DNA of 64,000 nt from Jiella soli (GTDB taxonomy: Bacteria; Pseudomonadota; Alphaproteobacteria; Rhizobiales; Rhizobiaceae), in assembly GCF_020615385.1 (NCBI RefSeq), contig NZ_JAJAVB010000025.1, positions 85,296 to 149,295 of the forward strand. Direction: 5' to 3'. Shown piece by piece: positions 1-64,000 of this stretch. The stretch's first letter is position 1. The number at the start of each line of letters is the position of its first letter. Both the position numbers and the translations under genes were made by a program. The notes beneath the pieces were generated by a model. It saw only the letters and a list, made by a program, of their open reading frames with translations, was not told the origin of the DNA and did no database searches.

Positions 1-32
1 CGCCGAGCGGACCGGAGCCTCGACTGCCGGGC

Positions 33-488
33 TTATTCGGCCGCGTCGGCGTGCGCCCTCTTGCGCCGCAGGCGCACGACGACGTCGACATTGACGATTT
101 CCATGCCTTCGGGCGGCACGGGCAATTCGCCGAGGGTCAGCGCGCCGTCGGGAATGTCGATCATCGCGCTCTCCTCTTCGACGAAGAAGTGATGATGATC
201 GGAGGTGTTGGTGTCGAAATAGGTCCGCTGGCCTTCCGCCGAGAGCGGACGCACGAGCCCGACATCGGTGAACTGGTGCAGCGTGTTGTAGACCGTCGCG
301 AGCGAAACGGATTCGCCGGCGCGCTGCGCTTCCTCGTGCAGTTCTTCCGCCGAAAGATGCCGATCCCCGGCACCGAACATCAGATTGCACAACGCAACAC
401 GTTGCCGCGTAGGCCTCAGCCCCACGGACCGAAGCCGTTCGAACACGCAAAAGCTCTGGGTGCGCGGCCGCTTTTCCATTCTCGACAT
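33..488 (-). CDS. irr: Irr-type iron response regulator (Fur superfamily)
   Basis: 151-residue Fur-family regulator. The N-terminal winged helix contains LRPTRQRVAL and SLATVYNTL, the Fur DNA-recognition region. The dimerisation half carries a histidine cluster SDHHHFF, which in rhizobial Irr binds haem or metal, and ends with DVVVRLRRK, typical of Irr rather than Fur, Mur or Zur. It lacks the CxxC zinc pairs found in many Fur proteins and has no N-terminal GCPWHD haem motif, which is known mainly from Bradyrhizobium. Irr represses or activates iron-uptake and haem genes according to haem status. In rhizobia irr commonly sits beside fabA-fabB-fabI; here four kilobases with two PRC-barrel genes intervene. 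An in-frame ATG at 479 is an alternative start. Family certain, Irr subtype likely. Confidence 0.88.
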   Translation of the reverse strand: MSRMEKRPRTQSFCVFERLRSVGLRPTRQRVALCNLMFGAGDRHLSAEELHEEAQRAGESVSLATVYNTLHQFTDVGLVRPLSAEGQRTYFDTNTSDHHHFFVEEESAMIDIPDGALTLGELPVPPEGMEIVNVDVVVRLRRKRAHADAAE

Positions 489-717
489 GCCACCAATTCA
501 CCGTTCGCCCCGCGCTTCGCGGGGACATCCATGCCCCTACTATAATGGATCGGAGCGCAGGCGACAAACCCTTGCGGTGCAATGCGGCGGAGATTTCGGT
601 CGCGCCTTCCTCGCTGCGGTCGCGCCGGCTCGCCGGGTTCCCGAGTGGAACGGCGTCCTGCGGGGGCGACCGGTTCCAGACTCAACATTTTTCACCATCG
701 CCTGCCCGGTCTCTTCC

Positions 718-742
718 GGAACGATCGCTGCGGGGCCGCCTT
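718..742 (+). promoter_or_regulatory. Possible EcfG/RpoE2-type stress promoter
   Basis: GGAAC at 718-722 is followed after 18 bases by TT at 741-742, the pattern GGAAC-N18/19-TT described for the alphaproteobacterial general stress sigma factor. It lies 40 bases upstream of the ATG of the PRC-barrel gene at 783. The pattern is short and expected several times by chance in 64 kb; the call rests on its position and on three similar cases in the window. Confidence 0.38.
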
Positions 743-782
743 GCCCAGGGACAATTGAGGCCCCCAGCCAATGAGGCCGACC

Positions 783-1352
783 ATGATCAGAAAAGTATGC
801 ACCGCAGCACTCCTTGCCGGAGCGGCTGCCCTTCCCGCCACCGCGGCCGGACCCGCTGGTGCCGGGCTCGGCAGCGACACCGGCCTGGAAGGGCCGCTGC
901 ACGAGGTCGTGGAAGGCACGGCGATGCCCATGGGAGCGAGTGTGCCCTCCGCCACGGATTTCCGGACGCGGTCCCAGCCCGGCGTCGGGCAGGCCGAGGT
1001 CATTTCGCCGCAGGCGGAAGATGGAGCAGGGCCTGGTGCGGCGCGCGGTCTCGCGATGACCGTCAAGGAGCTCGAGGGCTTCCGGATCGTCGGCGAGAAC
1101 GGCGACAGCTTCGGCCATGCCGAGGAGGTCGTCAGCGTGAAGGGCGATCTCTATGCGGTGGTCGAGTTCGGCACCTTCTCCTTCCTTCCGACCAAGCCCA
1201 TCGCCATTCCGCTCTCGGCCCTGGCGGTCTCGGACGGCGTCTTGATCGCGCGCGGAATCTCTGAGGAGCAGATCGAAGGCCTCAAGGAGTTCGACGACAG
1301 CAAATACGCCAAGCTCGACGACGCGCAGGCGGTCACCATCGCCCTTCCGTGA
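783..1352 (+). CDS. Secreted PRC-barrel domain protein
   Basis: 189-residue protein with an N-terminal signal peptide (MIRKVCTAALLAGAAALPATA) and a C-terminal PRC-barrel (about residues 90-189) containing FRIVGENGDSFG, LYAVVEFG and IAIPLSAL. An in-frame ATG exists at 771, but 783 gives a cleaner signal peptide. PRC-barrels are small beta-rich modules in RNA processing, photosynthetic reaction centres and many exported alphaproteobacterial proteins of unknown role. The C-terminal domain closely resembles that of the next gene (shared IGEN/VGENG, LYAVV, IPLS, ISE.QIE, LQEF/LKEF), so the two are tandem paralogues. Its cellular job is unknown. An envelope stress role is inferred only from the upstream GGAAC-type element. 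Confidence 0.8.
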   Translation: MIRKVCTAALLAGAAALPATAAGPAGAGLGSDTGLEGPLHEVVEGTAMPMGASVPSATDFRTRSQPGVGQAEVISPQAEDGAGPGAARGLAMTVKELEGFRIVGENGDSFGHAEEVVSVKGDLYAVVEFGTFSFLPTKPIAIPLSALAVSDGVLIARGISEEQIEGLKEFDDSKYAKLDDAQAVTIALP

Positions 1353-1530
1353 GGCTGCCGCCTGTCCTCCGCGCGTCCGCAGGTCAGGCAGGACCGGAGG
1401 GGCCCTGTGCGCAGGACGGCGAGGCGGGCGTCCGAGCGAACCGGTCCTTTTGGGCGATCCGCGCGACCGACCAATTAAGGCAGACCGCGTCGTGCCTAAA
1501 GGAATCTGTGGCAAATTCGGGGCGAACTTC

Positions 1531-1556
1531 GGAACAATCGGCGTCCGAGCGCCCTT
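1531..1556 (+). promoter_or_regulatory. Possible EcfG/RpoE2-type stress promoter
   Basis: GGAAC at 1531-1535 followed after 19 bases by TT at 1555-1556, 52 bases before the ATG of the repeat-bearing PRC-barrel gene at 1609. The adjacent paralogous gene has the same kind of element, which raises the likelihood that both belong to the general stress regulon. Unproven. Confidence 0.38.
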
Positions 1557-1608
1557 GCCTAATCAACGCGTCCTCAAACGGGGCGAAAATCCAACAAGAG
1601 GTACACGA

Positions 1609-2682
1609 ATGAACACCAAGATATTTATCGCTGCTCTTTTCGCCGGCACCGCTATTGTTCCGACGGCTTACGCTCAGAACAACAGCCAGGCCAATCAGCC
1701 TGCGACGACTGATCGGACACAGAAGAGCGACCAGGCGACTGACGGCACGACCGCGAGCGATGCAGACGTCGTCGTCAACCCGTCGGCACCGTCGATCCGT
1801 GTCGACGTTCCCGAGCCGGACGTCACCGTCGACCAGGCCCAGCCGCAGGTCAACGTGAAGCAGCCGCAGCCGACCGTGATCGTGCATCAGCCGGCGCCGC
1901 GGGTCACCGTGGACATTCCGAAGCCGCAGATCACCGTGCGCATGCCGGCGCCCAACGTCGACGTCAATCAGGCGCAGCCCGACGTGAACGTCAGCCAGGG
2001 CCAGCCGCAGGTTTCGGTCGCACGTGAGAACCAGGCGGATATCAACACCGACGCCGACGCCACCGATCGCGCCAATGTCGACATCGAGAATGCCCAGGCG
2101 CAGGTCAACATCCAGCGCGCGAACCAGCCGCAGATCCGCTACGAGCAGGAAGATGCGCAGGTCCAGGTGAATCAGCCCGAGGGCCAGCCGGAGGTCAAGT
2201 ACGTTCGCGAGGGCCAGGCCGACACGATGGACGACTCGCAGGACGATCAGGCGACCACCTCCTCGACGCAGAACGATGGCCAGTCCTCCATGCAGACCGG
2301 TGATCAGCAGTCGTCGAACGACGTCTCGCAGGCCCGCGATGCTGAGTTCGTCGCCGTTGTGGCGGGCGCCACCCGCGAGCTGCAGCTGACCGTCGACCAG
2401 ATCGAGGAATACAACATCATCGGCGAGAACGGTAACACGCTCGGGGACATCCAGAGCGTTTCGAGGGTCAACGGCAAGCTCTACGCCGTCGTCGGATCCG
2501 GTGGATTCCTCGGCCTCGGTGAAAAGAAGGTTGCGATCCCGCTGTCGTCGCTCCAGGTCGAGAACGGCGCCTTCGTCTCGCCGAACATCTCCGAGACGCA
2601 GATCGAATCTCTGCAGGAGTTCAACGCCGACCAGTATCCGTCGCTCGACGAGGATCAGACCATCACCGTCGGCGGTGTGTAA
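1609..2682 (+). CDS. Secreted PRC-barrel protein with V/P-rich nonapeptide repeats
   Basis: 357 residues. The start at 1609 is chosen because AAGAGG lies 7 bases upstream and it opens a clear signal peptide (MNTKIFIAALFAGTAIVPTAYA); the frame is open further upstream but has no signal there. Residues 62-133 are eight back-to-back nine-residue units of the form xVxVxxxxP (for example DVTVDQAQP, QVNVKQPQP, RVTVDIPKP), followed by a looser acidic, Gln/Asn-rich stretch to about residue 240. Residues about 245-357 form a PRC-barrel with EYNIIGENGNTLG, KLYAVVGSGG and VAIPLSSL. Alternating V-x-V suggests short beta strands separated by Pro turns. Function unknown; an envelope or cell-surface structural role is inference. 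Tandem paralogue of the gene at 783. Confidence 0.82.
   Translation: MNTKIFIAALFAGTAIVPTAYAQNNSQANQPATTDRTQKSDQATDGTTASDADVVVNPSAPSIRVDVPEPDVTVDQAQPQVNVKQPQPTVIVHQPAPRVTVDIPKPQITVRMPAPNVDVNQAQPDVNVSQGQPQVSVARENQADINTDADATDRANVDIENAQAQVNIQRANQPQIRYEQEDAQVQVNQPEGQPEVKYVREGQADTMDDSQDDQATTSSTQNDGQSSMQTGDQQSSNDVSQARDAEFVAVVAGATRELQLTVDQIEEYNIIGENGNTLGDIQSVSRVNGKLYAVVGSGGFLGLGEKKVAIPLSSLQVENGAFVSPNISETQIESLQEFNADQYPSLDEDQTITVGGV
1792..2007 (+). repeat. Eight tandem 27-bp coding repeats
   Basis: Codes for eight consecutive nine-residue units in the PRC-barrel protein: SIRVDVPEP, DVTVDQAQP, QVNVKQPQP, TVIVHQPAP, RVTVDIPKP, QITVRMPAP, NVDVNQAQP, DVNVSQGQP. Position 4 is always V, position 9 always P, and position 2 is V or I. 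The DNA copies have diverged, so the protein pattern rather than the DNA repeat appears to be kept. Confidence 0.85.
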
Positions 2683-2760
2683 TCGCTCAGCCGATTGAAC
2701 ACGGCATGACTCTGGGCTGGCACAGCGATGTGCCGGCCCCACTTCGTTCGAGTGCGTCCG

Positions 2761-3207
2761 TCAGGGTGCGGGGCAGGCGGGCAGGATCGAGCCGAGCGCC
2801 TTGCCGGAGCCTGAGAGCGGGATCCGGTAGTGGCCGGCGGGTGTCGCGACCTCGGCGCGCCTGCCCCGGCGCAACGCTTCCACGAACGGGGTTGCGACTT
2901 GCTTCGATATGGCGCCGACCAGGATCGACCCAGGGCCTCGGGGATCATCCCGCGCGCGTGTCTCGAAGAGATAGGCGGTGTCGTCGACGGTGACGCCCGC
3001 GGTGTAGCGCTCGCCGCCCTGCAGCTTCGTATCGAATCCCGAAAGGGTGATCTCGGCCCGTCCGCCGGAGCAGGCGACTGCAAGCCCCGTCAGCCGACCA
3101 TCCACCGACAGGCCGGCCATATCGCCGACGACGCGCCAACTCTGCGCGGCGGCTGGCGCGGCCATAAGGCTCGAAAGCATGCCGAGCACCAGAAGACAGG
3201 GAGACAT
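2761..3207 (-). CDS. Secreted hypothetical protein
   Basis: 148 residues. It begins with a signal peptide (MSPCLLVLGMLSSLMAAPAAAQ) and continues as a mainly beta-type soluble domain with two cysteines (AVACSGG, LPACPAP) that could pair in the periplasm. No family was recognised. It stands alone on the minus strand, convergent with the PRC-barrel gene and divergent from fabA. Codon use looks like that of its neighbours, so it is probably a real gene of unknown function. Confidence 0.6.
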   Translation of the reverse strand: MSPCLLVLGMLSSLMAAPAAAQSWRVVGDMAGLSVDGRLTGLAVACSGGRAEITLSGFDTKLQGGERYTAGVTVDDTAYLFETRARDDPRGPGSILVGAISKQVATPFVEALRRGRRAEVATPAGHYRIPLSGSGKALGSILPACPAP

Positions 3208-3453
3208 CGTCGGACGGATGGAGTCGCTCGCATGGTCGCTTCAACAAGAATCGCTCATCAGCCTATCGAAAGATCGGGGGTGGAGCCACATTTCCTCTCC
3301 ATCGCTCGCGGGGCGGGGTTCTCGGCCCGGCCTGACGAGAAGCGGAACTCGACACGCGGACGGTTTTCACGCCCGCGACAGCCATGCTAAGGGCGCACGG
3401 GAAAGCCGGCCCGCGAGACGGCCGTAGATACAAAGGGCGGATCACGAATTCAC

Positions 3454-3984
3454 ATGCCGAATGAGAAGACTTCCTTCGACTACGACGATCTCATCTCCTG
3501 TGGTCATGGCCAATTGTTCGGCGAGGGCAATGCGCAGCTGCCATTGCCGCCGATGCTGATGTTCGACAGGATCACCGAGGTCGACGAGACCGGCGGCGAA
3601 AACGGCAAGGGGATCATCCGCGCCGAATTCGACATCCGCCCGGATCTGTGGTTCTTCGGCTGTCACTTCGAAGGCGACCCCGTCATGCCCGGCTGCCTGG
3701 GGCTCGACGCGCTCTGGCAATTGACCGGCTTCTTTCTCGGCTGGCTCGGTGAAAAGGGCCGCGGTCGGGCGCTCGGGGTGGGCGAGGTGAAGTTCACCGG
3801 CCAGGTGACCCCGAAGGTGAAGCTGGTCGAATACGGCGTCGAATTCCGCCGTGTCATGCGCACGAAGCTCAAGCTCGGTATCGCCAATGGCTGGATGAAG
3901 GCCGACGGCGAAGTGATCTATCGGGCGAGCGACCTTCGGGTCGGTCTGTTCAGCGACGAGGAAGCTGCGCGCGCCGCCGTCTGA
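3454..3984 (+). CDS. fabA: 3-hydroxyacyl-ACP dehydratase / trans-2,cis-3-decenoyl-ACP isomerase
   Basis: 176 residues, full length for FabA. The signature [13 protein letters not shown] gives catalytic His71, and GLDALWQ gives Asp85, matching His70/Asp84 of the E. coli enzyme. FabA dehydrates 3-hydroxydecanoyl-ACP and isomerises the product to the cis-3 form, the entry to anaerobic unsaturated fatty acid synthesis in the cytosol. fabB follows after 37 bases and fabI after that, giving a three-gene operon that branches off and elongates unsaturated chains. Confidence 0.97.
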
Positions 3985-4021
3985 GGCAGCGCCCGTGCAG
4001 CAGGAAAAAGGGGAGCGGGCG

Positions 4022-5239
4022 ATGAGACGTGTCGTCGTGACGGGCATGGGCATCGTGTCGTCGATCGGAAACGACGTCGACGAGGTCACGGCGTCCCTGA
4101 GGGAGGCCCGCTCGGGCATCTCCTTCGCAGAGGAATACAAGGAACTCGGGTTCCGGAGCCATGTGCACGGCCGGCCGACGCTGGATCCGGCCGACGTGCT
4201 CGATCGGCGCGCCCTGCGCTTCCACGGCGGCGGGACGGCGTGGAATCACGTCGCCATGGAGCAGGCGATCAAGGACGCCGGGTTAGAAGCCTCCGACATC
4301 TCCAACGAGATGACCGGCATCATCATGGGGTCGGGCGGCGCCTCCACCCAGACGATCGTCAACGCGGCCGACATCACGCGCGAAAAGGGTCCCAAGCGCG
4401 TCGGTCCGACCGCAGTGCCCAAGGCGATGTCCTCCACCGCCTCGGCGACGCTCGCCACCTGGTTTAAGATCAAGGGCGTGAACTACTCGATCTCCTCGGC
4501 CTGCTCGACGTCGAGCCATTGCATCGGCAATGCCGCCGAGACGATCCAGATGGGCAAGCAGGACATCGTCTTCGCCGGCGGCTGCGAGGACCTGCACTGG
4601 ACGCTGTCGGTGCTGTTCGACGCCATGGGGGCCTTGTCCTCGGACTTCAACGAGCGGCCCACGGTCGCCTCGCGCGCCTATGACAAGGATCGCGACGGCT
4701 TCGTCATCGCCGGCGGCGCGGGCGTCCTCGTGCTGGAGGAATACGAGCACGCCAAGGCCCGCGGCGCCAATATCGTTGCCGAGATCGTCGGCTATGGCGC
4801 GACTTCCGACGGCGCCGACATGGTGGCCCCGTCGGGCGAGGGCGCGGTGCGCTGCATGCGCCAGGCCCTGAAGGGCCTCGACGGACCGATCGACTACATC
4901 AATCCGCACGCCACCTCGACGACGGTCGGCGACCGCTCGGAAGGGCAGGCGATCCGCGAGGTCTTCGGCGACAAGATCCCGCCGATCTCGGGCACCAAGT
5001 CGCTGACCGGCCACAGCCAGGGCGCGACCGGCGTCCACGAGGCGATCTATTCGCTGTTGATGATGAAGCACGGCTTCATCGCCGAGAGCGCCCATATCGA
5101 GACGCTCGATCCGGAATTCGAGGGGATCCCGATCGTACGCGAGCGCCGGGACGGGGTGACGCTGAACCGCGTCCTGTCGAACTCCTTCGGCTTCGGCGGA
5201 ACCAATGCCTGCCTGGTGTTCCAGCGCGTGACGGACTGA
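4022..5239 (+). CDS. fabB: 3-oxoacyl-ACP synthase I
   Basis: 405 residues. The start at 4022 follows a GGGGAGCGGG ribosome site and gives the canonical opening [15 protein letters not shown]; a GTG at 3995 in frame is less likely. The catalytic triad of KAS I is visible: Cys161 in [10 protein letters not shown], His in [11 protein letters not shown], and Lys/His in [14 protein letters not shown]. FabB elongates the cis-3-decenoyl-ACP made by FabA, committing it to unsaturated fatty acids. The pairing with fabA marks it as FabB rather than FabF. Confidence 0.96.
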
Positions 5240-5252
5240 GGAACGGGTGGGA

Positions 5253-6101
5253 ATGACCGATCTCATGCAAGGCAAACGCGGGCTCGTCATGGGCGTTGCG
5301 AACCACAATTCGATCGCCTGGGGCGCCGCGAAGGCGCTGCATGCTCAAGGCGCCGAAATCGCCCTGACCTATCAGGGGGAAGCGTTCGGCCGGCGCGTGC
5401 GGCCGCTGGCGGACGAGATCGGCTCGAAGCTGGTCCTGCCCTGCGACGTCGAGGACACGGCGAGCCTTGACCAAGTGTTCGAAACGCTGAAGGCCGAATG
5501 GGGGAGCATCGACTTCGTGCTCCACGCCATTGCTTTTTCCGACAAGAGCGAGCTGAAGGGCCTCTACGCCGACACGACGCGCGAGAACTTCACGCGCACC
5601 ATGGTGATCTCCTGCTTCTCCTTCACCGAGGTGGCGCGCCGCGCCGCGGCGATCATGGAGAATGGCGGGGCGATGGTGACCATGACCTATGGCGGCGCCG
5701 TCAAGGTCATGCCGAACTACAACGTCATGGGCGTCGCCAAGGCCGCGCTCGAGGCCTCGGTGCGCTATCTCGCGGCGGATTTCGGGCCGCGCAACATCCG
5801 CGTCAACGCGATCTCCGCCGGGCCGGTGCGGACGTTGGCCGGGGCCGGCGTCTCGGACGCGCGGCTGATGTTCAACTATCAGCGCCGCAACGCGCCGATG
5901 CGCCGCAACACGACGATCGAGGAGGTCGGCGGCGCCGTGCTCTACCTGATGTCGGAGCTCGCCAACGGCGTCACCGGCGAGATCCACTACGTCGATTCCG
6001 GTTACAACATCATGTCGATGCCGGCGCTGGACGAATTGAAGGCGCAGGAGCACCGCAAGGCGATCGTCGAGGGCGACGACGAGCCCGATACGGGCAATTA
6101 G
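5253..6101 (+). CDS. fabI: Enoyl-ACP reductase (NADH)
   Basis: 282-residue short-chain reductase of the FabI group. The N-terminal nucleotide site reads GVANHNSIAWG. The active site TYGGAVKVMPNYNVMGVAK carries both tyrosines and the lysine of the FabI Y-x6-K motif, and NAISAGPVRTLA follows as in classical FabI. It reduces trans-2-enoyl-ACP in the last step of each elongation round. The ATG at 5253 is preferred over an in-frame GTG at 5247. Third gene of the fabA-fabB-fabI operon, 13 bases after fabB. Confidence 0.95.
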   Translation: MTDLMQGKRGLVMGVANHNSIAWGAAKALHAQGAEIALTYQGEAFGRRVRPLADEIGSKLVLPCDVEDTASLDQVFETLKAEWGSIDFVLHAIAFSDKSELKGLYADTTRENFTRTMVISCFSFTEVARRAAAIMENGGAMVTMTYGGAVKVMPNYNVMGVAKAALEASVRYLAADFGPRNIRVNAISAGPVRTLAGAGVSDARLMFNYQRRNAPMRRNTTIEEVGGAVLYLMSELANGVTGEIHYVDSGYNIMSMPALDELKAQEHRKAIVEGDDEPDTGN

Positions 6102-6167
6102 CCGGGCAGCGCCGCCGCAAGGCGGGAGCCGCCCGGCCGCCGGTCAGAGCAGCCGGCGCCCTTCGTC

Positions 6168-6887
6168 TCAGCCGCCGAAGAGGGCGTCCAGGATGTTGTG
6201 CTGCACCGGACCGAGATCGGCATAGACGTTCTCGGCACCGGTGCCGTCCGGTGCGATGACCACGACCTTGGTGCCGGTCGGAACCCGGTCGTAGAGGTGC
6301 TCGACATCCTCGTTCATCATGCGGATGCAGCCCGACGACATCCTGTGTCCGATGGTCCAGGGCTGGTTGGTGCCGTGGATGCGGAACAGGGAATCCCGGC
6401 CGCCGCGATAAAGATACATCGCCCTCGCGCCGAGCGGGTTGCCGGGGCCGCCCTTCATATAGGCCGGGATGTTGTGGCCTTTGGCACGCTCGCGCGCGAG
6501 CATCTGCGCAGGCGGCGTCCAGCCCGGCCATTCCGCCTTGCGGCCGACCTTCATCTGCCCCGACCAGCCGAAGCCCTCGCGGCCGACGCCGACGCCGTAG
6601 CGGGTCGCCATGCCCTTGCCCTCGACGAAGTAGAGATAGCGATTTTGCGAATCGACGATGATCGTGCCGGCGGGCTGATCGGTGCGGATGCGCACCTCGG
6701 TCCGGCGGAAGCGTGCATCCGGCCGCCGCTGCAAGGTGCGGCGCTGCGCTCGGGCGGTATCGACCGTCTCGAAGCTGTTGGTGGCGTAATTGTACCGGCG
6801 CACCGTTTCCGCGGCCGCCTGGCCGACCGTCGCCACGCTCACCGCACCCAGCACCGCCAGGCGCGCAAGCCGGAACCACTTGTTCAT
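6168..6887 (-). CDS. L,D-transpeptidase (YkuD family)
   Basis: 239-residue exported enzyme. The start at 6887 gives a signal peptide (MNKWFRLARLAVLGAVSVATVGQAAA); the frame extends upstream without one. The YkuD domain spans about residues 74-211, with IHGTNQPWTIG and the catalytic motif MSSGCIRM (nucleophile Cys187). These enzymes make 3-3 cross-links in peptidoglycan or attach proteins to it. Convergent with fabI and upstream of a second, similar L,D-transpeptidase on the same strand (YGVGVG.EGFGWSG, EWPGWTPPA, NPLGARA shared), indicating a local duplication. Confidence 0.92.
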   Translation of the reverse strand: MNKWFRLARLAVLGAVSVATVGQAAAETVRRYNYATNSFETVDTARAQRRTLQRRPDARFRRTEVRIRTDQPAGTIIVDSQNRYLYFVEGKGMATRYGVGVGREGFGWSGQMKVGRKAEWPGWTPPAQMLARERAKGHNIPAYMKGGPGNPLGARAMYLYRGGRDSLFRIHGTNQPWTIGHRMSSGCIRMMNEDVEHLYDRVPTGTKVVVIAPDGTGAENVYADLGPVQHNILDALFGG

Positions 6888-7157
6888 TCGCAGAACTCCC
6901 TCTCGCTTCTTCTGCCGCGATCGCCGCGCGTCCCGCCGCACCGATCCAGATTCACCATAACCGCCCAGGGCCGGATGCCGAACGCAAAGAGCGGCGATCC
7001 GCTCCCGCTCCGGCCCCGCCCGGCGGCGCTTTCTCACTTGCTGTTGCCCTCGCGTCACGTCTGCGGGCGGGACGGCACGGGAAGCTCTCGATACAGCCGC
7101 CCGGCCCGTGCCGGAACGTCATGCCCGTGCGGAGCCGATGTTTCGCCCGCCGGGCGA

Positions 7158-7922
7158 TCAGAGGACGACGACCTTGGTCCCGACGGCGACGCGGTCGTAG
7201 AGGTCCATGACGTCCTGATTGCGCATGCGGATGCAGCCGGAGGAGACGAACTGGCCGATTGTCCAGGGGGCGTTGGTGCCGTGGATGCGATAGAGGGTCG
7301 AGCCGAGATAGAGGGCGCGGGCGCCGAGCGGGTTCGCCATGCCGCCGTCCATGTGGCCCGGCAGTTCGCGGCCCTTGCGCCGCTCGCGCGCGATCATCTC
7401 GGCCGGCGGGGTCCAGCCCGGCCATTCCGCCTTGCGGCTGATGCGATGCGTGCCCGACCAGCCGAAGCCCGGCTTGCCGACGCCGACGCCGTAGCGGCGC
7501 GCCTTGCCGCCCCGTCCGACAAGATAGAGGAAGCGCGCGCCCGAATCGATGACGATCGTGCCGGGAGCCTCCTTGCCGTCATAGGCGACGACCTGCGGCA
7601 GATAGACCGGGTCCAGCGCCGGGGCAGCCCGTGCGGCCGGCCGGGCGGCGGGAGCGGCATAGGCGTAGGCGGCCCGGCCTGTGCTCGGGGGCGCCGAGCG
7701 GGCGGCCGGGGCGGGACCGGCGCGATAGGGCGTCTGCGGTCGCGCCGCATCGAGGACGACCCCGCTTGGCGCCGCGAGCTGCAGGAGCCAAGCGCGCTGC
7801 AGGCCGGGCGCGACCTGAACCGGCGGCAGGTCGCGGTAGCGCTCACCGGCGCTTGCCTGCGAGGCCGCCATCGTCGTCGCAGCCGCCAGAAGCGCGGCGA
7901 GAACAGTCGATATGCGCTGCAT
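7158..7922 (-). CDS. L,D-transpeptidase (YkuD family), second copy
   Basis: 254 residues from the ATG at 7922, which opens a signal peptide (MQRISTVLAALLAAATTMAASQASA). An Ala/Pro-rich linker (about residues 60-105) precedes the YkuD domain, residues 118-254, with IHGTNAPWTIG and VSSGCIRM (Cys230). The protein stops right at the end of the domain (GTKVVVL), while its neighbour has a 28-residue tail. The two are tandem paralogues 270 bases apart. Role: periplasmic peptidoglycan cross-linking. Confidence 0.92.
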   Translation of the reverse strand: MQRISTVLAALLAAATTMAASQASAGERYRDLPPVQVAPGLQRAWLLQLAAPSGVVLDAARPQTPYRAGPAPAARSAPPSTGRAAYAYAAPAARPAARAAPALDPVYLPQVVAYDGKEAPGTIVIDSGARFLYLVGRGGKARRYGVGVGKPGFGWSGTHRISRKAEWPGWTPPAEMIARERRKGRELPGHMDGGMANPLGARALYLGSTLYRIHGTNAPWTIGQFVSSGCIRMRNQDVMDLYDRVAVGTKVVVL

Positions 7923-8387
7923 GGAAAGATCCCTTCGAATGGCAGGATTGGCCGGCCGGACAGCGTCCGTTGCCCTGAAGGGTGGGAGCAAAGGGCGAGC
8001 GATTGGTTAATCCGGCGGCCTGACGGTCTCGGAAAATCCAGAACGTTTTCGTAGGGTTAACCTCCGCTTTCCGGAAATGGTGAAGATCGGGTTGATTGGC
8101 CGGTCGCAGGCGGGTAGGCCCGCGGCCGCCGCTGGGATTGCGATGCGGGTCAGAGCCGCACAAGCTCGGTAGATTAATCGTTACGCAGGCACATATTCTG
8201 TGCATTGCTGCATTGCAGCAATGCCGTTACGTTACCGGGAAACCGGGGCCGAACCCGGTGACGAACTGCGGCCGGACGAGCCGCGCAACACGGCGGAAAC
8301 GCGAAGGGTTTTCACGGCCTGGCCGAAGGGTCGGTCGGGCACTCTCAACCCGCCGCAATTGGGAGATGCGGCTCATGGAGCGAATGC
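7923..8387. other. 465-bp intergenic region, no convincing gene
   Basis: Between the second L,D-transpeptidase and a small Cys-containing gene. Short frames exist on both strands but none has recognisable protein features. It contains AT-richer patches near 8170-8200 and the perfect palindrome described at 8203-8223. It presumably holds the promoters of the two divergent flanking genes. Confidence 0.6.
8203..8223. promoter_or_regulatory. Perfect palindrome with PhaR-like core CTGC-N3-GCAG
   Basis: Ten-base arms CATTGCTGCA (8203-8212) and TGCAGCAATG (8214-8223) flank a single T. The core CTGC-ATT-GCAG (8208-8218) matches the CTGC-N3/4-GCAG operator of PhaR, the repressor of polyhydroxybutyrate phasin genes in alphaproteobacteria. 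No phasin follows; the nearest downstream gene is the small protein at 8388. The palindrome is seen directly. The PhaR link is inferred from the core alone. Confidence 0.5.
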
Positions 8388-8582
8388 ATGATCGCCCTTA
8401 CTCTCCTTGTCTGCCTCAATAGCTCGCCGCGAGACTGCCATCAGGAGAACGTCGCCTTCGACGGCTCCATCATGCAGTGCGCCATGTTCGGTCAGGCCGC
8501 GGCCGCCGAACACATGCAGGCCCGGCCGAAATGGCACCTCGCCCGCTACCGCTGCTCTCCGCGCCGTCTCACCAACGCCTGA
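8388..8582 (+). CDS. Small Cys-containing conserved-type protein
   Basis: 64 residues with a GGAG ribosome site about nine bases upstream of the ATG. The hydrophobic N-terminus (MIALTLLVCL) is followed by a Cys at position 17 (SPRDCHQ), MQCAMFGQAAAAEHM, PKWHLARYRC. The spacing C..C...GQ.A..E....P.W...R..C resembles a family of 60-70 residue alphaproteobacterial hypothetical proteins that I recall, but this could not be checked. It may be exported or membrane-anchored. No function can be assigned. Confidence 0.55.
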   Translation: MIALTLLVCLNSSPRDCHQENVAFDGSIMQCAMFGQAAAAEHMQARPKWHLARYRCSPRRLTNA

Positions 8583-8680
8583 CCAATCGCGGCACGGCGC
8601 CCGCCATGCGCCGCGCCCGCCGCCCCAGCCCGCAAGGATGGAACTTGCCATGATCCGTCCGCCCTGCGATGACGCCTTCC

Positions 8681-9325
8681 ATGAGCGAGACGGCGACGAT
8701 CGACGGCCTGACCCGTGGCGAAGACGGACGGATGCGCTGTGCCTGGCACGGCACGGACACCGAGTATCGCCGCTATCACGACGAGGAATGGGGCCGCCCC
8801 AGCGCGGACGATGACCGTCTGTTCGAGAAGCTGTGCCTCGAAGGCTTCCAGGCGGGGCTCTCCTGGCTGACGATCCTGCGCAAGCGGCCGGCCTTTCGCG
8901 AGGTCTTCCAGGGCTTCGGGATCGATGCGGTGGCGGCGATGGGCGAGGCCGATATCGAGCGGATCGTCCAGGATCCGCGCATCGTGCGTCATCGCGGCAA
9001 GATCGTCTCGGCGGTGAACAACGCCCGCCGCGCGGCGGTCGTGCGTGCCGACCACGGCTCGCTCGCCGCCTTCCTCTGGGCGCACGAACCGCCCGCCAAG
9101 GAACGGCCGGAGACGGTGTCGGCGGAGTTCGTGCGCGCCAATCCCGTCAGCCCGGCCTCGACCCGGCTGTCGAAGGCGCTGAAGACCGCGGGCTTCACCT
9201 TCGTCGGCCCGACGACGGTCTATGCCTTCATGCAGTCGATGGGATTCGTGAACGACCACCTCGAAGGCTGCTGCGTCCGCGAGGCCTGCGAAGCCGAGCG
9301 GCGGGCGTTCGTGCGGCCGCGGTGA
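8681..9325 (+). CDS. tag: DNA-3-methyladenine glycosylase I
   Basis: 214 residues of the Tag family. The N-terminal RCAWHGTDTEYRRYHDEEWG contains the zinc-binding Cys and His, and the C-terminal HLEGC supplies the other His and Cys of the zinc snap. LCLEGFQAGLSWLTIL is the characteristic helix around the base pocket. Tag removes 3-methyladenine from alkylated DNA. Both 8681 and an in-frame ATG at 8669 are possible starts; neither has a clear ribosome site. It stands alone between the small protein and the convergent bd oxidase genes. Confidence 0.93.
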   Translation: MSETATIDGLTRGEDGRMRCAWHGTDTEYRRYHDEEWGRPSADDDRLFEKLCLEGFQAGLSWLTILRKRPAFREVFQGFGIDAVAAMGEADIERIVQDPRIVRHRGKIVSAVNNARRAAVVRADHGSLAAFLWAHEPPAKERPETVSAEFVRANPVSPASTRLSKALKTAGFTFVGPTTVYAFMQSMGFVNDHLEGCCVREACEAERRAFVRPR

Positions 9326-9358
9326 GGTGCACTGCGAGGCTGAACTCGCGCGTCCGTG

Positions 9359-9496
9359 CTATCCCACGATCACCAGCCGCAGCCCGTAGGCGACGATGCC
9401 GATCGCGAGGACGCTGAGGGCCCAGAGTGCGACGAACCAGCCGGCGCGCTTCCACCAGGGTCCCTGGCTCGCCGCGCGGACCTCTTCCGGGGTCAA
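9359..9496 (-). CDS. DUF2474-type small membrane peptide of bd oxidase
   Basis: 45-residue single-pass protein: a soluble lead (TPEEVRAASQGPWWKRAGW) and one membrane helix (FVALWALSVLAIGIVAYGL). The start is a TTG whose last bases overlap the TGA stop of cydB (TTGA), the usual sign of translational coupling. Small DUF2474/CydX-like peptides follow cydAB in many proteobacteria and are thought to stabilise the oxidase. Length, position and charge pattern fit; it is too short for standard gene calls. Confidence 0.75.
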   Translation of the reverse strand: MTPEEVRAASQGPWWKRAGWFVALWALSVLAIGIVAYGLRLVIVG

Positions 9497-10497
9497 TGGT
9501 GGTATCCCTCGTTCTCGCTGACCTTGCCGCGGAAGATCCAGTAGGCGAAGGCCGTATAGATCAGGATCGTCGGGATCAGCACCGCCGCGCCGACGAGCAG
9601 GAACCAGAGGCTCGATTCCGGCGCCGCGGCCTCCCAGATCGTGATGTCCGGCGGGATGATGTGCGGGTAGAAATTGATCCCGAGCCCGACGAAGGAGAGC
9701 ACGAACAGCGCGAGCGCCGACAGGAACGGGCGGTAGTGGGCGCCTGAGGCGAGCGACTGGAACAGGCTGACGGCCGCGACGGCGACGAGGACGGGCACCC
9801 AGGCGACGGTGAAGAAGGCTGCGGCCGACGCGAACCAGCGGGCGTAGAACTGCGGCTGGATGAACGGCATCCAGGCGCTGACGCCGGCAATCGCCGCGAG
9901 GGTTCCCGCGGCGAGGAAGAAGGCGTAGCGCCGGGCGATGTCGTGGATCTCGCCCTCGGTCTTCATGACGAGCCAGCAGGCCCCCAGGAGCGCATAGCCG
10001 ACGACGACCGCGCAGCCGGTCGCCAGCGAGAAGGGCGTCAGCCAGTCGTACCAGCCGCCGGCATAGGCGCGGTCGACCGCCTTGATGCCCTGGACGAGCG
10101 TTGCCAGGATGAGCCCCTGGCAGAAGGCCGCGACCACCGACCCGCCGAAGAAGGAGACGTCCCACATCCAGCGGCCGCGCACCGTCTTGAAGCGGTATTC
10201 GAAGGCGACGCCGCGGAAGATCAGCGCGAGCAGCATGGCGATCACCGGCGCATAGACCGCCGGCATGATGATCGCATAGGCGAGCGGGAAGACGGCGAAG
10301 AGCCCGCCGCCGCCCAGCACCAGCCAGGTCTCGTTGCCGTCCCAGATCGGCGCGACGGAGTTCATCGCCGTGTCGCGGTTCTCGTGCCGGCCGAGGAACG
10401 GAAAGAGGATGCCCGTTCCCAGGTCGAAGCCGTCCAGAACCACATAGGCGACGACGGCGAAGGCGATCAGAAACGCCCAGAGCAGTGCGAGATCCAT
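9493..10497 (-). CDS. cydB: Cytochrome bd-type ubiquinol oxidase subunit II
   Basis: 334 residues, mostly membrane helices. The N-terminus has VVLDGFDLGTGILFPFLG and WDGNETWLVLGGGGLFAVFP, both diagnostic for subunit II of the bd/CIO family. With CydA it forms the quinol oxidase in the cytoplasmic membrane that reduces oxygen to water without pumping protons. It follows cydA after 10 bases and overlaps the DUF2474 gene by four. Confidence 0.95.
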   Translation of the reverse strand: MDLALLWAFLIAFAVVAYVVLDGFDLGTGILFPFLGRHENRDTAMNSVAPIWDGNETWLVLGGGGLFAVFPLAYAIIMPAVYAPVIAMLLALIFRGVAFEYRFKTVRGRWMWDVSFFGGSVVAAFCQGLILATLVQGIKAVDRAYAGGWYDWLTPFSLATGCAVVVGYALLGACWLVMKTEGEIHDIARRYAFFLAAGTLAAIAGVSAWMPFIQPQFYARWFASAAAFFTVAWVPVLVAVAAVSLFQSLASGAHYRPFLSALALFVLSFVGLGINFYPHIIPPDITIWEAAAPESSLWFLLVGAAVLIPTILIYTAFAYWIFRGKVSENEGYHH

Positions 10498-10507
10498 CCC
10501 ATGTCTC

Positions 10508-11926
10508 CTATCGCGCCGGATCCGGCCTTGTGCGGCCTTCCAGCGACGGCGCGGGGGTGATGCCGGCCGAACGGGTCGGCTGGCGGGCGGGTTCGTCCTC
10601 CAGCGGGCGTGGCTCGTGGCTCATCAGCCGCAGGATGTAGAAGGTGCCGGCGCCGAACAGCAGGAAATAGACGATGACGAAGGCGATCAGCGAGCCGCCG
10701 ACGCCGGCGGCCGCGATCGGCGAGTGGCTCTCGGCCGTCTTGAGGACCCCGTAGACCGTATAGGGCTGGCGGCCCATTTCGGTGGTGATCCAGCCGCAGA
10801 TCACCGCGACGAAGCCGGCCGGCGACATGAGGATCATCGCCCGCTGCAGCCAGCTGGATTCATAGAGCGAGCCACGCATGCGCTTCCACACCGACCAGAG
10901 GCCGATGCCGAGCATGGCGAAGCCGATCGCCACCATGACCCGGAAGGTCCAGAAGATCACCGTCGCGTTCGGCCATTCCTCGCGCGGGAAGTCCTTCAGG
11001 CCCTTGATCTCGCCGTCCCAGGAATGGGTGAGGATGAGCGAGCCGAGATAGGGAATGTCGAGCGCATATTTGGTCCGCGCCTCCTCCATGTCGGGAATGC
11101 CGAACAGGGTCAGCGGCATCGGGCCCTTGGCGTCGGCCTCGAAATGCCCCTCCATCGCGGCGATCTTGGCCGGCTGGTATTCAAGCGTGTTGAGGCCGTG
11201 CTGGTCGCCCGCGAAGATCTGGATCGGCGCGACGATCAGCGCCATCCACAGCGCCATCGAGAACATCACCCGGGCGCTGGCATTGTAGCGGTTGCGCAGG
11301 AGGTGGAAGGCGCCGACGCCGCCGACGACGAATGCGGTCGTGAGATAGGCGGCGAGCACCATGTGGACGAGACGATAGGGGAAGGACGGGTTGAAGACGA
11401 TCGCCCACCAGTCCTCTGGGACGAACTGGCCGGCGGCGTTGACGCCGTAGCCCTGCGGCGTCTGCATCCAGGAATTGACCGACAGGATCCAGAAGGCCGA
11501 GAACAGCGTGCCGAGCGCGACGACGAGGGTGGCGAAGAAGTGCAGACCGTTGCCGACCCGCTTCTGTCCGAACAGCATGATGCCGAGGAAGCCGGCTTCC
11601 AGGAAGAACGCCGACAGCACCTCGTAGCCCATCAACGGGCCGAGCACCGGGCCGGTCTTGTCGGAAAACACCGACCAGTTCGTGCCGAACTGGTAGCTCA
11701 TCACGATGCCGGAGACGACGCCCATGCCGAAGGAGACGGCGAAGATCTTCACCCAGTACTTGAAGGTGTCCATGTAGACCGGCTTGCCGGTCGCCAGCCA
11801 CAGGCCTTCGAGCACCGCCAGATAGGAGGCGAGCCCGATCGAGAAGGCGGGGAAGATGATGTGGAACGCCACCGTGAAGGCGAACTGGAACCGCGCGAGA
11901 TTGACGGGATCGAAGCCTTCGAACAT
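10508..11926 (-). CDS. cydA: Cytochrome bd-type ubiquinol oxidase subunit I (CIO-like)
   Basis: 472 residues from the ATG at 11926 (FEGFDPVNLARFQFAFTVAFH); the frame is open upstream but lacks similarity there. Haem-ligand regions include FHIIFPAF (His22) and the GRQPYTVYG segment near the quinol site. The Q-loop after GDQHGLNTLEYQPAKIAAMEGH is short, as in the cyanide-insensitive oxidase (CioA) branch rather than the long-loop E. coli CydA. It carries haems b558, b595 and d or b and oxidises ubiquinol. First gene of cydA-cydB-DUF2474; no cydDC is visible nearby. Confidence 0.95.
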   Translation of the reverse strand: MFEGFDPVNLARFQFAFTVAFHIIFPAFSIGLASYLAVLEGLWLATGKPVYMDTFKYWVKIFAVSFGMGVVSGIVMSYQFGTNWSVFSDKTGPVLGPLMGYEVLSAFFLEAGFLGIMLFGQKRVGNGLHFFATLVVALGTLFSAFWILSVNSWMQTPQGYGVNAAGQFVPEDWWAIVFNPSFPYRLVHMVLAAYLTTAFVVGGVGAFHLLRNRYNASARVMFSMALWMALIVAPIQIFAGDQHGLNTLEYQPAKIAAMEGHFEADAKGPMPLTLFGIPDMEEARTKYALDIPYLGSLILTHSWDGEIKGLKDFPREEWPNATVIFWTFRVMVAIGFAMLGIGLWSVWKRMRGSLYESSWLQRAMILMSPAGFVAVICGWITTEMGRQPYTVYGVLKTAESHSPIAAAGVGGSLIAFVIVYFLLFGAGTFYILRLMSHEPRPLEDEPARQPTRSAGITPAPSLEGRTRPDPAR

Positions 11927-12231
11927 CGGCTGCCTCCGGAGTTGTTCCGTATGGTCGTCATATGTCCTGCCCAGGGCGATGGTGCAACGCGGCAGTCCGT
12001 CCTTGGACAATATGGCATAGGCCGCCCCCGCCTGTACCCGGTCGATTTGCGTTGACGGCTGGCAAGGTGCGGCCCGGCCTTGCTATGGATCCACGGCAGA
12101 TCGGGAGGAGATGCGGGAAGGCCTCGGGGGCGGTTGCCTCCGAACGGTCGTTCGCGCCCGGCTCCCGCCAGTTTCGTCAACGACTGCCGCGTCATCCGTC
12201 CGGGTGAGATCGCGGCCAGAAAGGGTTTTCC
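11927..12231. other. Divergent promoter region, cydA / lyxose isomerase
   Basis: 305 bases between divergently transcribed cydA and the isomerase gene. No convincing gene, hairpin or FNR box (TTGAT-N4-ATCAA) was seen. It must hold the promoters for both flanking genes. Confidence 0.5.
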
Positions 12232-12915
12232 ATGAAGCGCTCGGACATCAACGAGATCATCCGGCAGGCCGACGATTTCATCCGCTCCTTCGGCTATGTG
12301 CTGCCGCCCTTCGCCTACTGGTCGCCGGAGGAGATGAAGGCGCGCCGAGCCGAGATCGGCGCGATCGTCGACCGCAGCCTCGGCTGGGACGTCACCGACT
12401 ACGGCAAGGGCGATTTCGACAGGCTCGGCCTCTTCCTCTTCACCGTCAGGAACGGCGATGCGAAGGACCTTACGGCCGGGCGCGGCATGCTCTATGCCGA
12501 GAAGATCATGATCTCGCGCAAGGACCAGATGTCGCCGATGCACCGGCACATCGTGAAGGCCGAGGACATCATCAACCGCGGCGGCGGGACGCTGGCGCTG
12601 GAGCTGTTCGAGAGCGCTCCGGACGGCTCGGTCGACGAGACGGCCGAGGTCACCGTCGTCACCGATGGCATCACCCGCAAGCTGCCGGCCGGCGGCATCC
12701 TGAAGCTTACGCCGGGCGAGAGCGTGACGCTGCTTCCCGGCAATTGGCACGCCTTCTGGGGCGAGGGGGCGGACGTCCTCATCGGTGAGGTCTCGACCGT
12801 CAACGACGACCGCACCGACAACATCTTTCGCGAGAAGATCGGGCGCTTCTCGACGGTCGAGGAGGACGAGGCGCCGCTGCGCCTTCTGGTGTCGGACTAT
12901 GAGACATGGCTGTAG
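12232..12915 (+). CDS. D-lyxose ketol-isomerase (cupin family)
   Basis: 227 residues, the usual length of the D-lyxose/D-mannose isomerase cupin family. The opening KRSDINEIIRQADDFI, the segment GLFLFTVRNGD, the metal-ligand motif MSPMHRHIVKAED and the second ligand region NWHAFWGEG match that family. It interconverts D-lyxose and D-xylulose, often also D-mannose and D-fructose, with a divalent metal. No sugar transporter or kinase is adjacent, so its physiological substrate is not shown by context. Confidence 0.85.
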   Translation: MKRSDINEIIRQADDFIRSFGYVLPPFAYWSPEEMKARRAEIGAIVDRSLGWDVTDYGKGDFDRLGLFLFTVRNGDAKDLTAGRGMLYAEKIMISRKDQMSPMHRHIVKAEDIINRGGGTLALELFESAPDGSVDETAEVTVVTDGITRKLPAGGILKLTPGESVTLLPGNWHAFWGEGADVLIGEVSTVNDDRTDNIFREKIGRFSTVEEDEAPLRLLVSDYETWL

Positions 12916-13120
12916 GCTGGCGGCATGGGGCGGTCGATTTGGAGGCCGTCTCTCGACGCTGACGGTAGCCTGACATTCCCCGTTTCTGTGGACAGAGATC
13001 GGCGCTTCAGACTCCCGGCAGCGCCCGCGTGCTAATCTGGTACGGTGCCGGCGCGTGCGGCCTCCCGGGCTGCGATCCGCGCCGGGCATCCGACCGCCAA
13101 CTCCAGACGAAGGGCCTGCA

Positions 13121-14695
13121 ATGACCGTTGCCGTCGACCTCGGCACGACCCAGACCGGCGAGCCGGCGGAGCTCGACCTGGAAGAACTCCTGTCGACGCG
13201 CCTGCTCGTTCAGGGCAATTCCGGCTCGGGCAAGTCGCATCTCCTGCGCCGGCTTCTGGAGAAGAGCGCCGGCTGGGTGCAGCAGGCGATCATCGATCCC
13301 GAGGGCGATTTCGTCACGCTCGCCGAGCGCTACGGCCATGTCGTCGTCGACGCCAACCGCACGCCGAACGAACTCGCGCGGATCGCGAACCGCATCCGCC
13401 AGCATCGCGCCTCGGTCGTCCTCAATCTCGAAGGGCTCGACGCCGAGGTGCAGATGATGTGCGCCGCGGCCTTCCTGAACGGGCTGTTCGAGGCCGACCG
13501 CGCCCATTGGTTCCCGATGTTGATCGCCGTCGACGAGGCGCATCTGTTCGCGCCGGCGATGTCCGGCGAGCATTCGGAAGAGGCGCGCAAGGCCTCGCTC
13601 GGCGCGATGACCAACCTCATGTGCCGCGGCCGAAAGCGCGGCCTTGCCGGCGTCATCGCCACGCAGCGCCTCGCCAAGCTCGCCAAGAACGTCGCGGCCG
13701 AGGCCTCGAACTTCCTGATGGGCCGCACCTTCCTCGACATCGACATGCAGCGCGCGGCCGATCTCCTCGGCATCGACCGGCGCGGCGCCGAACGCTTCCG
13801 CGATCTCGACACCGGCAATTTCGTCGCCCTCGGCCCGGCGCTGTCCCGGCGCCCGGTGCCGATCCGGATCGGGCCGACCGAGACGCATTCGCGCGCCGGC
13901 CGCCCGCAGCTGATGCCGCTGCCGGAGATGCCGCCAGAGGACCTCGCCGACCTCGTCTTCACCGCCTCGGAGGCGGAGAGGGAAGCGGATCGCCGTGCCG
14001 GCCCGTCGCGGCAGGCCTTTCCCCAGGCGCCGCGCCCGCAGGCCGCGGCGGCACCTTCGACCTCGACCCATGAGATCCTGGAGCGCGTCGCCTCCGGGCC
14101 GAGCGTTCGCGAAAGCCATGAACCCGCCGAGGACGACGATCCGCGCAGCCCGGAAGAGCGGGCCGCCGCGGTCGACCAGATCTTCGCCGAGATGCTGGAG
14201 GATCCCGACGCGGCCTTCCGGCCGGTGCCGGTGCTCTACCAGGAGTTCCTGACCCATTGCCGGCTGAAGCGCCTGCGCGGCGCCGAGACCGACATGGCCG
14301 CCTTCCGCCGCCGGCTGTCGCTCGCCCGGGCGGGGATTTCCGCCGAGACCGAGGACGAGGATTGGCGGATGATCGTGGAGCGCTCGGCGGATCTTCCCGA
14401 GGAGATGCAGGGCGTCTTCATGATGCTGGCGCGGGCGGCGCGCGAGGAGGCGGAATGCCCCTCGGACGAGGCGCTGGCGCGGGCCTATGGCAGCCATTCG
14501 CCCTCGCGCGGGCGGTTTCTTCTGTCGTTCATGGCGGAACGGGGGCTGATCACCGCAGACCGCGACTTTCGCGGCAACCGCGTCGTCACCATCGCCGGCA
14601 CCGACTGGCGGACCAAGCTGCCCGAGGTCCGGCTTGACAGTCTCGACGAGGCGCGGGCGAGACGGGCGGCGAGGCTGGCCCAGAACGGCAGCTGA
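13121..14695 (+). CDS. HerA-like ATP-binding protein
   Basis: 524 residues. The start at 13121 is chosen because similarity to the family begins there (TVAVDLGT). Walker A is GNSGSGKSH (about residues 34-42), Walker B is MLIAVDEAHLF, and AGVIATQRLAKL follows as in HerA/FtsK-type hexameric ATPases. The C-terminal third (from about residue 330) is a different, charged helical region with Pro/Ala linkers. HerA partners with the NurA nuclease in archaea and in some defence systems, but no nuclease gene lies nearby, so this is a stand-alone bacterial member of unknown function. Confidence 0.78.
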   Translation: MTVAVDLGTTQTGEPAELDLEELLSTRLLVQGNSGSGKSHLLRRLLEKSAGWVQQAIIDPEGDFVTLAERYGHVVVDANRTPNELARIANRIRQHRASVVLNLEGLDAEVQMMCAAAFLNGLFEADRAHWFPMLIAVDEAHLFAPAMSGEHSEEARKASLGAMTNLMCRGRKRGLAGVIATQRLAKLAKNVAAEASNFLMGRTFLDIDMQRAADLLGIDRRGAERFRDLDTGNFVALGPALSRRPVPIRIGPTETHSRAGRPQLMPLPEMPPEDLADLVFTASEAEREADRRAGPSRQAFPQAPRPQAAAAPSTSTHEILERVASGPSVRESHEPAEDDDPRSPEERAAAVDQIFAEMLEDPDAAFRPVPVLYQEFLTHCRLKRLRGAETDMAAFRRRLSLARAGISAETEDEDWRMIVERSADLPEEMQGVFMMLARAAREEAECPSDEALARAYGSHSPSRGRFLLSFMAERGLITADRDFRGNRVVTIAGTDWRTKLPEVRLDSLDEARARRAARLAQNGS

Positions 14696-14751
14696 CCGGC
14701 TTCGCCGGGCCCTACACCAGCGGGCGAGGATGCTGGCGCATCCGCCCGCTC

Positions 14752-15462
14752 CTAGACCGGGGCTCCGAGAAGCCGCAGCGTTCCCAGCACGAAGCCGTCA
14801 TGCACTGCGAACTCGACGAGCCCGTCGGCCGCGAGCGCGATGACGAGCGTCGCCCAGACCGGCAGCCGGGCGGCAAGAAAGAAGCCGGCCATGACGAAGA
14901 CGGTGTCGCCGGTGGCGTTGAGGATGGAATCGCCGGCATAGGCCGGCGCCCCCTCGGGATGGGCAAACATCGCGATCAGGACCGGCGTGTTCTCCATCCC
15001 CTCCCAGAGCGCGCTCGAGACGACCGCCGTCACCGCCCGCTTGCCGAGCGGCCAGCGCGGCTTCATCCAGGCGACGAAGCCGGCGAGCGCCATGCCGAAG
15101 ACGATGTGGAGAAGCGAGTACCAGTCGGAGAACTGCTGGCTGTTCTCGGCTGCCGCGAGGTCGCCCTGCCAGATCTTGACGACACCGCAGGGGCAGACGA
15201 AGGGCCGGCCGACGAGGCGCAGCCAGACGATCATGGCGAGGACCACCGCAAGGCTCGCGAGGATGCCAGCGGTCGGAGAGGCGAGGGCGGAACGAGACGG
15301 GCCCGGCCCGAGGGCCTCGCTCCCGCTGCTCATGGAAGCGGCCACGCGGGCGTCGTCGGATGTCGCGGCGCGGAGGGGGCTGGCGGGAGGCGGCGTCGAG
15401 GGCAGGAGATCGGCATGGACCGCAATGGACGTTGATGACGTTTGCGTCGGCATCCGCTCCAA
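14752..15462 (-). CDS. DUF2585 family membrane protein
   Basis: 236 residues. After a hydrophilic, probably over-long N-terminus (the family is usually nearer 190-200 residues; an in-frame ATG at 15333 would give 193) come about five membrane helices. The conserved core CPCGVVKIWQGDL, SQQFSDWYSLLHIVFG, WEGMENTPVLI and NATGDTVFVMAGF identifies DUF2585 (UPF0314), common in Hyphomicrobiales. Function unknown. It is divergent from the crtX operon with an 84-base shared gap. Confidence 0.82.
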   Translation of the reverse strand: MERMPTQTSSTSIAVHADLLPSTPPPASPLRAATSDDARVAASMSSGSEALGPGPSRSALASPTAGILASLAVVLAMIVWLRLVGRPFVCPCGVVKIWQGDLAAAENSQQFSDWYSLLHIVFGMALAGFVAWMKPRWPLGKRAVTAVVSSALWEGMENTPVLIAMFAHPEGAPAYAGDSILNATGDTVFVMAGFFLAARLPVWATLVIALAADGLVEFAVHDGFVLGTLRLLGAPV

Positions 15463-15546
15463 TGAGTGGCAAATACCTGCCGCCGCCTGCTAAGGATGAT
15501 GCCTTGGCCGCGGCTTTCAAGCCGGCCACAGATGGTTGTCACGCCG

Positions 15547-16824
15547 ATGAGCCACTTCGCCCTGATCTGCCCGCCCTTCTACAGCCATATCCGCCTGTTC
15601 GAGGCGGTCGGCGAGGAACTCGCGCGCCGCGGCCATCGCGCCACCTTCGTCCTGAATGGCGGGGCGGCGGGAATGGTCGAGGCCGAGGGGCGCGGCCTGG
15701 CGGCCGTCGATGTCCGAGAACGGCCCCGCGAAGAGCTCGACCGGATCGTCGCCCGCGCCGCCAAGGGGGGCGGCCCGATCGCGGTTCTCCGCACCGTCAA
15801 GGATTCGGCGGCTCTGACGGACGAGCTTTGCCGGCAGGCCCCGGCGCTTCTGGACCGGCTCGGCGTCGATGCCGTGATCGGGGACCAGATGGAGCCGGCG
15901 GCGGGATTGATCGCCGCCCATCTCGGCCTGCCTCTCGTATCGCTCGCCTCGGCCCTGCCGATCCATGACGATCCGAGCGTCCCGCTTCCGTTCCTTAGCT
16001 GGCCCTACGATCCGAGCGAGAAGGGGCTGAAGCGCAATCGCGGCGGAGAAAAGGTCGCCCGCCTTCTGCTCACGCGCCAGCGCCGGACGATCGCCGCCTG
16101 GTCGAAGCGCTTCGGCCTTGCCCGGCGGGACAGCCTCGCCGACTGCCTGTCCGAGGTCTGCCAGATCTCGCAGATGGTGCCGAGCTTCGACTTTCCGCGC
16201 GCGCCCTCGCCGATCCGCCATGCCGTCGGCCCGATCCGGCGCCGGGACAGGGGCGCGGCGCCGATCGCGCTTCGCCGCCCCGGCCGGCGCCCGCTCGTCT
16301 TCGCCTCATTCGGCACGCTGCAGGGCCACCGCGCCGATCTTTTCGGCAAGGTCGCCTCGGCCTGCCGCACGCTAGGTGTCGACTGCCTCGTCGCCCATTG
16401 CGGCGCGCTGGGCGCCAAGGAGGCCGGCCGGATCGGCGCGACCTTCGTGACCGACTTCGCCCCGCAGCGCACGATCCTCGCCCAGGCGAGCGTCTGCGTG
16501 ACCCATGCCGGGCTCAACACCGTGCTCGACTCGCTGGAGGCGGGCGTGCCCATGCTGGCAATTCCCATGGCCTTCGACCAGCCGGGGATCGCCGCCCGCA
16601 TCGTTTATCACGGCGTCGGCGAGCGCGTTCCCCGCGTCGCTTTGTCCGAGGCGAAGATCCGGGCCTGCCTTGAGCGGCTGCTGACGGAAGCTAGGTTCCG
16701 GGACGGGGCGCGGACGATCGGCCGCGACATCGAAAACTCCGGCGGAGCGGCATTGGCGGCGGACATCGTGGAAAGAGTGGTACTGACGGACGGGCGCTTG
16801 AGCGGCGGCGAGCAGCCGGCATGA
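15547..16824 (+). CDS. crtX: Zeaxanthin glucosyltransferase
   Basis: 425 residues, GT1 glycosyltransferase fold. The N-terminus MSHFALICPPFYSHIRLFEAVG is typical of CrtX. The C-terminal nucleotide-sugar site reads VTHAGLNTVLDSLEAGVPMLAIPMAFDQ. It moves glucose from UDP-glucose to the hydroxyls of zeaxanthin. An in-frame ATG at 15532 is an alternative start. The stop overlaps the start of crtY (ATGA), so translation is coupled. Context (crtY, crtI, crtB directly behind) makes the substrate assignment strong. Confidence 0.92.
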   Translation: MSHFALICPPFYSHIRLFEAVGEELARRGHRATFVLNGGAAGMVEAEGRGLAAVDVRERPREELDRIVARAAKGGGPIAVLRTVKDSAALTDELCRQAPALLDRLGVDAVIGDQMEPAAGLIAAHLGLPLVSLASALPIHDDPSVPLPFLSWPYDPSEKGLKRNRGGEKVARLLLTRQRRTIAAWSKRFGLARRDSLADCLSEVCQISQMVPSFDFPRAPSPIRHAVGPIRRRDRGAAPIALRRPGRRPLVFASFGTLQGHRADLFGKVASACRTLGVDCLVAHCGALGAKEAGRIGATFVTDFAPQRTILAQASVCVTHAGLNTVLDSLEAGVPMLAIPMAFDQPGIAARIVYHGVGERVPRVALSEAKIRACLERLLTEARFRDGARTIGRDIENSGGAALAADIVERVVLTDGRLSGGEQPA

Positions 16825-17999
16825 GCGGCGGTCGTAGCCGGGCGATCGACATCGCCTTCGTCGGCGCGGGGCTCGCCAGCGGTCTTTGCGCCTATCGGCT
16901 GAGCCAAACCCGGCCGGAGCTTTCGGTCGCGCTCTTCGAGTCGGGCGCGGCGGTCGGCGGCAATCACACCTGGTCCTTCCATGACGGCGACCTGACCGCG
17001 GCCGAGCATGAATGGCTGAAGCCCTTCGTAACCTCGCGCTGGGAGGGCAACGAGGTGCGCTTTCCGGACCGGCGCCGGCGCATGGCCACCGGCTATGCCA
17101 GCGTCTCCTCGGACCGGTTCCGCAAGGTGCTCGAGGGGCAGCTCGGCGATGCGATCACCACCGGGGCCGAGGTGGAACGGATCGAGCCGCGGCGGCTGCG
17201 GCTTTGCGGCGGGCAGGAGATCGCTGCCGGCTGCGTGGTCGACGGGCGGGGCCATCGGCCGAGCGACCATCTGCGGCTCGGCTTCCAGAAATTCCTCGGC
17301 CAGGAAATCGATCTGGAGGAACCGCACCGCCTCTTGAACCCGATCATCATGGACGCGACGGTGACGCAGGCCGACGGCTACCGCTTCGTCTACGTCCTGC
17401 CGCTCAGCCCGACGCGGCTTCTCGTCGAGGACACCTATTACGCCGATGGGCCAGATCTTCAGGAGGACCGGCTGCGCAAGGCGATCGCCGACTATCTCGA
17501 CGCCCATGGCTGGCGCGCGTCCAAGATCCTGCGCGAGGAGCGGGGCGTCCTGCCGATCGCGATCGATGGCGACATCGAGGCGTTCTGGAACGAGAAGGAC
17601 GGGGTCCCGGCGATCGGGCTGGCGGCCGGCCTGTTCCATCCGACGACCGGCTATTCGCTCCCCGATGCCGTGCGGCTCGCCGACCGTCTTGCCGCCATGC
17701 CCGATCTGTCTGCCGAGGCGGTCTTCGCAGAGACGCGGCGGCATGCGGTGGCGACATGGAAGGCGAGGGGCTTCTTCCGCATGCTCAACCGGCTCCTGTT
17801 CTTCGCCGGCGTCTCTTCCAAGCGCTACCGGATCCTGCAGCATTTCTACCGCCTGCCGGACCCGGTGATCGCACGATTCTACGCGGCCAGGCTCACCCTG
17901 CCGGACAAGGCGCGGATCCTGACCGGCAAGCCGCCCGTGCCGTTCGGCAATGCGATCCGCGTGCTCGCGCGCCATCGCCTGACGGGAGAGCTGGCATGA
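16821..17999 (+). CDS. crtY: Lycopene beta-cyclase
   Basis: 392 residues of the CrtY type. An N-terminal dinucleotide site (IAFVGAGLASGLCAYRLS) is followed by GGNHTWSFHDGDL, diagnostic for bacterial CrtY, and by LVEDTYYADGP and GLFHPTTGYSLPDAVRLAD. It cyclises both ends of lycopene to beta-carotene at the membrane. Four-base overlaps with crtX before and crtI after. Confidence 0.95.
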   Translation: MSGGRSRAIDIAFVGAGLASGLCAYRLSQTRPELSVALFESGAAVGGNHTWSFHDGDLTAAEHEWLKPFVTSRWEGNEVRFPDRRRRMATGYASVSSDRFRKVLEGQLGDAITTGAEVERIEPRRLRLCGGQEIAAGCVVDGRGHRPSDHLRLGFQKFLGQEIDLEEPHRLLNPIIMDATVTQADGYRFVYVLPLSPTRLLVEDTYYADGPDLQEDRLRKAIADYLDAHGWRASKILREERGVLPIAIDGDIEAFWNEKDGVPAIGLAAGLFHPTTGYSLPDAVRLADRLAAMPDLSAEAVFAETRRHAVATWKARGFFRMLNRLLFFAGVSSKRYRILQHFYRLPDPVIARFYAARLTLPDKARILTGKPPVPFGNAIRVLARHRLTGELA

Positions 18000-19510
18000 A
18001 GGATGCGGCAGGGCAGGAGCGGGGCGATGGCCGGCGCGCCGTCGTCATCGGTGCGGGATTCGGCGGCATCGCGCTCGCCATCCGTCTCCAGGCGGCGGGC
18101 TTTCAGACGGTGCTGGTCGAAAAGCGCGACAAGCCCGGCGGGCGCGCCTATGTCTACGAGGATCAGGGCTTCGTCTTCGACGCCGGGCCGACGGTCATCA
18201 CCGACCCGACGGCGCTTGAGGAACTCTTCGCCGTCTGCGGCCGCAAGCTCGCTGACTATGTCGAGCTCCTGCCGGTCTCTCCCTTCTACCGGCTGTGCTG
18301 GGAGGACGGCTACGCCTTCGACTACGCCAACGACCAGGCCGAACTCGACCGCCAGATTCAGGCCAAGAGCCCGGCCGACGTCGCCGGCTATCAGCGCTTC
18401 CTCGCCTATTCGAAAGAGGTGTTCCGGGAGGGCTACGAGAAGCTCGGCACCGTGCCGTTCCTCTCCTTCCGCGACATGATCCAGGCCGGGCCGCAGCTTG
18501 CCCGGCTCCAGGCCTGGCGCAGCGTCTATGCCAAGGTCTCCGAGTTCATCTCCGACGACCAGCTGCGACAGGCCTTCTCGTTCCATTCCCTGCTCGTCGG
18601 CGGCAATCCCTTCGCCACCTCCTCGATCTATGCGCTCATCCATGCGCTGGAGCGGCAATGGGGCGTCTGGTTCCCGCGCGGCGGCACCGGCGCGCTGATC
18701 CGCGGCCTCGTCCGCCTGTTCGAGGATATGGGCGGGCAGGTCGAGCTTTCGGCGGAGGTCGCCGCCATCGAGACGTCGGGCGGGAGGGCGAGCGCCGTCC
18801 TCCTCAAGGACGGCCGGCGATTCCCGGCCGACTGCGTCGCCTCCAATGCCGATGTCGTCCACACCTATGGCGGACTTCTCGGCGGGACGGACCGTGGACG
18901 CAAGGAAGCCAAGCGGCTCAAGTCGAAGCGCTTCTCCATGTCGCTCTTCGTCATCTATTTCGGGCTGAAGACGCACCGGCCGGAGCTGAAGCACCACACG
19001 GTCCTCTTCGGCGCGCGCTACCGGGAGCTGATCTCGGAGATCTTCAAGGGCAAGGAACTGCCCGGCGACTTCTCGCTTTACCTGCACAATCCGTGCGTCA
19101 CCGATCCCTCGCTCGCTCCGCCCGGCGCCGGCAGCTTCTACGTCCTGTCGCCCGTGCCGCATCTCGGCAATGCCGCGATCGACTGGGCCGTGGAGGGGCC
19201 GAAGTATCGCGACCGGATCTTCGACTATATGGAGGCCCGCTACATCCCCAATCTCAAAGCCGACCTTGTGACCAGCCGCATCTTCACCCCCTTCGATTTC
19301 CGCGACGAGCTCAATTCGCATCTGGGATCGGCCTTCTCGCTCGATCCGGTCCTGACGCAGAGCGCCTGGTTCCGGCCGCACAATCGCGATGGCGAGATAC
19401 CGAACCTCTATCTCGTGGGCGCCGGCACCCATCCCGGGGCGGGCGTTCCCGGGGTCGTCGGATCGGCCAAGGCGACGGCCGGGCTGATGATCGCGGACGC
19501 GGGGCGTTGA
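17996..19510 (+). CDS. crtI: Phytoene desaturase
   Basis: 504 residues. FAD site VVIGAGFGGIALAIRLQ at the N-terminus, KPGGRAYVYEDQGFVFDAGPTVITDP after it, and the C-terminal bacterial-type phytoene dehydrogenase signature NLYLVGAGTHPGAGVPGV. It introduces the double bonds that turn phytoene into lycopene. Its ATG overlaps the crtY stop by four bases. All catalytic landmarks of CrtI are present. Confidence 0.96.
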   Translation: MKDAAGQERGDGRRAVVIGAGFGGIALAIRLQAAGFQTVLVEKRDKPGGRAYVYEDQGFVFDAGPTVITDPTALEELFAVCGRKLADYVELLPVSPFYRLCWEDGYAFDYANDQAELDRQIQAKSPADVAGYQRFLAYSKEVFREGYEKLGTVPFLSFRDMIQAGPQLARLQAWRSVYAKVSEFISDDQLRQAFSFHSLLVGGNPFATSSIYALIHALERQWGVWFPRGGTGALIRGLVRLFEDMGGQVELSAEVAAIETSGGRASAVLLKDGRRFPADCVASNADVVHTYGGLLGGTDRGRKEAKRLKSKRFSMSLFVIYFGLKTHRPELKHHTVLFGARYRELISEIFKGKELPGDFSLYLHNPCVTDPSLAPPGAGSFYVLSPVPHLGNAAIDWAVEGPKYRDRIFDYMEARYIPNLKADLVTSRIFTPFDFRDELNSHLGSAFSLDPVLTQSAWFRPHNRDGEIPNLYLVGAGTHPGAGVPGVVGSAKATAGLMIADAGR

Positions 19511-19515
19511 GCATC

Positions 19516-20502
19516 GTGTCCCTGTCGACGCCATTGAACCTGCCACTCGATCCGGAGGCGCGCGCCGATCTCGCCGCCATGGCGGAGCGCTCGATCGCCC
19601 GCGGCTCGAAGAGCTTCGCCGCCGCCGCCAGGCTCTTCGATGCCGAGACGCGCAAGAGCGCGATGATGCTCTATGCCTGGTGCCGCCACTGCGACGATGC
19701 GATCGACGACCAGCGCCTCGGCTTTGCCCGGCGCCGGCTCGCCACCGAGCCGTCGCCCGCCGAGCGGCTGGAGGCGCTGGAACGCGAGACGCTGGCGGCG
19801 CTCGCGGGCGCCCCGACGGCCGAGCCGAGCTTCCGGGCCATCGCCGACGTCTCGGCCCGGCACGGGCTGCCGCAGGGCCTCGTCCTCGACCACCTCGCCG
19901 GCTACCGCATGGATGTGGAGGAACGCCGCTACGACACGATCGGCGAGACGCTGCAATACTGCTATCACGTCGCCGGCGTCGTCGGGGTGATGATGGCGAT
20001 CGTGATGAAGGCCGAGGGCGAGGATGCGCTCGATCGGGCCTGCGATCTCGGGATCGCCTTCCAGCTGACCAATATCGCCCGCGACATCGTCGAGGACGCC
20101 CGTGTCGGGCGGATCTACCTGCCGCGGGAGTGGCTCGCCGAGGCCGACATCACGCCGGCCCAGATCCTCGATCCGCGCTTCCGGCCCGTGGTGGCGCTCC
20201 TCGCCCACCGGCTGGTCGACCTTGCCGAGCCCTATTACGGCTCCGCCTTCCACGGGCTCGGCGCACTGTCGCTGCGCTCCGCCTGGGCGGTGGCGATGGC
20301 GCACGGGGTCTATCGGGAGATCGGCCTCGAGGTGAAGGCGCTGGGGCCGGCCGCCTGGGACCGGCGGGCCGCCACCGGCCGCACGTCGAAGCTTAGGCAT
20401 GTGGCGCTCGGTGCCGCCAAGGCGGGGCTCGCCCGCCGCACCAGGGTGCAGGAACGGCCGGCGACGCTCTGGACCCGTCCCCGTCCGGCCAAGCCTTCCT
20501 GA
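19516..20502 (+). CDS. crtB: Phytoene synthase
   Basis: 328 residues from a GTG at 19516, with GGGGCG nine bases upstream; a TTG at 19507 that overlaps the crtI stop (TTGA) is an alternative and would add three residues. The first aspartate-rich motif is CDDAIDD (about residues 59-65), the second NIARDIVEDA. It condenses two geranylgeranyl diphosphates to phytoene, the committed step. Last gene of the crtX-Y-I-B run. Confidence 0.94.
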   Translation: MSLSTPLNLPLDPEARADLAAMAERSIARGSKSFAAAARLFDAETRKSAMMLYAWCRHCDDAIDDQRLGFARRRLATEPSPAERLEALERETLAALAGAPTAEPSFRAIADVSARHGLPQGLVLDHLAGYRMDVEERRYDTIGETLQYCYHVAGVVGVMMAIVMKAEGEDALDRACDLGIAFQLTNIARDIVEDARVGRIYLPREWLAEADITPAQILDPRFRPVVALLAHRLVDLAEPYYGSAFHGLGALSLRSAWAVAMAHGVYREIGLEVKALGPAAWDRRAATGRTSKLRHVALGAAKAGLARRTRVQERPATLWTRPRPAKPS

Positions 20503-20640
20503 CCGGACACGTCCGATCGCGGAGGCTGTTCGCCCCCGCTCCCCTGGGCCGTTCGCCCGCAGCTGCGCCGAGAAGTCGCGGGCGTCGCCACCCAAACTTG
20601 ACGGAACACATGTGCAAGCGCCGCCCTTGCACCACCAAAC

Positions 20641-20662
20641 CCGGCCGGCAATGCCCGGCCGG
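20641..20662. terminator. GC-rich hairpin after crtB
   Basis: Eight-base arms CCGGCCGG (20641-20648 and 20655-20662) separated by six bases. It lies between crtB and the PQQ-type dehydrogenase, 27 bases before the latter start. No clear T-run follows, so it could be a weak terminator or an mRNA structure. Confidence 0.4.
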
Positions 20663-20688
20663 CTCGTGTTTCGAAAAGGGAGAGCCAC

Positions 20689-22074
20689 ATGAACCGTTTC
20701 ACACGGCTGGCGTCGACGTCGGCCATCCTCATCCTGACCGCATCCGCGGCACAGGCCGCGGGCACCGCCGCGACCGCCGCCGACGGATCCTCCGATGAGA
20801 AGCTCCTGACCGGCGAGACGGCCTATGGCAGCTGGGAACAGGCCGAGCCCGGCCTGAAGCTGAAGATCACCCCGTCGGCCATGCCGGAGCCCTTCGCGAC
20901 GCAGTCGGCGAGCAACACACCCGGCATCGCGGCCCGGCCCGACGACGCCAGGCCCCAGGTCATGAAGGGCTTCGAGGTGTCGGAATTTGCCAGCGGCCTG
21001 CAGCAGCCCCGCGTCATCACCATCGCCCCGAACGGCGACGTCTTCGTCGCCGACAGCGGTGCCGGCGAGATCCACGTCTTCCGGATGGCAGACGACGGCA
21101 CCGTTTCCAAGAAGAGCGTCTTCGCCAGCGGCCTCAACCGGCCCTATGGCGTCGCCTTCTACCCGAACGGCGACGATCCGGACCATGTCTATGTCGGCAA
21201 CACCGACAGCGTCGTGCGCTTTCCCTATTCCAGCGGCGACATGAAGGCGTCGGCCGAGCCGGAGACAATCGTTCCGGAGCTTCCGACCGGCTATCACTGG
21301 ACCCGCGACATCGTCTTCTCGGCGGACGGCAAGACGATGTACGTCGCGGTCGGCTCGGACTCCAACGTGGCGCTCGAGACGATGGAGCCGCATCCGCCGG
21401 AAAGCTTCGTCGAGGAGAACTCCAAGGGCGCGGCCTGGGGCGACGAGCGCTGGCGCGCCGACGTTCTCGCCTTCGATCCGGACGGCAAGAACCGCCGCAT
21501 CTACGCCACCGGCCTTCGCAACTGCTCCGGCATGACCATCCAGCCGGCGACGAAGGATCTGTGGTGCGTCGTCAACGAGCGCGACGAACTCGGCGACAAT
21601 TTGCCGCCGGACTATGCCACGCGTGTCCAGGAGGGACACTTCTACGGCTGGCCCTGGTACTATATCGGCGAGAACAAGGACCCGCGTTGGAAGATGGCGC
21701 CGCGGCCCGAGCTGGCGGACGCGGTCACCGTGCCGGACATCCTGTTCCAGCCGCATTCGGCGCCGCTCGGCATCGATTTCTACACCGGCAAGATGTTCCC
21801 CTCGGACTATAACGGCGACGCGTTCGTCGCCATGCACGGCTCCTGGAACCGCGACCATCGCACCGGCTACAAGGTGGTTCGGCTGATCTTCAAGGACGGC
21901 AAGCCGACCGGCGTCTACCAGGACTTCATGACCGGCTTTGTGCTCGACGACCAGCAGGTCTGGGGCCGTCCCGTCGACGTCACCATGGCGCATGACGGCT
22001 CGCTGCTCGTCTCGGAGGACGGCACCGGCACGATCTGGCGCGTCACCGCCGGGCAGAAGCAGGCGGCGCAGTAG
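20689..22074 (+). CDS. Exported PQQ-type sugar (sorbosone) dehydrogenase-like protein
   Basis: 461 residues with a signal peptide (MNRFTRLASTSAILILTASAAQA) and a GGAGAG-like ribosome site (GGGAGAGCC). The beta-propeller core shows GLQQPRVITIAPNGDVFVADSG, GLNRPYGVAF, YATGLRNCSGM and HGSWNRDHRTGYKVVR, as in the glucose/sorbosone dehydrogenase family that uses PQQ with an active-site His. Predicted to oxidise aldoses in the periplasm. It sits inside the carotenoid cluster between crtB and crtZ, with no obvious pathway link; PQQ synthesis genes are not in the window. Confidence 0.85.
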   Translation: MNRFTRLASTSAILILTASAAQAAGTAATAADGSSDEKLLTGETAYGSWEQAEPGLKLKITPSAMPEPFATQSASNTPGIAARPDDARPQVMKGFEVSEFASGLQQPRVITIAPNGDVFVADSGAGEIHVFRMADDGTVSKKSVFASGLNRPYGVAFYPNGDDPDHVYVGNTDSVVRFPYSSGDMKASAEPETIVPELPTGYHWTRDIVFSADGKTMYVAVGSDSNVALETMEPHPPESFVEENSKGAAWGDERWRADVLAFDPDGKNRRIYATGLRNCSGMTIQPATKDLWCVVNERDELGDNLPPDYATRVQEGHFYGWPWYYIGENKDPRWKMAPRPELADAVTVPDILFQPHSAPLGIDFYTGKMFPSDYNGDAFVAMHGSWNRDHRTGYKVVRLIFKDGKPTGVYQDFMTGFVLDDQQVWGRPVDVTMAHDGSLLVSEDGTGTIWRVTAGQKQAAQ

Positions 22075-22244
22075 CTGCCCGAATAGACGCAGGTCGGGCG
22101 CCGCGGGAGCGCTCGGCCTGTTGGGAGGCCGGAAATCAAGGCAGGTGAGGCCGGGCCCTATCGCTTAGCTCCAGTGTCGGCGTTCGAACGCGAGCAAGAC
22201 CGCAGCCATTTGGCAGGCGCTTCCGACGAAACCTCGGGTCCGCC

Positions 22245-22790
22245 TCAGTGCAGCGTCGCGCCGTCGCGGCCGCTGTCCTCGGGACGCCGCGAACGTGCCG
22301 CGCGTTCGCTCTCGATGGTTCCCGCCGCGCGCAGCTGGTCGCGCAGCCGGTCGACCGGCGGGGCATAGAGGAAGCCGAAGGAGACGGCGCCGTCCTTGCC
22401 CTCGACGGCGTGGTGAAGGCGGTGCGCCTGGACGAGACGCTTGGCATATCCCTTGTGCGGGATGTTCCGGAACGGCCAGCGCTGGTGCACCAGCCCATCA
22501 TGGACGATGAAGTAGAAGGCGCCGTAGAGCGTGATCCCGACGGCGATCGCGCCGACGACGGGATGGCCGAGACCGGCGATGGCGAAGAGCGCGATCGCCA
22601 GGACCGAGAAGACCACGGCGTAGAGGTCGTTCTTCTCGAACAGGCCCTCGCGCGGCTCGTGATGGGAGCGGTGCCAGCCCCAGCCCCAGCCATGCATGAT
22701 GTATTTGTGCGCGGCCCAGGCCACCGCTTCCATGACGAGGAAGACGGCGAGGGCGATGCCGACGAGGGCGAGGGTGGTCCAGGATATCAT
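22245..22790 (-). CDS. crtZ: Beta-carotene hydroxylase
   Basis: 181 residues, starting at the ATG at 22790 (MISWTTLALVGIALAVFLVMEAVAWAAHKYIMH). Histidine clusters HKYIMH, HRSHH, HDGLVHQRW and HRLHH are the di-iron ligands of the membrane fatty-acid-hydroxylase-like CrtZ. It hydroxylates the 3 and 3' carbons of beta-carotene to give zeaxanthin, the substrate of CrtX. It is downstream of crtE on the same strand (124-base gap) and convergent with the sugar dehydrogenase. Confidence 0.95.
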   Translation of the reverse strand: MISWTTLALVGIALAVFLVMEAVAWAAHKYIMHGWGWGWHRSHHEPREGLFEKNDLYAVVFSVLAIALFAIAGLGHPVVGAIAVGITLYGAFYFIVHDGLVHQRWPFRNIPHKGYAKRLVQAHRLHHAVEGKDGAVSFGFLYAPPVDRLRDQLRAAGTIESERAARSRRPEDSGRDGATLH

Positions 22791-22914
22791 TGCGGGCCCG
22801 TGATCCTTTGCCGGCCGCCCATACACCGCTCGCGGCGGGCAGGGCGCACCGGCAACTAACGAGGCAAGGTAGGTGCTTCGCCGCCGGAACGAAAGCCCCG
22901 GCCGATTGCCGCAG

Positions 22915-23862
22915 CTATCTTGCGCCGGCGCCAGGATCCCGGCGCTCGGCCGCCGCCACGCCGAGAGGTTCCAGCGAGCCAGCGAGCGCTTTGTCGAAGA
23001 TGAGGTCGAGCAGCATGTGCATCCGGTTCGTCGGCCCGAACACCTCGCTCAGCCGCTGATGCGCGTCGGCGAGATGGCGTTCGATGCGATGCATGACCGA
23101 TGGGCGGCCGATCAGCGAGACGATGGTCGACTTGCCTTGATCCTTGCCCACGTCCTTGCCGATCAGGACGGCGCTCGACGTGCCGTCGAGAAGGTCGTCG
23201 AGGAGCTGGAAGGCGTGTCCGAGATCGGCGGCGAAATCGCGCAGGAGCGCCCGCACGCGGCCGTTCGCGCCGGCCACCACGGCGCCGATCTCCACGGCCG
23301 CCGAAAACAGCGAGCCGGTCTTCAGGCCGTTGGTGGTGGCGATCTCGGACAGCGCCCGCGTCGCCCGTCCGCCTCTGAGATCCTCGAACTGGCCGCCGAC
23401 GAGGCCCGCCGTGCCGACGGCGCGGGTGAGGATCGCGATCGCCTCGCTGCGCTCGCGCGCGGCAAGGCCGGGGATGGTGGCGAGCAGCTGGAACGCACCG
23501 GCCAGGACCGCGATCGACGACAGCACCGCGACGTCCTCGCCGAAGGTCATGTGGATCGCCGGCCGGCCGCGACGCATGGCGGCATTGTCCATGCAGGGCA
23601 GATCGTCGAGAACGAGCGAGGCGGCATGCACCATCTCGACGGCGCAGCCGGCGTCGATCGCCGTCTCGACGTCGCCGCCGAGATCCTCGGCCGTCAGCGC
23701 GGCCATCAACGGCCGAAGCCGCTTGCCGGGAGCGAGGATGCTCTCGGCGATCGCGGCATCGAGTTCGCTCTGGCCCGGCAGGGCCTGCGGGACCAGCACG
23801 GCGAGGCGGCTGTCGATCCGGTCGCGATAGGCCGAAAGGCCGCTCTTCAGGTTCGTGGTCAT
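22915..23862 (-). CDS. crtE: Geranylgeranyl diphosphate synthase
   Basis: 315 residues, all-alpha prenyltransferase. The first aspartate motif is DDLPCMDN (from Asp86), with PGKRLRP upstream, and the second is FQLLDDLLD. The insertion in the first motif (DDLPxxD) is typical of the short-chain type that makes C15/C20 products; the crt context indicates C20 supply to CrtB. First gene of a crtE-crtZ unit, divergent from idi2 across about 100 bases. Confidence 0.92.
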   Translation of the reverse strand: MTTNLKSGLSAYRDRIDSRLAVLVPQALPGQSELDAAIAESILAPGKRLRPLMAALTAEDLGGDVETAIDAGCAVEMVHAASLVLDDLPCMDNAAMRRGRPAIHMTFGEDVAVLSSIAVLAGAFQLLATIPGLAARERSEAIAILTRAVGTAGLVGGQFEDLRGGRATRALSEIATTNGLKTGSLFSAAVEIGAVVAGANGRVRALLRDFAADLGHAFQLLDDLLDGTSSAVLIGKDVGKDQGKSTIVSLIGRPSVMHRIERHLADAHQRLSEVFGPTNRMHMLLDLIFDKALAGSLEPLGVAAAERRDPGAGAR

Positions 23863-23902
23863 GGCCTGCCGTGCGTCCGTGTCCAGAAATATTTACATCT
23901 AC

Positions 23903-23920
23903 TGTACACACAAATGGACA
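23903..23920. promoter_or_regulatory. TGT-N12-ACA element in crtE/idi2 divergent promoter
   Basis: TGTACACACAAATGGACA fits the TGT-N12-ACA consensus bound by PpsR/CrtJ, the redox/light repressor of crt and bch genes in purple bacteria. It lies in the AT-richer gap between crtE and idi2. No bacteriochlorophyll or reaction-centre genes are present, so regulation by a PpsR homologue is inference; the pattern is short enough to occur by chance. Confidence 0.35.
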
Positions 23921-23963
23921 GCAAATGCCAATGCGATCCTGACATGCGGACGCCGCGAAGAAA

Positions 23964-25073
23964 ATGCGATATTCCCCGCCTGTGACGAAAGGACCGTTCC
24001 CCGCCGTGACCGAGCCCACCGACCCTCGTGCCCGCGGCGACATCGCGGGTCGCAAAAGCGATCACCTCGACATCGTGCTCAACCCGACGCTGTCGGGCCG
24101 GCGTGCGTCGAGCGGGTTCGACGCGATCGTCTTCGAGCATCTTGCGCTGCCGGAACTCGCCCTGTCCGCGATCGATCTGTCGACGCGCTTTCTCGGCCGC
24201 AGCCTCAACGCGCCGCTCCTGATCTCGTCGATGACCGGGGGGCCGGAGCGGGCGGCGCGGATCAACCACAATCTCGCCGAGGCGGCGGAGGCGCTCGGCA
24301 TCGCGCTCGCCGTCGGCTCGCAGCGCATCGCGATCGAGGGGCGGGCGACCGGCGGGCTCGACCGCAGCCTGCGCGACCTCGCGCCGAGCATCCCGATTCT
24401 TGCCAATGTCGGGGCGGCGCAGCTCGGCCTCGGCTATGGCCGGGGCGAGGCGGAGCGGGCGGTGGAAATGATCGGCGCCGACGCTCTGATCATCCATCTC
24501 AACCCGCTGCAGGAGGCGGTGCAGCCGGGCGGCGACACCGACTGGCGCGGGATCCTGCGGGCGATCGAGACGCTCGCCCGCGATCTCGCCGTGCCGCTCG
24601 TCGTCAAGGAGGTCGGCGCCGGAATCTCGGGCGCTCTCGCGCGGCGGCTCGTCGAGGCGGGCGCCCAGACGATCGACGTCGCCGGCGCCGGCGGCACGAG
24701 CTGGGCGGCGGTCGAGGCCGAGCGCAGCGAGGATGCGTTGACCCGCGCGACGGCGCTCGTCTTCTCCGATTGGGGGATCCCGACCGCCCGGGCGATCGCC
24801 GATGTGCGCCGCGCCTGCCCGGAGACGACGGTGATCGGCTCGGGCGGCATCAAGACCGGGCTCGACGTCGCCAAGGCGATCCGGCTCGGCGCCGATCTCG
24901 CCGGCCAGGCGGCGGCCTCGCTCGGGGCCGCCGACCGGTCCGCCGAGGCGGTCGTGACGCACTTCTCCGCGGTGATCACGCAGCTGCGCATCGCCTGCTT
25001 CTGCACCGGCTCGGCCGATCTGAAGGCGCTGCGACAGGCGCCGCTGCTCGCTCCTCCGGACTATCTGGAATAG
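23964..25073 (+). CDS. idi2: Isopentenyl-diphosphate delta-isomerase, type 2 (FMN)
   Basis: 369 residues (355 if translation begins at the GTG at 24006). It shows the type 2 IDI pattern: [76 protein letters not shown]. This FMN enzyme interconverts IPP and DMAPP, balancing precursors for CrtE. Divergent from crtE; its 3' end overlaps that of cbbR by 13 bases. Confidence 0.94.
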
Positions 25074-26032
25074 GCGGATCGTCCCGCCGTCTCCTCGACC
25101 CCCTCGGCCGGGTAGAGCCGGCCGAGCAGCGGCAGATGCGTGGCCCCCTTCTTGACGAGGAAGGTCTTGAACGCGATCTCGACCGGCGAGGAGATGCGCT
25201 CCTTCCGGCATACGGCGTACCATTTGCGCCGGATCGGCATGCCGCTGACGTCGAGGACCGCCAGCCGGTTCATCTCGACCTCGAAGGCGATCGTGTGGGC
25301 CGAGATGAAGGCGATGCCGAGCCCCGCCATCACCGCCTGCTTGATCGTCTCGTTCGAGCCCATCTCGACCGAGCGCGCCTGCAGCTGGTCGAGATGATCG
25401 CCGAAGAAGATCTCCAGCGCCGTGCGCGTGCCCGAACCCTGCTCGCGGATGATGAAGGTCTCTTCCAGAAGGCGCTCGCGGCCGATCTCGCACGCCCCGG
25501 CGAGCGGGTGGTCGGGCGGCGCGATCATCACCAGGGGATGGTCGCCGAAGCAGATCGAGGCGACCGGGAAGGTGAGCGGCGGGCGGCCCATCAGCGCGAT
25601 GTCGAGCCGGTATTCCTTGAGGTCCGAGACGATCTCGTCGCGATTGCCGACCTTCAGCCGCATCTCGATGCCGGGATAGTCCTTCTGGAATCCGGCGATC
25701 AGACGCGGGGCGAAATATTTCGCGGTCGACACGACGCCGAGCCGGATCGTGCCGGTGCGCACGCCCTTGACCGCCGCGATCTCGTCGGAAAGAGCCCGCA
25801 GCGTGGTCTCCACCGTATTGGCGGCGGCGAGCACGGCGGCCCCCGCCGTCGTCAGCCGCATCCCGTCGCTGGTGCGGTCGAACAGCGACACGCCGAATTC
25901 GTCCTCCATCTGCTTTATCTGTAAAGTGACCGCCGGCGCGGTCAGCCCGATCTGGCGGGCGGCGGCCGCGACGGTGCCGTGGCGGCTGATCGCCTGGACC
26001 GATCGCAACTGGCGCAAAGTGAGGTTTCGCAT
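25061..26032 (-). CDS. cbbR: LysR-type regulator of CBB genes
   Basis: 323 residues. Winged helix at residues 1-60 ([32 protein letters not shown], split here by family convention into helix-turn-helix plus linker helix), then a periplasmic-binding-protein-like effector domain. The gene is divergent from cbbF, the standard arrangement for CbbR, which activates the operon in response to metabolites such as RuBP or NADPH. An AT-rich gap with two T-N11-A elements separates them. Confidence 0.92.
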
Positions 26033-26040
26033 GCCGAGCT

Positions 26041-26090
26041 AATTATTTTATTTTACCGATTGCGTAAAGATAATAAATTTTACTTATACG
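26041..26090. promoter_or_regulatory. Probable CbbR operator, cbbR/cbbF
   Basis: The only strongly AT-rich gap in this region. TTTAC (26052-26056) and GTAAA (26064-26068) form an inverted repeat with 7-base spacer, and ATAA (26073-26076) with TTAT (26084-26087) forms another with 7-base spacer. Both contain the T-N11-A core of LysR sites. Position between cbbR and cbbF supports CbbR binding. Confidence 0.65.
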
Positions 26091-26164
26091 GCCCGTCCGG
26101 CCAGTGTTCACCCAACGGCGGTGAACGCGGTCGCAGAACCCCGACACCGAACAGGAGGAAATGA

Positions 26165-27208
26165 ATGCCCTCGTCCCTCGACGCCTATCTCGGCTCCGCA
26201 TCCGGCCAGGACCCGCTCCGCCAGAAGGTCGCCGACACGGTGCGCCATCTCGCGGCGGCCGCGGTCAAAGTGCGCAACACCATCATCGCCGGCGGCAGCG
26301 GCGAGAGCCTTGGCGCCTCGCGTGACGCGACGAATGGCGGCGGCGACGTGCAGAAGGAGCTCGACGTGGTCGCCGACCGGGCCTTCCTCGATGCGGCGAA
26401 GGCGGCGCCGATCGCCTTCTTCGGCTCCGAGGAGCAGGACGAGGCGGTGGTGCTGAAGCCCGGCGAGGCGCTGGCGATCGCGATCGATCCCCTCGACGGC
26501 TCGTCGAACATCGAGACCAATGTGTCGATCGGTACGATCTTCTCGATCCTGCCGGTCGAGGAAGCGCACCAAGCCGACCCGAAGTCGGTGTTCACCCAGC
26601 CGGGATCGCGGCAGCTCGCCGCCGGCTTCTTCATCTACGGGCCGCAGCTGCTCCTGGTGCTCACCGTCGGCAACGGCACGCATGTCTTCATCTTCAAGCC
26701 GGGCTTCGGCGGTTTCGTCGAACTCACCGGCTCTGTGACGATCGCCGACCGCGCCAAGGAGTTCGCGATCAACGCCTCGAACTATCGGCACTGGGACCCG
26801 CAGATCCGCAGCTATATCGATGACTGCCTCGCCGGAACGGAAGGCCCGCGCGAGCGCGACTTCAACATGCGCTGGGTCGGCTCGATGGTCGCCGACTGCT
26901 ACCGCATCCTGGTGCGCGGAGGGATCTTTCTCTACCCTGGCGACGGACGCCAGGGCTACCAGAAGGGCCGGTTGCGGCTGCTCTACGAGGCCAATCCCGT
27001 CGCCTTCTGCGTCGAGCAGGCGGGCGGTGCCGCGACCGACGGCGTCAACCGCATTCTCGACATCGTGCCGGAGGGGCTGCATGTGCGCACGCCGCTGGTC
27101 TTCGGATCGAAGCGCGAGGTCGAGCGCGTCGGCCGCTACATGGCCGATCCGTCGGCACTCAGCGAACGCTCGCCGCTGTTCGGCAAGCGAAGCCTGTTCC
27201 GGGCCTGA
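26165..27208 (+). CDS. cbbF: Fructose-1,6-bisphosphatase class I
   Basis: 347 residues preceded by AGGAGG. Metal and substrate motifs GSEEQDE, AIAIDPLDGSSNIETNVSIGTIFSI and FLYPGDGRQGYQKGRLRLLYEANP identify class I FBPase; the C-terminal third carries the sugar-phosphate site. It dephosphorylates fructose-1,6-bisphosphate and, in CBB operons, often sedoheptulose-1,7-bisphosphate. First gene of the cbbFPTALSXE operon, divergent from cbbR. Confidence 0.95.
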   Translation: MPSSLDAYLGSASGQDPLRQKVADTVRHLAAAAVKVRNTIIAGGSGESLGASRDATNGGGDVQKELDVVADRAFLDAAKAAPIAFFGSEEQDEAVVLKPGEALAIAIDPLDGSSNIETNVSIGTIFSILPVEEAHQADPKSVFTQPGSRQLAAGFFIYGPQLLLVLTVGNGTHVFIFKPGFGGFVELTGSVTIADRAKEFAINASNYRHWDPQIRSYIDDCLAGTEGPRERDFNMRWVGSMVADCYRILVRGGIFLYPGDGRQGYQKGRLRLLYEANPVAFCVEQAGGAATDGVNRILDIVPEGLHVRTPLVFGSKREVERVGRYMADPSALSERSPLFGKRSLFRA

Positions 27209-27214
27209 CCCGGT

Positions 27215-27247
27215 CGGACGAACGGGGCGGGGAGGCCCCTTCGTCCG
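27215..27247 (+). other. Intercistronic hairpin before cbbP
   Basis: CGGACGAA (27215-27222) pairs with TTCGTCCG (27240-27247), and GGGG (27224-27227) with CCCC (27236-27239) across a one-base bulge. The cbbP ribosome site GGAGGAGG follows immediately. Likely an mRNA stability or processing structure. Confidence 0.5.
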
Positions 27248-27260
27248 GGAGGAGGAATGA

Positions 27261-28136
27261 ATGTCCGCAAAGCACCCGATCATCGTCATCACCGGTTCCT
27301 CGGGAGCCGGCACCACTTCGGTGAAGAAGATTTTCGACCAGATCTTCCGGCGCGAACATGTCGACGCCGCCTTCATCGAGGGCGACGCCTTCCATCGCTA
27401 CGACCGCGCGGCGATGAAGGCGAAGATGGTCGAGGAGGAGACGGACGGGAACCGCAACTTTTCGCATTTCTCGCCGGAGGCGAACGTCCTGGAGAAGCTC
27501 CAGGAGGTCTTCCAGGACTATGGCCGCAAGGGCCGCGGCGAGACCCGCCACTACATCCACGACGAGGAGGAGGCCCGGCTCTACGGCGCCGAGCCCGGCA
27601 CCTTCTCCGACTGGGCGCCGCTGGAGGAGGGCAGCGACCTCCTCTTCTACGAGGGCCTGCATGGCTGCGTGAAGACCGAGACGGTCGATCTCGCGCCGCT
27701 CGCCGATCTGAAGATCGGGGTCGTGCCGGTGATCAACCTCGAATGGATCCAGAAGATCCACCGCGACAAGGCGACGAGGGGCTATTCGACCGAGGCGGTG
27801 ATGGACACGATCCTGAGGCGGATGCCCGACTACGTGAAATATATCTGTCCGCAATTCGCCCGCACCGACATCAACTTCCAGCGCGTGCCGATCGTCGACA
27901 CCTCCGACCCGTTCATCGCCAGATGGATCCCGACGGCGGACGAATCGATGATCGTGATCCGCTTTGCCTCGCCGCGTGGGATCGACTTTCCCTATCTTCT
28001 GTCCATGATCCCCGGGAGCTTCATGTCCCGGGCCAATTCCATCGTTGCGCCGGGCAACAAGCTCGACATCGCAATGCAGCTCATCCTGACGCCGCTGATC
28101 CTCCAGCTCATGGAAAAGAAGCGCCGGGCCTCCTGA
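27261..28136 (+). CDS. cbbP: Phosphoribulokinase
   Basis: 291 residues, the short bacterial PRK. P-loop [14 protein letters not shown] at residues 10-23, then [20 protein letters not shown] and [16 protein letters not shown]. It phosphorylates ribulose-5-phosphate with ATP to make ribulose-1,5-bisphosphate, the RuBisCO substrate. A good ribosome site (GGAGGAGG) precedes the ATG. Second gene of the cbb operon. Confidence 0.96.
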
Positions 28137-28165
28137 GCTCGAACGAGACTTTGAGGGAAGACGAC

Positions 28166-30175
28166 ATGTCCCAAACTGCCGACAAAGCGCCCCACGAAAT
28201 GGCCGGCGTCTCCATCCGCCAGATGGCGGACGCCATCCGTGCCCTGTCGATGGACGCGGTCCAGAAGGCCAATTCCGGTCATCCCGGCATGCCGATGGGC
28301 ATGGCCGACGTCGCGACCGTCCTGTTTTCCAAGTTCCTGCGCGTCGATCCGAGCCAGCCGGAATGGCCGAATCGGGACCGCTTCGTCCTGTCCAACGGAC
28401 ACGGCTCGATGCTGCAATATTCGCTCATGCATCTCCTCGGCTTCCCGGAGATGACGATCGAGGAGATCGAGAACTTCCGCCAGCTCGGCAGCCGCACCGC
28501 CGGACACCCCGAATATGGCCACGCCGCCGGCATCGAGGCGACCACCGGCCCGCTCGGCCAGGGCATCACCATGTCGGTCGGTATGGCGCTCGCCGAGAGG
28601 ATGCTCGCCGCCAGGTTCGGCGACGACCTCGTCGACCACTACACCTATGTGTTCTGCGGCGACGGTTGCCTGATGGAGGGCATCTCCCACGAGGCGATCG
28701 ATCTTGCCGGGCACCTCAAGCTGAACAAGCTGATCGTCTTCTTCGACGACAACCACATCTCGATCGACGGCGACACCAAGCTCGCCACATCGATCGACCA
28801 GCGCGAGCGCTTCGAGGCACATGGCTGGAACACCTTTGCCGTCGACGGCCATGATCCGGACGCCGTCGAGAAGGTGATCGCCGAGGCGCGAAAGAGCGAC
28901 AAGCCGGCGTTCATCGCCTGCCGCACGATCATCGGCTACGGCGCGCCGAATTTGCAGGGCACGGACAAGGTGCACGGCAACGCGCTCGGCAAGGACGAGG
29001 TCGCCGCGACGCGCAAGAATATCGGCTGGACGTCGGAGCCCTTCGTCATCCCGCAGGAGATCTACGACGCCTGGCATGCGGCGGCCAAGCTCGGTCGCGA
29101 GGCCCGGAAGGCCTGGGAGAAGACGCGTGACGCGGCGCCGAAAAAGGCCGAGTTCGAGGCGCAATACGCGACCACGCTGCCGGAGAACCTCGCCGAGCTG
29201 ATGGCCAAGGCGCGGGCCGACATCGTGTCCGAACAGCCGAAGGTCGCGACCCGCAAGGCCTCGGAAATGGCGCTCGAGGTGATCAACGGAGCGAGCGAGC
29301 TGACCATCGGCGGCTCGGCCGACCTCACCCCCTCGAACAACACCAAGACCAAGGGGCTGACCGACATCGCGCCCGGCGACTATTCCGGCCGCTACGTGCG
29401 CTACGGCGTGCGCGAGCACGGCATGGCTGCGACGATGAACGGCATCGCGCTGCATGGCGGCTTCATTCCCTATGGCGGCACCTTCATGTGCTTCACCGAC
29501 TATGCCCGCGGCGCGATCCGCCTGTCGGCGCTGATGGGGATCCGGGTCGTCTATGTCATGACCCATGATTCCATTGGCCTCGGCGAGGACGGCCCGACCC
29601 ACCAGCCGGTCGAGCATCTGGCGATCCACCGCGCGACGCCCAACCTGCTTCTGTTCCGTCCCGCCGACGCGGTCGAGACCAACGAGGCCTGGGAGATCGC
29701 GATGGCCGAGACGAAGCGGCCTTCCGTCATGGCGCTGTCGCGCCAGGGCGTGCCGACCGTGCGCTCGGGCGAGGTGACGGAAAACCGGACCCGCAAGGGC
29801 GCCTATGTCCTCAAGGATGTCGACGGGACGCGCGACCTGACGATCCTGTCGACCGGCACGGAAGTCGAGATCGCGCTGAAGGCGGCCGAGACGCTGGAAA
29901 GCCAGGGCCGCAAGGTCGCGGTGGTCTCCATGCCCTGCTGGGAGCTGTTCGAGGAGCAGGACGAGGCCTATCGCAAGTCCGTCCTCGGCTCCGCGCCGCG
30001 CATCGCCATCGAGGCGGCGGTCCGGCTCGGCTGGGATCGCTGGCTCGGCGAGGACGGCCGCTTCATCGGCATGCATTCCTTCGGCGCCTCGGCGCCTGGG
30101 CCCGAGGTCTACAAGCATTTCGGCATCACCGCCGAGGCGGTCGTGACGGCCGCCGGCGAGATGCTGAAGCACTGA
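28166..30175 (+). CDS. cbbT: Transketolase
   Basis: 669 residues from the ATG at 28166. The thiamine diphosphate site is visible as [14 protein letters not shown] ... [11 protein letters not shown], the N-terminal region has [16 protein letters not shown], and the pyrimidine domain has [20 protein letters not shown] and [19 protein letters not shown]. It transfers two-carbon units in RuBP regeneration. Position between cbbP and cbbA marks it as the CBB copy. Confidence 0.95.
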
Positions 30176-30195
30176 TCTAGAAAAAGACGCGGAAA

Positions 30196-30218
30196 GGGCC
30201 GGCCGAGCGGGCCGGCCC
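30196..30218 (+). other. Hairpin in cbbT-cbbA gap (first)
   Basis: Nine-base arms GGGCCGGCC (30196-30204) and GGCCGGCCC (30210-30218) with a five-base loop, 20 bases after the cbbT stop. No T-run follows, so not a classical terminator; more likely an intercistronic mRNA structure. Confidence 0.5.
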
Positions 30219-30240
30219 GACGCGGGGAGACGACGACGAG

Positions 30241-30263
30241 CCGCGGGAAGGTGCTTCCCGCGG
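30241..30263 (+). other. Hairpin in cbbT-cbbA gap (second)
   Basis: Perfect ten-base arms CCGCGGGAAG (30241-30250) and CTTCCCGCGG (30254-30263) with a three-base loop, 38 bases before the cbbA start. Second strong structure in the same gap. Confidence 0.55.
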
Positions 30264-30301
30264 ACAGGGAAGACGTGCGCGAAAGAGGAGGTGTCTTCAC
30301 C

Positions 30302-33011
<2,710 letters not shown>

Positions 33012-33025
33012 GCCCGCCCTTGCCT

Positions 33026-33093
33026 GCCGGGGCGGGATGTCCTCCCAAAGGCCTGCCCCGGCTCCCTCCTTCAAAGACAGACGAAGGACATCC
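33026..33093 (+). other. Interleaved complementary segments in cbbL-cbbS gap (possible pseudoknot)
   Basis: A = GCCGGGGC (33026-33033) pairs with A' = GCCCCGGC (33055-33062); B = GGATGTCCT (33035-33043) pairs with B' = AGGACATCC (33085-33093). Both matches are perfect and the order A-B-A'-B' is that of an H-type pseudoknot; alternatively the two stems exclude each other. It lies 14 bases after the cbbL stop and ends 40 bases before the cbbS start, leaving the cbbS ribosome site (AAGGAACC) free. Confidence 0.55.
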
Positions 33094-33133
33094 GGTCCTG
33101 CGACCGCCTTCGCCGCAGCCAAGGAACCAATCC

Positions 33134-33556
33134 ATGCGCGTTACCCAGGGAACCTTTTCCTTCCTCCCCGACCTCACGGACGAGCAGATCACGGCACAGG
33201 TCCAGTACTGCCTCGACAATGGCTGGGCGGTGAACATCGAATACACCGACGATCCGCACCCCCGGAACACCTATTGGGACATGTGGGGCCACCCGATGTT
33301 CGACATCGAGGACGCGGCCGGCGTGATGATGGAACTTGCCGCCTGCCGCAAGGCGCACAGCCATCTCTACATCCGCATGTCCGCCTTCGACTCCACCCAT
33401 GGCTGGGAGTCGGTGAAGCTGTCCTTCATCGTCAACCGGCCGGCCGAGGAACCGGGCTTCCGCCTGCGCCGGCAGGAGAGCCATGGCCGCAACATCCGCT
33501 ATTCGACCGAGCCCTATGCGACGGACAAGCCCGAGGGCGAGCGCTACGCGGTGTGA
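33134..33556 (+). CDS. cbbS: RuBisCO small subunit, form I red-type
   Basis: 140 residues. The N-terminus [18 protein letters not shown] and [16 protein letters not shown]-like core ([17 protein letters not shown]) are typical of red-type small subunits, as is the C-terminal extension [17 protein letters not shown], which forms the beta-hairpin seen in form IC/ID enzymes. It completes the L8S8 holoenzyme with cbbL. Confidence 0.96.
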
Positions 33557-33590
33557 GGCGGAGCGGCCTCGCCGTTGAGGTTCGGGCCGA

Positions 33591-33790
33591 GGCACCCCCC
33601 TCTGTCCTGCCGGACATCTCCCCCACAAGGGGGGAGATCGATCTCGCTCCGACGGGTCGGCCTTGGCTGAGACCCTGAACCCGGCAATGCCGCACTGTTT
33701 GAGCCAGCGATGTTCCAGGACGATCAGCGCGATCGAAGCCGCCTGATCTCCCCCCTTGTGGGGGAGATGCCGGCAGGCAGAGGGGGGTGC
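33591..33790. repeat. REP-like palindromic pair, copy A (converging units)
   Basis: Two near-identical units of about 47 bases in inverted orientation: 33591-33639 and 33745-33790. Each has a C-rich tail (GGCACCCCCCTCTG), a short variable segment, and a hairpin ATCTCCCCC-ACAA-GGGGGAGAT. Tails face outwards here. The intervening 105 bases hold no gene. It occupies the cbbS-cbbX gap. The same unit recurs at 39519-39649 in the opposite arrangement. Confidence 0.8.
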
Positions 33791-33831
33791 GCAAGGGCGC
33801 GGCGAAAATCGAACGAACGGGATGTAAGGTG

Positions 33832-34902
33832 ATGAGCTATCTCGACCAGCTGAACAAAGCTCCCAAGCCGGACGGCACTGCCGCCACGCCGGTCTCAGGC
33901 ACCCAGGCGCCTGACGGCGACGTCACCGGCACGAACGCTGCCGGCGAGGCTGCGACACCTCAGCCGGCACCCACCACCGTCGACCTCCGCCGCGAATACG
34001 AGGAGGCCGGCGTCAAGGAGGTTCTGGAGGAGCTCGACCGGGAGCTCGTGGGCCTTGCGCCAGTCAAGAAGCGCATCCGCGAGACGGCGGCGCTGCTTCT
34101 CGTCGAGCGCGCCCGCCGCCGGCTCGGCCTCGCCCATGAGACGCCGACGCTGCATATGAGCTTCACCGGCAATCCCGGCACCGGCAAGACGACGGTCGCC
34201 ATGAAGATGGCGAACCTCCTTCACCGGCTCGGCTATATCCGCAAGGGGCATCTCGTCTCGGTGACGCGCGACGATCTCGTCGGACAGTATATCGGCCACA
34301 CCGCCCCGAAGACCAAGGACATCCTCAAGAAGGCGATGGGCGGCGTCCTGTTCATCGACGAAGCCTATTATCTTTACCGGCCGGAGAACGAGCGCGACTA
34401 CGGCCAGGAGGCGATCGAGATCCTGCTTCAGGTGATGGAGAACCAGCGCGACGACCTCGTCGTCATCCTCGCCGGCTATGCCGACCGGATGGACAAGTTC
34501 TTCGAATCGAATCCCGGTTTCCGCTCGCGCATCGCCCACCATATCGACTTCCCGGACTATTCGAACGACGAACTCCACCGGATCGCGGTGGGCATGCTGG
34601 AGCGGCAGAACTACCATCTGACCGACGAGGCGGGGACGGTCCTGGCGCGCTACATCGAATACCGGCGGGCGCAGCCGCATTTCGCCAATGCCCGCTCGAT
34701 CCGCAACGCCCTCGACCGGGCCCGCCTCAGGCAGGCGAACCGGCTGTTCGAACAGGATGCCGGACCGCTCGACGCCGCGATGCTGTCGACGATCGCGGCG
34801 GAAGACATTGCCGCGAGCCGCGTCTTCGGCCAGAAGCCGGACATGAAGGCCGAGCATGTTGCCGAGAGCCTGGCCGCCGGGCCGGCGGCCAGAAAGGAGT
34901 AG
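33832..34902 (+). CDS. cbbX: Red-type RuBisCO activase
   Basis: 356 residues, AAA+ ATPase. Walker [10 protein letters not shown], Walker [13 protein letters not shown], pore-loop region [13 protein letters not shown], and sensor region [18 protein letters not shown] match CbbX. It removes inhibitory sugar phosphates from red-type RuBisCO by pulling on the CbbL C-terminus. Family members are near 310 residues; here an Ala/Thr/Pro-rich lead of about 50 residues and a short tail account for the extra length. An in-frame upstream start at 33787 lies in the repeat and is unlikely. Confidence 0.95.
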
Positions 34903-34905
34903 ACC

Positions 34906-35592
34906 ATGACGAGACCCGTCACCATCGCCCCCTCGATCCTGTCGTCGGATTTTTCGCGGCTTGGCGAGGAGGTCGCGGCCGTCGACCGGGCGGGCGCGGA
35001 CTGGATCCATCTCGACGTCATGGACGGGCACTATGTGCCGAATATCACCTTCGGCCCGCCGGTGATCAAGGCGATCCGCGGTGCCTCCAAGAAGGTGTTC
35101 GACTGCCATCTGATGATCGAGCCCTGCGACCCCTATCTCGAAGCCTTCGCCGAGGCGGGCTGCGACATCATCACCGTCCATGCCGAGGCGACGAAGCATC
35201 TCGACCGCTCGCTGCAGGCGATAAAGAATCTCGGCAAGAAGGCCGGCGTCTCGCTCAACCCGTCGACGCCCGAGGACGTCATCCGCTACGTCCTCGACCG
35301 GCTCGACCTCGTCCTCCTGATGACGGTCAATCCCGGCTTCGGCGGCCAGGCCTTCATCCCGTCGGTGGTCGACAAGGTGCGCCGCGTGAAGGAGATGATC
35401 GGCACGCGCGACATCCATATCGAGATCGACGGCGGCGTGACGCCGGAGACCGCGCCGACGGTGATCGCCGCGGGGGCGGACGTGCTGGTCGCCGGCTCGG
35501 CCGTCTTCAAGGGCGGGACGCCCGACCACTATGCACGAAACATCGCGGCGATCCGCGCGGCGGCGGAGGGGGCGCGCGAAAAGGCGGCTTGA
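34906..35592 (+). CDS. cbbE: Ribulose-phosphate 3-epimerase
   Basis: 228 residues, TIM barrel. [47 protein letters not shown] and [11 protein letters not shown] are the conserved metal and phosphate-binding segments (rpe). It interconverts xylulose-5-phosphate and ribulose-5-phosphate, feeding CbbP. It follows cbbX after three bases and is the last gene of the cbb operon in this window. Confidence 0.95.
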
Positions 35593-35728
35593 AGGCGGGC
35601 TTCGCAACAGCGGCGGTGTCGTTGGGGCAAGGCCGATAATCGGCGCGCGAGCGGGCTTGCTGCCGCCTCGTCAGCGTCCAAGTGTCCGCCGGAGCGGTGT
35701 CAGGAAAAACGCTTAGCGCTGTTTCCGC

Positions 35729-35753
35729 GGAACCCGAAGGCGCAGCGGCGGTT
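35729..35753 (+). promoter_or_regulatory. Possible EcfG/RpoE2-type stress promoter
   Basis: GGAAC at 35729-35733, 18 bases, then TT at 35752-35753; 33 bases before the ATG of the His-rich secreted protein at 35787. Same pattern as upstream of the two PRC-barrel genes and the alcohol dehydrogenase. Confidence 0.35.
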
Positions 35754-35786
35754 TTGGCCGATAGGGACGCTATGGGAGACGCACGT

Positions 35787-36086
35787 ATGACATCGAGACT
35801 AGCATCCATCGTGCTGGCGATCGCGCTCGCCTTTTCGGGACTGACGATGACGGCGGGCACCGCTTCGGCCGGATCGTTCAGCATCACCGTCGGCGACGGG
35901 CACCACTACCGTCACCACCGAAACTACCGCCACAATCGCCACTATCGGCATAACCGTGGCTGGCGTAATCATGTCCGCCGCGATCGCCGCCATTGGCGGC
36001 GTGGCTGGCATGACCGGCCGCATTATCGGCGGTATCATCGCCGCGACCGGCATCCTACGCCCTTTCCGCTCTATCGCATTCGCTGA
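35787..36086 (+). CDS. Small secreted His/Arg-rich protein
   Basis: 99 residues. The ATG at 35787 has GGGAG about nine bases upstream and opens a signal peptide (MTSRLASIVLAIALAFSGLTMTAGTASA). The mature part is dominated by His, Arg and Tyr (HHYRHHRNYRHNRHYRHN, RRDRRHWRRGWHDRPHYRR). Very basic; could bind metal ions, nucleic acid or cell-wall polymers. No family assigned. A similar protein lies 255 bases downstream, with a shared signal-peptide end (TASAGS). Confidence 0.65.
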   Translation: MTSRLASIVLAIALAFSGLTMTAGTASAGSFSITVGDGHHYRHHRNYRHNRHYRHNRGWRNHVRRDRRHWRRGWHDRPHYRRYHRRDRHPTPFPLYRIR

Positions 36087-36341
36087 GCGGAAGACGGCAG
36101 GGAAAAACCTGGCGGCGTCGCTTCTTCGGAAGTCGGCGCCGTTTTCGTTGTTGCGCGGGCGCGGCGCCCTTCCCGGAGCCGTCTCCCGTTGCGGCGGAGC
36201 GTCCAATGCCTGCCTGAGCACTTGATTGTGTTCGTGATTTTCCTCTTGCCCACAGATCTTACGTAAGGTAAGCTTGGGCATTGCTCGAGCGGCCCGCGCG
36301 CTCTACGCCCGCCGCGGTCTGGGCAGTTTGGAGAACGCGTC

Positions 36342-36623
36342 ATGAAATCGTTCATCATGTCGATGGTCGTGGCCATCGCGCTTGCCGTGGCCGGCCTGAC
36401 CGCCACGGCGACCACTGCTTCGGCGGGGTCCTACAGCAACGCTCCCGTCGTCCTGGCCGGCGGGTACAACAATCACTACCGCTCCCACTATCATCCGCGG
36501 CGCGTCTACCGCCGTCATTACCGGCGGCACCATGTCAGGCGCCATCATTACGCGCCACACGTTCAGCACCGGGTCTACCGGCAGCATCACCGCCGCCACT
36601 ATAACAGGTATAACGGCTACTGA
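36342..36623 (+). CDS. Small secreted His/Tyr/Arg-rich protein, second copy
   Basis: 93 residues: signal peptide MKSFIMSMVVAIALAVAGL...TTASA, then a mature part rich in His, Tyr and Arg with many HH and RR pairs (RRHYRRHHVRRHHYAPH, HHRRHYNRYNGY). Related in design to the preceding gene, though the mature parts differ. A ten-base palindrome CTTACGTAAG (36258-36267) lies 74 bases upstream. It is convergent with the copper-type ATPase gene, so a metal-handling role is tempting but unproven. Confidence 0.65.
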   Translation: MKSFIMSMVVAIALAVAGLTATATTASAGSYSNAPVVLAGGYNNHYRSHYHPRRVYRRHYRRHHVRRHHYAPHVQHRVYRQHHRRHYNRYNGY

Positions 36624-36776
36624 TCGACCGCGCCTCAATCCCGCGCCTGGAGACGGACAATGAGAACGGCCTCCGGCAGGGGGCCGTTCTTTCGTTTGCG
36701 GGTCCATTCCGGGGGACAGCGAAAGGCGCGATCCCGGCGCCCCTGCCGAGGCGGCGGGTTCCCGCCGGGCCTGTCA

Positions 36777-36817
36777 TATGAAATCCGTCTGATCGCTTCG
36801 CGATAACGGATTTCATA
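36777..36817. terminator. Long hairpin between convergent genes
   Basis: TATGAAATCCGT (36777-36788) pairs perfectly with ACGGATTTCATA (36806-36817); an inner ATCGC/GCGAT stem continues it. It ends six bases from the stop of the P-type ATPase and can act on that strand. No T-run is present, so a bidirectional transcription stop or mRNA 3' guard is inferred. Confidence 0.45.
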
Positions 36818-36822
36818 GACGC

Positions 36823-39366
36823 TCAGAGCCGCAGCGTCCTGAGGCGCAGGGCGTTGCCGATCACCGAGACCGAGGACAGGCTCATCGCCGCCGCCGCGAT
36901 CATCGGCGAGAGCAGGAGCCCGAACACCGGATAGAGAATGCCGGCCGCGACGGGTACGCCGATGGTGTTGTAGGCGAAGGCGAAGAACAGGTTCTGCTTG
37001 ATGTTTCGGATCGTCGCCTGCGCCAGATGCCGGGCCCGGACGATCCCCTGAAGGTCGCCCTTCACCAGCGTCATGCCGGCGCTTTCCACCGCCACGTCGG
37101 CGCCGGTCCCCATGGCGATGCCGACATCCGCGGCCGCGAGCGCAGGTGCGTCGTTGATGCCGTCGCCGGCGACGGCGACCTTGGCGCCGCCGCGCTTCAG
37201 CTCCTCGACCAGCGCCTGCTTGTCCTCGGGCGACAGGCCCGCCCGCACTTCGTCGATGCCGAGTTCCTTCGCCACGGCCATGGCTGTGCGCTGGTTGTCG
37301 CCGGTCGCCATCACGATCCGCATGCCGCTCGCATGGAGGGCCGCGATCGCATCCGCCGTGGTCGGCTTGATCCGGTCGGCGACGGCGACGATCCCGGCCG
37401 CCCGGCCATCGATCGCGACGAACATCGCGGTCCGTCCCTCGGCCTGCAGCCGCTCGGCATCGCCGTCGAGCGCCGAGGGATCGATTCCCTCCGCCTCCAG
37501 CATGGCGCGGTTGCCGAGGACGACGGCCTTGCCCGCGACGGTTCCCCTGACGCCCTTGCCGGTGACGGACTCGAAGCCGGTCGTGTCGGTCAGCGTCGCC
37601 CCGCGCTCCTCCGCGCCCCGGACGATCGCCTCGGCGAGGGGATGCTCGGAGCCCCGCTCAAGGCTGGCGGCCGCGGCAAGCAATGCGGCCTCGTCGCCAT
37701 TCGCGGCGATCACGTCGGTGACCACCGGCCGGCCCTCGGTGAGCGTGCCGGTCTTGTCGACGACCAGCGTGTCGACCTTGGAGAAGCGTTCCAGCGCCTC
37801 GGCGTCCTTGATCAGCACGCCGGCCGAGGCGCCGCGGCCGGTTGCGGTCATGATCGACATCGGCGTCGCGAGCCCCAGCGCGCAGGGGCAGGCGATGATC
37901 AGGACGGAGACGGCGGCGACCAGAGCGTGGGCGAACGCGGGCGTCGGACCGACTGCGGCCCAGGCGAAGAAGGCGACGATCGCGACGGCGACCACCGCCG
38001 GCACGAAATAGCCGGCGACCCGGTCGGCAAGGCCCTGGATCGGAGCCCGCGAGCGCTGGGCGCTCGCCACCATCTGCGTGATTCGCGAGAGCGTCGTGTC
38101 GGCGCCGACGGCCTTAGCCTCCATGGTGAAACTGCCGGTCTTGTTCAGCGTGCCGCCGGTGACGGTGTCGCCCGCGGTCTTCTCGACCGGGACCGGCTCG
38201 CCGGTGATCATGGACTCGTCGACCGAGGAGCGGCCCTCAGTGACGCTGCCGTCGACGGGGATGCTCTCGCCGGGGCGCACCCGCAGCCTGTCGCCGGCCG
38301 CCACCACGGCGAGGTCGACGTCTTCCTCGCGTCCGTCCGGGCCGATGCGCCGGGCGGTCTTCGGCGCGAGGTCCATCAGCGCCCGGATCGCCGAGCCGGT
38401 GCGCTCGCGCGCCTTCAGCTCCAGGACCTGGCCGACGAAGATCAGCGCGACGATGACCGCGGAGGCCTCGAAATAGACCGGCACGACGCCGTGCGCCCTG
38501 AAGGAGGCCGGGAAGAGGCCCGGCAGGAAGGCGGCGAACAGGCTGTAGAGATAGGCCGCGCCGACGCCGATCGCGATCAGCGTCCACATGTTGGGCGAGC
38601 GATTGACGATCGAGGCCCAGCCCCGCTTGAAGAAGGGCTGCGCGGCCCACAGGACGACGGGCGTCGCCAGCAGGAATTCCAGGTAGACCGCGATCCGCTC
38701 GCCGATCCACTCGCGGAATGGCAGGCCGACCATCGATCCCATTGTGAGGACGAGGAGAGGCACCGCGCAAAGCGCCGAGACCCAGAGCCGGCGGGTGAAG
38801 TCCACGAGTTCCGGGTTCGGCCCTTCCTCGCCGGTCGGAAGGCCCATCGGCTCGAGCGCCATGCCGCATTTCGGGCAGTCGCCCGGATGGTCCTGAACGA
38901 TCTCCGGATGCATGGGGCAGGTGTACTCGGTGCCCGCCGGCATCGGCTCGGGCGCGGGTCGGTCGCCGAGATACCGCTCGGGATCGGCCTCGAACTTCTC
39001 GCGGCAGCGGGCCGAGCAGAAGTAGACCCGTTGGCTGGAGCCTGAGGCATCCTTGTGCTTGACCATGTGCCGGGCGTCGATGCGCTCGACGCTCATGCCG
39101 CAGACGGGATCTTTGGCCGTCAGATAATCCTCGGGCGCGGCGACGAACTTCTTGCGGCAGCCCTCGGAGCAGAAATGGACGGTGCGGCCGTCATGCTCGG
39201 CGGTCGGCTTGCCGGCATCGGGATCGACGGTCATGCCGCAGACCGGATCGCGGATCACCGCATCCTTCGCGCCATCGTCTTCTTTCCCATGCCCGCCGCC
39301 GCAGCAGCCGCCATGGCCCGCGTGATCGCGCCCGGAGTGATCGTGGCGGTGCATCGTGTCCGACAT
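36823..39366 (-). CDS. Copper-type P1B ATPase with YHS and metal-binding N-terminus
   Basis: 847 residues from the ATG at 39366 (AGGACG directly upstream; an in-frame ATG at 39384 lacks a ribosome site). N-terminus: His-rich lead ([15 protein letters not shown]), CCGGGH, then two YHS modules (DPVCGMTVD...[11 protein letters not shown] and DPVCGMSVE...[11 protein letters not shown]) and a [20 protein letters not shown] heavy-metal module, with no classical CxxC HMA domain. The transporter core follows, with [12 protein letters not shown] (CPC ion motif), [11 protein letters not shown] and [10 protein letters not shown]. Predicted to export Cu+ (or Ag+) across the cytoplasmic membrane. No adjacent copper regulator is seen. 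Confidence 0.9.
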
Positions 39367-39518
39367 CGTCCTGCCCTTTCGCATTGCCCCGGGACGGAGA
39401 TGGGGCTTCCTGTTACTGGAAGGTCAAGGGTGGTGGGGGAGCGGAGCGAGGGTGGCACAAGCCGAGCCATGCGCCACGGCTTTCCCTCGACGACAGAGCG
39501 CGGCATCTACCGGTAGCT

Positions 39519-39649
39519 GATCTCCCCCCCTTGTGGGGGAGATGCCTGGCAAGGCAGAGGGGGGCGAGACGGGCGCCGACATGTCGGAAGATTGCGCCGA
39601 GGCACCCCCCTCTGGGCTGCCGCCTATCTCCCCACAAGGGGGGAGATCG
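39519..39649. repeat. REP-like palindromic pair, copy B (diverging units)
   Basis: Units at 39519-39566 and 39601-39649 match those at 33591-33790 but with hairpins outwards and C-rich tails inwards, the reverse of copy A. It lies in the 438-base gap between the P-type ATPase and eutB starts. Apart from the units the gap holds no gene and no adenosylcobalamin riboswitch that I can recognise. Confidence 0.8.
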
Positions 39650-39804
39650 AAGCGGCTGCCGCGGCGTTCGTGCCTGAAGTGTTTGCGCGCGAGGCAACCG
39701 GCTTGATCCCGCCGCGCCCTTGCATTGCCTGTTCTCCGGCGCTCTCTTGACGAAGCGGTCGGGACGGCCGCGGTGCGACGTCATCGAAGGCGAGGACGCA
39801 GATC

Positions 39805-41172
39805 ATGGCCCATGAACCGCTGAAGACGCTGCTCGCCAAGGCCTCGCCGGCGCGCTCCGGCGACTTCCTCGCCGCGGTCGCGGCCGAGAGCCAGGAAGAG
39901 CGCGTCAAGGCGCAGCGGCGGCTCGCCGAGACGACGCTGTCGCAGATCCTGAACGAGCCGCTGATCGATCCGGACGAGGACGAGGTCTCCGCGCTGATCT
40001 ACGACCAGCACGATGGGGAGGCTTTCCGCGCCATCTCCGGCTGGTCGGTCGGCGAATTGCGCGAATGGCTTCTGTCGGACGCCGCGACGCCGGAAGAGAT
40101 TTCGGCCCTGACATGGGCGCTGACGCCGGAAATGGTCGCCGCGGTCTCCAAGATCTGCCGCAACCAGGACCTCATCGCCATCGCCAGGAAGCGGCCGGTG
40201 GTGACGAAGTTCCGCACCACCGTCGGGCTGCCCGGCCGGCTCTCGGTGCGCATCCAGCCGAATCACCCGACCGACGACCCCAGGGGCGTCGGCGCCTCGA
40301 TCGTCGACGGGCTCGCCTTCGGCTGCGGCGACGCCGTCATCGGCATCAACCCCGCGACCGACAGTCCACAGGCGATGCGCCGGCTCCTGGATCTGATCGA
40401 GGAGTTGCGGCTGCGCCTCGGCTGCCCGGTGCAGTCCTGCGTCCTTGCCCATGTCACCACCGCGATCGACGCGATGAACCGGAACGCGCCGGTGGATCTC
40501 GTCTTCCAGTCGATCGCGGGGTCTGAGAAGGCCAATGCCTCCTTCGGCATCTCGCTCTCCATGCTGGCGGAAGCCCATGACGCCGCCAAGGCGCTGAAGC
40601 GCGGCACGGTCGGCGATAACGTCATGTATTTCGAGACGGGACAGGGCTCGGCGCTCTCGGCCGACGCGCATCACGGCATCGACCAGCAGACCATGGAGGC
40701 GCGGGCCTATGCCGTCGCGCGGGCGTTCGATCCGCTGCTCGTCAACACCGTCGTCGGTTTCATCGGTCCGGAATATCTCTATGACGGCAAGGAGATCACC
40801 CGGGCGGGGCTCGAGGACCATTTCTGCGGCAAGCTTCTGGGCGTGCCGATGGGCGTCGACGTCTGCTACACCAATCATGCCGAGGCCGATCAGGACGACA
40901 TGGACAATCTCCTGACGCTGCTTGGCGTCGCCGGCGTCAATTTCGTCATGGGCGTGCCGGGCTCGGACGACGTGATGCTGAACTACCAGTCGACCTCCTA
41001 TCACGACGCCGCCTATGTCCGCCGGGCGCTGGGCCTCAGGCCGGCGCCGGAATTTCAGGCCTGGGCGCAAGGGGCGGGCGTGCTCGACGCCGACGGCTTC
41101 CTGCTGCCGGAGACGGCAGGCGGCGGCGACCGGCTGATCGCGCAGTCGAAGCTCCTGGAGGCGGCGGAGTGA
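39805..41172 (+). CDS. eutB: Ethanolamine ammonia-lyase large subunit
   Basis: 455 residues, typical EutB length. Conserved stretches include TKFRTTVGLPGRLSVRIQPNHP (in parts), ADAHHGIDQQTMEARAYAVAR, NTVVGFIGPEYLYDGKEI and HNDNLLT-like region DDMDNLLTLLGVAGVNFVMGVPG. The B12-dependent enzyme splits ethanolamine into acetaldehyde and ammonia. Its TGA overlaps the GTG of eutC. No microcompartment shell genes or eutR are present, so this is the simple cytosolic form. Confidence 0.95.
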   Translation: MAHEPLKTLLAKASPARSGDFLAAVAAESQEERVKAQRRLAETTLSQILNEPLIDPDEDEVSALIYDQHDGEAFRAISGWSVGELREWLLSDAATPEEISALTWALTPEMVAAVSKICRNQDLIAIARKRPVVTKFRTTVGLPGRLSVRIQPNHPTDDPRGVGASIVDGLAFGCGDAVIGINPATDSPQAMRRLLDLIEELRLRLGCPVQSCVLAHVTTAIDAMNRNAPVDLVFQSIAGSEKANASFGISLSMLAEAHDAAKALKRGTVGDNVMYFETGQGSALSADAHHGIDQQTMEARAYAVARAFDPLLVNTVVGFIGPEYLYDGKEITRAGLEDHFCGKLLGVPMGVDVCYTNHAEADQDDMDNLLTLLGVAGVNFVMGVPGSDDVMLNYQSTSYHDAAYVRRALGLRPAPEFQAWAQGAGVLDADGFLLPETAGGGDRLIAQSKLLEAAE

Positions 41173-41975
41173 CGAGCGAAGACGCAAAGCCGCCGGTCGC
41201 CCCGGCGCCGGACCATCCGCTGAAACGCCTGAGAGCCTTCACCGAGGCGCGGATCGGCCTCGGCCGGCACGGCGCAGGCTTGCCGACATCTGCCCATCTC
41301 GATTTCGCGGAGGCGCATGCGAGGGCGCGCGACGCGGTCCATGCGGGGTTCGATATCGAGGGGATCGAATCGGCTTTGACATCGGCCGGCTTCGGAACGC
41401 TTCGCGTTTCGAGCGAGGCGCAGGACCGGGCCACCTATCTGCGCCGGCCCGATCTGGGACGGCGGCTTGCCGGAGCCTCGCGCGAGCGCCTTGCCGCTGA
41501 GCCGGGCGAGGGAGGTTTCGATCTCGTCCTCGTCATTGCCGACGGCCTCTCGGCAACGGCCGTCAACACCTATGGCGCGGCGACGGCGGCCGCGATCCTC
41601 GGGCATCTACCGCGGCAATGGCGCGTGGCGCCGATCATCCTTGCCACCGGTGCCCGCGTCGCCCTGTCCGACCCGATCGGCGAAGCGCTCGGGGCGAAGA
41701 TCGCGCTGATGCTGGTGGGCGAGCGCCCGGGGCTCTCGGCGGCCGACAGTCTCGGAGCCTATCTCACCTTCGGGCCTCGGCCGGGCCGAACGGATGCCGA
41801 CCGCAACTGCGTCTCCAACATCCGCCGGGGCGGCCTGCGGCCGGAGGCGGCAGCCCAGAAGATCGCCGGGCTCTTGCTGCGGTCTTGCGAACTCGGCATC
41901 TCGGGCACGGGGCTGAAGGACGATACCGAAGACCGCCTCGCCGACGCCGATCGGCCCGCAATCGACGCCGGATGA
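41169..41975 (+). CDS. eutC: Ethanolamine ammonia-lyase small subunit
   Basis: 268 residues starting at a GTG that overlaps the eutB stop (GTGA). RIGLGRHGAGLPTSAHLDFAEAHARARDAVH, LVLVIADGLSATAV and GARVALSDPIGEALGAKIALMLVGERPGL (in parts) are the cobalamin-binding small-subunit signatures; the C-terminal NCVSNIR also fits. It forms the active (EutB-EutC) complex. The ethanolamine permease follows 113 bases later. Confidence 0.94.
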   Translation: MTSEDAKPPVAPAPDHPLKRLRAFTEARIGLGRHGAGLPTSAHLDFAEAHARARDAVHAGFDIEGIESALTSAGFGTLRVSSEAQDRATYLRRPDLGRRLAGASRERLAAEPGEGGFDLVLVIADGLSATAVNTYGAATAAAILGHLPRQWRVAPIILATGARVALSDPIGEALGAKIALMLVGERPGLSAADSLGAYLTFGPRPGRTDADRNCVSNIRRGGLRPEAAAQKIAGLLLRSCELGISGTGLKDDTEDRLADADRPAIDAG

Positions 41976-41993
41976 TTCGCTTCTCCTGCCGAT

Positions 41994-42017
41994 GCAAAAA
42001 ATATGTGCTGATTTTGC
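41994..42017. promoter_or_regulatory. Inverted repeat in eutC-permease gap
   Basis: GCAAAA (41994-41999) and TTTTGC (42012-42017) with a 12-base spacer, inside an AT-rich patch ahead of the permease gene. Possible operator for ethanolamine induction; no regulator gene is nearby, so only weakly supported. Confidence 0.3.
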
Positions 42018-42088
42018 GCATGCATAGATTGACGGCAGGCCTGCTTGGTGACTGAATCCCGACTGCAATCCGCGACGAGGGCCGCCAG

Positions 42089-43606
42089 ATGGCGCTGGAC
42101 AAGACGGGCATGGTCTACCGGGCCGCCGAAGCCGGCTATTTCGAGCGTCGGGGCCTGAAGAAATATGCCGGCGTCTGGTCGCTCTGGGCGCTCGGCGTCG
42201 GGGCGGTCATCTCCGGCCAGTATTCGGGCTGGAACCTCGGACTTCTGTCCGGCGGCTGGGGGGGGATGCTGATCGCGACCATCATCATCGCGATCATGTA
42301 TCTCGGCCTGACCTTCTCGATCGCCGAAATGTCGCCGGCCCTGCCGCATACCGGCGCCGCCTATTCCTTCGCGCGCACGGCGATGGGCCGATGGGGCGGC
42401 TTCGTCACCGGGCTCTTCGAAAACGTCGAATACGTCCTGACGCCGGCCGTCGTGGTGTTCTTCATCGGCTCCTATCTCACCGGCATCTTCGGGACGCCGA
42501 CGGCCTTCCAGCCGGTCTGGTGGATCCTCGGCTACGGCATCTTCGTCGGGCTGAACGTCGTCGGCGTGGAGATGTCCTTCAAGGTGACGGTGGTCATCAC
42601 GCTCATGGCTCTTGCCATCCTCCTCGTCTTCTTCGCCTCGGCCTTTCCCTTCGCCGACTTCTCGCGCTGGGCCCTCAATATCGGCCCCGGCGGCACCGAG
42701 CTTGCCGAAGGGAACGGGCCGTTCCTGCCGATGGGGATCGGCGGGGCGCTCTCGGCGCTTCCCTTCGCGGTCTGGTCCTTCCTGGCGATCGAGCAATTGC
42801 CGCTCGCGGCGGAAGAATCGGCCGATCCGCAGCGCGACATGCCGAAGGGCATCATCCTCGGCATGCTGACGCTGATGGTCACCGCCTTCCTGATGCTGTT
42901 CCTCAACCCGTCGCTGCCGGGCGTCGGCTCCTTCGCGCTCGGTTCCTCGGGCGAGCCGCTGCTCGACGGGTTCCGCGCGATCTACGGGGCGGGCCTCGCC
43001 AAGCTCCTCGCCTTCGTCGCGATCATCGGTCTCGTCGCCTCCTTCCACACCATCATCTTCGCGCAGGGGCGGCAGATCTATTCGCTGTCGCGGGCCGGCT
43101 ATTTTCCGTCCTTCCTCTCGGTGACCCACGATGCGCGCAAGACGCCCTATGTCGCGATGATCGCCGGCGCGCTCGTCGGCCTGGCGATCATGCTGGCGCT
43201 GTTCCTCGGGCTCGGAGCGGAGGCCGGCGCGGCGGTGATCGGCGGCACGCTTCTCAACATGGCGGTGTTCGGGGCGATGTGCTCCTACATCGCGCAGGGC
43301 GTGTCCTTCATCCTCCTGCGCCGCAACCATCACCATATCGTGCGCCCCTATCGCAGCCCGTTCGGGATTTCCGGGGCCGTCGCCACGATCGTCATCGCCG
43401 TCGTCACCCTCGGCTTGCAGTTTCTGGACCCGACCTATCGTGTCGGGGTCCTCGGCGTCGCGGCCTGGTTCGCGGTCGGCATCGTCTATTTCGCGCTGAT
43501 CGGCCGGCACCGGCTGATCCTGTCGCCGGAGGAGGAGTTCGCGATCGAACACGCCGGCAAGCGCGGCGAGGCGGCGGGCCTGCCCGGGGCGGCCGGCGCG
43601 GTCTGA
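42089..43606 (+). CDS. eat: Ethanolamine permease (APC superfamily)
   Basis: 505 residues with about 12 membrane helices. The N-terminal VWSLWALGVGAVISGQYSGWNLGLLSGGWGGML, FSIAEMSPALPHTGAAYSFARTAMG and the ENVEYVLTPAVVVFFIGSYL region match ethanolamine permeases of the amino acid-polyamine-organocation superfamily. It imports ethanolamine for the EutBC enzyme encoded just upstream. Length is somewhat above the usual 450-480 because of a C-terminal tail. Confidence 0.9.
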   Translation: MALDKTGMVYRAAEAGYFERRGLKKYAGVWSLWALGVGAVISGQYSGWNLGLLSGGWGGMLIATIIIAIMYLGLTFSIAEMSPALPHTGAAYSFARTAMGRWGGFVTGLFENVEYVLTPAVVVFFIGSYLTGIFGTPTAFQPVWWILGYGIFVGLNVVGVEMSFKVTVVITLMALAILLVFFASAFPFADFSRWALNIGPGGTELAEGNGPFLPMGIGGALSALPFAVWSFLAIEQLPLAAEESADPQRDMPKGIILGMLTLMVTAFLMLFLNPSLPGVGSFALGSSGEPLLDGFRAIYGAGLAKLLAFVAIIGLVASFHTIIFAQGRQIYSLSRAGYFPSFLSVTHDARKTPYVAMIAGALVGLAIMLALFLGLGAEAGAAVIGGTLLNMAVFGAMCSYIAQGVSFILLRRNHHHIVRPYRSPFGISGAVATIVIAVVTLGLQFLDPTYRVGVLGVAAWFAVGIVYFALIGRHRLILSPEEEFAIEHAGKRGEAAGLPGAAGAV

Positions 43607-43804
43607 GCGTGCCGGCCGTCTAAGCCGCGACCGGCGATCGCGGCCTTTGGCCCCGGACCGGCGCCCGCCGCATCCTGCCCGGCAAAGCGCCGCCGCGGAA
43701 TGGCTCGACGCTCTTTCATTCGCGGACATCGCTCCACATCTAGGGGCGACGTCGGCAAACGCCGGCGCTCCGGGTCGACGGACCCGCCTGCGACGGAGAG
43801 ATGC

Positions 43805-44818
43805 GTGGAAGTGACGGCAAGCGGCGGCACCGGAGATGTGGTGCCGCTCTGGATCTGGTTGGCGACGATCGGCGGCATTGCCGCCCTTTTTGTATTCGAT
43901 TTCGTGGCGCATGTGCGCAAGGCGCACGAGCCGAGCTTCAAGGAATCCACTTTCTGGTCCCTCGTCTATGTCGCCATGGCGATCTGCTTCGGCTTCGGCG
44001 TCTGGTGGTTCTGGGACCACAATCACGGCATTGAATTCTTTGCCGGCTACATCACCGAAAAGAGTCTGTCGGTCGACAATCTCTTCGTCTTCGTCATCAT
44101 CATGAAGTCGTTCCAGGTGCCGCGGGAGGACCAGCAGAAGGCCCTTCTCATCGGCATCGTGCTGGCGCTGATCATGCGCGGCATCTTCATCGCGCTCGGC
44201 GCCGCGGCGATCGACCGATTCTCCTGGGTCTTCTACATCTTCGGCCTTTTCCTGCTCTACACGGCCGCCCATCTCGCGATCGAGAGCTTTTCCAGCGGCA
44301 AGAAGAGCGACGAGGAGTACGAGCCGAACGCCCTGGTGAAATGGTTTCAGCGAAACCTGCGCACGACGACGCAGTTTCACGGCAACGCGCTGACCGTCAC
44401 CAAGGACGGCAAGCGCCACTTCACGCCCATGGTGGTGGTCATCCTGGCGCTCGGCATGACCGATCTCCTGTTCGCCCTCGATTCGATTCCGGCGATCTAC
44501 GGCCTGACCGATGCGCCCTTCATCGTCTTCACCGCCAACGCCTTCGCGCTGCTCGGGCTCCTGCAGCTCTACTTCCTGCTCGGCGGCCTGCTCGACCGGC
44601 TCGTCTATCTCGGCTTCGGGCTCGCGCTGATTCTCGGCTTCATCGGCGTGAAGCTGATTCTCCACGCCATGGAGGAGAATGACCTGCCGTTCCTCAACGG
44701 GGGCCAGCCGATCGACGGGCTGCCGCATATCACCACGGGCCTGTCGCTCGCCGTCATCGTCGGGATCCTTGCGGTGACGACGATTGCCAGTCTCGTGCGC
44801 AGCCGGTCGATGCGATAG
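43805..44818 (+). CDS. TerC/Alx family membrane protein
   Basis: 337 residues if it starts at the GTG at 43805, with GGAGAG four bases upstream; a GTG at 43811 or a much longer upstream frame from 43700 are alternatives. About nine membrane helices. Family signatures: FFAGYITEKSLSVDNLFVFVIIM and VILALGMTDLLFALDSIPAIYGLT, whose acidic residues are thought to coordinate Mn2+ in Alx. Possibly a manganese exporter; substrate not shown here. Monocistronic between the ethanolamine genes and the ATP synthase operon. Confidence 0.85.
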   Translation: MEVTASGGTGDVVPLWIWLATIGGIAALFVFDFVAHVRKAHEPSFKESTFWSLVYVAMAICFGFGVWWFWDHNHGIEFFAGYITEKSLSVDNLFVFVIIMKSFQVPREDQQKALLIGIVLALIMRGIFIALGAAAIDRFSWVFYIFGLFLLYTAAHLAIESFSSGKKSDEEYEPNALVKWFQRNLRTTTQFHGNALTVTKDGKRHFTPMVVVILALGMTDLLFALDSIPAIYGLTDAPFIVFTANAFALLGLLQLYFLLGGLLDRLVYLGFGLALILGFIGVKLILHAMEENDLPFLNGGQPIDGLPHITTGLSLAVIVGILAVTTIASLVRSRSMR

Positions 44819-44875
44819 GACGGTCTGAGCGCGGGCGCCTCGGCGCCCGGCGCCGCAGTCACGAGGGAGCGAGCG

Positions 44876-45232
44876 ATGGCGGCCGATAATGCGGGCGGCG
44901 AGGGAGGCGGATCCGAAGACTGGTCCGCAAGGCGCGAGGCGCTCACGCGCAAGCTCGCCGAGCAGCGGGCCAGAATGCCGCAGGACGAGGGCGACCCCCG
45001 GCCTCGCGGCGGCATGCAGGGCGTCGCCGAGGGACTGAAGCTCGCGAGCGAGTTCCTCGCCGGCATCCTCGTCGGCACCGCCATCGGATACGGTATCGAC
45101 AAGTTTGCCGGGACGAGCCCCTTCGGCCTCATTGTCTTCCTGTTGATCGGGTTTGCCGCCGGTGCGGCCAACGTCATCCGCTCGGTTTCGGGCGGGGCCT
45201 CGCCCTGGGGGTCGAACCGCGACGAAGGTTGA
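44876..45232 (+). CDS. atpI: ATP synthase accessory protein I
   Basis: 118 residues: a charged N-terminal half (SARREALTRKLAEQRARMP) and two membrane helices (LASEFLAGILVGTAIGYGID and PFGLIVFLLIGFAAGAANVI, split by KFAGTS). Located directly before atpB as in other alphaproteobacteria. AtpI helps assemble the c-ring; it is not part of the finished enzyme. Confidence 0.88.
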   Translation: MAADNAGGEGGGSEDWSARREALTRKLAEQRARMPQDEGDPRPRGGMQGVAEGLKLASEFLAGILVGTAIGYGIDKFAGTSPFGLIVFLLIGFAAGAANVIRSVSGGASPWGSNRDEG

Positions 45233-45353
45233 TGAGCGTTGTTTGTCGGACTCGCACCGAAACTCGCTTGAGGGTGTTGCGAAGCTTCGTTTGTGACGCT
45301 ATTGGCAGGTCGGCCCTCGCCGGGTGACGCGTGTTGACGAAGGACCAGGCAGT

Positions 45354-46112
45354 TTGGAAAACAATCCGACCGATCCGATCCATCAGTTTCAGATTTCCAG
45401 GATCGTTCCGATCAATATCGGCGGCCTGGACTTCTCCTTTACGAACTCCGCACTCTTCATGGTGCTTACGGTCGCGATCACGACGGCCTTTCTCTACTAC
45501 TCGACGCGCGGCCGCGGACTGGTGCCGACTCGCGTTCAGTCGATGAGTGAGCTGTCCTACGAGTTCGTCGCCAACATGCTGCGCGACGCCGCGGGCACCG
45601 CTGGCATGCGCTTCTTCCCGTTCGTGTTCTCGATCTTCATGTTCGTCCTGGTCGCGAACTTCCTCGGGATGATGCCCTATTTCTTCACGGTGACGAGCCA
45701 TCTCATCGTCACCTTCGCGCTGGCGATCCTCGTCATCGGCGTCGTCGTCGTCTACGGGCTGATGAAGCACGGCACGCATTTCTTCCATCTGTTCGTGCCG
45801 TCGGGCGTTCCTGGCATCCTTCTGCCGCTGGTCGTCCTGATCGAGGTCGTCTCCTTCATCTCCCGGCCGGTCTCACTCTCGGTTCGTCTCTTCGGCAACA
45901 TGCTCGCCGGTCACATCACGCTGAAGGTGTTCTCGGGCTTCGTGGTCTCGCTCAGCGCGCTCGGCGCACTCGGCGTCGTCGGCTCGATCCTGCCGCTCCT
46001 GATGACCATTGCGCTCACGGCTCTCGAATTCCTGGTCGCCGCCCTGCAGGCCTATGTCTTCGCGGTCCTGACCTGCCTCTACCTGAACGACGCCCTGCAT
46101 CCGGGCCACTGA
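45354..46112 (+). CDS. atpB: ATP synthase F0 subunit a
   Basis: 252 residues from a TTG start at 45354, with AAGGA nine bases upstream and the family-typical opening [23 protein letters not shown]; a GTG at 45324 in frame has no ribosome site. The essential arginine lies in [18 protein letters not shown]. Subunit a forms the proton half-channels against the c-ring. Five F0 genes follow in order; F1 genes are elsewhere. Confidence 0.95.
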
Positions 46113-46193
46113 ACACCATCCTCGCCGGCTGCCGGGTGGCGGCGGTCGGTCCTTCAAGCCGCAAAATCCCAAAGTTCCAAAGGAGAGTTCACA

Positions 46194-46421
46194 ATGGACG
46201 CGGAAGCAGCAAAGTACATCGGTGCCGGTATCGCGTGTCTCGGCATGGGCGGCGCCGGCATCGGCCTCGGTCAGATCTTCGGCATGTATCTGGCCGGCGC
46301 CCTGCGCAACCCCTCGGCTGCGGACGGCCAGTTCGGCCGCCTGATCTTCGGCTTCGCCATCACCGAGGCGCTCGGCATCTTCTCGCTGCTGATCGCGCTT
46401 CTCCTCCTGTTCGCCGTCTGA
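46194..46421 (+). CDS. atpE: ATP synthase F0 subunit c
   Basis: 75 residues, two membrane helices. The glycine-rich first helix ([17 protein letters not shown]) and the proton-binding glutamate in [15 protein letters not shown] are diagnostic. Forms the rotating c-ring. Strong ribosome site AAAGGAGAG upstream. Confidence 0.97.
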
Positions 46422-46494
46422 TCGGCGACAGCCTTCGTCAGCACAACAGACCGGCGGCGATTTCGGCCGCCGGTCAGCGACACCGGAGCTCGCA

Positions 46495-47100
46495 ATGTTC
46501 GTAACGCCAGCCTTCGCGCAGAGCGAGGGATCCGATGCCGTCCACCTGCCGCCTCAGAGCGACGCCGCGGCGGCGCATGGCGAGACCGTCCATATCGAGG
46601 GCGAGCACGAGGGCGGCTTCCCGCCGTTCAACTCCGAATTCTATCCCTCGCAGCTTCTGTGGCTCGCGATCACCTTCGGCGTCTTCTATTGGGTGCTGAA
46701 GCGGGTGGTCCTGCCCCGGATCGGCAGTGTCCTGGAAAATCGGCGCGACCGAATCGCGCTTGATCTCGAGGCGGCCGAACGGATGAAGTCGGACGCCGAC
46801 GAGGCGCATGCGGCCTATGAGCAGGAGCTCGCCGAGGCCCGCGATCGCGCCCACAAGATTGCACAGGAAGCCCGGGATTCGGCCCGGTCCGACGCCGAGA
46901 AAGAGCGCAAGCGGCTCGACGCGGACCTCGACGAGAAGCTCGACGCCGCGCAGGCCCGGATCGCCGAAGTGAAGCGCTCGGCGCTCGGCGAAGTCGACCA
47001 GATCGCACGTGACGTCACCGACGCCATCCTTCGGGAGGTCGCCCAGATCGAGGCGTCCGCCGAGGAGATCGCCGGTGCGGTCGACGCGTCCCGCGGCTGA
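46495..47100 (+). CDS. atpF2: ATP synthase F0 subunit b'
   Basis: 201 residues. After an N-terminal Gly/Ala/His-rich lead comes one membrane helix (SQLLWLAITFGVFYWVLKRVVLP) and a long charged coiled coil. The separate b and b' genes in tandem are characteristic of alphaproteobacteria and phototrophs. It forms the peripheral stalk with subunit b. Confidence 0.93.
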   Translation: MFVTPAFAQSEGSDAVHLPPQSDAAAAHGETVHIEGEHEGGFPPFNSEFYPSQLLWLAITFGVFYWVLKRVVLPRIGSVLENRRDRIALDLEAAERMKSDADEAHAAYEQELAEARDRAHKIAQEARDSARSDAEKERKRLDADLDEKLDAAQARIAEVKRSALGEVDQIARDVTDAILREVAQIEASAEEIAGAVDASRG

Positions 47101-47111
47101 GGGGGTTCACC

Positions 47112-47591
47112 ATGGACAATACATTCTGGGCGTTCATCTCGCTCGTCATCTTTCTTGCCATCGTCTGGTACCTCAAGGTGCCTTCGAAGATGAGCAAGTC
47201 GCTCGACGATCGCGCTGCGCGCATCCGCAATGAGATCGAGGAAGCGCGGGAGCTGAAGGAGGAGGCCAAGCAGCAGCTGGCCGAATATCAGCGCCGCCGC
47301 CGCGAGGCCGAGCAGGAAGCCAAGGACATCGTCGCGGCCGCCAAGCGCGAAGCCGAGCAGATGCTGCAGGAAGCGCGCCGCAAAAACGATGAATATGTTG
47401 AGCGTCGCACCGCCATGGCCGAAACCAAGATCGGTCAGGCCGAGCAGGACGCTGTCGCCGAGGTACGTGCCTCCGCGGTCAATCTGGCGGTCGCCGCTTC
47501 CGCTCGGATCATCGCGGAGCGGAACTCCGGCGGGGCCAGCGGCCAGTTCATCGACCAGTCGATCTCCGAGGTCCGCCGCCGTCTCAACTGA
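47112..47591 (+). CDS. atpF: ATP synthase F0 subunit b
   Basis: 159 residues: N-terminal membrane helix (FWAFISLVIFLAIVWYLKVP) then a coiled coil with EARELKEEAKQQLAEYQRRR. Second peripheral stalk subunit, 11 bases after b'. Last gene of the F0 operon, followed by a good terminator. Confidence 0.95.
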   Translation: MDNTFWAFISLVIFLAIVWYLKVPSKMSKSLDDRAARIRNEIEEARELKEEAKQQLAEYQRRRREAEQEAKDIVAAAKREAEQMLQEARRKNDEYVERRTAMAETKIGQAEQDAVAEVRASAVNLAVAASARIIAERNSGGASGQFIDQSISEVRRRLN

Positions 47592-47630
47592 CGGGCAGCG
47601 CTTCTCCCACCAGCCGATTCGCTACGAAAG

Positions 47631-47654
47631 AGGCCGCCACGTGCGGCCTTTTTT
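47631..47654 (+). terminator. Rho-independent terminator of the F0 operon
   Basis: Seven-base arms AGGCCGC (47631-47637) and GCGGCCT (47643-47649), five-base loop, then a T-run to 47654. It lies 40 bases after the atpF stop and is the cleanest intrinsic terminator in the window. Confidence 0.9.
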
Positions 47655-47792
47655 GCGTCCTGAGCATGAGCCGATGAGGGAGAATCGGACTCGGACAATT
47701 GGAGCTTGCGACATTGGAAGAAGGAAGCTCCGGAGGAAGATCGGTGGGCGCGACGCAGTGCCGCCGGCGCCGGGGAGCTTGTGGAGTGCGGA

Positions 47793-48482
47793 CTATTCCG
47801 CCGCGTCGAGAAGGTCGGCGCGCAGCGGCCGAAAGCTCAGGCGATGGATCGGGCAGGGACCGAGACGTTCGATCGCGGCGAGATGTTCGGCGGTCCCATA
47901 GCCCATGTGCCGCGAGAAGCCGTAGCCGTCATAGGCCGGGCAGGCACGGCGCATCATCCGGTCGCGTGCGACCTTGGCAACGATCGAGGCCGCCGCGATG
48001 CTGAGCGACAGCGCATCGCCCGAAATCACCGCGGTCCCCGGACAGGAGAGGCGCGGCGGAAGGTCGCGGCCGTCGACGAGGACATGGCAAGGCTGCTGTC
48101 CGAGCGCCTGTAGCGCCCGGCGCATGGCGAGGAGCGTCGCGCCGCGGATGTTGAACCGGTCGATCTCGAGCGCGCTCGCCGAGGCGAAGCCGACGCATGC
48201 GGAGGCGAGGATCTCGGCGAACAGCCGCTCCCGCTCTTCCATCACGAGCTTCTTGGAATCGTTCAGCCCGTTCGGCATGCGTGCCGGATCGAGGATGACG
48301 GCTGCGGCGACGACCGGACCCGCAAGCGGACCACGTCCGGCCTCGTCGATCCCCGCAACATGGCGCGCCCCGGCCGACAGAAGTGCGGCCTCGCGCCCGA
48401 AATCGGGCCCGCAAGGCGGCCTCGGCGCCGCTTTTCTGGCGGTCTTCGAAGGGGCGGGAGAATCGGAGGAACGGCGAGTCAT
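47793..48482 (-). CDS. rnhB: Ribonuclease HII
   Basis: 229 residues from the ATG at 48482; a TTG at 48521 would extend it. The active-site segment [21 protein letters not shown] carries the Asp-Glu pair, with LVDGRDLPP and [16 protein letters not shown] supplying the other acidic and conserved residues. It removes RNA from RNA-DNA hybrids, including single ribonucleotides. Convergent with the F0 operon, an order common in rhizobia. Confidence 0.93.
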
Positions 48483-48707
48483 TGTGCGGCGCAGACTCGC
48501 GCATTCTCCGATTCTCCACAAGACCCGCTGGCTCGAGGGGTAGTGAGCCGGCGAGCCGCATCGGCCGATCAGATTGGGGCGGCCGATCTACGAAACGGAC
48601 GAACTCTGGACCCTGACGCCGTCCGTCTCGATCGCGTCGTTCAGTCCGTTGCCGTCATCCGGTCGGACCGGCGAAGCGTATGGACCAGGCGGTCTTGTTT
48701 TGTTCTC

Positions 48708-49865
48708 TCAGAGAAGGGCGAGCTGTACCCCGGCGCCCTTCGGCGCCGTGAAGAGGTCGGTGCGCAGCTCCGTCCGCTTCTCGTTAAGGCCGAGACGGCG
48801 GGCCGTCATCTCGAAGCGGCGCCGGATCTGGAACGCATAGGGGCCGGTGCCGCGCATCCGCTTTCCCCACTCGGCGTCATAGTCCTTGCCGTCGCGCATG
48901 GAGCGCAGCAGCGACAGGACGTGGCGGTAGCGGTTCGGATAGTGTCGCAGCAGCCATTCCTTGAACAGCGGCGAGACTTCCATCGGAAGCCTGAGGAGGA
49001 CGTAACCGACTTCCCGCGCGCCGGCCGTCTTCGCCGCCTCCAGCAGCCGCTCGATCTCCGAATCGGTGAGGCCCGGTATGATCGGGGCGGTCATCACCAT
49101 GGTCGGAATGCCGGCATCGCTCAGCGCCTTCACGGCTTCGAGCCGCTTGGAGGGCGTTGCCGCGCGCGGCTCCATCGCCCGGGCGAGCGTCCGGTCGAGC
49201 GTCGTCACCGACAGCGCCACCTTGGCAAGGCCCTTGGCCGCCATCCGCTGCAGGATGTCGATGTCGCGTGTCACCAGCGCCGACTTGGTCACGATCCCCA
49301 CCGGATGGTTCGCCGCCTCCAGCACTTCGAGGATCTGGCGCATGATGCCGAGCCGCTTCTCGATCGGCTGATAGGGATCGGTATTGGTGCCGATGGCGAT
49401 CGACTTCGGCTCGTAGCCTGGCTTCGACAGCTCCCGCTCCAGAAGCGAGGCGGCGTCCGGCTTGGAAAACAGCTTGGTCTCGAAGTCGAGCCCGGGCGAC
49501 ATGCCCATATAGGCATGGGTTGGCCTTGCGAAGCAGTAGACGCAGCCATGCTCGCAGCCGCGATAGGGATTAATCGAGCGGTCGAAGGAGATGTCGGGCG
49601 AGGTGTTGCGCGTGATGATCGTCTTCGGCTTCTCGACCTGCACGTCCGTCTTGAAGGCCGGCAGGGCCTCGAGGCTGTTCCAGCCGTCGTCGAAGCTCGA
49701 CCGGGCGAAGGGCTCGTAGCGCCCGCTCGGATTGACCCCGGCGCCGCGTCCGCGCCGCCGGTCGAAGCCGACGCGCAGGCCGGACTCGTCGAGTACGTGA
49801 TTGGCGATGTCGATGCCGTCGGGCGAGGAAAATGCCGCGCGATCGGCCGTGGAAACGTCCCGCAT
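48708..49865 (-). CDS. Radical SAM protein (PA0069/SplB-like family)
   Basis: 385 residues. The cluster motif CEHGCVYCFARPTHAY (C-x3-C-x2-C) binds the 4Fe-4S cluster that cleaves S-adenosylmethionine. Preceding INPYRGCEHG and following GTNTDPYQPIEKRLGIMRQIL, VTKSALVTRDIDIL place it in the PA0069-type family, distantly related to spore photoproduct lyase. The true substrate is unknown. It lies upstream of rnhB on the same strand and divergent from the glycosyltransferase-like gene. Confidence 0.85.
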   Translation of the reverse strand: MRDVSTADRAAFSSPDGIDIANHVLDESGLRVGFDRRRGRGAGVNPSGRYEPFARSSFDDGWNSLEALPAFKTDVQVEKPKTIITRNTSPDISFDRSINPYRGCEHGCVYCFARPTHAYMGMSPGLDFETKLFSKPDAASLLERELSKPGYEPKSIAIGTNTDPYQPIEKRLGIMRQILEVLEAANHPVGIVTKSALVTRDIDILQRMAAKGLAKVALSVTTLDRTLARAMEPRAATPSKRLEAVKALSDAGIPTMVMTAPIIPGLTDSEIERLLEAAKTAGAREVGYVLLRLPMEVSPLFKEWLLRHYPNRYRHVLSLLRSMRDGKDYDAEWGKRMRGTGPYAFQIRRRFEMTARRLGLNEKRTELRTDLFTAPKGAGVQLALL

Positions 49866-49947
49866 GTGGGCTCTCCCGAGGGCTGCCGTGGAACTATGAC
49901 CGAAGTCCTAACGTCAGAAAGAGAACAATACAAGAACAAAATGATCC

Positions 49948-50511
49948 ATGGCTGGCAAAGGTTCCCGCCCTCGTTTAAGCCAGGGCATGCTGAGCGTGTT
50001 GATGGATTGCGGACCGGACGATCAAAGGCTGGCGGAAAGCCTCGCGACGCTCGTTCCGGGGGCCGTCGAAGGCGTCGTGCGGGAAGTCGTGCTGTTCGAT
50101 CGCGGCATGGGCCCCGGCGCCCGCAAGGTGGCCGAGCATGCCGGCTGCCGGATCGAGCCGGCGGAGGCGTTCCATGCCGTCGTGCGCGAGGCGAAGGGCG
50201 AATGGCTGCTGCTGTTGGAGCCGGGTGCCCGCCTGCAGCCGGGCTGGATCGCGGCGGTGATCGAGCATGTCGAGGCGGTCGGCGAGGACCGCGGCGTCGT
50301 TCCCGCAGCGAGGTTCGCGCGCGCACGCGCCGACCGGCGCAGCGTCTTTCAGCGCCTGCGGCAGATCCGGACTGCCCTCGCCGAAGGCCTTCTCCTGCGC
50401 AAGCCGCAGGCGATCGGGCTGTCGCGGCGGGGCACGAACCTCGAGGAACTCGCCAAGGGCATCGCGGTTGGCCGGCTTGCGGCCGACATCCGCCCGGTCA
50501 GGCGGCGCTGA
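49948..50511 (+). CDS. Short glycosyltransferase-2-like protein
   Basis: 187 residues resembling the nucleotide-binding half of GT-A glycosyltransferases: SVLMDCGPDDQRLAESLATLVPG, VVLFDRG, and EAKGEWLLLLEPGARLQPGWIAAVIEHV, which occupies the place of the DxD-containing strand but lacks a clear DxD. The acceptor half seems missing. Similar short proteins occur beside moaB in rhizobia. It may be non-catalytic. Convergent with moaB. Confidence 0.6.
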   Translation: MAGKGSRPRLSQGMLSVLMDCGPDDQRLAESLATLVPGAVEGVVREVVLFDRGMGPGARKVAEHAGCRIEPAEAFHAVVREAKGEWLLLLEPGARLQPGWIAAVIEHVEAVGEDRGVVPAARFARARADRRSVFQRLRQIRTALAEGLLLRKPQAIGLSRRGTNLEELAKGIAVGRLAADIRPVRRR

Positions 50512-50555
50512 GGGTGGCCGCTCCCGATGTGCGCGGGGCCGCGGCTTCGCGTCGC

Positions 50556-51104
50556 TCAGGCGGAGCGGCCGCCGCGCCTTAGGTGCTCGTCGAGCCGCGG
50601 CATGATCTCGACGAAATTGCAGGGCCGGTGCCGGTAGTCGAGCTGGGCTTCCAGAATATTGTCCCAGCCGTCCCGGCAGGCGCCGGGCGAGCCGGGAAGC
50701 GCGAAGACGAAGGTCTGCGAGATGAGACCGGCCGTGGCGCGCGACTGGATGGTGGACACGCCGATCTTCTCGAAGGAGATGCGGTGGAAGATCGCCGAGA
50801 ACCCGTCCATCCGCTTTTCAAACAGGGGCTCCAGCGCCTCGGGCGTGACGTCCCGACCGGTGAAGCCGGTGCCGCCGGTGGTGATCACCGCGTCGACATC
50901 GTCGCGCGCGCACCAGGCGGTCACCGTGCCGCGGATCGTCTCGATGTCGTCCGGAACGATGCTTCGGTCGGCCAGGCGATGGCCGGCGGCCTGAAGCCGT
51001 TCGACCAGCGTGTCGCCGGAGCGGTCATCGGCAAGGCTGCGCGTGTCGGAGACCGTGAGGACGGCGATGCCGAGGGGGATGAAGCTGCGGTCCTTGTCGC
51101 TCAT
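50556..51104 (-). CDS. moaB: Molybdenum cofactor biosynthesis protein B
   Basis: 182 residues of the MoaB/MogA fold. LGIAVLTVSDTRSLADDRSGD, ITTGGTGFTGRDVTPEAL and FALPGSPGACRDGWDNIL are the molybdopterin-binding signatures. It probably adenylylates molybdopterin or binds it before molybdate insertion. Its start overlaps the ispE stop by four bases, so the two are cotranscribed though functionally unrelated. Confidence 0.9.
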   Translation of the reverse strand: MSDKDRSFIPLGIAVLTVSDTRSLADDRSGDTLVERLQAAGHRLADRSIVPDDIETIRGTVTAWCARDDVDAVITTGGTGFTGRDVTPEALEPLFEKRMDGFSAIFHRISFEKIGVSTIQSRATAGLISQTFVFALPGSPGACRDGWDNILEAQLDYRHRPCNFVEIMPRLDEHLRRGGRSA

Positions 51105-52009
51105 GACGTGTTCCTTCGTTGATCGGCGGCGCCGGCAATCCACCAGGAGCCATGGTCGGCCGTGATCCGGCGGCGGGCGCGATCCGCGTCGGCCTCGCTC
51201 TCGAACAGCGCGAAGACCGTCGCACCGGAGCCGGACATGCGGGCAAGCAGCGCGCCTTCCCGGGCGAGTCGGTTGCGGACAGCGGCGATCTCGCCTGTGA
51301 TCGACAGTGCCGGCGCTTCGAGATCGTTGCGCGTGTCGGTGAGCCAGTCGGCCAGGTGAGAGATATTGGAAAAACCGTCGTCCGTCAGATCCGGAAGCGG
51401 CGGATTGTCGCGCCGTTCGAGCGCGGCGAAGACCGCCGGGGTCGAAACGGCGACGCCGGGGTTGACGAGGAGGAGCGGGAGACGGGGCATTTCTGCGAGC
51501 GGCGCGATCGTCTCGCCGATCCCGGTGACGCGGGCGGGGCGTCCGTTGAGACACATCGGCACGTCGGCCCCGATGGCCACCGCCTCAGACGTCAGCCGCC
51601 CGCCCGCCTCCGCTGGAATCGCGTCGATGATCATCCGCAACAGAGCGGCTGCGTCAGCCGAGCCGCCGCCGATCCCGGCGGCGACGGGCAGGCGTTTGTC
51701 GAGGCGGATGTCGAGGGGCGGCAGGTCCTCGCCGAAATCGGCGAGCACGCGCCGCGCGAGCGCTGCGGCCGCAAGAAGGATGTTGCCGGAACCGGCCGGG
51801 ATCGCCGACGCGAAGGGGCCGGTTACCGAAACGCGGTCTTCTCCGGACTGCGCCGGCGCGACCTCGACGAAATCGCCGACATCGGACGAGAAGACGACGA
51901 GACTGTCGAGGAGATGATAGCCGTCGGACCGTCGTCCGACGACATGCAGCGCCATGTTGATCTTGGCGGGCGCGAAGCGAACCCTTCGCAGGTCAGCCGA
52001 GGCGAGCAC
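51101..52009 (-). CDS. ispE: 4-diphosphocytidyl-2-C-methyl-D-erythritol kinase
   Basis: 302-residue GHMP kinase. N-terminal FAPAKINMALHVVGRRSDGYHLLDSL, the ATP loop LPVAAGIGGGSADAAALLR and C-terminal ARMSGSGATVFALF are all present. It phosphorylates CDP-methylerythritol in the MEP pathway that supplies IPP and DMAPP, and so ultimately the carotenoid and quinone genes in this window. Downstream of the TPR gene by 18 bases and coupled to moaB. Confidence 0.95.
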   Translation of the reverse strand: MLASADLRRVRFAPAKINMALHVVGRRSDGYHLLDSLVVFSSDVGDFVEVAPAQSGEDRVSVTGPFASAIPAGSGNILLAAAALARRVLADFGEDLPPLDIRLDKRLPVAAGIGGGSADAAALLRMIIDAIPAEAGGRLTSEAVAIGADVPMCLNGRPARVTGIGETIAPLAEMPRLPLLLVNPGVAVSTPAVFAALERRDNPPLPDLTDDGFSNISHLADWLTDTRNDLEAPALSITGEIAAVRNRLAREGALLARMSGSGATVFALFESEADADRARRRITADHGSWWIAGAADQRRNTS

Positions 52010-52027
52010 GGAGCGCGGCGGCGCGGG

Positions 52028-53875
52028 TCAGTCGGCGCGCGCGCCGGTCTCCGGCGGCGTGGCGGCCTGCGCCGCGGCGGGGGTGGCCGTGGGCCTGGCC
52101 GGTTCGTCCGCAGCGCCGACATCGGCATGGTCGCCGGTCAGCGGCTCGGCATCGGGGCCGGCATCGAGCTTGGCCTGGATCGCCTTGGCGGCTTCCGGCT
52201 CGGGTTTGGGATCGCCGTTGAGGGCACGCTCCCACTGGAAGCGGGCCTCGCGCTTGCGTCCGACCTTCCAATAGGCGTCGCCGAGATGGTCGTTGATGGT
52301 GGGGTCGAGCGGCGTGATCAGGACGGCCCGCTCCAGCTGATCGACCGCTTCGGCATAGCGGCCGAGGCGGTAATAGGCCCAGCCGAGGGAGTCGATGATG
52401 TAGCCGTCGTTAGGCCGGAGCTCGACGGCGGTCTTGATCATGTCCAGTCCCTCCTCGAGGTTCCGGTTCATGTCGACCCAGGAATAACCGAGATAGTTCA
52501 GGACGTTCGGCTGGTTCGGCGAGAGTTCGAGCGCCTTCTTGAAGTCCGGCTCGGCCTTGTCCCACTCCTTCATGCGCTCATAGGCGATGCCGCGCTGATA
52601 GTAGAGGTTCCAGTTCGACGTATCGCCGGGCTTGGCGAGGGTGATCGCCTTGTCGAGCGCCTCGGCCGCCTTGCGGTATTCCTTGTCGGCGGACATGACG
52701 TCGGCAAGCGCCGTATAGGCCTGGACGTTGTCCGGATAATCCTGGACGGCCCGCTGGAGATGCGCCTTGGCTTCCTCCTTCTTGTCCGAATACCAGAGGT
52801 CGAGGCCGATCTGCAGGTCGGCGGTGCGGCGGAAGGCGGAGTTCTCGGGAACTGCGCGGTAATAGGAAATGGCGAGATCGAGCTGCTGCGCCTGCTCGGC
52901 GATGCCGGCGAGCGCGGTCAGGAGCGCCGGGCTGCGCGGGTCGAGCGCGCGGGCGAGTTGGAAATAGAGAAGCGCCACCTGCTGGCCGTCGCCGCGGTTG
53001 ATCGCCTGGCCGAGGATGTAGAGGGACTCGGCGGCGCCCTCCTGGATGTCGGCGATCGGCGGCTCGATCGTCTCGCCGCGCGTGATCCGGTCCTTCAGAT
53101 AGGTCAGCGGGCTGTAGCTCGGCGCGAGCTTCAGCCCTGTGTCGAGCGCGGCGAGCGCCGCGTCCTTGTTGCCGGCGCGCGCCTCGAGCCGCGCCAGCGC
53201 CTCTGCCGCCGCGAGATAGGCGTCCGGCGAAGTGCGTGCGAGTTCCTGGTCGTCGACGACGCTCTTGAAGGCGTTGCGCGCCACCTCGGCCCGTCCGGCG
53301 ATATTGGCGAGCAGGCCCTTCTGATAGGCGTTGAAGATCTGGTACCAGGCCGCCCCCTCGAGCCCGTCGATCCGCATCAGCGCCGCATCGACCTTGCCCG
53401 CGCCGAGATCGGCCCAGGAGGCGAGATGGCCGAGGAGCAGCGCGTCGAGGTCGCTCGGATCGGGGATGTCGAATTCCGTCAGCGCCGCCTGATAGTCGCC
53501 CTTGCGCAGCGCATCGACACCCAGCGTGATCCGCGCCACCTTGGAGGCGGCGGAATCGTCGTGCAGCTTGGCCGCCATGTCGACGCCTTCCTGGAAGCTG
53601 CCGTCGGCGAGGAAGGCGAACATCGCGTCCTGCTGCAGCTGCTCCGAAGTCGGGTCGATCGCCAGCGCCTGGTTGAAGAAGTCCGTCGCGCTCTTCAGGT
53701 CACCGTCCTGCTGGGCCGCCTTGGCGGCGAGATAGGCCCCCGACAGCGACTGAGCGCGCACGCTTTCGGCCGGCGCAACCTCCGGAGCCTCGTTCGCGGC
53801 AACCGCAGAAGAGACCGCGACCGTGGCCAGGAAGACCGAAGACGTCAAGGTTCGGAGAACACGCGAAAGGGGCAC
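52028..53875 (-). CDS. Exported TPR-repeat protein
   Basis: 615 residues from a GTG at 53875 with AGAGGA upstream; this start gives a signal peptide (LSRVLRTLTSSVFLATVAVSSAVA). The rest is a long array of tetratricopeptide repeats, clearest at the C-terminal half (YLGYSWVDMNRNLEEGLDMI, DSLGWAYYRLGRYAEAVDQL, DHLGDAYWKVGRKREARFQW). TPR arrays scaffold protein complexes; in rhizobia an orthologous-looking gene precedes ispE. A periplasmic or outer-membrane assembly role is inference. Confidence 0.85.
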   Translation of the reverse strand: MPLSRVLRTLTSSVFLATVAVSSAVAANEAPEVAPAESVRAQSLSGAYLAAKAAQQDGDLKSATDFFNQALAIDPTSEQLQQDAMFAFLADGSFQEGVDMAAKLHDDSAASKVARITLGVDALRKGDYQAALTEFDIPDPSDLDALLLGHLASWADLGAGKVDAALMRIDGLEGAAWYQIFNAYQKGLLANIAGRAEVARNAFKSVVDDQELARTSPDAYLAAAEALARLEARAGNKDAALAALDTGLKLAPSYSPLTYLKDRITRGETIEPPIADIQEGAAESLYILGQAINRGDGQQVALLYFQLARALDPRSPALLTALAGIAEQAQQLDLAISYYRAVPENSAFRRTADLQIGLDLWYSDKKEEAKAHLQRAVQDYPDNVQAYTALADVMSADKEYRKAAEALDKAITLAKPGDTSNWNLYYQRGIAYERMKEWDKAEPDFKKALELSPNQPNVLNYLGYSWVDMNRNLEEGLDMIKTAVELRPNDGYIIDSLGWAYYRLGRYAEAVDQLERAVLITPLDPTINDHLGDAYWKVGRKREARFQWERALNGDPKPEPEAAKAIQAKLDAGPDAEPLTGDHADVGAADEPARPTATPAAAQAATPPETGARAD

Positions 53876-54105
53876 TGGTGATCCTCTTCTCGGACGGCCT
53901 GAAGGGCGGTGAGCGGCGCGGCCATCGCGTTCGGGCGGGCTGGCGCGGTCAGCCGAGGTGATGCCAATTCGGGGCATAATGCAAGGCCTTCATCTGTGCA
54001 ACGAGACCTTGGCGGCAATGGGGCCAGCGACTTAGCGGCGACGCCGACGGGAGCCGGGGCTTCGCCCGGTCGCCGCTCGGAGCGCCGTCCCCGTCCCCCG
54101 TCCCA

Positions 54106-55122
54106 TCAATGCATCCGGTCGATGCAGAAGTCGACGACGCCGAGCAGCGCCTCGCGGGCGGGCGTCGGCGGCAGCGATCCGGCGGCGCGATAGGCCGCTT
54201 CGCCGAAGTCGCGGGCCTTGCCCAGCGTCGCATCGAGCGCTCCGTGACGCCGGATCATCTGGGTGGCGCGCGCCAGGGCCTCGTCGTCGTTCTGGCCGCC
54301 CTCCATGGCCTCCTGCCAGAAGCGCTTCTCCGCCTCGTCGCCGGCCTGATAGGCGAGGATCACCGGCAGGGTGATCTTGCCCTCGCGGAAATCGTCGCCG
54401 GTGTTCTTGCCGAGCGCGGCGGAGGTGCCGCCATAGTCGAGGACGTCGTCGACGAGCTGGAAGGCGAGGCCGAGGCTGCGTCCATAGTCGCGCATCGCGA
54501 CCCGCGCCTCGGGCCCGGCGTCGGCGAGCACCGGACCGACCTCGGCGGCGGCGGCGAACAGCGCCGCGGTCTTGGCGTCGACCACCGCCAGATAGTCCGC
54601 CTCGCTCGTCGTCATGTGCTTGGCCGCGGCAAGCTGCCAGACTTCGCCCTCGGCGATGACGGCGGACGCCGTCGACAGGATGTCGAGCGCCGTCAGCGAG
54701 CCGACCTCGACCATCGTTTTGAAGGCCTGGCCGAGCAGGAAGTCGCCGACCAACACGCTCGCCTGGTTGCCCCAGATCGTGCGAGCGGTCTTCTTGCCGC
54801 GCCGCAAATCGCTTTCGTCGACGACATCGTCGTGGAGGAGCGTCGCGGTGTGCATGAACTCGACGCTGGCGGCGAGCTTCACATGCCCGTCGCCGGAATA
54901 GCCGTGGGCGAGCGCCGAGGCGATCGTCAGCATCGGCCGCAGCCGTTTGCCGCCGGACGAGATCAGATGGTCGGCGATCTCCGGAATCAGTTCGACGTTC
55001 GAGCCGGCCATCTTCAGGATCAGCTCGTTCACCCGCCCCATGTCCGGCTTGGTGATCGCGATGATGGGGTCGATCGAGCCGCGGGTCTCGCTCCGCCCGA
55101 CGGGGCTGGCCAAGCTCACCAT
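54106..55122 (-). CDS. ispB: Long-chain polyprenyl diphosphate synthase
   Basis: 338 residues from the ATG at 55122 (GGAGTGAC upstream). First aspartate motif LLHDDVVDESD, second LVDDVLDYGG, with GGKRLRPML upstream. The plain DDxxD without insertion and the length suggest the octa/decaprenyl type that makes the ubiquinone side chain, in contrast to the crtE-type enzyme at 22915. Divergent from the DUF2007 gene. Confidence 0.93.
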   Translation of the reverse strand: MVSLASPVGRSETRGSIDPIIAITKPDMGRVNELILKMAGSNVELIPEIADHLISSGGKRLRPMLTIASALAHGYSGDGHVKLAASVEFMHTATLLHDDVVDESDLRRGKKTARTIWGNQASVLVGDFLLGQAFKTMVEVGSLTALDILSTASAVIAEGEVWQLAAAKHMTTSEADYLAVVDAKTAALFAAAAEVGPVLADAGPEARVAMRDYGRSLGLAFQLVDDVLDYGGTSAALGKNTGDDFREGKITLPVILAYQAGDEAEKRFWQEAMEGGQNDDEALARATQMIRRHGALDATLGKARDFGEAAYRAAGSLPPTPAREALLGVVDFCIDRMH

Positions 55123-55342
55123 GTCACTCCGTGGTTTGGGTTGGCAGTTCGCGCAAAGCGCGGCTTGGGCCAAGATGGCGTCGCCGCCGCACAGTGGAAG
55201 GCCGAGGGGCCGCAAGTCGCGTCTTCGGCACCGGCCGGGCGAAGGTCCTTGCCCTTTGCGCCGGAATGCCGTTGCCTAGCTGCTCCCCGAGATCGTCCGC
55301 CGATACTGACCTGCGGCTCCTTTTTCCAGAGCGGTGCGCTCC

Positions 55343-55561
55343 ATGCAAGAACTCATGCGGTCCAATGACGCCGTACTCATATCCTTCGTTGGTTCGCTTC
55401 TCAACGATGCCGGCATTCCGCATTTCGTCGCGGACCAGCATATGAGCATTCTCGACGGCTCGATCGGCGCCCTGCCGCGGCGCATCATGGTGGAGCCGGA
55501 CCGTCTCGATCAGGCGCGGCGGCTCATGCGGGACGCCGATCTCGGTCATGAACTGTCCTGA
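55343..55561 (+). CDS. DUF2007 putative signal-transducing protein
   Basis: 72 residues. MQELMRSNDAVLISFVGSLLNDAGIPHFVADQHMS fits the DUF2007 (PII-like fold) family, with MVEPDRLDQARRLM at the end. Function unknown. The stop overlaps the start of the methyltransferase gene by 14 bases, and the pair commonly co-occurs in rhizobia. A GTG at 55334 is an alternative start. Confidence 0.8.
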   Translation: MQELMRSNDAVLISFVGSLLNDAGIPHFVADQHMSILDGSIGALPRRIMVEPDRLDQARRLMRDADLGHELS

Positions 55562-56375
55562 CCCGGCTTCCGCCGGCGCAAATCTCCGCGAGGCGATGCA
55601 AGACCGGCCCGAATACCGCGAGGATGCCTTCTACCGGGGGCGGTTCCATGTCCTGCAGCCGCTCCGGCACGGTTATCGCTCCGGCCTCGACGCGCTCCTC
55701 CTGGCAGCAACGCTGCGGCCGGACGCGACCGGAACGCTGGTCGATCTCGGCGCCGGCGCGGGCGTCGTCGGCCTCGCCGCGGCCTGCCGGAGCGCGGGCG
55801 TCACCGTTACGCTGGTCGAGAAGAACGCAGCGATGGCGGAGCTTGCCCGCCGCAATTTGGCGCTCGGCGAAAATGCCGCACTCTCCGGCCGTCTGACGGT
55901 GCTTCAGGCCGACCTCTTGGCCCCACGACCGGAACGCGAGGCCGCGGGACTTCTGGGCGAGCGCTTCCAGCGGGTTCTCACCAATCCGCCCTTCCATGCG
56001 CCGGGCGGCCGGCTTCCGGCCGATCCGCTGCGCGCCGAGGCGCTGTTTTCCTCCGACACGGATTCGCTGCCGCGCTGGCTGAAGGCCGCAGCCGGGCTCC
56101 TGGCCCCGTCGGGGCGGCTGACCTGCATCCTGCGCGCCGACGCCCTGTCGCTGGCGCTTGCCGGCGTCGAGGGGCGGCTCGGCGCCGTGCGGGTGATGCC
56201 GATCCATCCGCGGCCGGGTGCCGCCGCGACGCGCATCCTCCTTCATGGCCGCAAGGGTTCGCGCGCGCCGCTCGAGCTCCTGCCGGGACGCTGCCTTCAC
56301 CGCGAGGACGGAAGCCTCGATCCCTTCGCCGAGAAGGTTGCGGCGGGGGAAGAGACGATCGACCTCGACCGCTGA
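55548..56375 (+). CDS. tRNA1(Val) adenine-N6 methyltransferase-like protein
   Basis: 275 residues, class I SAM methyltransferase. SAM motif LVDLGAGAGVVGLAAA and the catalytic NPPF in RVLTNPPFHAPGG identify the N6-adenine group of TrmN6/YfiC. Likely modifies A37 of tRNA-Val, though other RNA targets cannot be excluded. Overlaps the DUF2007 gene by 14 bases. Confidence 0.78.
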   Translation: MNCPDPASAGANLREAMQDRPEYREDAFYRGRFHVLQPLRHGYRSGLDALLLAATLRPDATGTLVDLGAGAGVVGLAAACRSAGVTVTLVEKNAAMAELARRNLALGENAALSGRLTVLQADLLAPRPEREAAGLLGERFQRVLTNPPFHAPGGRLPADPLRAEALFSSDTDSLPRWLKAAAGLLAPSGRLTCILRADALSLALAGVEGRLGAVRVMPIHPRPGAAATRILLHGRKGSRAPLELLPGRCLHREDGSLDPFAEKVAAGEETIDLDR

Positions 56376-56463
56376 GGCTGACGCAATTTCCCACGCGCTT
56401 TGCGAAACGCAGGCGGGCACTTACATGCCCGCCACCAGAGTTCCGATCCATAGAGGCGACACG

Positions 56464-57336
56464 GTGGCCAACTCCCTGACCCGATTCATTCCCCGGCGCT
56501 TTCGCTCCGATGCCCCGGTCATCCCGGTCGTGCGACTGTCGGGCGCGATCATGAACGCCTCGTCCGTCATGCGTCAGACGCTCTCCCTCGCCAGCGCCGC
56601 GCCGCTCCTGAAGAAGGCGTTCGAGCAGAAGAAGTCGCCGGCCGTCGCCATTGTCGTCAACTCGCCGGGCGGTTCGCCCGTCCAGTCCCGGCTGATCTAT
56701 CAGCGCATCCGCGATCTCGCCGAGGAGAAGGAGAAGACCGTCCTCGTCTTCGTCGAGGACGTCGCGGCCTCCGGCGGCTACATGATCGCCTGCGCCGGCG
56801 ACGAGATCATCGCCGATCCCTCCTCGATCGTCGGCTCGATCGGCGTCGTCTCCGGTTCGTTCGGCTTCGTCGAGGCGATCCAGAAGCTCGGCATCGAGCG
56901 CCGCGTCCACACCGCCGGCCGCAACAAGGCGACGCTCGACCCGTTCCGGCCGGAGCGCCCGGAGGACGTCGAGCATCTGAAGACGCTGCAGCTCGAAGTG
57001 CACGACACCTTCATCGACCTCGTGAAGAACAGCCGCGGCGCGAAGCTCGTCCCGGACGACGATCTCTTCACCGGCCTGTTCTGGTCCGGCAAGCGCGGAC
57101 TGTCGCTCGGCCTCGTCGACGCGCTCGGTGATCTCCGCGGCACGCTGAGGGCCCGCTATGGCGAAAAGGTGAAGCTGGAACTCGTGCAGGCCGGTCGCAG
57201 CTTCTTCGGCCGCCGGCCGAGCGGGGTCTTCGCCTCGGGGCTCGGCGGCGGGATCGAGGCGGCGGGCGCGGGCTTTGCCCGCGAGCTGATCGGCGCGGCG
57301 GAAGAGCGCGCGCTCTGGGCGCGGTTCGGGCTGTAA
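56464..57336 (+). CDS. S49-family peptidase (SppA/SohB-like)
   Basis: 290 residues from a GTG at 56464 with AGAGG upstream; an ATG at 56425 in frame is an alternative. The serine-lysine dyad is visible: catalytic Ser in EDVAASGGYMIACAGDEI and Lys in GRNKATLDPFRP. VVRLSGAI and VVNSPGGSPVQS form the oxyanion region. It lacks a clear signal peptide or N-terminal membrane helix, so it may be a cytosolic SppA-like enzyme that degrades signal-peptide fragments. Confidence 0.85.
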   Translation: MANSLTRFIPRRFRSDAPVIPVVRLSGAIMNASSVMRQTLSLASAAPLLKKAFEQKKSPAVAIVVNSPGGSPVQSRLIYQRIRDLAEEKEKTVLVFVEDVAASGGYMIACAGDEIIADPSSIVGSIGVVSGSFGFVEAIQKLGIERRVHTAGRNKATLDPFRPERPEDVEHLKTLQLEVHDTFIDLVKNSRGAKLVPDDDLFTGLFWSGKRGLSLGLVDALGDLRGTLRARYGEKVKLELVQAGRSFFGRRPSGVFASGLGGGIEAAGAGFARELIGAAEERALWARFGL

Positions 57337-57463
57337 CCGGACCGTCGCTGCCAAGGGCTCCCGCGCTCCCGGGGCTGCAGGGCCGGGGCGCGGAAATCCG
57401 GCGCATCTGTCCAGTTGCCGCCGCAAAGTTCGAGGAGCATAGTCGCGAAGGATAGCTGGAACG

Positions 57464-57658
57464 ATGGTCGAGCACATGCCGCAGTTTTTTCTCCTCAGCC
57501 TTGTCGGGGCGGCGGCCTGGTATGGCTATAAGCAGATGACGCGCGATGCCGAGCGCGTCGCCGAGCGCAGCCGCGAATCGGAGGCGGAGATGCGCACCGG
57601 CGCGCAGGGCACGCTCGTGCGGGGTCCGGACGGGATCTATCGCATCCGCAAGGACTGA
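57464..57658 (+). CDS. Small membrane-anchored protein
   Basis: 64 residues: one hydrophobic segment (MPQFFLLSLVGAAAWYGYK) and a charged C-terminal half ending GTLVRGPDGIYRIRKD. Similar short proteins follow S49 peptidase genes in rhizobia, but no function is known. It lies 127 bases downstream of the peptidase gene, on the same strand. Confidence 0.6.
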   Translation: MVEHMPQFFLLSLVGAAAWYGYKQMTRDAERVAERSRESEAEMRTGAQGTLVRGPDGIYRIRKD

Positions 57659-57856
57659 CGCATCGATCGTCACGCCTGCCCGCTGACGCGCGAGCCAGTG
57701 CGGCAATGGAGCGCACCTCGGCCATCGCTGGATTGTCCGGTGCCGCTGCGCAGCAGGGAAATAGGCGCTGACGATACAGGATTGCGGACCTGGCGCGAGC
57801 GACGTCTCGCCCGACCGCTTTCGATAGGCGCCTGCCTATTCGGGCGGATGGCCGCA

Positions 57857-57881
57857 GGAACGATGACTTTCAACTGCGGTT
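57857..57881 (+). promoter_or_regulatory. Possible EcfG/RpoE2-type stress promoter
   Basis: GGAAC at 57857-57861, 18 bases, then TT at 57880-57881, 45 bases before the ATG of the alcohol dehydrogenase. Same pattern as three other elements in the window. Confidence 0.38.
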
Positions 57882-57926
57882 ACCGGCGCATCCACTAGCG
57901 ACGATGCGAACTTCCGGAGCACCGCC

Positions 57927-59096
57927 ATGAAGGCCATCACCTGGCACGGCAAGCACGACATGCGCTGCGAGAGCGTTCCCGATCCGAAGATCGAGGAAGG
58001 CCGCGATGCGATCATCAAGACCACGGCCTGCGCGATCTGCGGCTCTGACCTGCACTTCTACGACGGCTTCATGCCGGGCATGGAATCCGGCGACATCGTC
58101 GGCCACGAATTCATGGGCGAGGTGGTCGAGGTCGGCAAGGACAACAAGAAGCTCAAGGTCGGCGACCGGGTCGTCGTCCCCTTCACCATCGTCTGCGGCG
58201 AATGCGACCAGTGCAAGCGCGGCAATTTCTCCGTCTGCGAGCGCTCGAACCGCAACGCCGACCTCGCCGCCAAGATGTTCGGCCACACGACGGCCGGGCT
58301 CTACGGCTACTCGCACCTGACCGGCGGCTATTCTGGCGGCCAGGCCGAGTATGTCCGACTGCCCTTCGCCGATGTCGGGCCGGTGAAGGTGCCGAGCAGC
58401 CTTACCGACGAGCAGGTCCTCTTCCTCGGCGACATTCTGCCGACCGGCTGGCAGGGCGCCAAGAACTGCGACATCAAGCCCACCGACACGGTGGCGATCT
58501 GGGGCGCCGGTCCGGTCGGCCTGTTCGCGCTGCAGAGCGCGATCATCCAGGGCGCAAAACAGGTCATCGTCATCGACGAAGTTCCCGAGCGGCTGGCGAT
58601 CGCCCAGCGCATGGGCGCGATCACCATCGACTTCAAGAACGAGAGCACGGTCGAGCGGCTGAACGAGCTGACCGACAACAAGGGACCGGACTGCTGCATC
58701 GACTGCGTCGGCATGGAGGCGCATGCGCCCTACGGCATCGAACATGCCTATGACCGGGCCAAGCAGGCGGTCATGGCCGAGACCGGGCGCCCGCACGTGC
58801 TGCGCGAGATGATGTATGTCTGCCGTCCCGCCGGCACGATCTCGATCCCCGGCGTCTATGGCGGGCTTCTCGACAAGCTGCCGCTGGGCGCGGCGATGAA
58901 CAAGGCACTGACCTTCAAGATGGGCCAGACCCATGTGAACAAATGGGCCGACGACCTCCTGAAGCGCATCGAGGAGGGCCAGTTCGACACGACCTCCTTC
59001 ATCTCGCATCGCGGCAGCCTCGAAGACGGGCCGGAACTTTACAAGACCTTCCGGGACAAGAAGGACGGCTGCACCAAAGTGGTGCTGACGCCGTAA
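57927..59096 (+). CDS. Zinc-dependent alcohol dehydrogenase
   Basis: 389 residues of the medium-chain family. Catalytic zinc: CAICGSDLHFYDG and GHEFMGEVVEVG; structural zinc: CGECDQCKRGNFSVCE. Rossmann nucleotide site VAIWGAGPVGLFALQSAI. It resembles the formaldehyde-dehydrogenase-like zinc alcohol dehydrogenases of rhizobia, but the substrate is not settled by sequence. An EcfG-type element upstream suggests stress-induced expression. Confidence 0.88.
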   Translation: MKAITWHGKHDMRCESVPDPKIEEGRDAIIKTTACAICGSDLHFYDGFMPGMESGDIVGHEFMGEVVEVGKDNKKLKVGDRVVVPFTIVCGECDQCKRGNFSVCERSNRNADLAAKMFGHTTAGLYGYSHLTGGYSGGQAEYVRLPFADVGPVKVPSSLTDEQVLFLGDILPTGWQGAKNCDIKPTDTVAIWGAGPVGLFALQSAIIQGAKQVIVIDEVPERLAIAQRMGAITIDFKNESTVERLNELTDNKGPDCCIDCVGMEAHAPYGIEHAYDRAKQAVMAETGRPHVLREMMYVCRPAGTISIPGVYGGLLDKLPLGAAMNKALTFKMGQTHVNKWADDLLKRIEEGQFDTTSFISHRGSLEDGPELYKTFRDKKDGCTKVVLTP

Positions 59097-59368
59097 ACCG
59101 GTCGGCCCGAGAAGGGCGTAGATCCCGAGTTGGTGGCCGCGGCGGCAAACGCCGCGGCCTCGTCACGTCTCGTCCCATGGCGTTTCCGGATCGAGGCTGC
59201 CAGGCGCGGCCAGACCCGCCGGAATTATCGGGGCGACGATGAGCTTGCCACCGTCGACGCACTGCCCGACCATCCCTTCCAGTGGGGCGGATGGCTCCTC
59301 CGACACTCTGGGCGGGCATGGGGAGCCTGCGCGGACGACAGGCAACGGCCGAAGATAAGGGCGCGATC

Positions 59369-60055
59369 ATGTTCGATATCGATGCCAGCGCCGGCAAGGA
59401 AACCGATGGCGAGGCGAGCCACCCGAAGCTCTTCTTCTTTTGCGGCGTCGTCGGCGTTCTCGGCTGCGTCGTCGTCGTCCTCGCCAATGTCGTCGGCGTC
59501 ATCGTCCAGCCGAAGGACGGGCTCGTCGCCGATACGATCAGCGACCTCGCGGCCGGGGACTACGCCATCATCATGGATGTCGGCCTCTATGCCTTCGCGG
59601 CGGGCATCCTCGCCGCGGCGGCGGGGTTGCGCCGGCTGCATTGGGGCAATTGGAGCTGGACCGTCGGCTCCTGGCTGCTGACCCTCGTGGCGATCATGAT
59701 CGTCGTCATCGGCGCCTATGGCGAATATGGCGACAACGACGTCGGGGGCCTCGTCATCCATCTGCCCCTGGTCCTCGCCATGGCGCTGACCTTCACCGCC
59801 TCGGCGCTCCTGACCGCCGCCGGCTTCTACCGCCATCGCCGCCGCTGGTTCTGGTTCAACATCGTTTGTGCGGTGCTCTGGGTCGCCGGCGCGGCGGCCT
59901 TCTGGTTCTCTCCCACCGCGATCGACGGTCTGGTCGAACGCCTGGTCGGCGGGGTGATGGTCGTCTGGCTGTTCGCGCTTTCCAAGCTTTTGATCGACCG
60001 GTCGAAGGGACGGACGACGCCGCTTCCGCGGGTGTGGGAATCGGATAAGGCCTGA
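59369..60055 (+). CDS. DUF998 family membrane protein
   Basis: 228 residues, about six membrane helices; PKDGLVADTISDLAAGDYAIIMDVGLY carries the conserved loop of DUF998. The start at 59369 (MFDIDASAGKE) is preferred over an upstream in-frame ATG at 59282. Function unknown. Same strand as the alcohol dehydrogenase 272 bases upstream. Confidence 0.8.
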   Translation: MFDIDASAGKETDGEASHPKLFFFCGVVGVLGCVVVVLANVVGVIVQPKDGLVADTISDLAAGDYAIIMDVGLYAFAAGILAAAAGLRRLHWGNWSWTVGSWLLTLVAIMIVVIGAYGEYGDNDVGGLVIHLPLVLAMALTFTASALLTAAGFYRHRRRWFWFNIVCAVLWVAGAAAFWFSPTAIDGLVERLVGGVMVVWLFALSKLLIDRSKGRTTPLPRVWESDKA

Positions 60056-60156
60056 GGTCTCGGGTCTCGTTCCCGCGCGGCGGGGCGCGGCCGATTGCGG
60101 CCCGAGAGTTCTTGAGGCGCTGTTTGCATCCCGGTCAAAGCTGCTATGGCACCGAT

Positions 60157-61083
60157 GTGACCGATATCGACACCACTTCCATTCGCCGCAGCGCCGTCTA
60201 TGGCGCGCCCCCCGCCGACCTCGTGGAGGTGCCCGCAGGCGCCGTCCAGCTGTCGCCGCTGCGTCCCGGCGCCGAAGCGGTTGAGAGCCTGCCCGACGCC
60301 GTTTTCGACGAGATCGTCGTCGCAGCGCCCCCCGGTTCGATCGAGCGCCGTTTCGTGCTCGCCCATGCGCTGCGGATCCTCCTGCCCGACGGCCTGCTGA
60401 CGGTGTCGGCGGCCAAGGACAAGGGCGGGCAACGCCTGCGCGGCGAACTGGAAGCCTTCGGATGCGACGTCGCCGAGCGCTTCAAGTCGCGCCAGCGCAT
60501 CTGCAGCGTCCGGCGGCCGGATGCGCCGCACGGGCTGGCCGACGCCATCGAAGCAGGCGCGCCCGTCACGCTCGAGGTCAGCGGCCTTCGCTCGCAGCCC
60601 GGAATCTTCTCGTGGAACCGGGTGGATCCGGGAACGTCGATGCTGTGCCGCCATCTCCCGAAACTTGCCGGGAAGGGCGCCGATCTCGGCGCCGGGCTCG
60701 GCATCCTGTCGATCGCGGCCCTCGCGTCGCCATCCGTCGAGGCCCTGACGCTCGTCGAAATCGATCGCCGCGCGATCGAGGCCGCACGGGTGAACGTCGC
60801 AGATCCTCGGGCGCATTTCCTGTGGGCCGACGCGCGTCAGACGGCGCTGAGCGATCTCGACTTCGTCGTGTCGAATCCGCCCTTCCACGCGGAGGGCATC
60901 GAGGATCGCGGGCTCGGCCAGGCGTTCATCCTTGCGGCAGGACGGATGCTGCGCCGGTCCGGCTTGCTGTGCCTCGTCGCCAACCGCCACATGCCTTATG
61001 AGGATGAGCTGCGCGCGACGTTCCGGAGCGTGACGACGGTGGCGGACGAGGCCGGCTACAAGATCTTCGAGGCGCGCAAATGA
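60157..61083 (+). CDS. RsmC-like 16S rRNA guanine-N2 methyltransferase
   Basis: 308 residues from a GTG at 60157 (a TTG at 60112 is possible). Two domains: an N-terminal non-catalytic half and a C-terminal SAM domain with GADLGAGLGILSIAAL and the catalytic NPPF in VVSNPPFHAEGIEDRGLGQAFI, as in RsmC/RlmG. Predicted to methylate G1207 of 16S rRNA. Overlaps rsuA by four bases, so two ribosome-modification genes are coupled. Confidence 0.85.
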   Translation: MTDIDTTSIRRSAVYGAPPADLVEVPAGAVQLSPLRPGAEAVESLPDAVFDEIVVAAPPGSIERRFVLAHALRILLPDGLLTVSAAKDKGGQRLRGELEAFGCDVAERFKSRQRICSVRRPDAPHGLADAIEAGAPVTLEVSGLRSQPGIFSWNRVDPGTSMLCRHLPKLAGKGADLGAGLGILSIAALASPSVEALTLVEIDRRAIEAARVNVADPRAHFLWADARQTALSDLDFVVSNPPFHAEGIEDRGLGQAFILAAGRMLRRSGLLCLVANRHMPYEDELRATFRSVTTVADEAGYKIFEARK

Positions 61084-61835
61084 CGAAGACGCCGACCTCC
61101 CGCCTCGACAAGCTCCTCGCCAATCTCGGCTACGCGTCGCGGCGCGAGATCCAGTCGCTTGCCGCAAACGGGCGCATCCGGCTCGACGGCGTCCCTGTTC
61201 CCAAAGCCGATACGCGGATCGCACTGACGCCCGACCTCGAGGAACGGCTGGTGGTCGATGATGAGGCGCTCGATCCGCTGCCCGGCTTCGCCCTGATGCT
61301 CAACAAGCCGCTCGGCGTCACCTGCTCGCGCAAGGAGGCGGGGCCGCTGGTCTACGATCTCCTGCCAGCGCGCTGGCGGCGGCGCGACCCGGCCCTCTCG
61401 ACGGTCGGCCGGCTCGACAAGGAGACCTCGGGCCTCCTGCTGATGACGGACGACGGCGCGCTGCTCCATCGCATCATCTCGCCGAAGCGCCATGTCGCCA
61501 AGCGCTACAGGGCCAAGCTCGCGCGGCCGATGACCGGCGGCGAGGCCGAGCTCTTCGCCTCGGGCACGCTGATGCTGGAGGGAGAGGAAAAGCCGCTCGC
61601 CCCGGCGGAGCTGGAGATCGTCGGGCCGCAGGAAGCGATCCTCAAGGTCCACGAGGGCCGCTACCATCAGGTGCGCCGGATGTTCGCGGCGGCCGGCAAC
61701 CATGTCGAGGCGCTGCATCGCGAATCCATCGGCGGCCTCGCTTTGCCGGCCGACCTTCCGCCGGGCGAAATCCGCCGCCTCACCGACGCCGATCTAGCCG
61801 CGATCTTCGAAGCGGGGAACGGGCACGGTGGCTGA
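61080..61835 (+). CDS. rsuA: 16S rRNA pseudouridine synthase
   Basis: 251 residues. N-terminal S4 RNA-binding domain (SRLDKLLANLGYASRREIQSL), then the catalytic Asp in GRLDKETSGLLLMTDDG and the RsuA-type VHEGRYHQVRRMF segment. Predicted to make pseudouridine 516 in 16S rRNA; membership of the RsuA/RluB/E/F group is certain, the exact target is inferred. ATG overlaps the preceding stop. Confidence 0.88.
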   Translation: MTKTPTSRLDKLLANLGYASRREIQSLAANGRIRLDGVPVPKADTRIALTPDLEERLVVDDEALDPLPGFALMLNKPLGVTCSRKEAGPLVYDLLPARWRRRDPALSTVGRLDKETSGLLLMTDDGALLHRIISPKRHVAKRYRAKLARPMTGGEAELFASGTLMLEGEEKPLAPAELEIVGPQEAILKVHEGRYHQVRRMFAAAGNHVEALHRESIGGLALPADLPPGEIRRLTDADLAAIFEAGNGHGG

Positions 61836-62067
61836 TGGCCGTCCCGGAAAGCGGGGCCGCCGGAGAGACATTGAGAGCGGATAGGATTCTCGACCGCCGC
61901 AGCCCCGGAAAGCAGGCGTGATCCGGCGCCTCGTTCAAGTCGTCGCGGAATGCGCGCGGCCGAGGATCTCTGCCGGATGACCCACCGCCTGCAAGGGAGG
62001 GTGCCTACCCCGTCAGCCGAGCCCGCGCATAAATCGACAGGGCGCTTCGTTGCGGTTAGATTGACGG

Positions 62068-63267
62068 GTGCGAGTTTCGATAGAAGGCATCACTGTGCGG
62101 TCGACGGAAGCGACGGATCAAGGCGGCGAGCGTCGCGGTCGTCATCAGGACAAAACGGATGTCGAGTTCCTGCAGGAGGAGAACTCGGCATTGAAGGCCG
62201 AGCTCGCGGCCCTGCGGAGTTCAAACGATTCGGTCACATCCGGCGCGCAGCGTGACGAGGCCGTCCGGCGAGCCGTGGCCGACGAGGTGGAACGACGGGA
62301 GCGGGATCTCGCCAAGCTGACCGCCCAGCTCGATGCGCTCGTGCGCTCGTCCTCGGAAGTCCGCTACCTGATCAATGCGGACTGGAGCGAGCTTGCCCAG
62401 CTTTCGGGCGGCGGTTTCATACCGGACACCTCCGAGGGCAACGCGAACTGGCTCGACGAATACATCCCGCAAGAGCATCGGGACCTGGTCCGGGCGGAGA
62501 TCGCCCGTGCGATCGGGGAGAAGGACACCTATCACATCGAGCACAAGGTGAACCGCGTGAACGGGACGGTGGGTTGGGCGCTGTCGCGCGCGGTGCCGCT
62601 CTTCGACGAGAGCGGCGAGATCATGAGCTGGATGGGCGCGGCATCCGACATCACCGATCGCAAGTCCGCCGAGGAGGCGCAGCGTATCCTCAACGAGGAG
62701 CTTGCGCATCGCATGAAGAATATGCTCGCCCTGGTTCAGGCGATCACCACGCAAACGCTTCGGCAGGCTTCCAGCCTTGAAGAGGGACGCGTGGCGATAA
62801 GCGAACGCCTCGGCGCTCTGGCCCGGGCGCAGGACATACTGACCCAGGCGAACTTCGCCGAGACAGGAATCCGGACCGTGGTCGCCGCGGCGCTCGCGCC
62901 GCATCAGGATGTGGGGGAGCGCATCGTGGCGGAGGGTCCCTCCATCAACCTGGCCTCACAACGGGCCCTCGGCCTGTCCCTCGCGATCCACGAACTGGCG
63001 ACCAACGCCGTCAAATACGGGTCATTGTCGAACGAGGAGGGCCGGGTCTCTGTCAGGTGGGATGTGGTCGACGGCGTCTTTTCCTTCGACTGGATCGAAA
63101 CGGGCGGACCGGTCGTCGTCGACCCCCCGCGTCGCGGATTCGGCTCTCGCCTGATCGAGCAGATCGTCGGATCCTATTTCGACGGTAACGGACGGATCGA
63201 CTTCGACGCCAGCGGTATCCAATTCCATCTGACGGGCACGGCGAGCAGCCTGGAACTGCAGGCTTGA
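62068..63267 (+). CDS. HWE-family sensor histidine kinase with PAS domain
   Basis: 399 residues from a GTG at 62068 (GTG 62095 possible). No membrane segment, so cytosolic. An N-terminal coiled coil (about residues 30-95), a PAS domain (about 95-210, ending DITDRKSAEEAQ), then the HWE kinase core: phosphoacceptor ELAHRMKNMLALVQAI, N-box AIHELATNAVKYGSLS and W-x-E in FDWIETGGP. HWE kinases commonly feed the general stress response of alphaproteobacteria. Convergent with a single-domain response regulator. Confidence 0.9.
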   Translation: MRVSIEGITVRSTEATDQGGERRGRHQDKTDVEFLQEENSALKAELAALRSSNDSVTSGAQRDEAVRRAVADEVERRERDLAKLTAQLDALVRSSSEVRYLINADWSELAQLSGGGFIPDTSEGNANWLDEYIPQEHRDLVRAEIARAIGEKDTYHIEHKVNRVNGTVGWALSRAVPLFDESGEIMSWMGAASDITDRKSAEEAQRILNEELAHRMKNMLALVQAITTQTLRQASSLEEGRVAISERLGALARAQDILTQANFAETGIRTVVAAALAPHQDVGERIVAEGPSINLASQRALGLSLAIHELATNAVKYGSLSNEEGRVSVRWDVVDGVFSFDWIETGGPVVVDPPRRGFGSRLIEQIVGSYFDGNGRIDFDASGIQFHLTGTASSLELQA

Positions 63268-63303
63268 CGCGGCACTCTCATCGCCCGGGCTGGATCGGAC
63301 GCT

Positions 63304-63750
63304 TCAACTCTCCGTTTTCTCCATCGTATCGCGAAGTGCGGTAAGGACTGCTTCGCGGACATAGGGCTTGGGAACGAACCCACCGTCCTTCGGCATCTCC
63401 GCCCGCATCGGCGTCTTCTGTCCGGACACGACGACGATGGCGATATGAGGAAAGCGATTGCGGACCGTCCGTGCGAGGCACAGCCCATCCATCGAGCCGG
63501 GCATATCGATATCCGTGAACAGGACGCCGATCTCGGTATGGGTCTCTAGAACCTGAAGCGCCGTATCGGCATCTTTGGCCTCGTAGGCCGTGAAGCCGGC
63601 ATCCTCCATCATGTCGACGGCATCCAGGCGAAGTAGCGGCTCGTCCTCCACGACAAGTATGGTATTTTGGGAGATCGGTTCGGTCCTTATTGGGGCGCTG
63701 CCAGGACAAGGGCTCGGGGACCATGTTCGTTGCCTGGAAACCGCCGTCAT
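63304..63750 (-). CDS. Single-domain response regulator
   Basis: 148 residues from the ATG at 63750; about 25 residues precede the receiver domain and are probably untranslated or non-conserved, though no better start codon was seen. Receiver: acidic pocket TILVVEDEPLLR, phosphoacceptor Asp in VLFTDIDMPGSMDG, switch Ser/Thr in VVVSGQK and Lys in FVPKPY. No output domain. The convergent HWE kinase is its likely partner; a phosphate-shuttling role is inference. Confidence 0.82.
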   Translation of the reverse strand: MTAVSRQRTWSPSPCPGSAPIRTEPISQNTILVVEDEPLLRLDAVDMMEDAGFTAYEAKDADTALQVLETHTEIGVLFTDIDMPGSMDGLCLARTVRNRFPHIAIVVVSGQKTPMRAEMPKDGGFVPKPYVREAVLTALRDTMEKTES

Positions 63751-64000
63751 GGGCGAATGTCCCGGCGGGGCCCTCCGCCCCCGGATGATCGCCATCCATG
63801 GCCTGTGATCGAGGCCGGCGGGCGCGATCCCCTGCCGGTTCCGGTCGCCGCAACCAGCCCGAGGCCTCCGCGGCGCGCGTAATGTGGGACCGCCACCTGG
63901 CCCTCGGCCCTCGGCCCTCGGCCCCGGGCCGCGGCCTTGGCCTTGACCGCGCTCCTGCCCGCGTGGCAACTCGCGGCCGACCCTTCCGCCCCGCAGGCGC
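63751..64000. other. Right-edge region without a gene
   Basis: 250 bases upstream of the response regulator with no supported gene. Contains three exact tandem copies of CCCTCGG (63901-63921) in a very GC-rich low-complexity tract. The window ends before any further gene can be recognised. Confidence 0.5.

Follow-up and report, generated by a model that had tools for sequence, protein, structure and literature searches.

The cbbL-cbbS spacer and its interleaved pairs

The window, which is the whole stretch of 64,000 nt that was analysed, carries on its plus strand the genes for the large and small subunits of RuBisCO. The cbbL gene (31554-33011, stop codon at 33009-33011) has a 485-aa translation, and we take its product to be a red-type form IC RuBisCO. 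It is followed by a 122 nt spacer (33012-33133) and by cbbS (33134-33556), an ORF for which homologues were matched and which begins with the ATG at 33134, behind a Shine-Dalgarno-like AAGGA read from the sequence at 33121-33125.

Two pairs of complementary segments lie within the spacer. Pair A consists of GCCGGGGC (33026-33033) and GCCCCGGC (33055-33062), which are exact complements over 8 bp, and pair B of GGATGTCCT (33035-33043) and AGGACATCC (33085-33093), exact complements over 9 bp. A sequence-only reading of this DNA had described them as perfect pairs in the order A-B-A'-B' with one base between A and B, and direct inspection confirms the pairing, the order and the single separating base (33034). 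Dinucleotide shuffling of the window's spacer recreated the same 8+9 arrangement in 3 of 3000 trials (one perfect stem alone appeared in 395 when 8 bp or more were required, and in 122 when 9 bp or more were), and it is present in 3 of the 1048 overlapping 122 nt tiles (step 61) that cover the window, the cbbL-cbbS tile included. The interleaved pattern is thus rare for any one spacer, yet stands at about the chance level for a scan of 64 kb.

When the spacer is folded, stem A extends to 11 pairs, one of them G-U (33026-33036 with 33052-33062), and closes a 15 nt loop, and pair B is left unused in the minimum free energy (MFE) structure. The loop contains the motif CCTCCC (33041-33046), and the MFE structure pairs half of the CCUCC within it. 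Pair probabilities under nested folding are 0.61-0.995 for A and 0.003-0.005 for B, and forcing B raises the nested MFE from -45.9 to -42.1 kcal/mol, a cost of 3.8 kcal/mol. Taken together with 14 flanking nt, the spacer is no more stable overall than its shuffles (z -1.04, with 29 of 200 as good).

Conservation of the two pairs among relatives

Three cbbS-based searches supplied the relatives: one drew on 29 of 151 genomes, another retained the 80 best of 392 relatives, and the third, at E 1e-76, contributed 21 of 394 genomes. Together they give 127 loci with cbbL directly 5' of cbbS and 103 distinct spacers; the upstream neighbour of cbbS is a tblastn relative of cbbL in all 127. Two of these loci (L001 and L002) come from the genome of the window itself and several genomes are present twice, so that the 125 loci from outside the window's own genome include some that are one genome fetched twice. 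Among the 80 kept from 392, the closest named relatives belong to Aurantimonas, Jiella, Fulvimarina, Mangrovicella and Aureimonas; L112 is a fourth Aurantimonas-like row, with a genus handle common to it and the genome of L003. Spacer ends are approximate in L018, L020, L021 and L030, where the start codon is absent at the inferred place. The distinct spacers are mostly short, with 46 of at most 20 nt, 18 of 21-45 nt and 39 longer, so that the majority of the spacers in the set could scarcely accommodate a hairpin of this kind, if at all.

Among the 17 distinct spacers that represent the window together with Aurantimonas, Jiella and Fulvimarina, 13 have a hairpin of the A type whose loop contains CCTCC; three (L035, L037 and L039) have no such hairpin and a fourth (L047) has a different one. 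The 13 were picked from the 17 for their like fold and for CCTCC, and their arms were set by eye from the folds. Trimmed hairpin cores were aligned, since MAFFT alignment of whole spacers misaligned some loops and 3' arms. In the 13 trimmed hairpins (12 of them distinct), 97.5% of 120 cells of stem A hold standard pairs, and two-sided compensatory changes occur at four of the ten pairs, in 11 cells, against a shuffled mean of 2.5; the covariation score is 0.350 against a shuffled mean of 0.156. None of 500 shuffles was as high on any of these three measures. Two others are less clear, the number of pairs with a two-sided change being exceeded in 29 of 500 shuffles and that of further pair types in 49 of 500. 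Controls in which the arms were slid were 41-55% paired and had no two-sided changes. Mapped on the cbbLS tree, pairs 2, 3, 6 and 10 switch type at least two, three, three and four times, respectively; for pairs 6 and 10 these changes include mismatches, one being a G-G in stem A of L031 (A. aggregata), for which the whole-spacer MFE structure takes other pairings. The pattern of substitution argues that stem A is kept by selection as a single conserved RNA hairpin. This hairpin is nevertheless absent from close relatives with spacers of 31-36 nt and is therefore dispensable, and with 64 of the 103 distinct spacers at most 45 nt long and four of the 17 clade spacers lacking it, RuBisCO expression does not require it.

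The sequence-only reading had proposed covariation in related cbbL-cbbS gaps as one of its checks, and a lack of conservation or compensatory change in relatives as a refutation; by this standard stem A stands and pair B fails. Of the 127 spacers, those of L001 and L002, which both derive from the genome of the window, are the only ones with either B arm; in the other 125 loci neither arm was found between cbbL and cbbS. No counterpart of pair B was found in the 12 other distinct hairpin-bearing spacers, where the longest match between the loop and the downstream part of the spacer is 4-6 nt; the shuffle P for this match is 0.03 in L042, at least 0.11 in the remaining others and 0.002 in the window (500 shuffles). 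The proposal of an H-type pseudoknot, of two mutually exclusive stems or of a ligand-responsive switch accordingly loses one of its two stems in every relative sampled. That such a device might work in the window species only draws some support from the two perfect interleaved complements, from their scarcity in shuffles of the spacer and from a 9 nt match that recurs in only 0.2% of the downstream shuffles. Against it stand the restriction of B to one genome, a B pairing probability of at most 0.005, the energy cost of forcing B, the frequency of the arrangement across the 64 kb and the geometry, because a one-base first loop is tight over a 9 bp second stem of an H-type pseudoknot; we regard the device as very improbable. 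Pair B (33035-33043 and 33085-33093) is probably a chance coincidence of one sequence; conspicuous as the interleaved pairing is, conservation in the cbbL-cbbS spacer lies elsewhere.

Position, copy number and loop of the hairpin

The start of stem A lies 9-15 nt past the cbbL stop codon (mean 13.2, SD 1.9), and its end lies 43-143 nt before cbbS (mean 74.4, SD 31.9). The distance is thus nearly constant to the cbbL stop and not to cbbS, which links the element with the 3' end of cbbL; protection of the end of the cbbL mRNA, a function that the sequence-only reading had listed among others, fits this best. A hairpin placed just after the cbbL stop is also found outside the CCTCC kind: 14 of the 26 other distinct spacers of at least 46 nt have a contiguous hairpin in their first 75 nt with a mononucleotide-shuffle P of at most 0.05, and with the CCTCC kind counted the figure is 23 of 39, under a score that allows loops of at most 16 nt with no mismatch or bulge and that missed the true carriers L003/L031, L038, L044 and L112. 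Two of the 14 hairpins (L010 and L097) are parts of large repeats. GC-rich hairpins without CCTCC were seen 9-26 nt past the cbbL stop in L052, L125, L005, L034 (row L004), L053, L071, L073 and L074, from Aureimonas, Mangrovicella, Nitrospirillum, Bradyrhizobium and other lineages; the shuffle P is 0.065 for L034 and at most 0.04 for the remaining seven. These suggest that a hairpin at this position recurs in other lineages.

The hairpin does not have the makings of an intrinsic terminator, as the stem is followed by TCCCTCCT, with three T in eight positions, and not by a U-tract. A terminator scan of 32900-33900 found none, which carries little weight given that its loop limit of 3-8 nt would skip an 11 bp stem with a 15 nt loop; the absence of a terminator is therefore judged from the missing U-tract. 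No sigma-70-like promoter was found by a scan of the same interval. A covariance model located one copy of the hairpin in the 5.5 Mb genome (E 2.4e-6, next 6.95, with 150 of 9864 candidates scored), and an exact pattern search of the genome likewise found one copy. Membership of a dispersed palindromic repeat was set aside on these two single-copy results.

CCUCC is present in all 13 selected hairpins, a constancy built in by their selection on CCTCC. The tree implies no change at the five CCTCC columns of these hairpins, while stems and other loop positions vary; the mean over ungapped columns in the alignment of whole spacers is 2.1 changes, which is inflated by misalignment. Among 254 hairpins in the window (both strands, at least 9 bp, nested versions counted), a CCTCC loop occurs only in two nested versions of the cbb hairpin.

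C-rich loops of this type recall the cuckoo, ar14 and CcsR sRNAs. Two papers describe rhizobial sRNAs with three and four hairpins whose CCUCCUCCC loops are anti-Shine-Dalgarno motifs (PMC3927594), and the ar14 family with CCUCCUCCC loops in the same role (PMC10746234). The cbb hairpin shares with them a variable stem and a constant C-rich loop containing CCUCC(C), and the family is also represented in the window genome. It differs in having CCUCC(C) and not the full CCUCCUCCC, in being one hairpin where those RNAs have two to four, in sitting within an operon spacer and in matching none of their covariance models. RF02344 and RF02791 gave no match in 31400-34000 at E up to 10, where the sole Rfam match was Cis52 (E 8.1), inside cbbL. 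No Rfam match at gathering score was found in nine of the 13 hairpin-bearing loci, and the positive control (L133) hit ar14 four times. Membership of the cuckoo/ar14/CcsR group was rejected for the single CCUCC(C) hairpin, in place of two or more with CCUCCUCCC loops, and for the absence of an Rfam match over the spacer. The control locus (G000:C45:28087-28509, minus strand) lies in the same genome and has eight CCTCCTCCC motifs in hairpin loops; its four tandem matches to Rfam ar14 (RF02344), at 64-83 bits and above gathering, mark it as a tandem cuckoo-type sRNA array. The CCTCCTCCC motif is not enriched genome-wide, with 84 sites versus 133 for the reversed control.

Function of the cbbL-cbbS hairpin

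The stem, its covariation and the selection that this reflects, the loop and the fixed place just 3' of the cbbL stop form the basis for considering function. We lean towards a single GC-rich intercistronic stem-loop, and not a pseudoknot, that would shield the cbbL part of the message at its 3' end. This is the best supported reading, by virtue of position and of analogy with the intercistronic hairpins of the puf operon: here, too, a stable stem-loop lies between co-oriented adjacent genes. The hairpin would fold behind the ribosome terminating on cbbL and, after cleavage of the dicistronic mRNA or during its decay from the cbbS end, would block 3'-to-5' exonucleases; the cbbL segment would thereby be stabilized and the ratio of cbbL to cbbS message adjusted, as in segments of the Rhodobacter puf operon. 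Hindrance of 3'-5' exonucleases by 3' hairpins is described in a review passage among PMC6238624, PMC7509114 and PMC10253847, and hairpins that set segment stability have their type example in the Rhodobacter capsulatus puf operon (Klug et al., 1987; Klug & Cohen, 1990, as cited in these papers). In both cases a hairpin separates cistrons of a single operon, and the products of these cistrons act in one complex. The two cases differ in that puf has several hairpins and the cbb spacer one, that the puf hairpins are credited in a review passage with preventing endonucleolytic cleavage whereas a barrier to 3' exonucleases is what we infer for cbb, and that the cbb hairpin has a conserved CCUCC loop and a stabilizing role that is putative. 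A pure exonuclease barrier does not account for that loop, and we also weighed against the stabilizing role the absence of the hairpin from many spacers, the unremarkable folding z-score and the mismatch in L031.

Ranking second after protection of the cbbL 3' end, and in our view unlikely, is an anti-Shine-Dalgarno hairpin whose CCUCC loop would pair with a ribosome-binding site, either in cis at cbbS or in trans as a released sRNA, in the manner of the cuckoo/ar14/CcsR loops. It would explain why CCUCC is unchanged in the 13 selected hairpins as stems and other loop positions change, and it is in keeping with the anti-Shine-Dalgarno role of CCUCCUCCC loops in rhizobial sRNAs, with the four tandem ar14 matches bearing such loops in the same genome and with the uniqueness of the CCTCC loop among the window's 254 hairpins. 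A swap test, however, found no preference of the loop for the ribosome-binding site of its own cbbS (mean duplex energy -7.55 own versus -7.62 swapped, with own better in 8 of 13). Moreover, the 13 hairpins were picked for CCTCC and four of the 17 clade spacers lack it, a lone hairpin without an Rfam match even at E 10 is not an array of two to four, half of the motif is paired in the window's MFE structure, and CCTCCTCCC shows no enrichment. More doubtful is the specific form in which a solitary cuckoo-kind anti-Shine-Dalgarno hairpin, built into the RuBisCO operon of Aurantimonas and Jiella, would act as a translational brake on cbbS or, freed from the 3' end of cbbL as an sRNA, would link carbon fixation with other genes.

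A partial terminator or attenuator between the two genes, Rho-dependent or acting by pausing and lowering the cbbS message, is to our minds slightly more doubtful again. A strong GC hairpin right after the cbbL stop would suit it, and the cbb operon of Ralstonia eutropha has a partial terminator downstream of cbbS; the want of a U-tract after the stem, the L8S8 stoichiometry, which speaks against a strong loss of cbbS, and, with little weight, the negative scan with its loop limit of 8 tell against it. That the hairpin is functionless and persists through common descent would agree with its absence from close relatives, but the recurrence of two-sided changes on the tree with pairing maintained makes this improbable.

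The post-transcriptional matching of large and small RuBisCO subunits is a practical question, for which a hairpin that covaries and keeps its distance from the cbbL stop provides a testable cis element; it occurs in genera with named strains, and its CCUCC loop can be tested cheaply as well. Intercistronic hairpins are known as a kind. A description of a cbbL-cbbS hairpin was not found in open-library listings, and we do not claim that the cbb element is absent from print. Passages of PMC5506194 and PMC2942843 do not mention a stem-loop between cbbL and cbbS; the former predicts 18 stem-loops, with their positions in a supplementary figure.

Inverted repeats of another sort were seen near these genes. 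By eye, one of the CTCCCCC..GGGGGAGAT kind lies 3' of cbbS, at about 33607-33780 in the window and before the ORF at 33787-34902, which presumably encodes an ATPase resembling CbbX. Three other loci (L010, L082 and L097) have similar repeats between cbbL and cbbS, and the long spacers of L010, L035, L049, L082 and L097 look like large inverted-repeat insertions, apart from the CCUCC hairpin.
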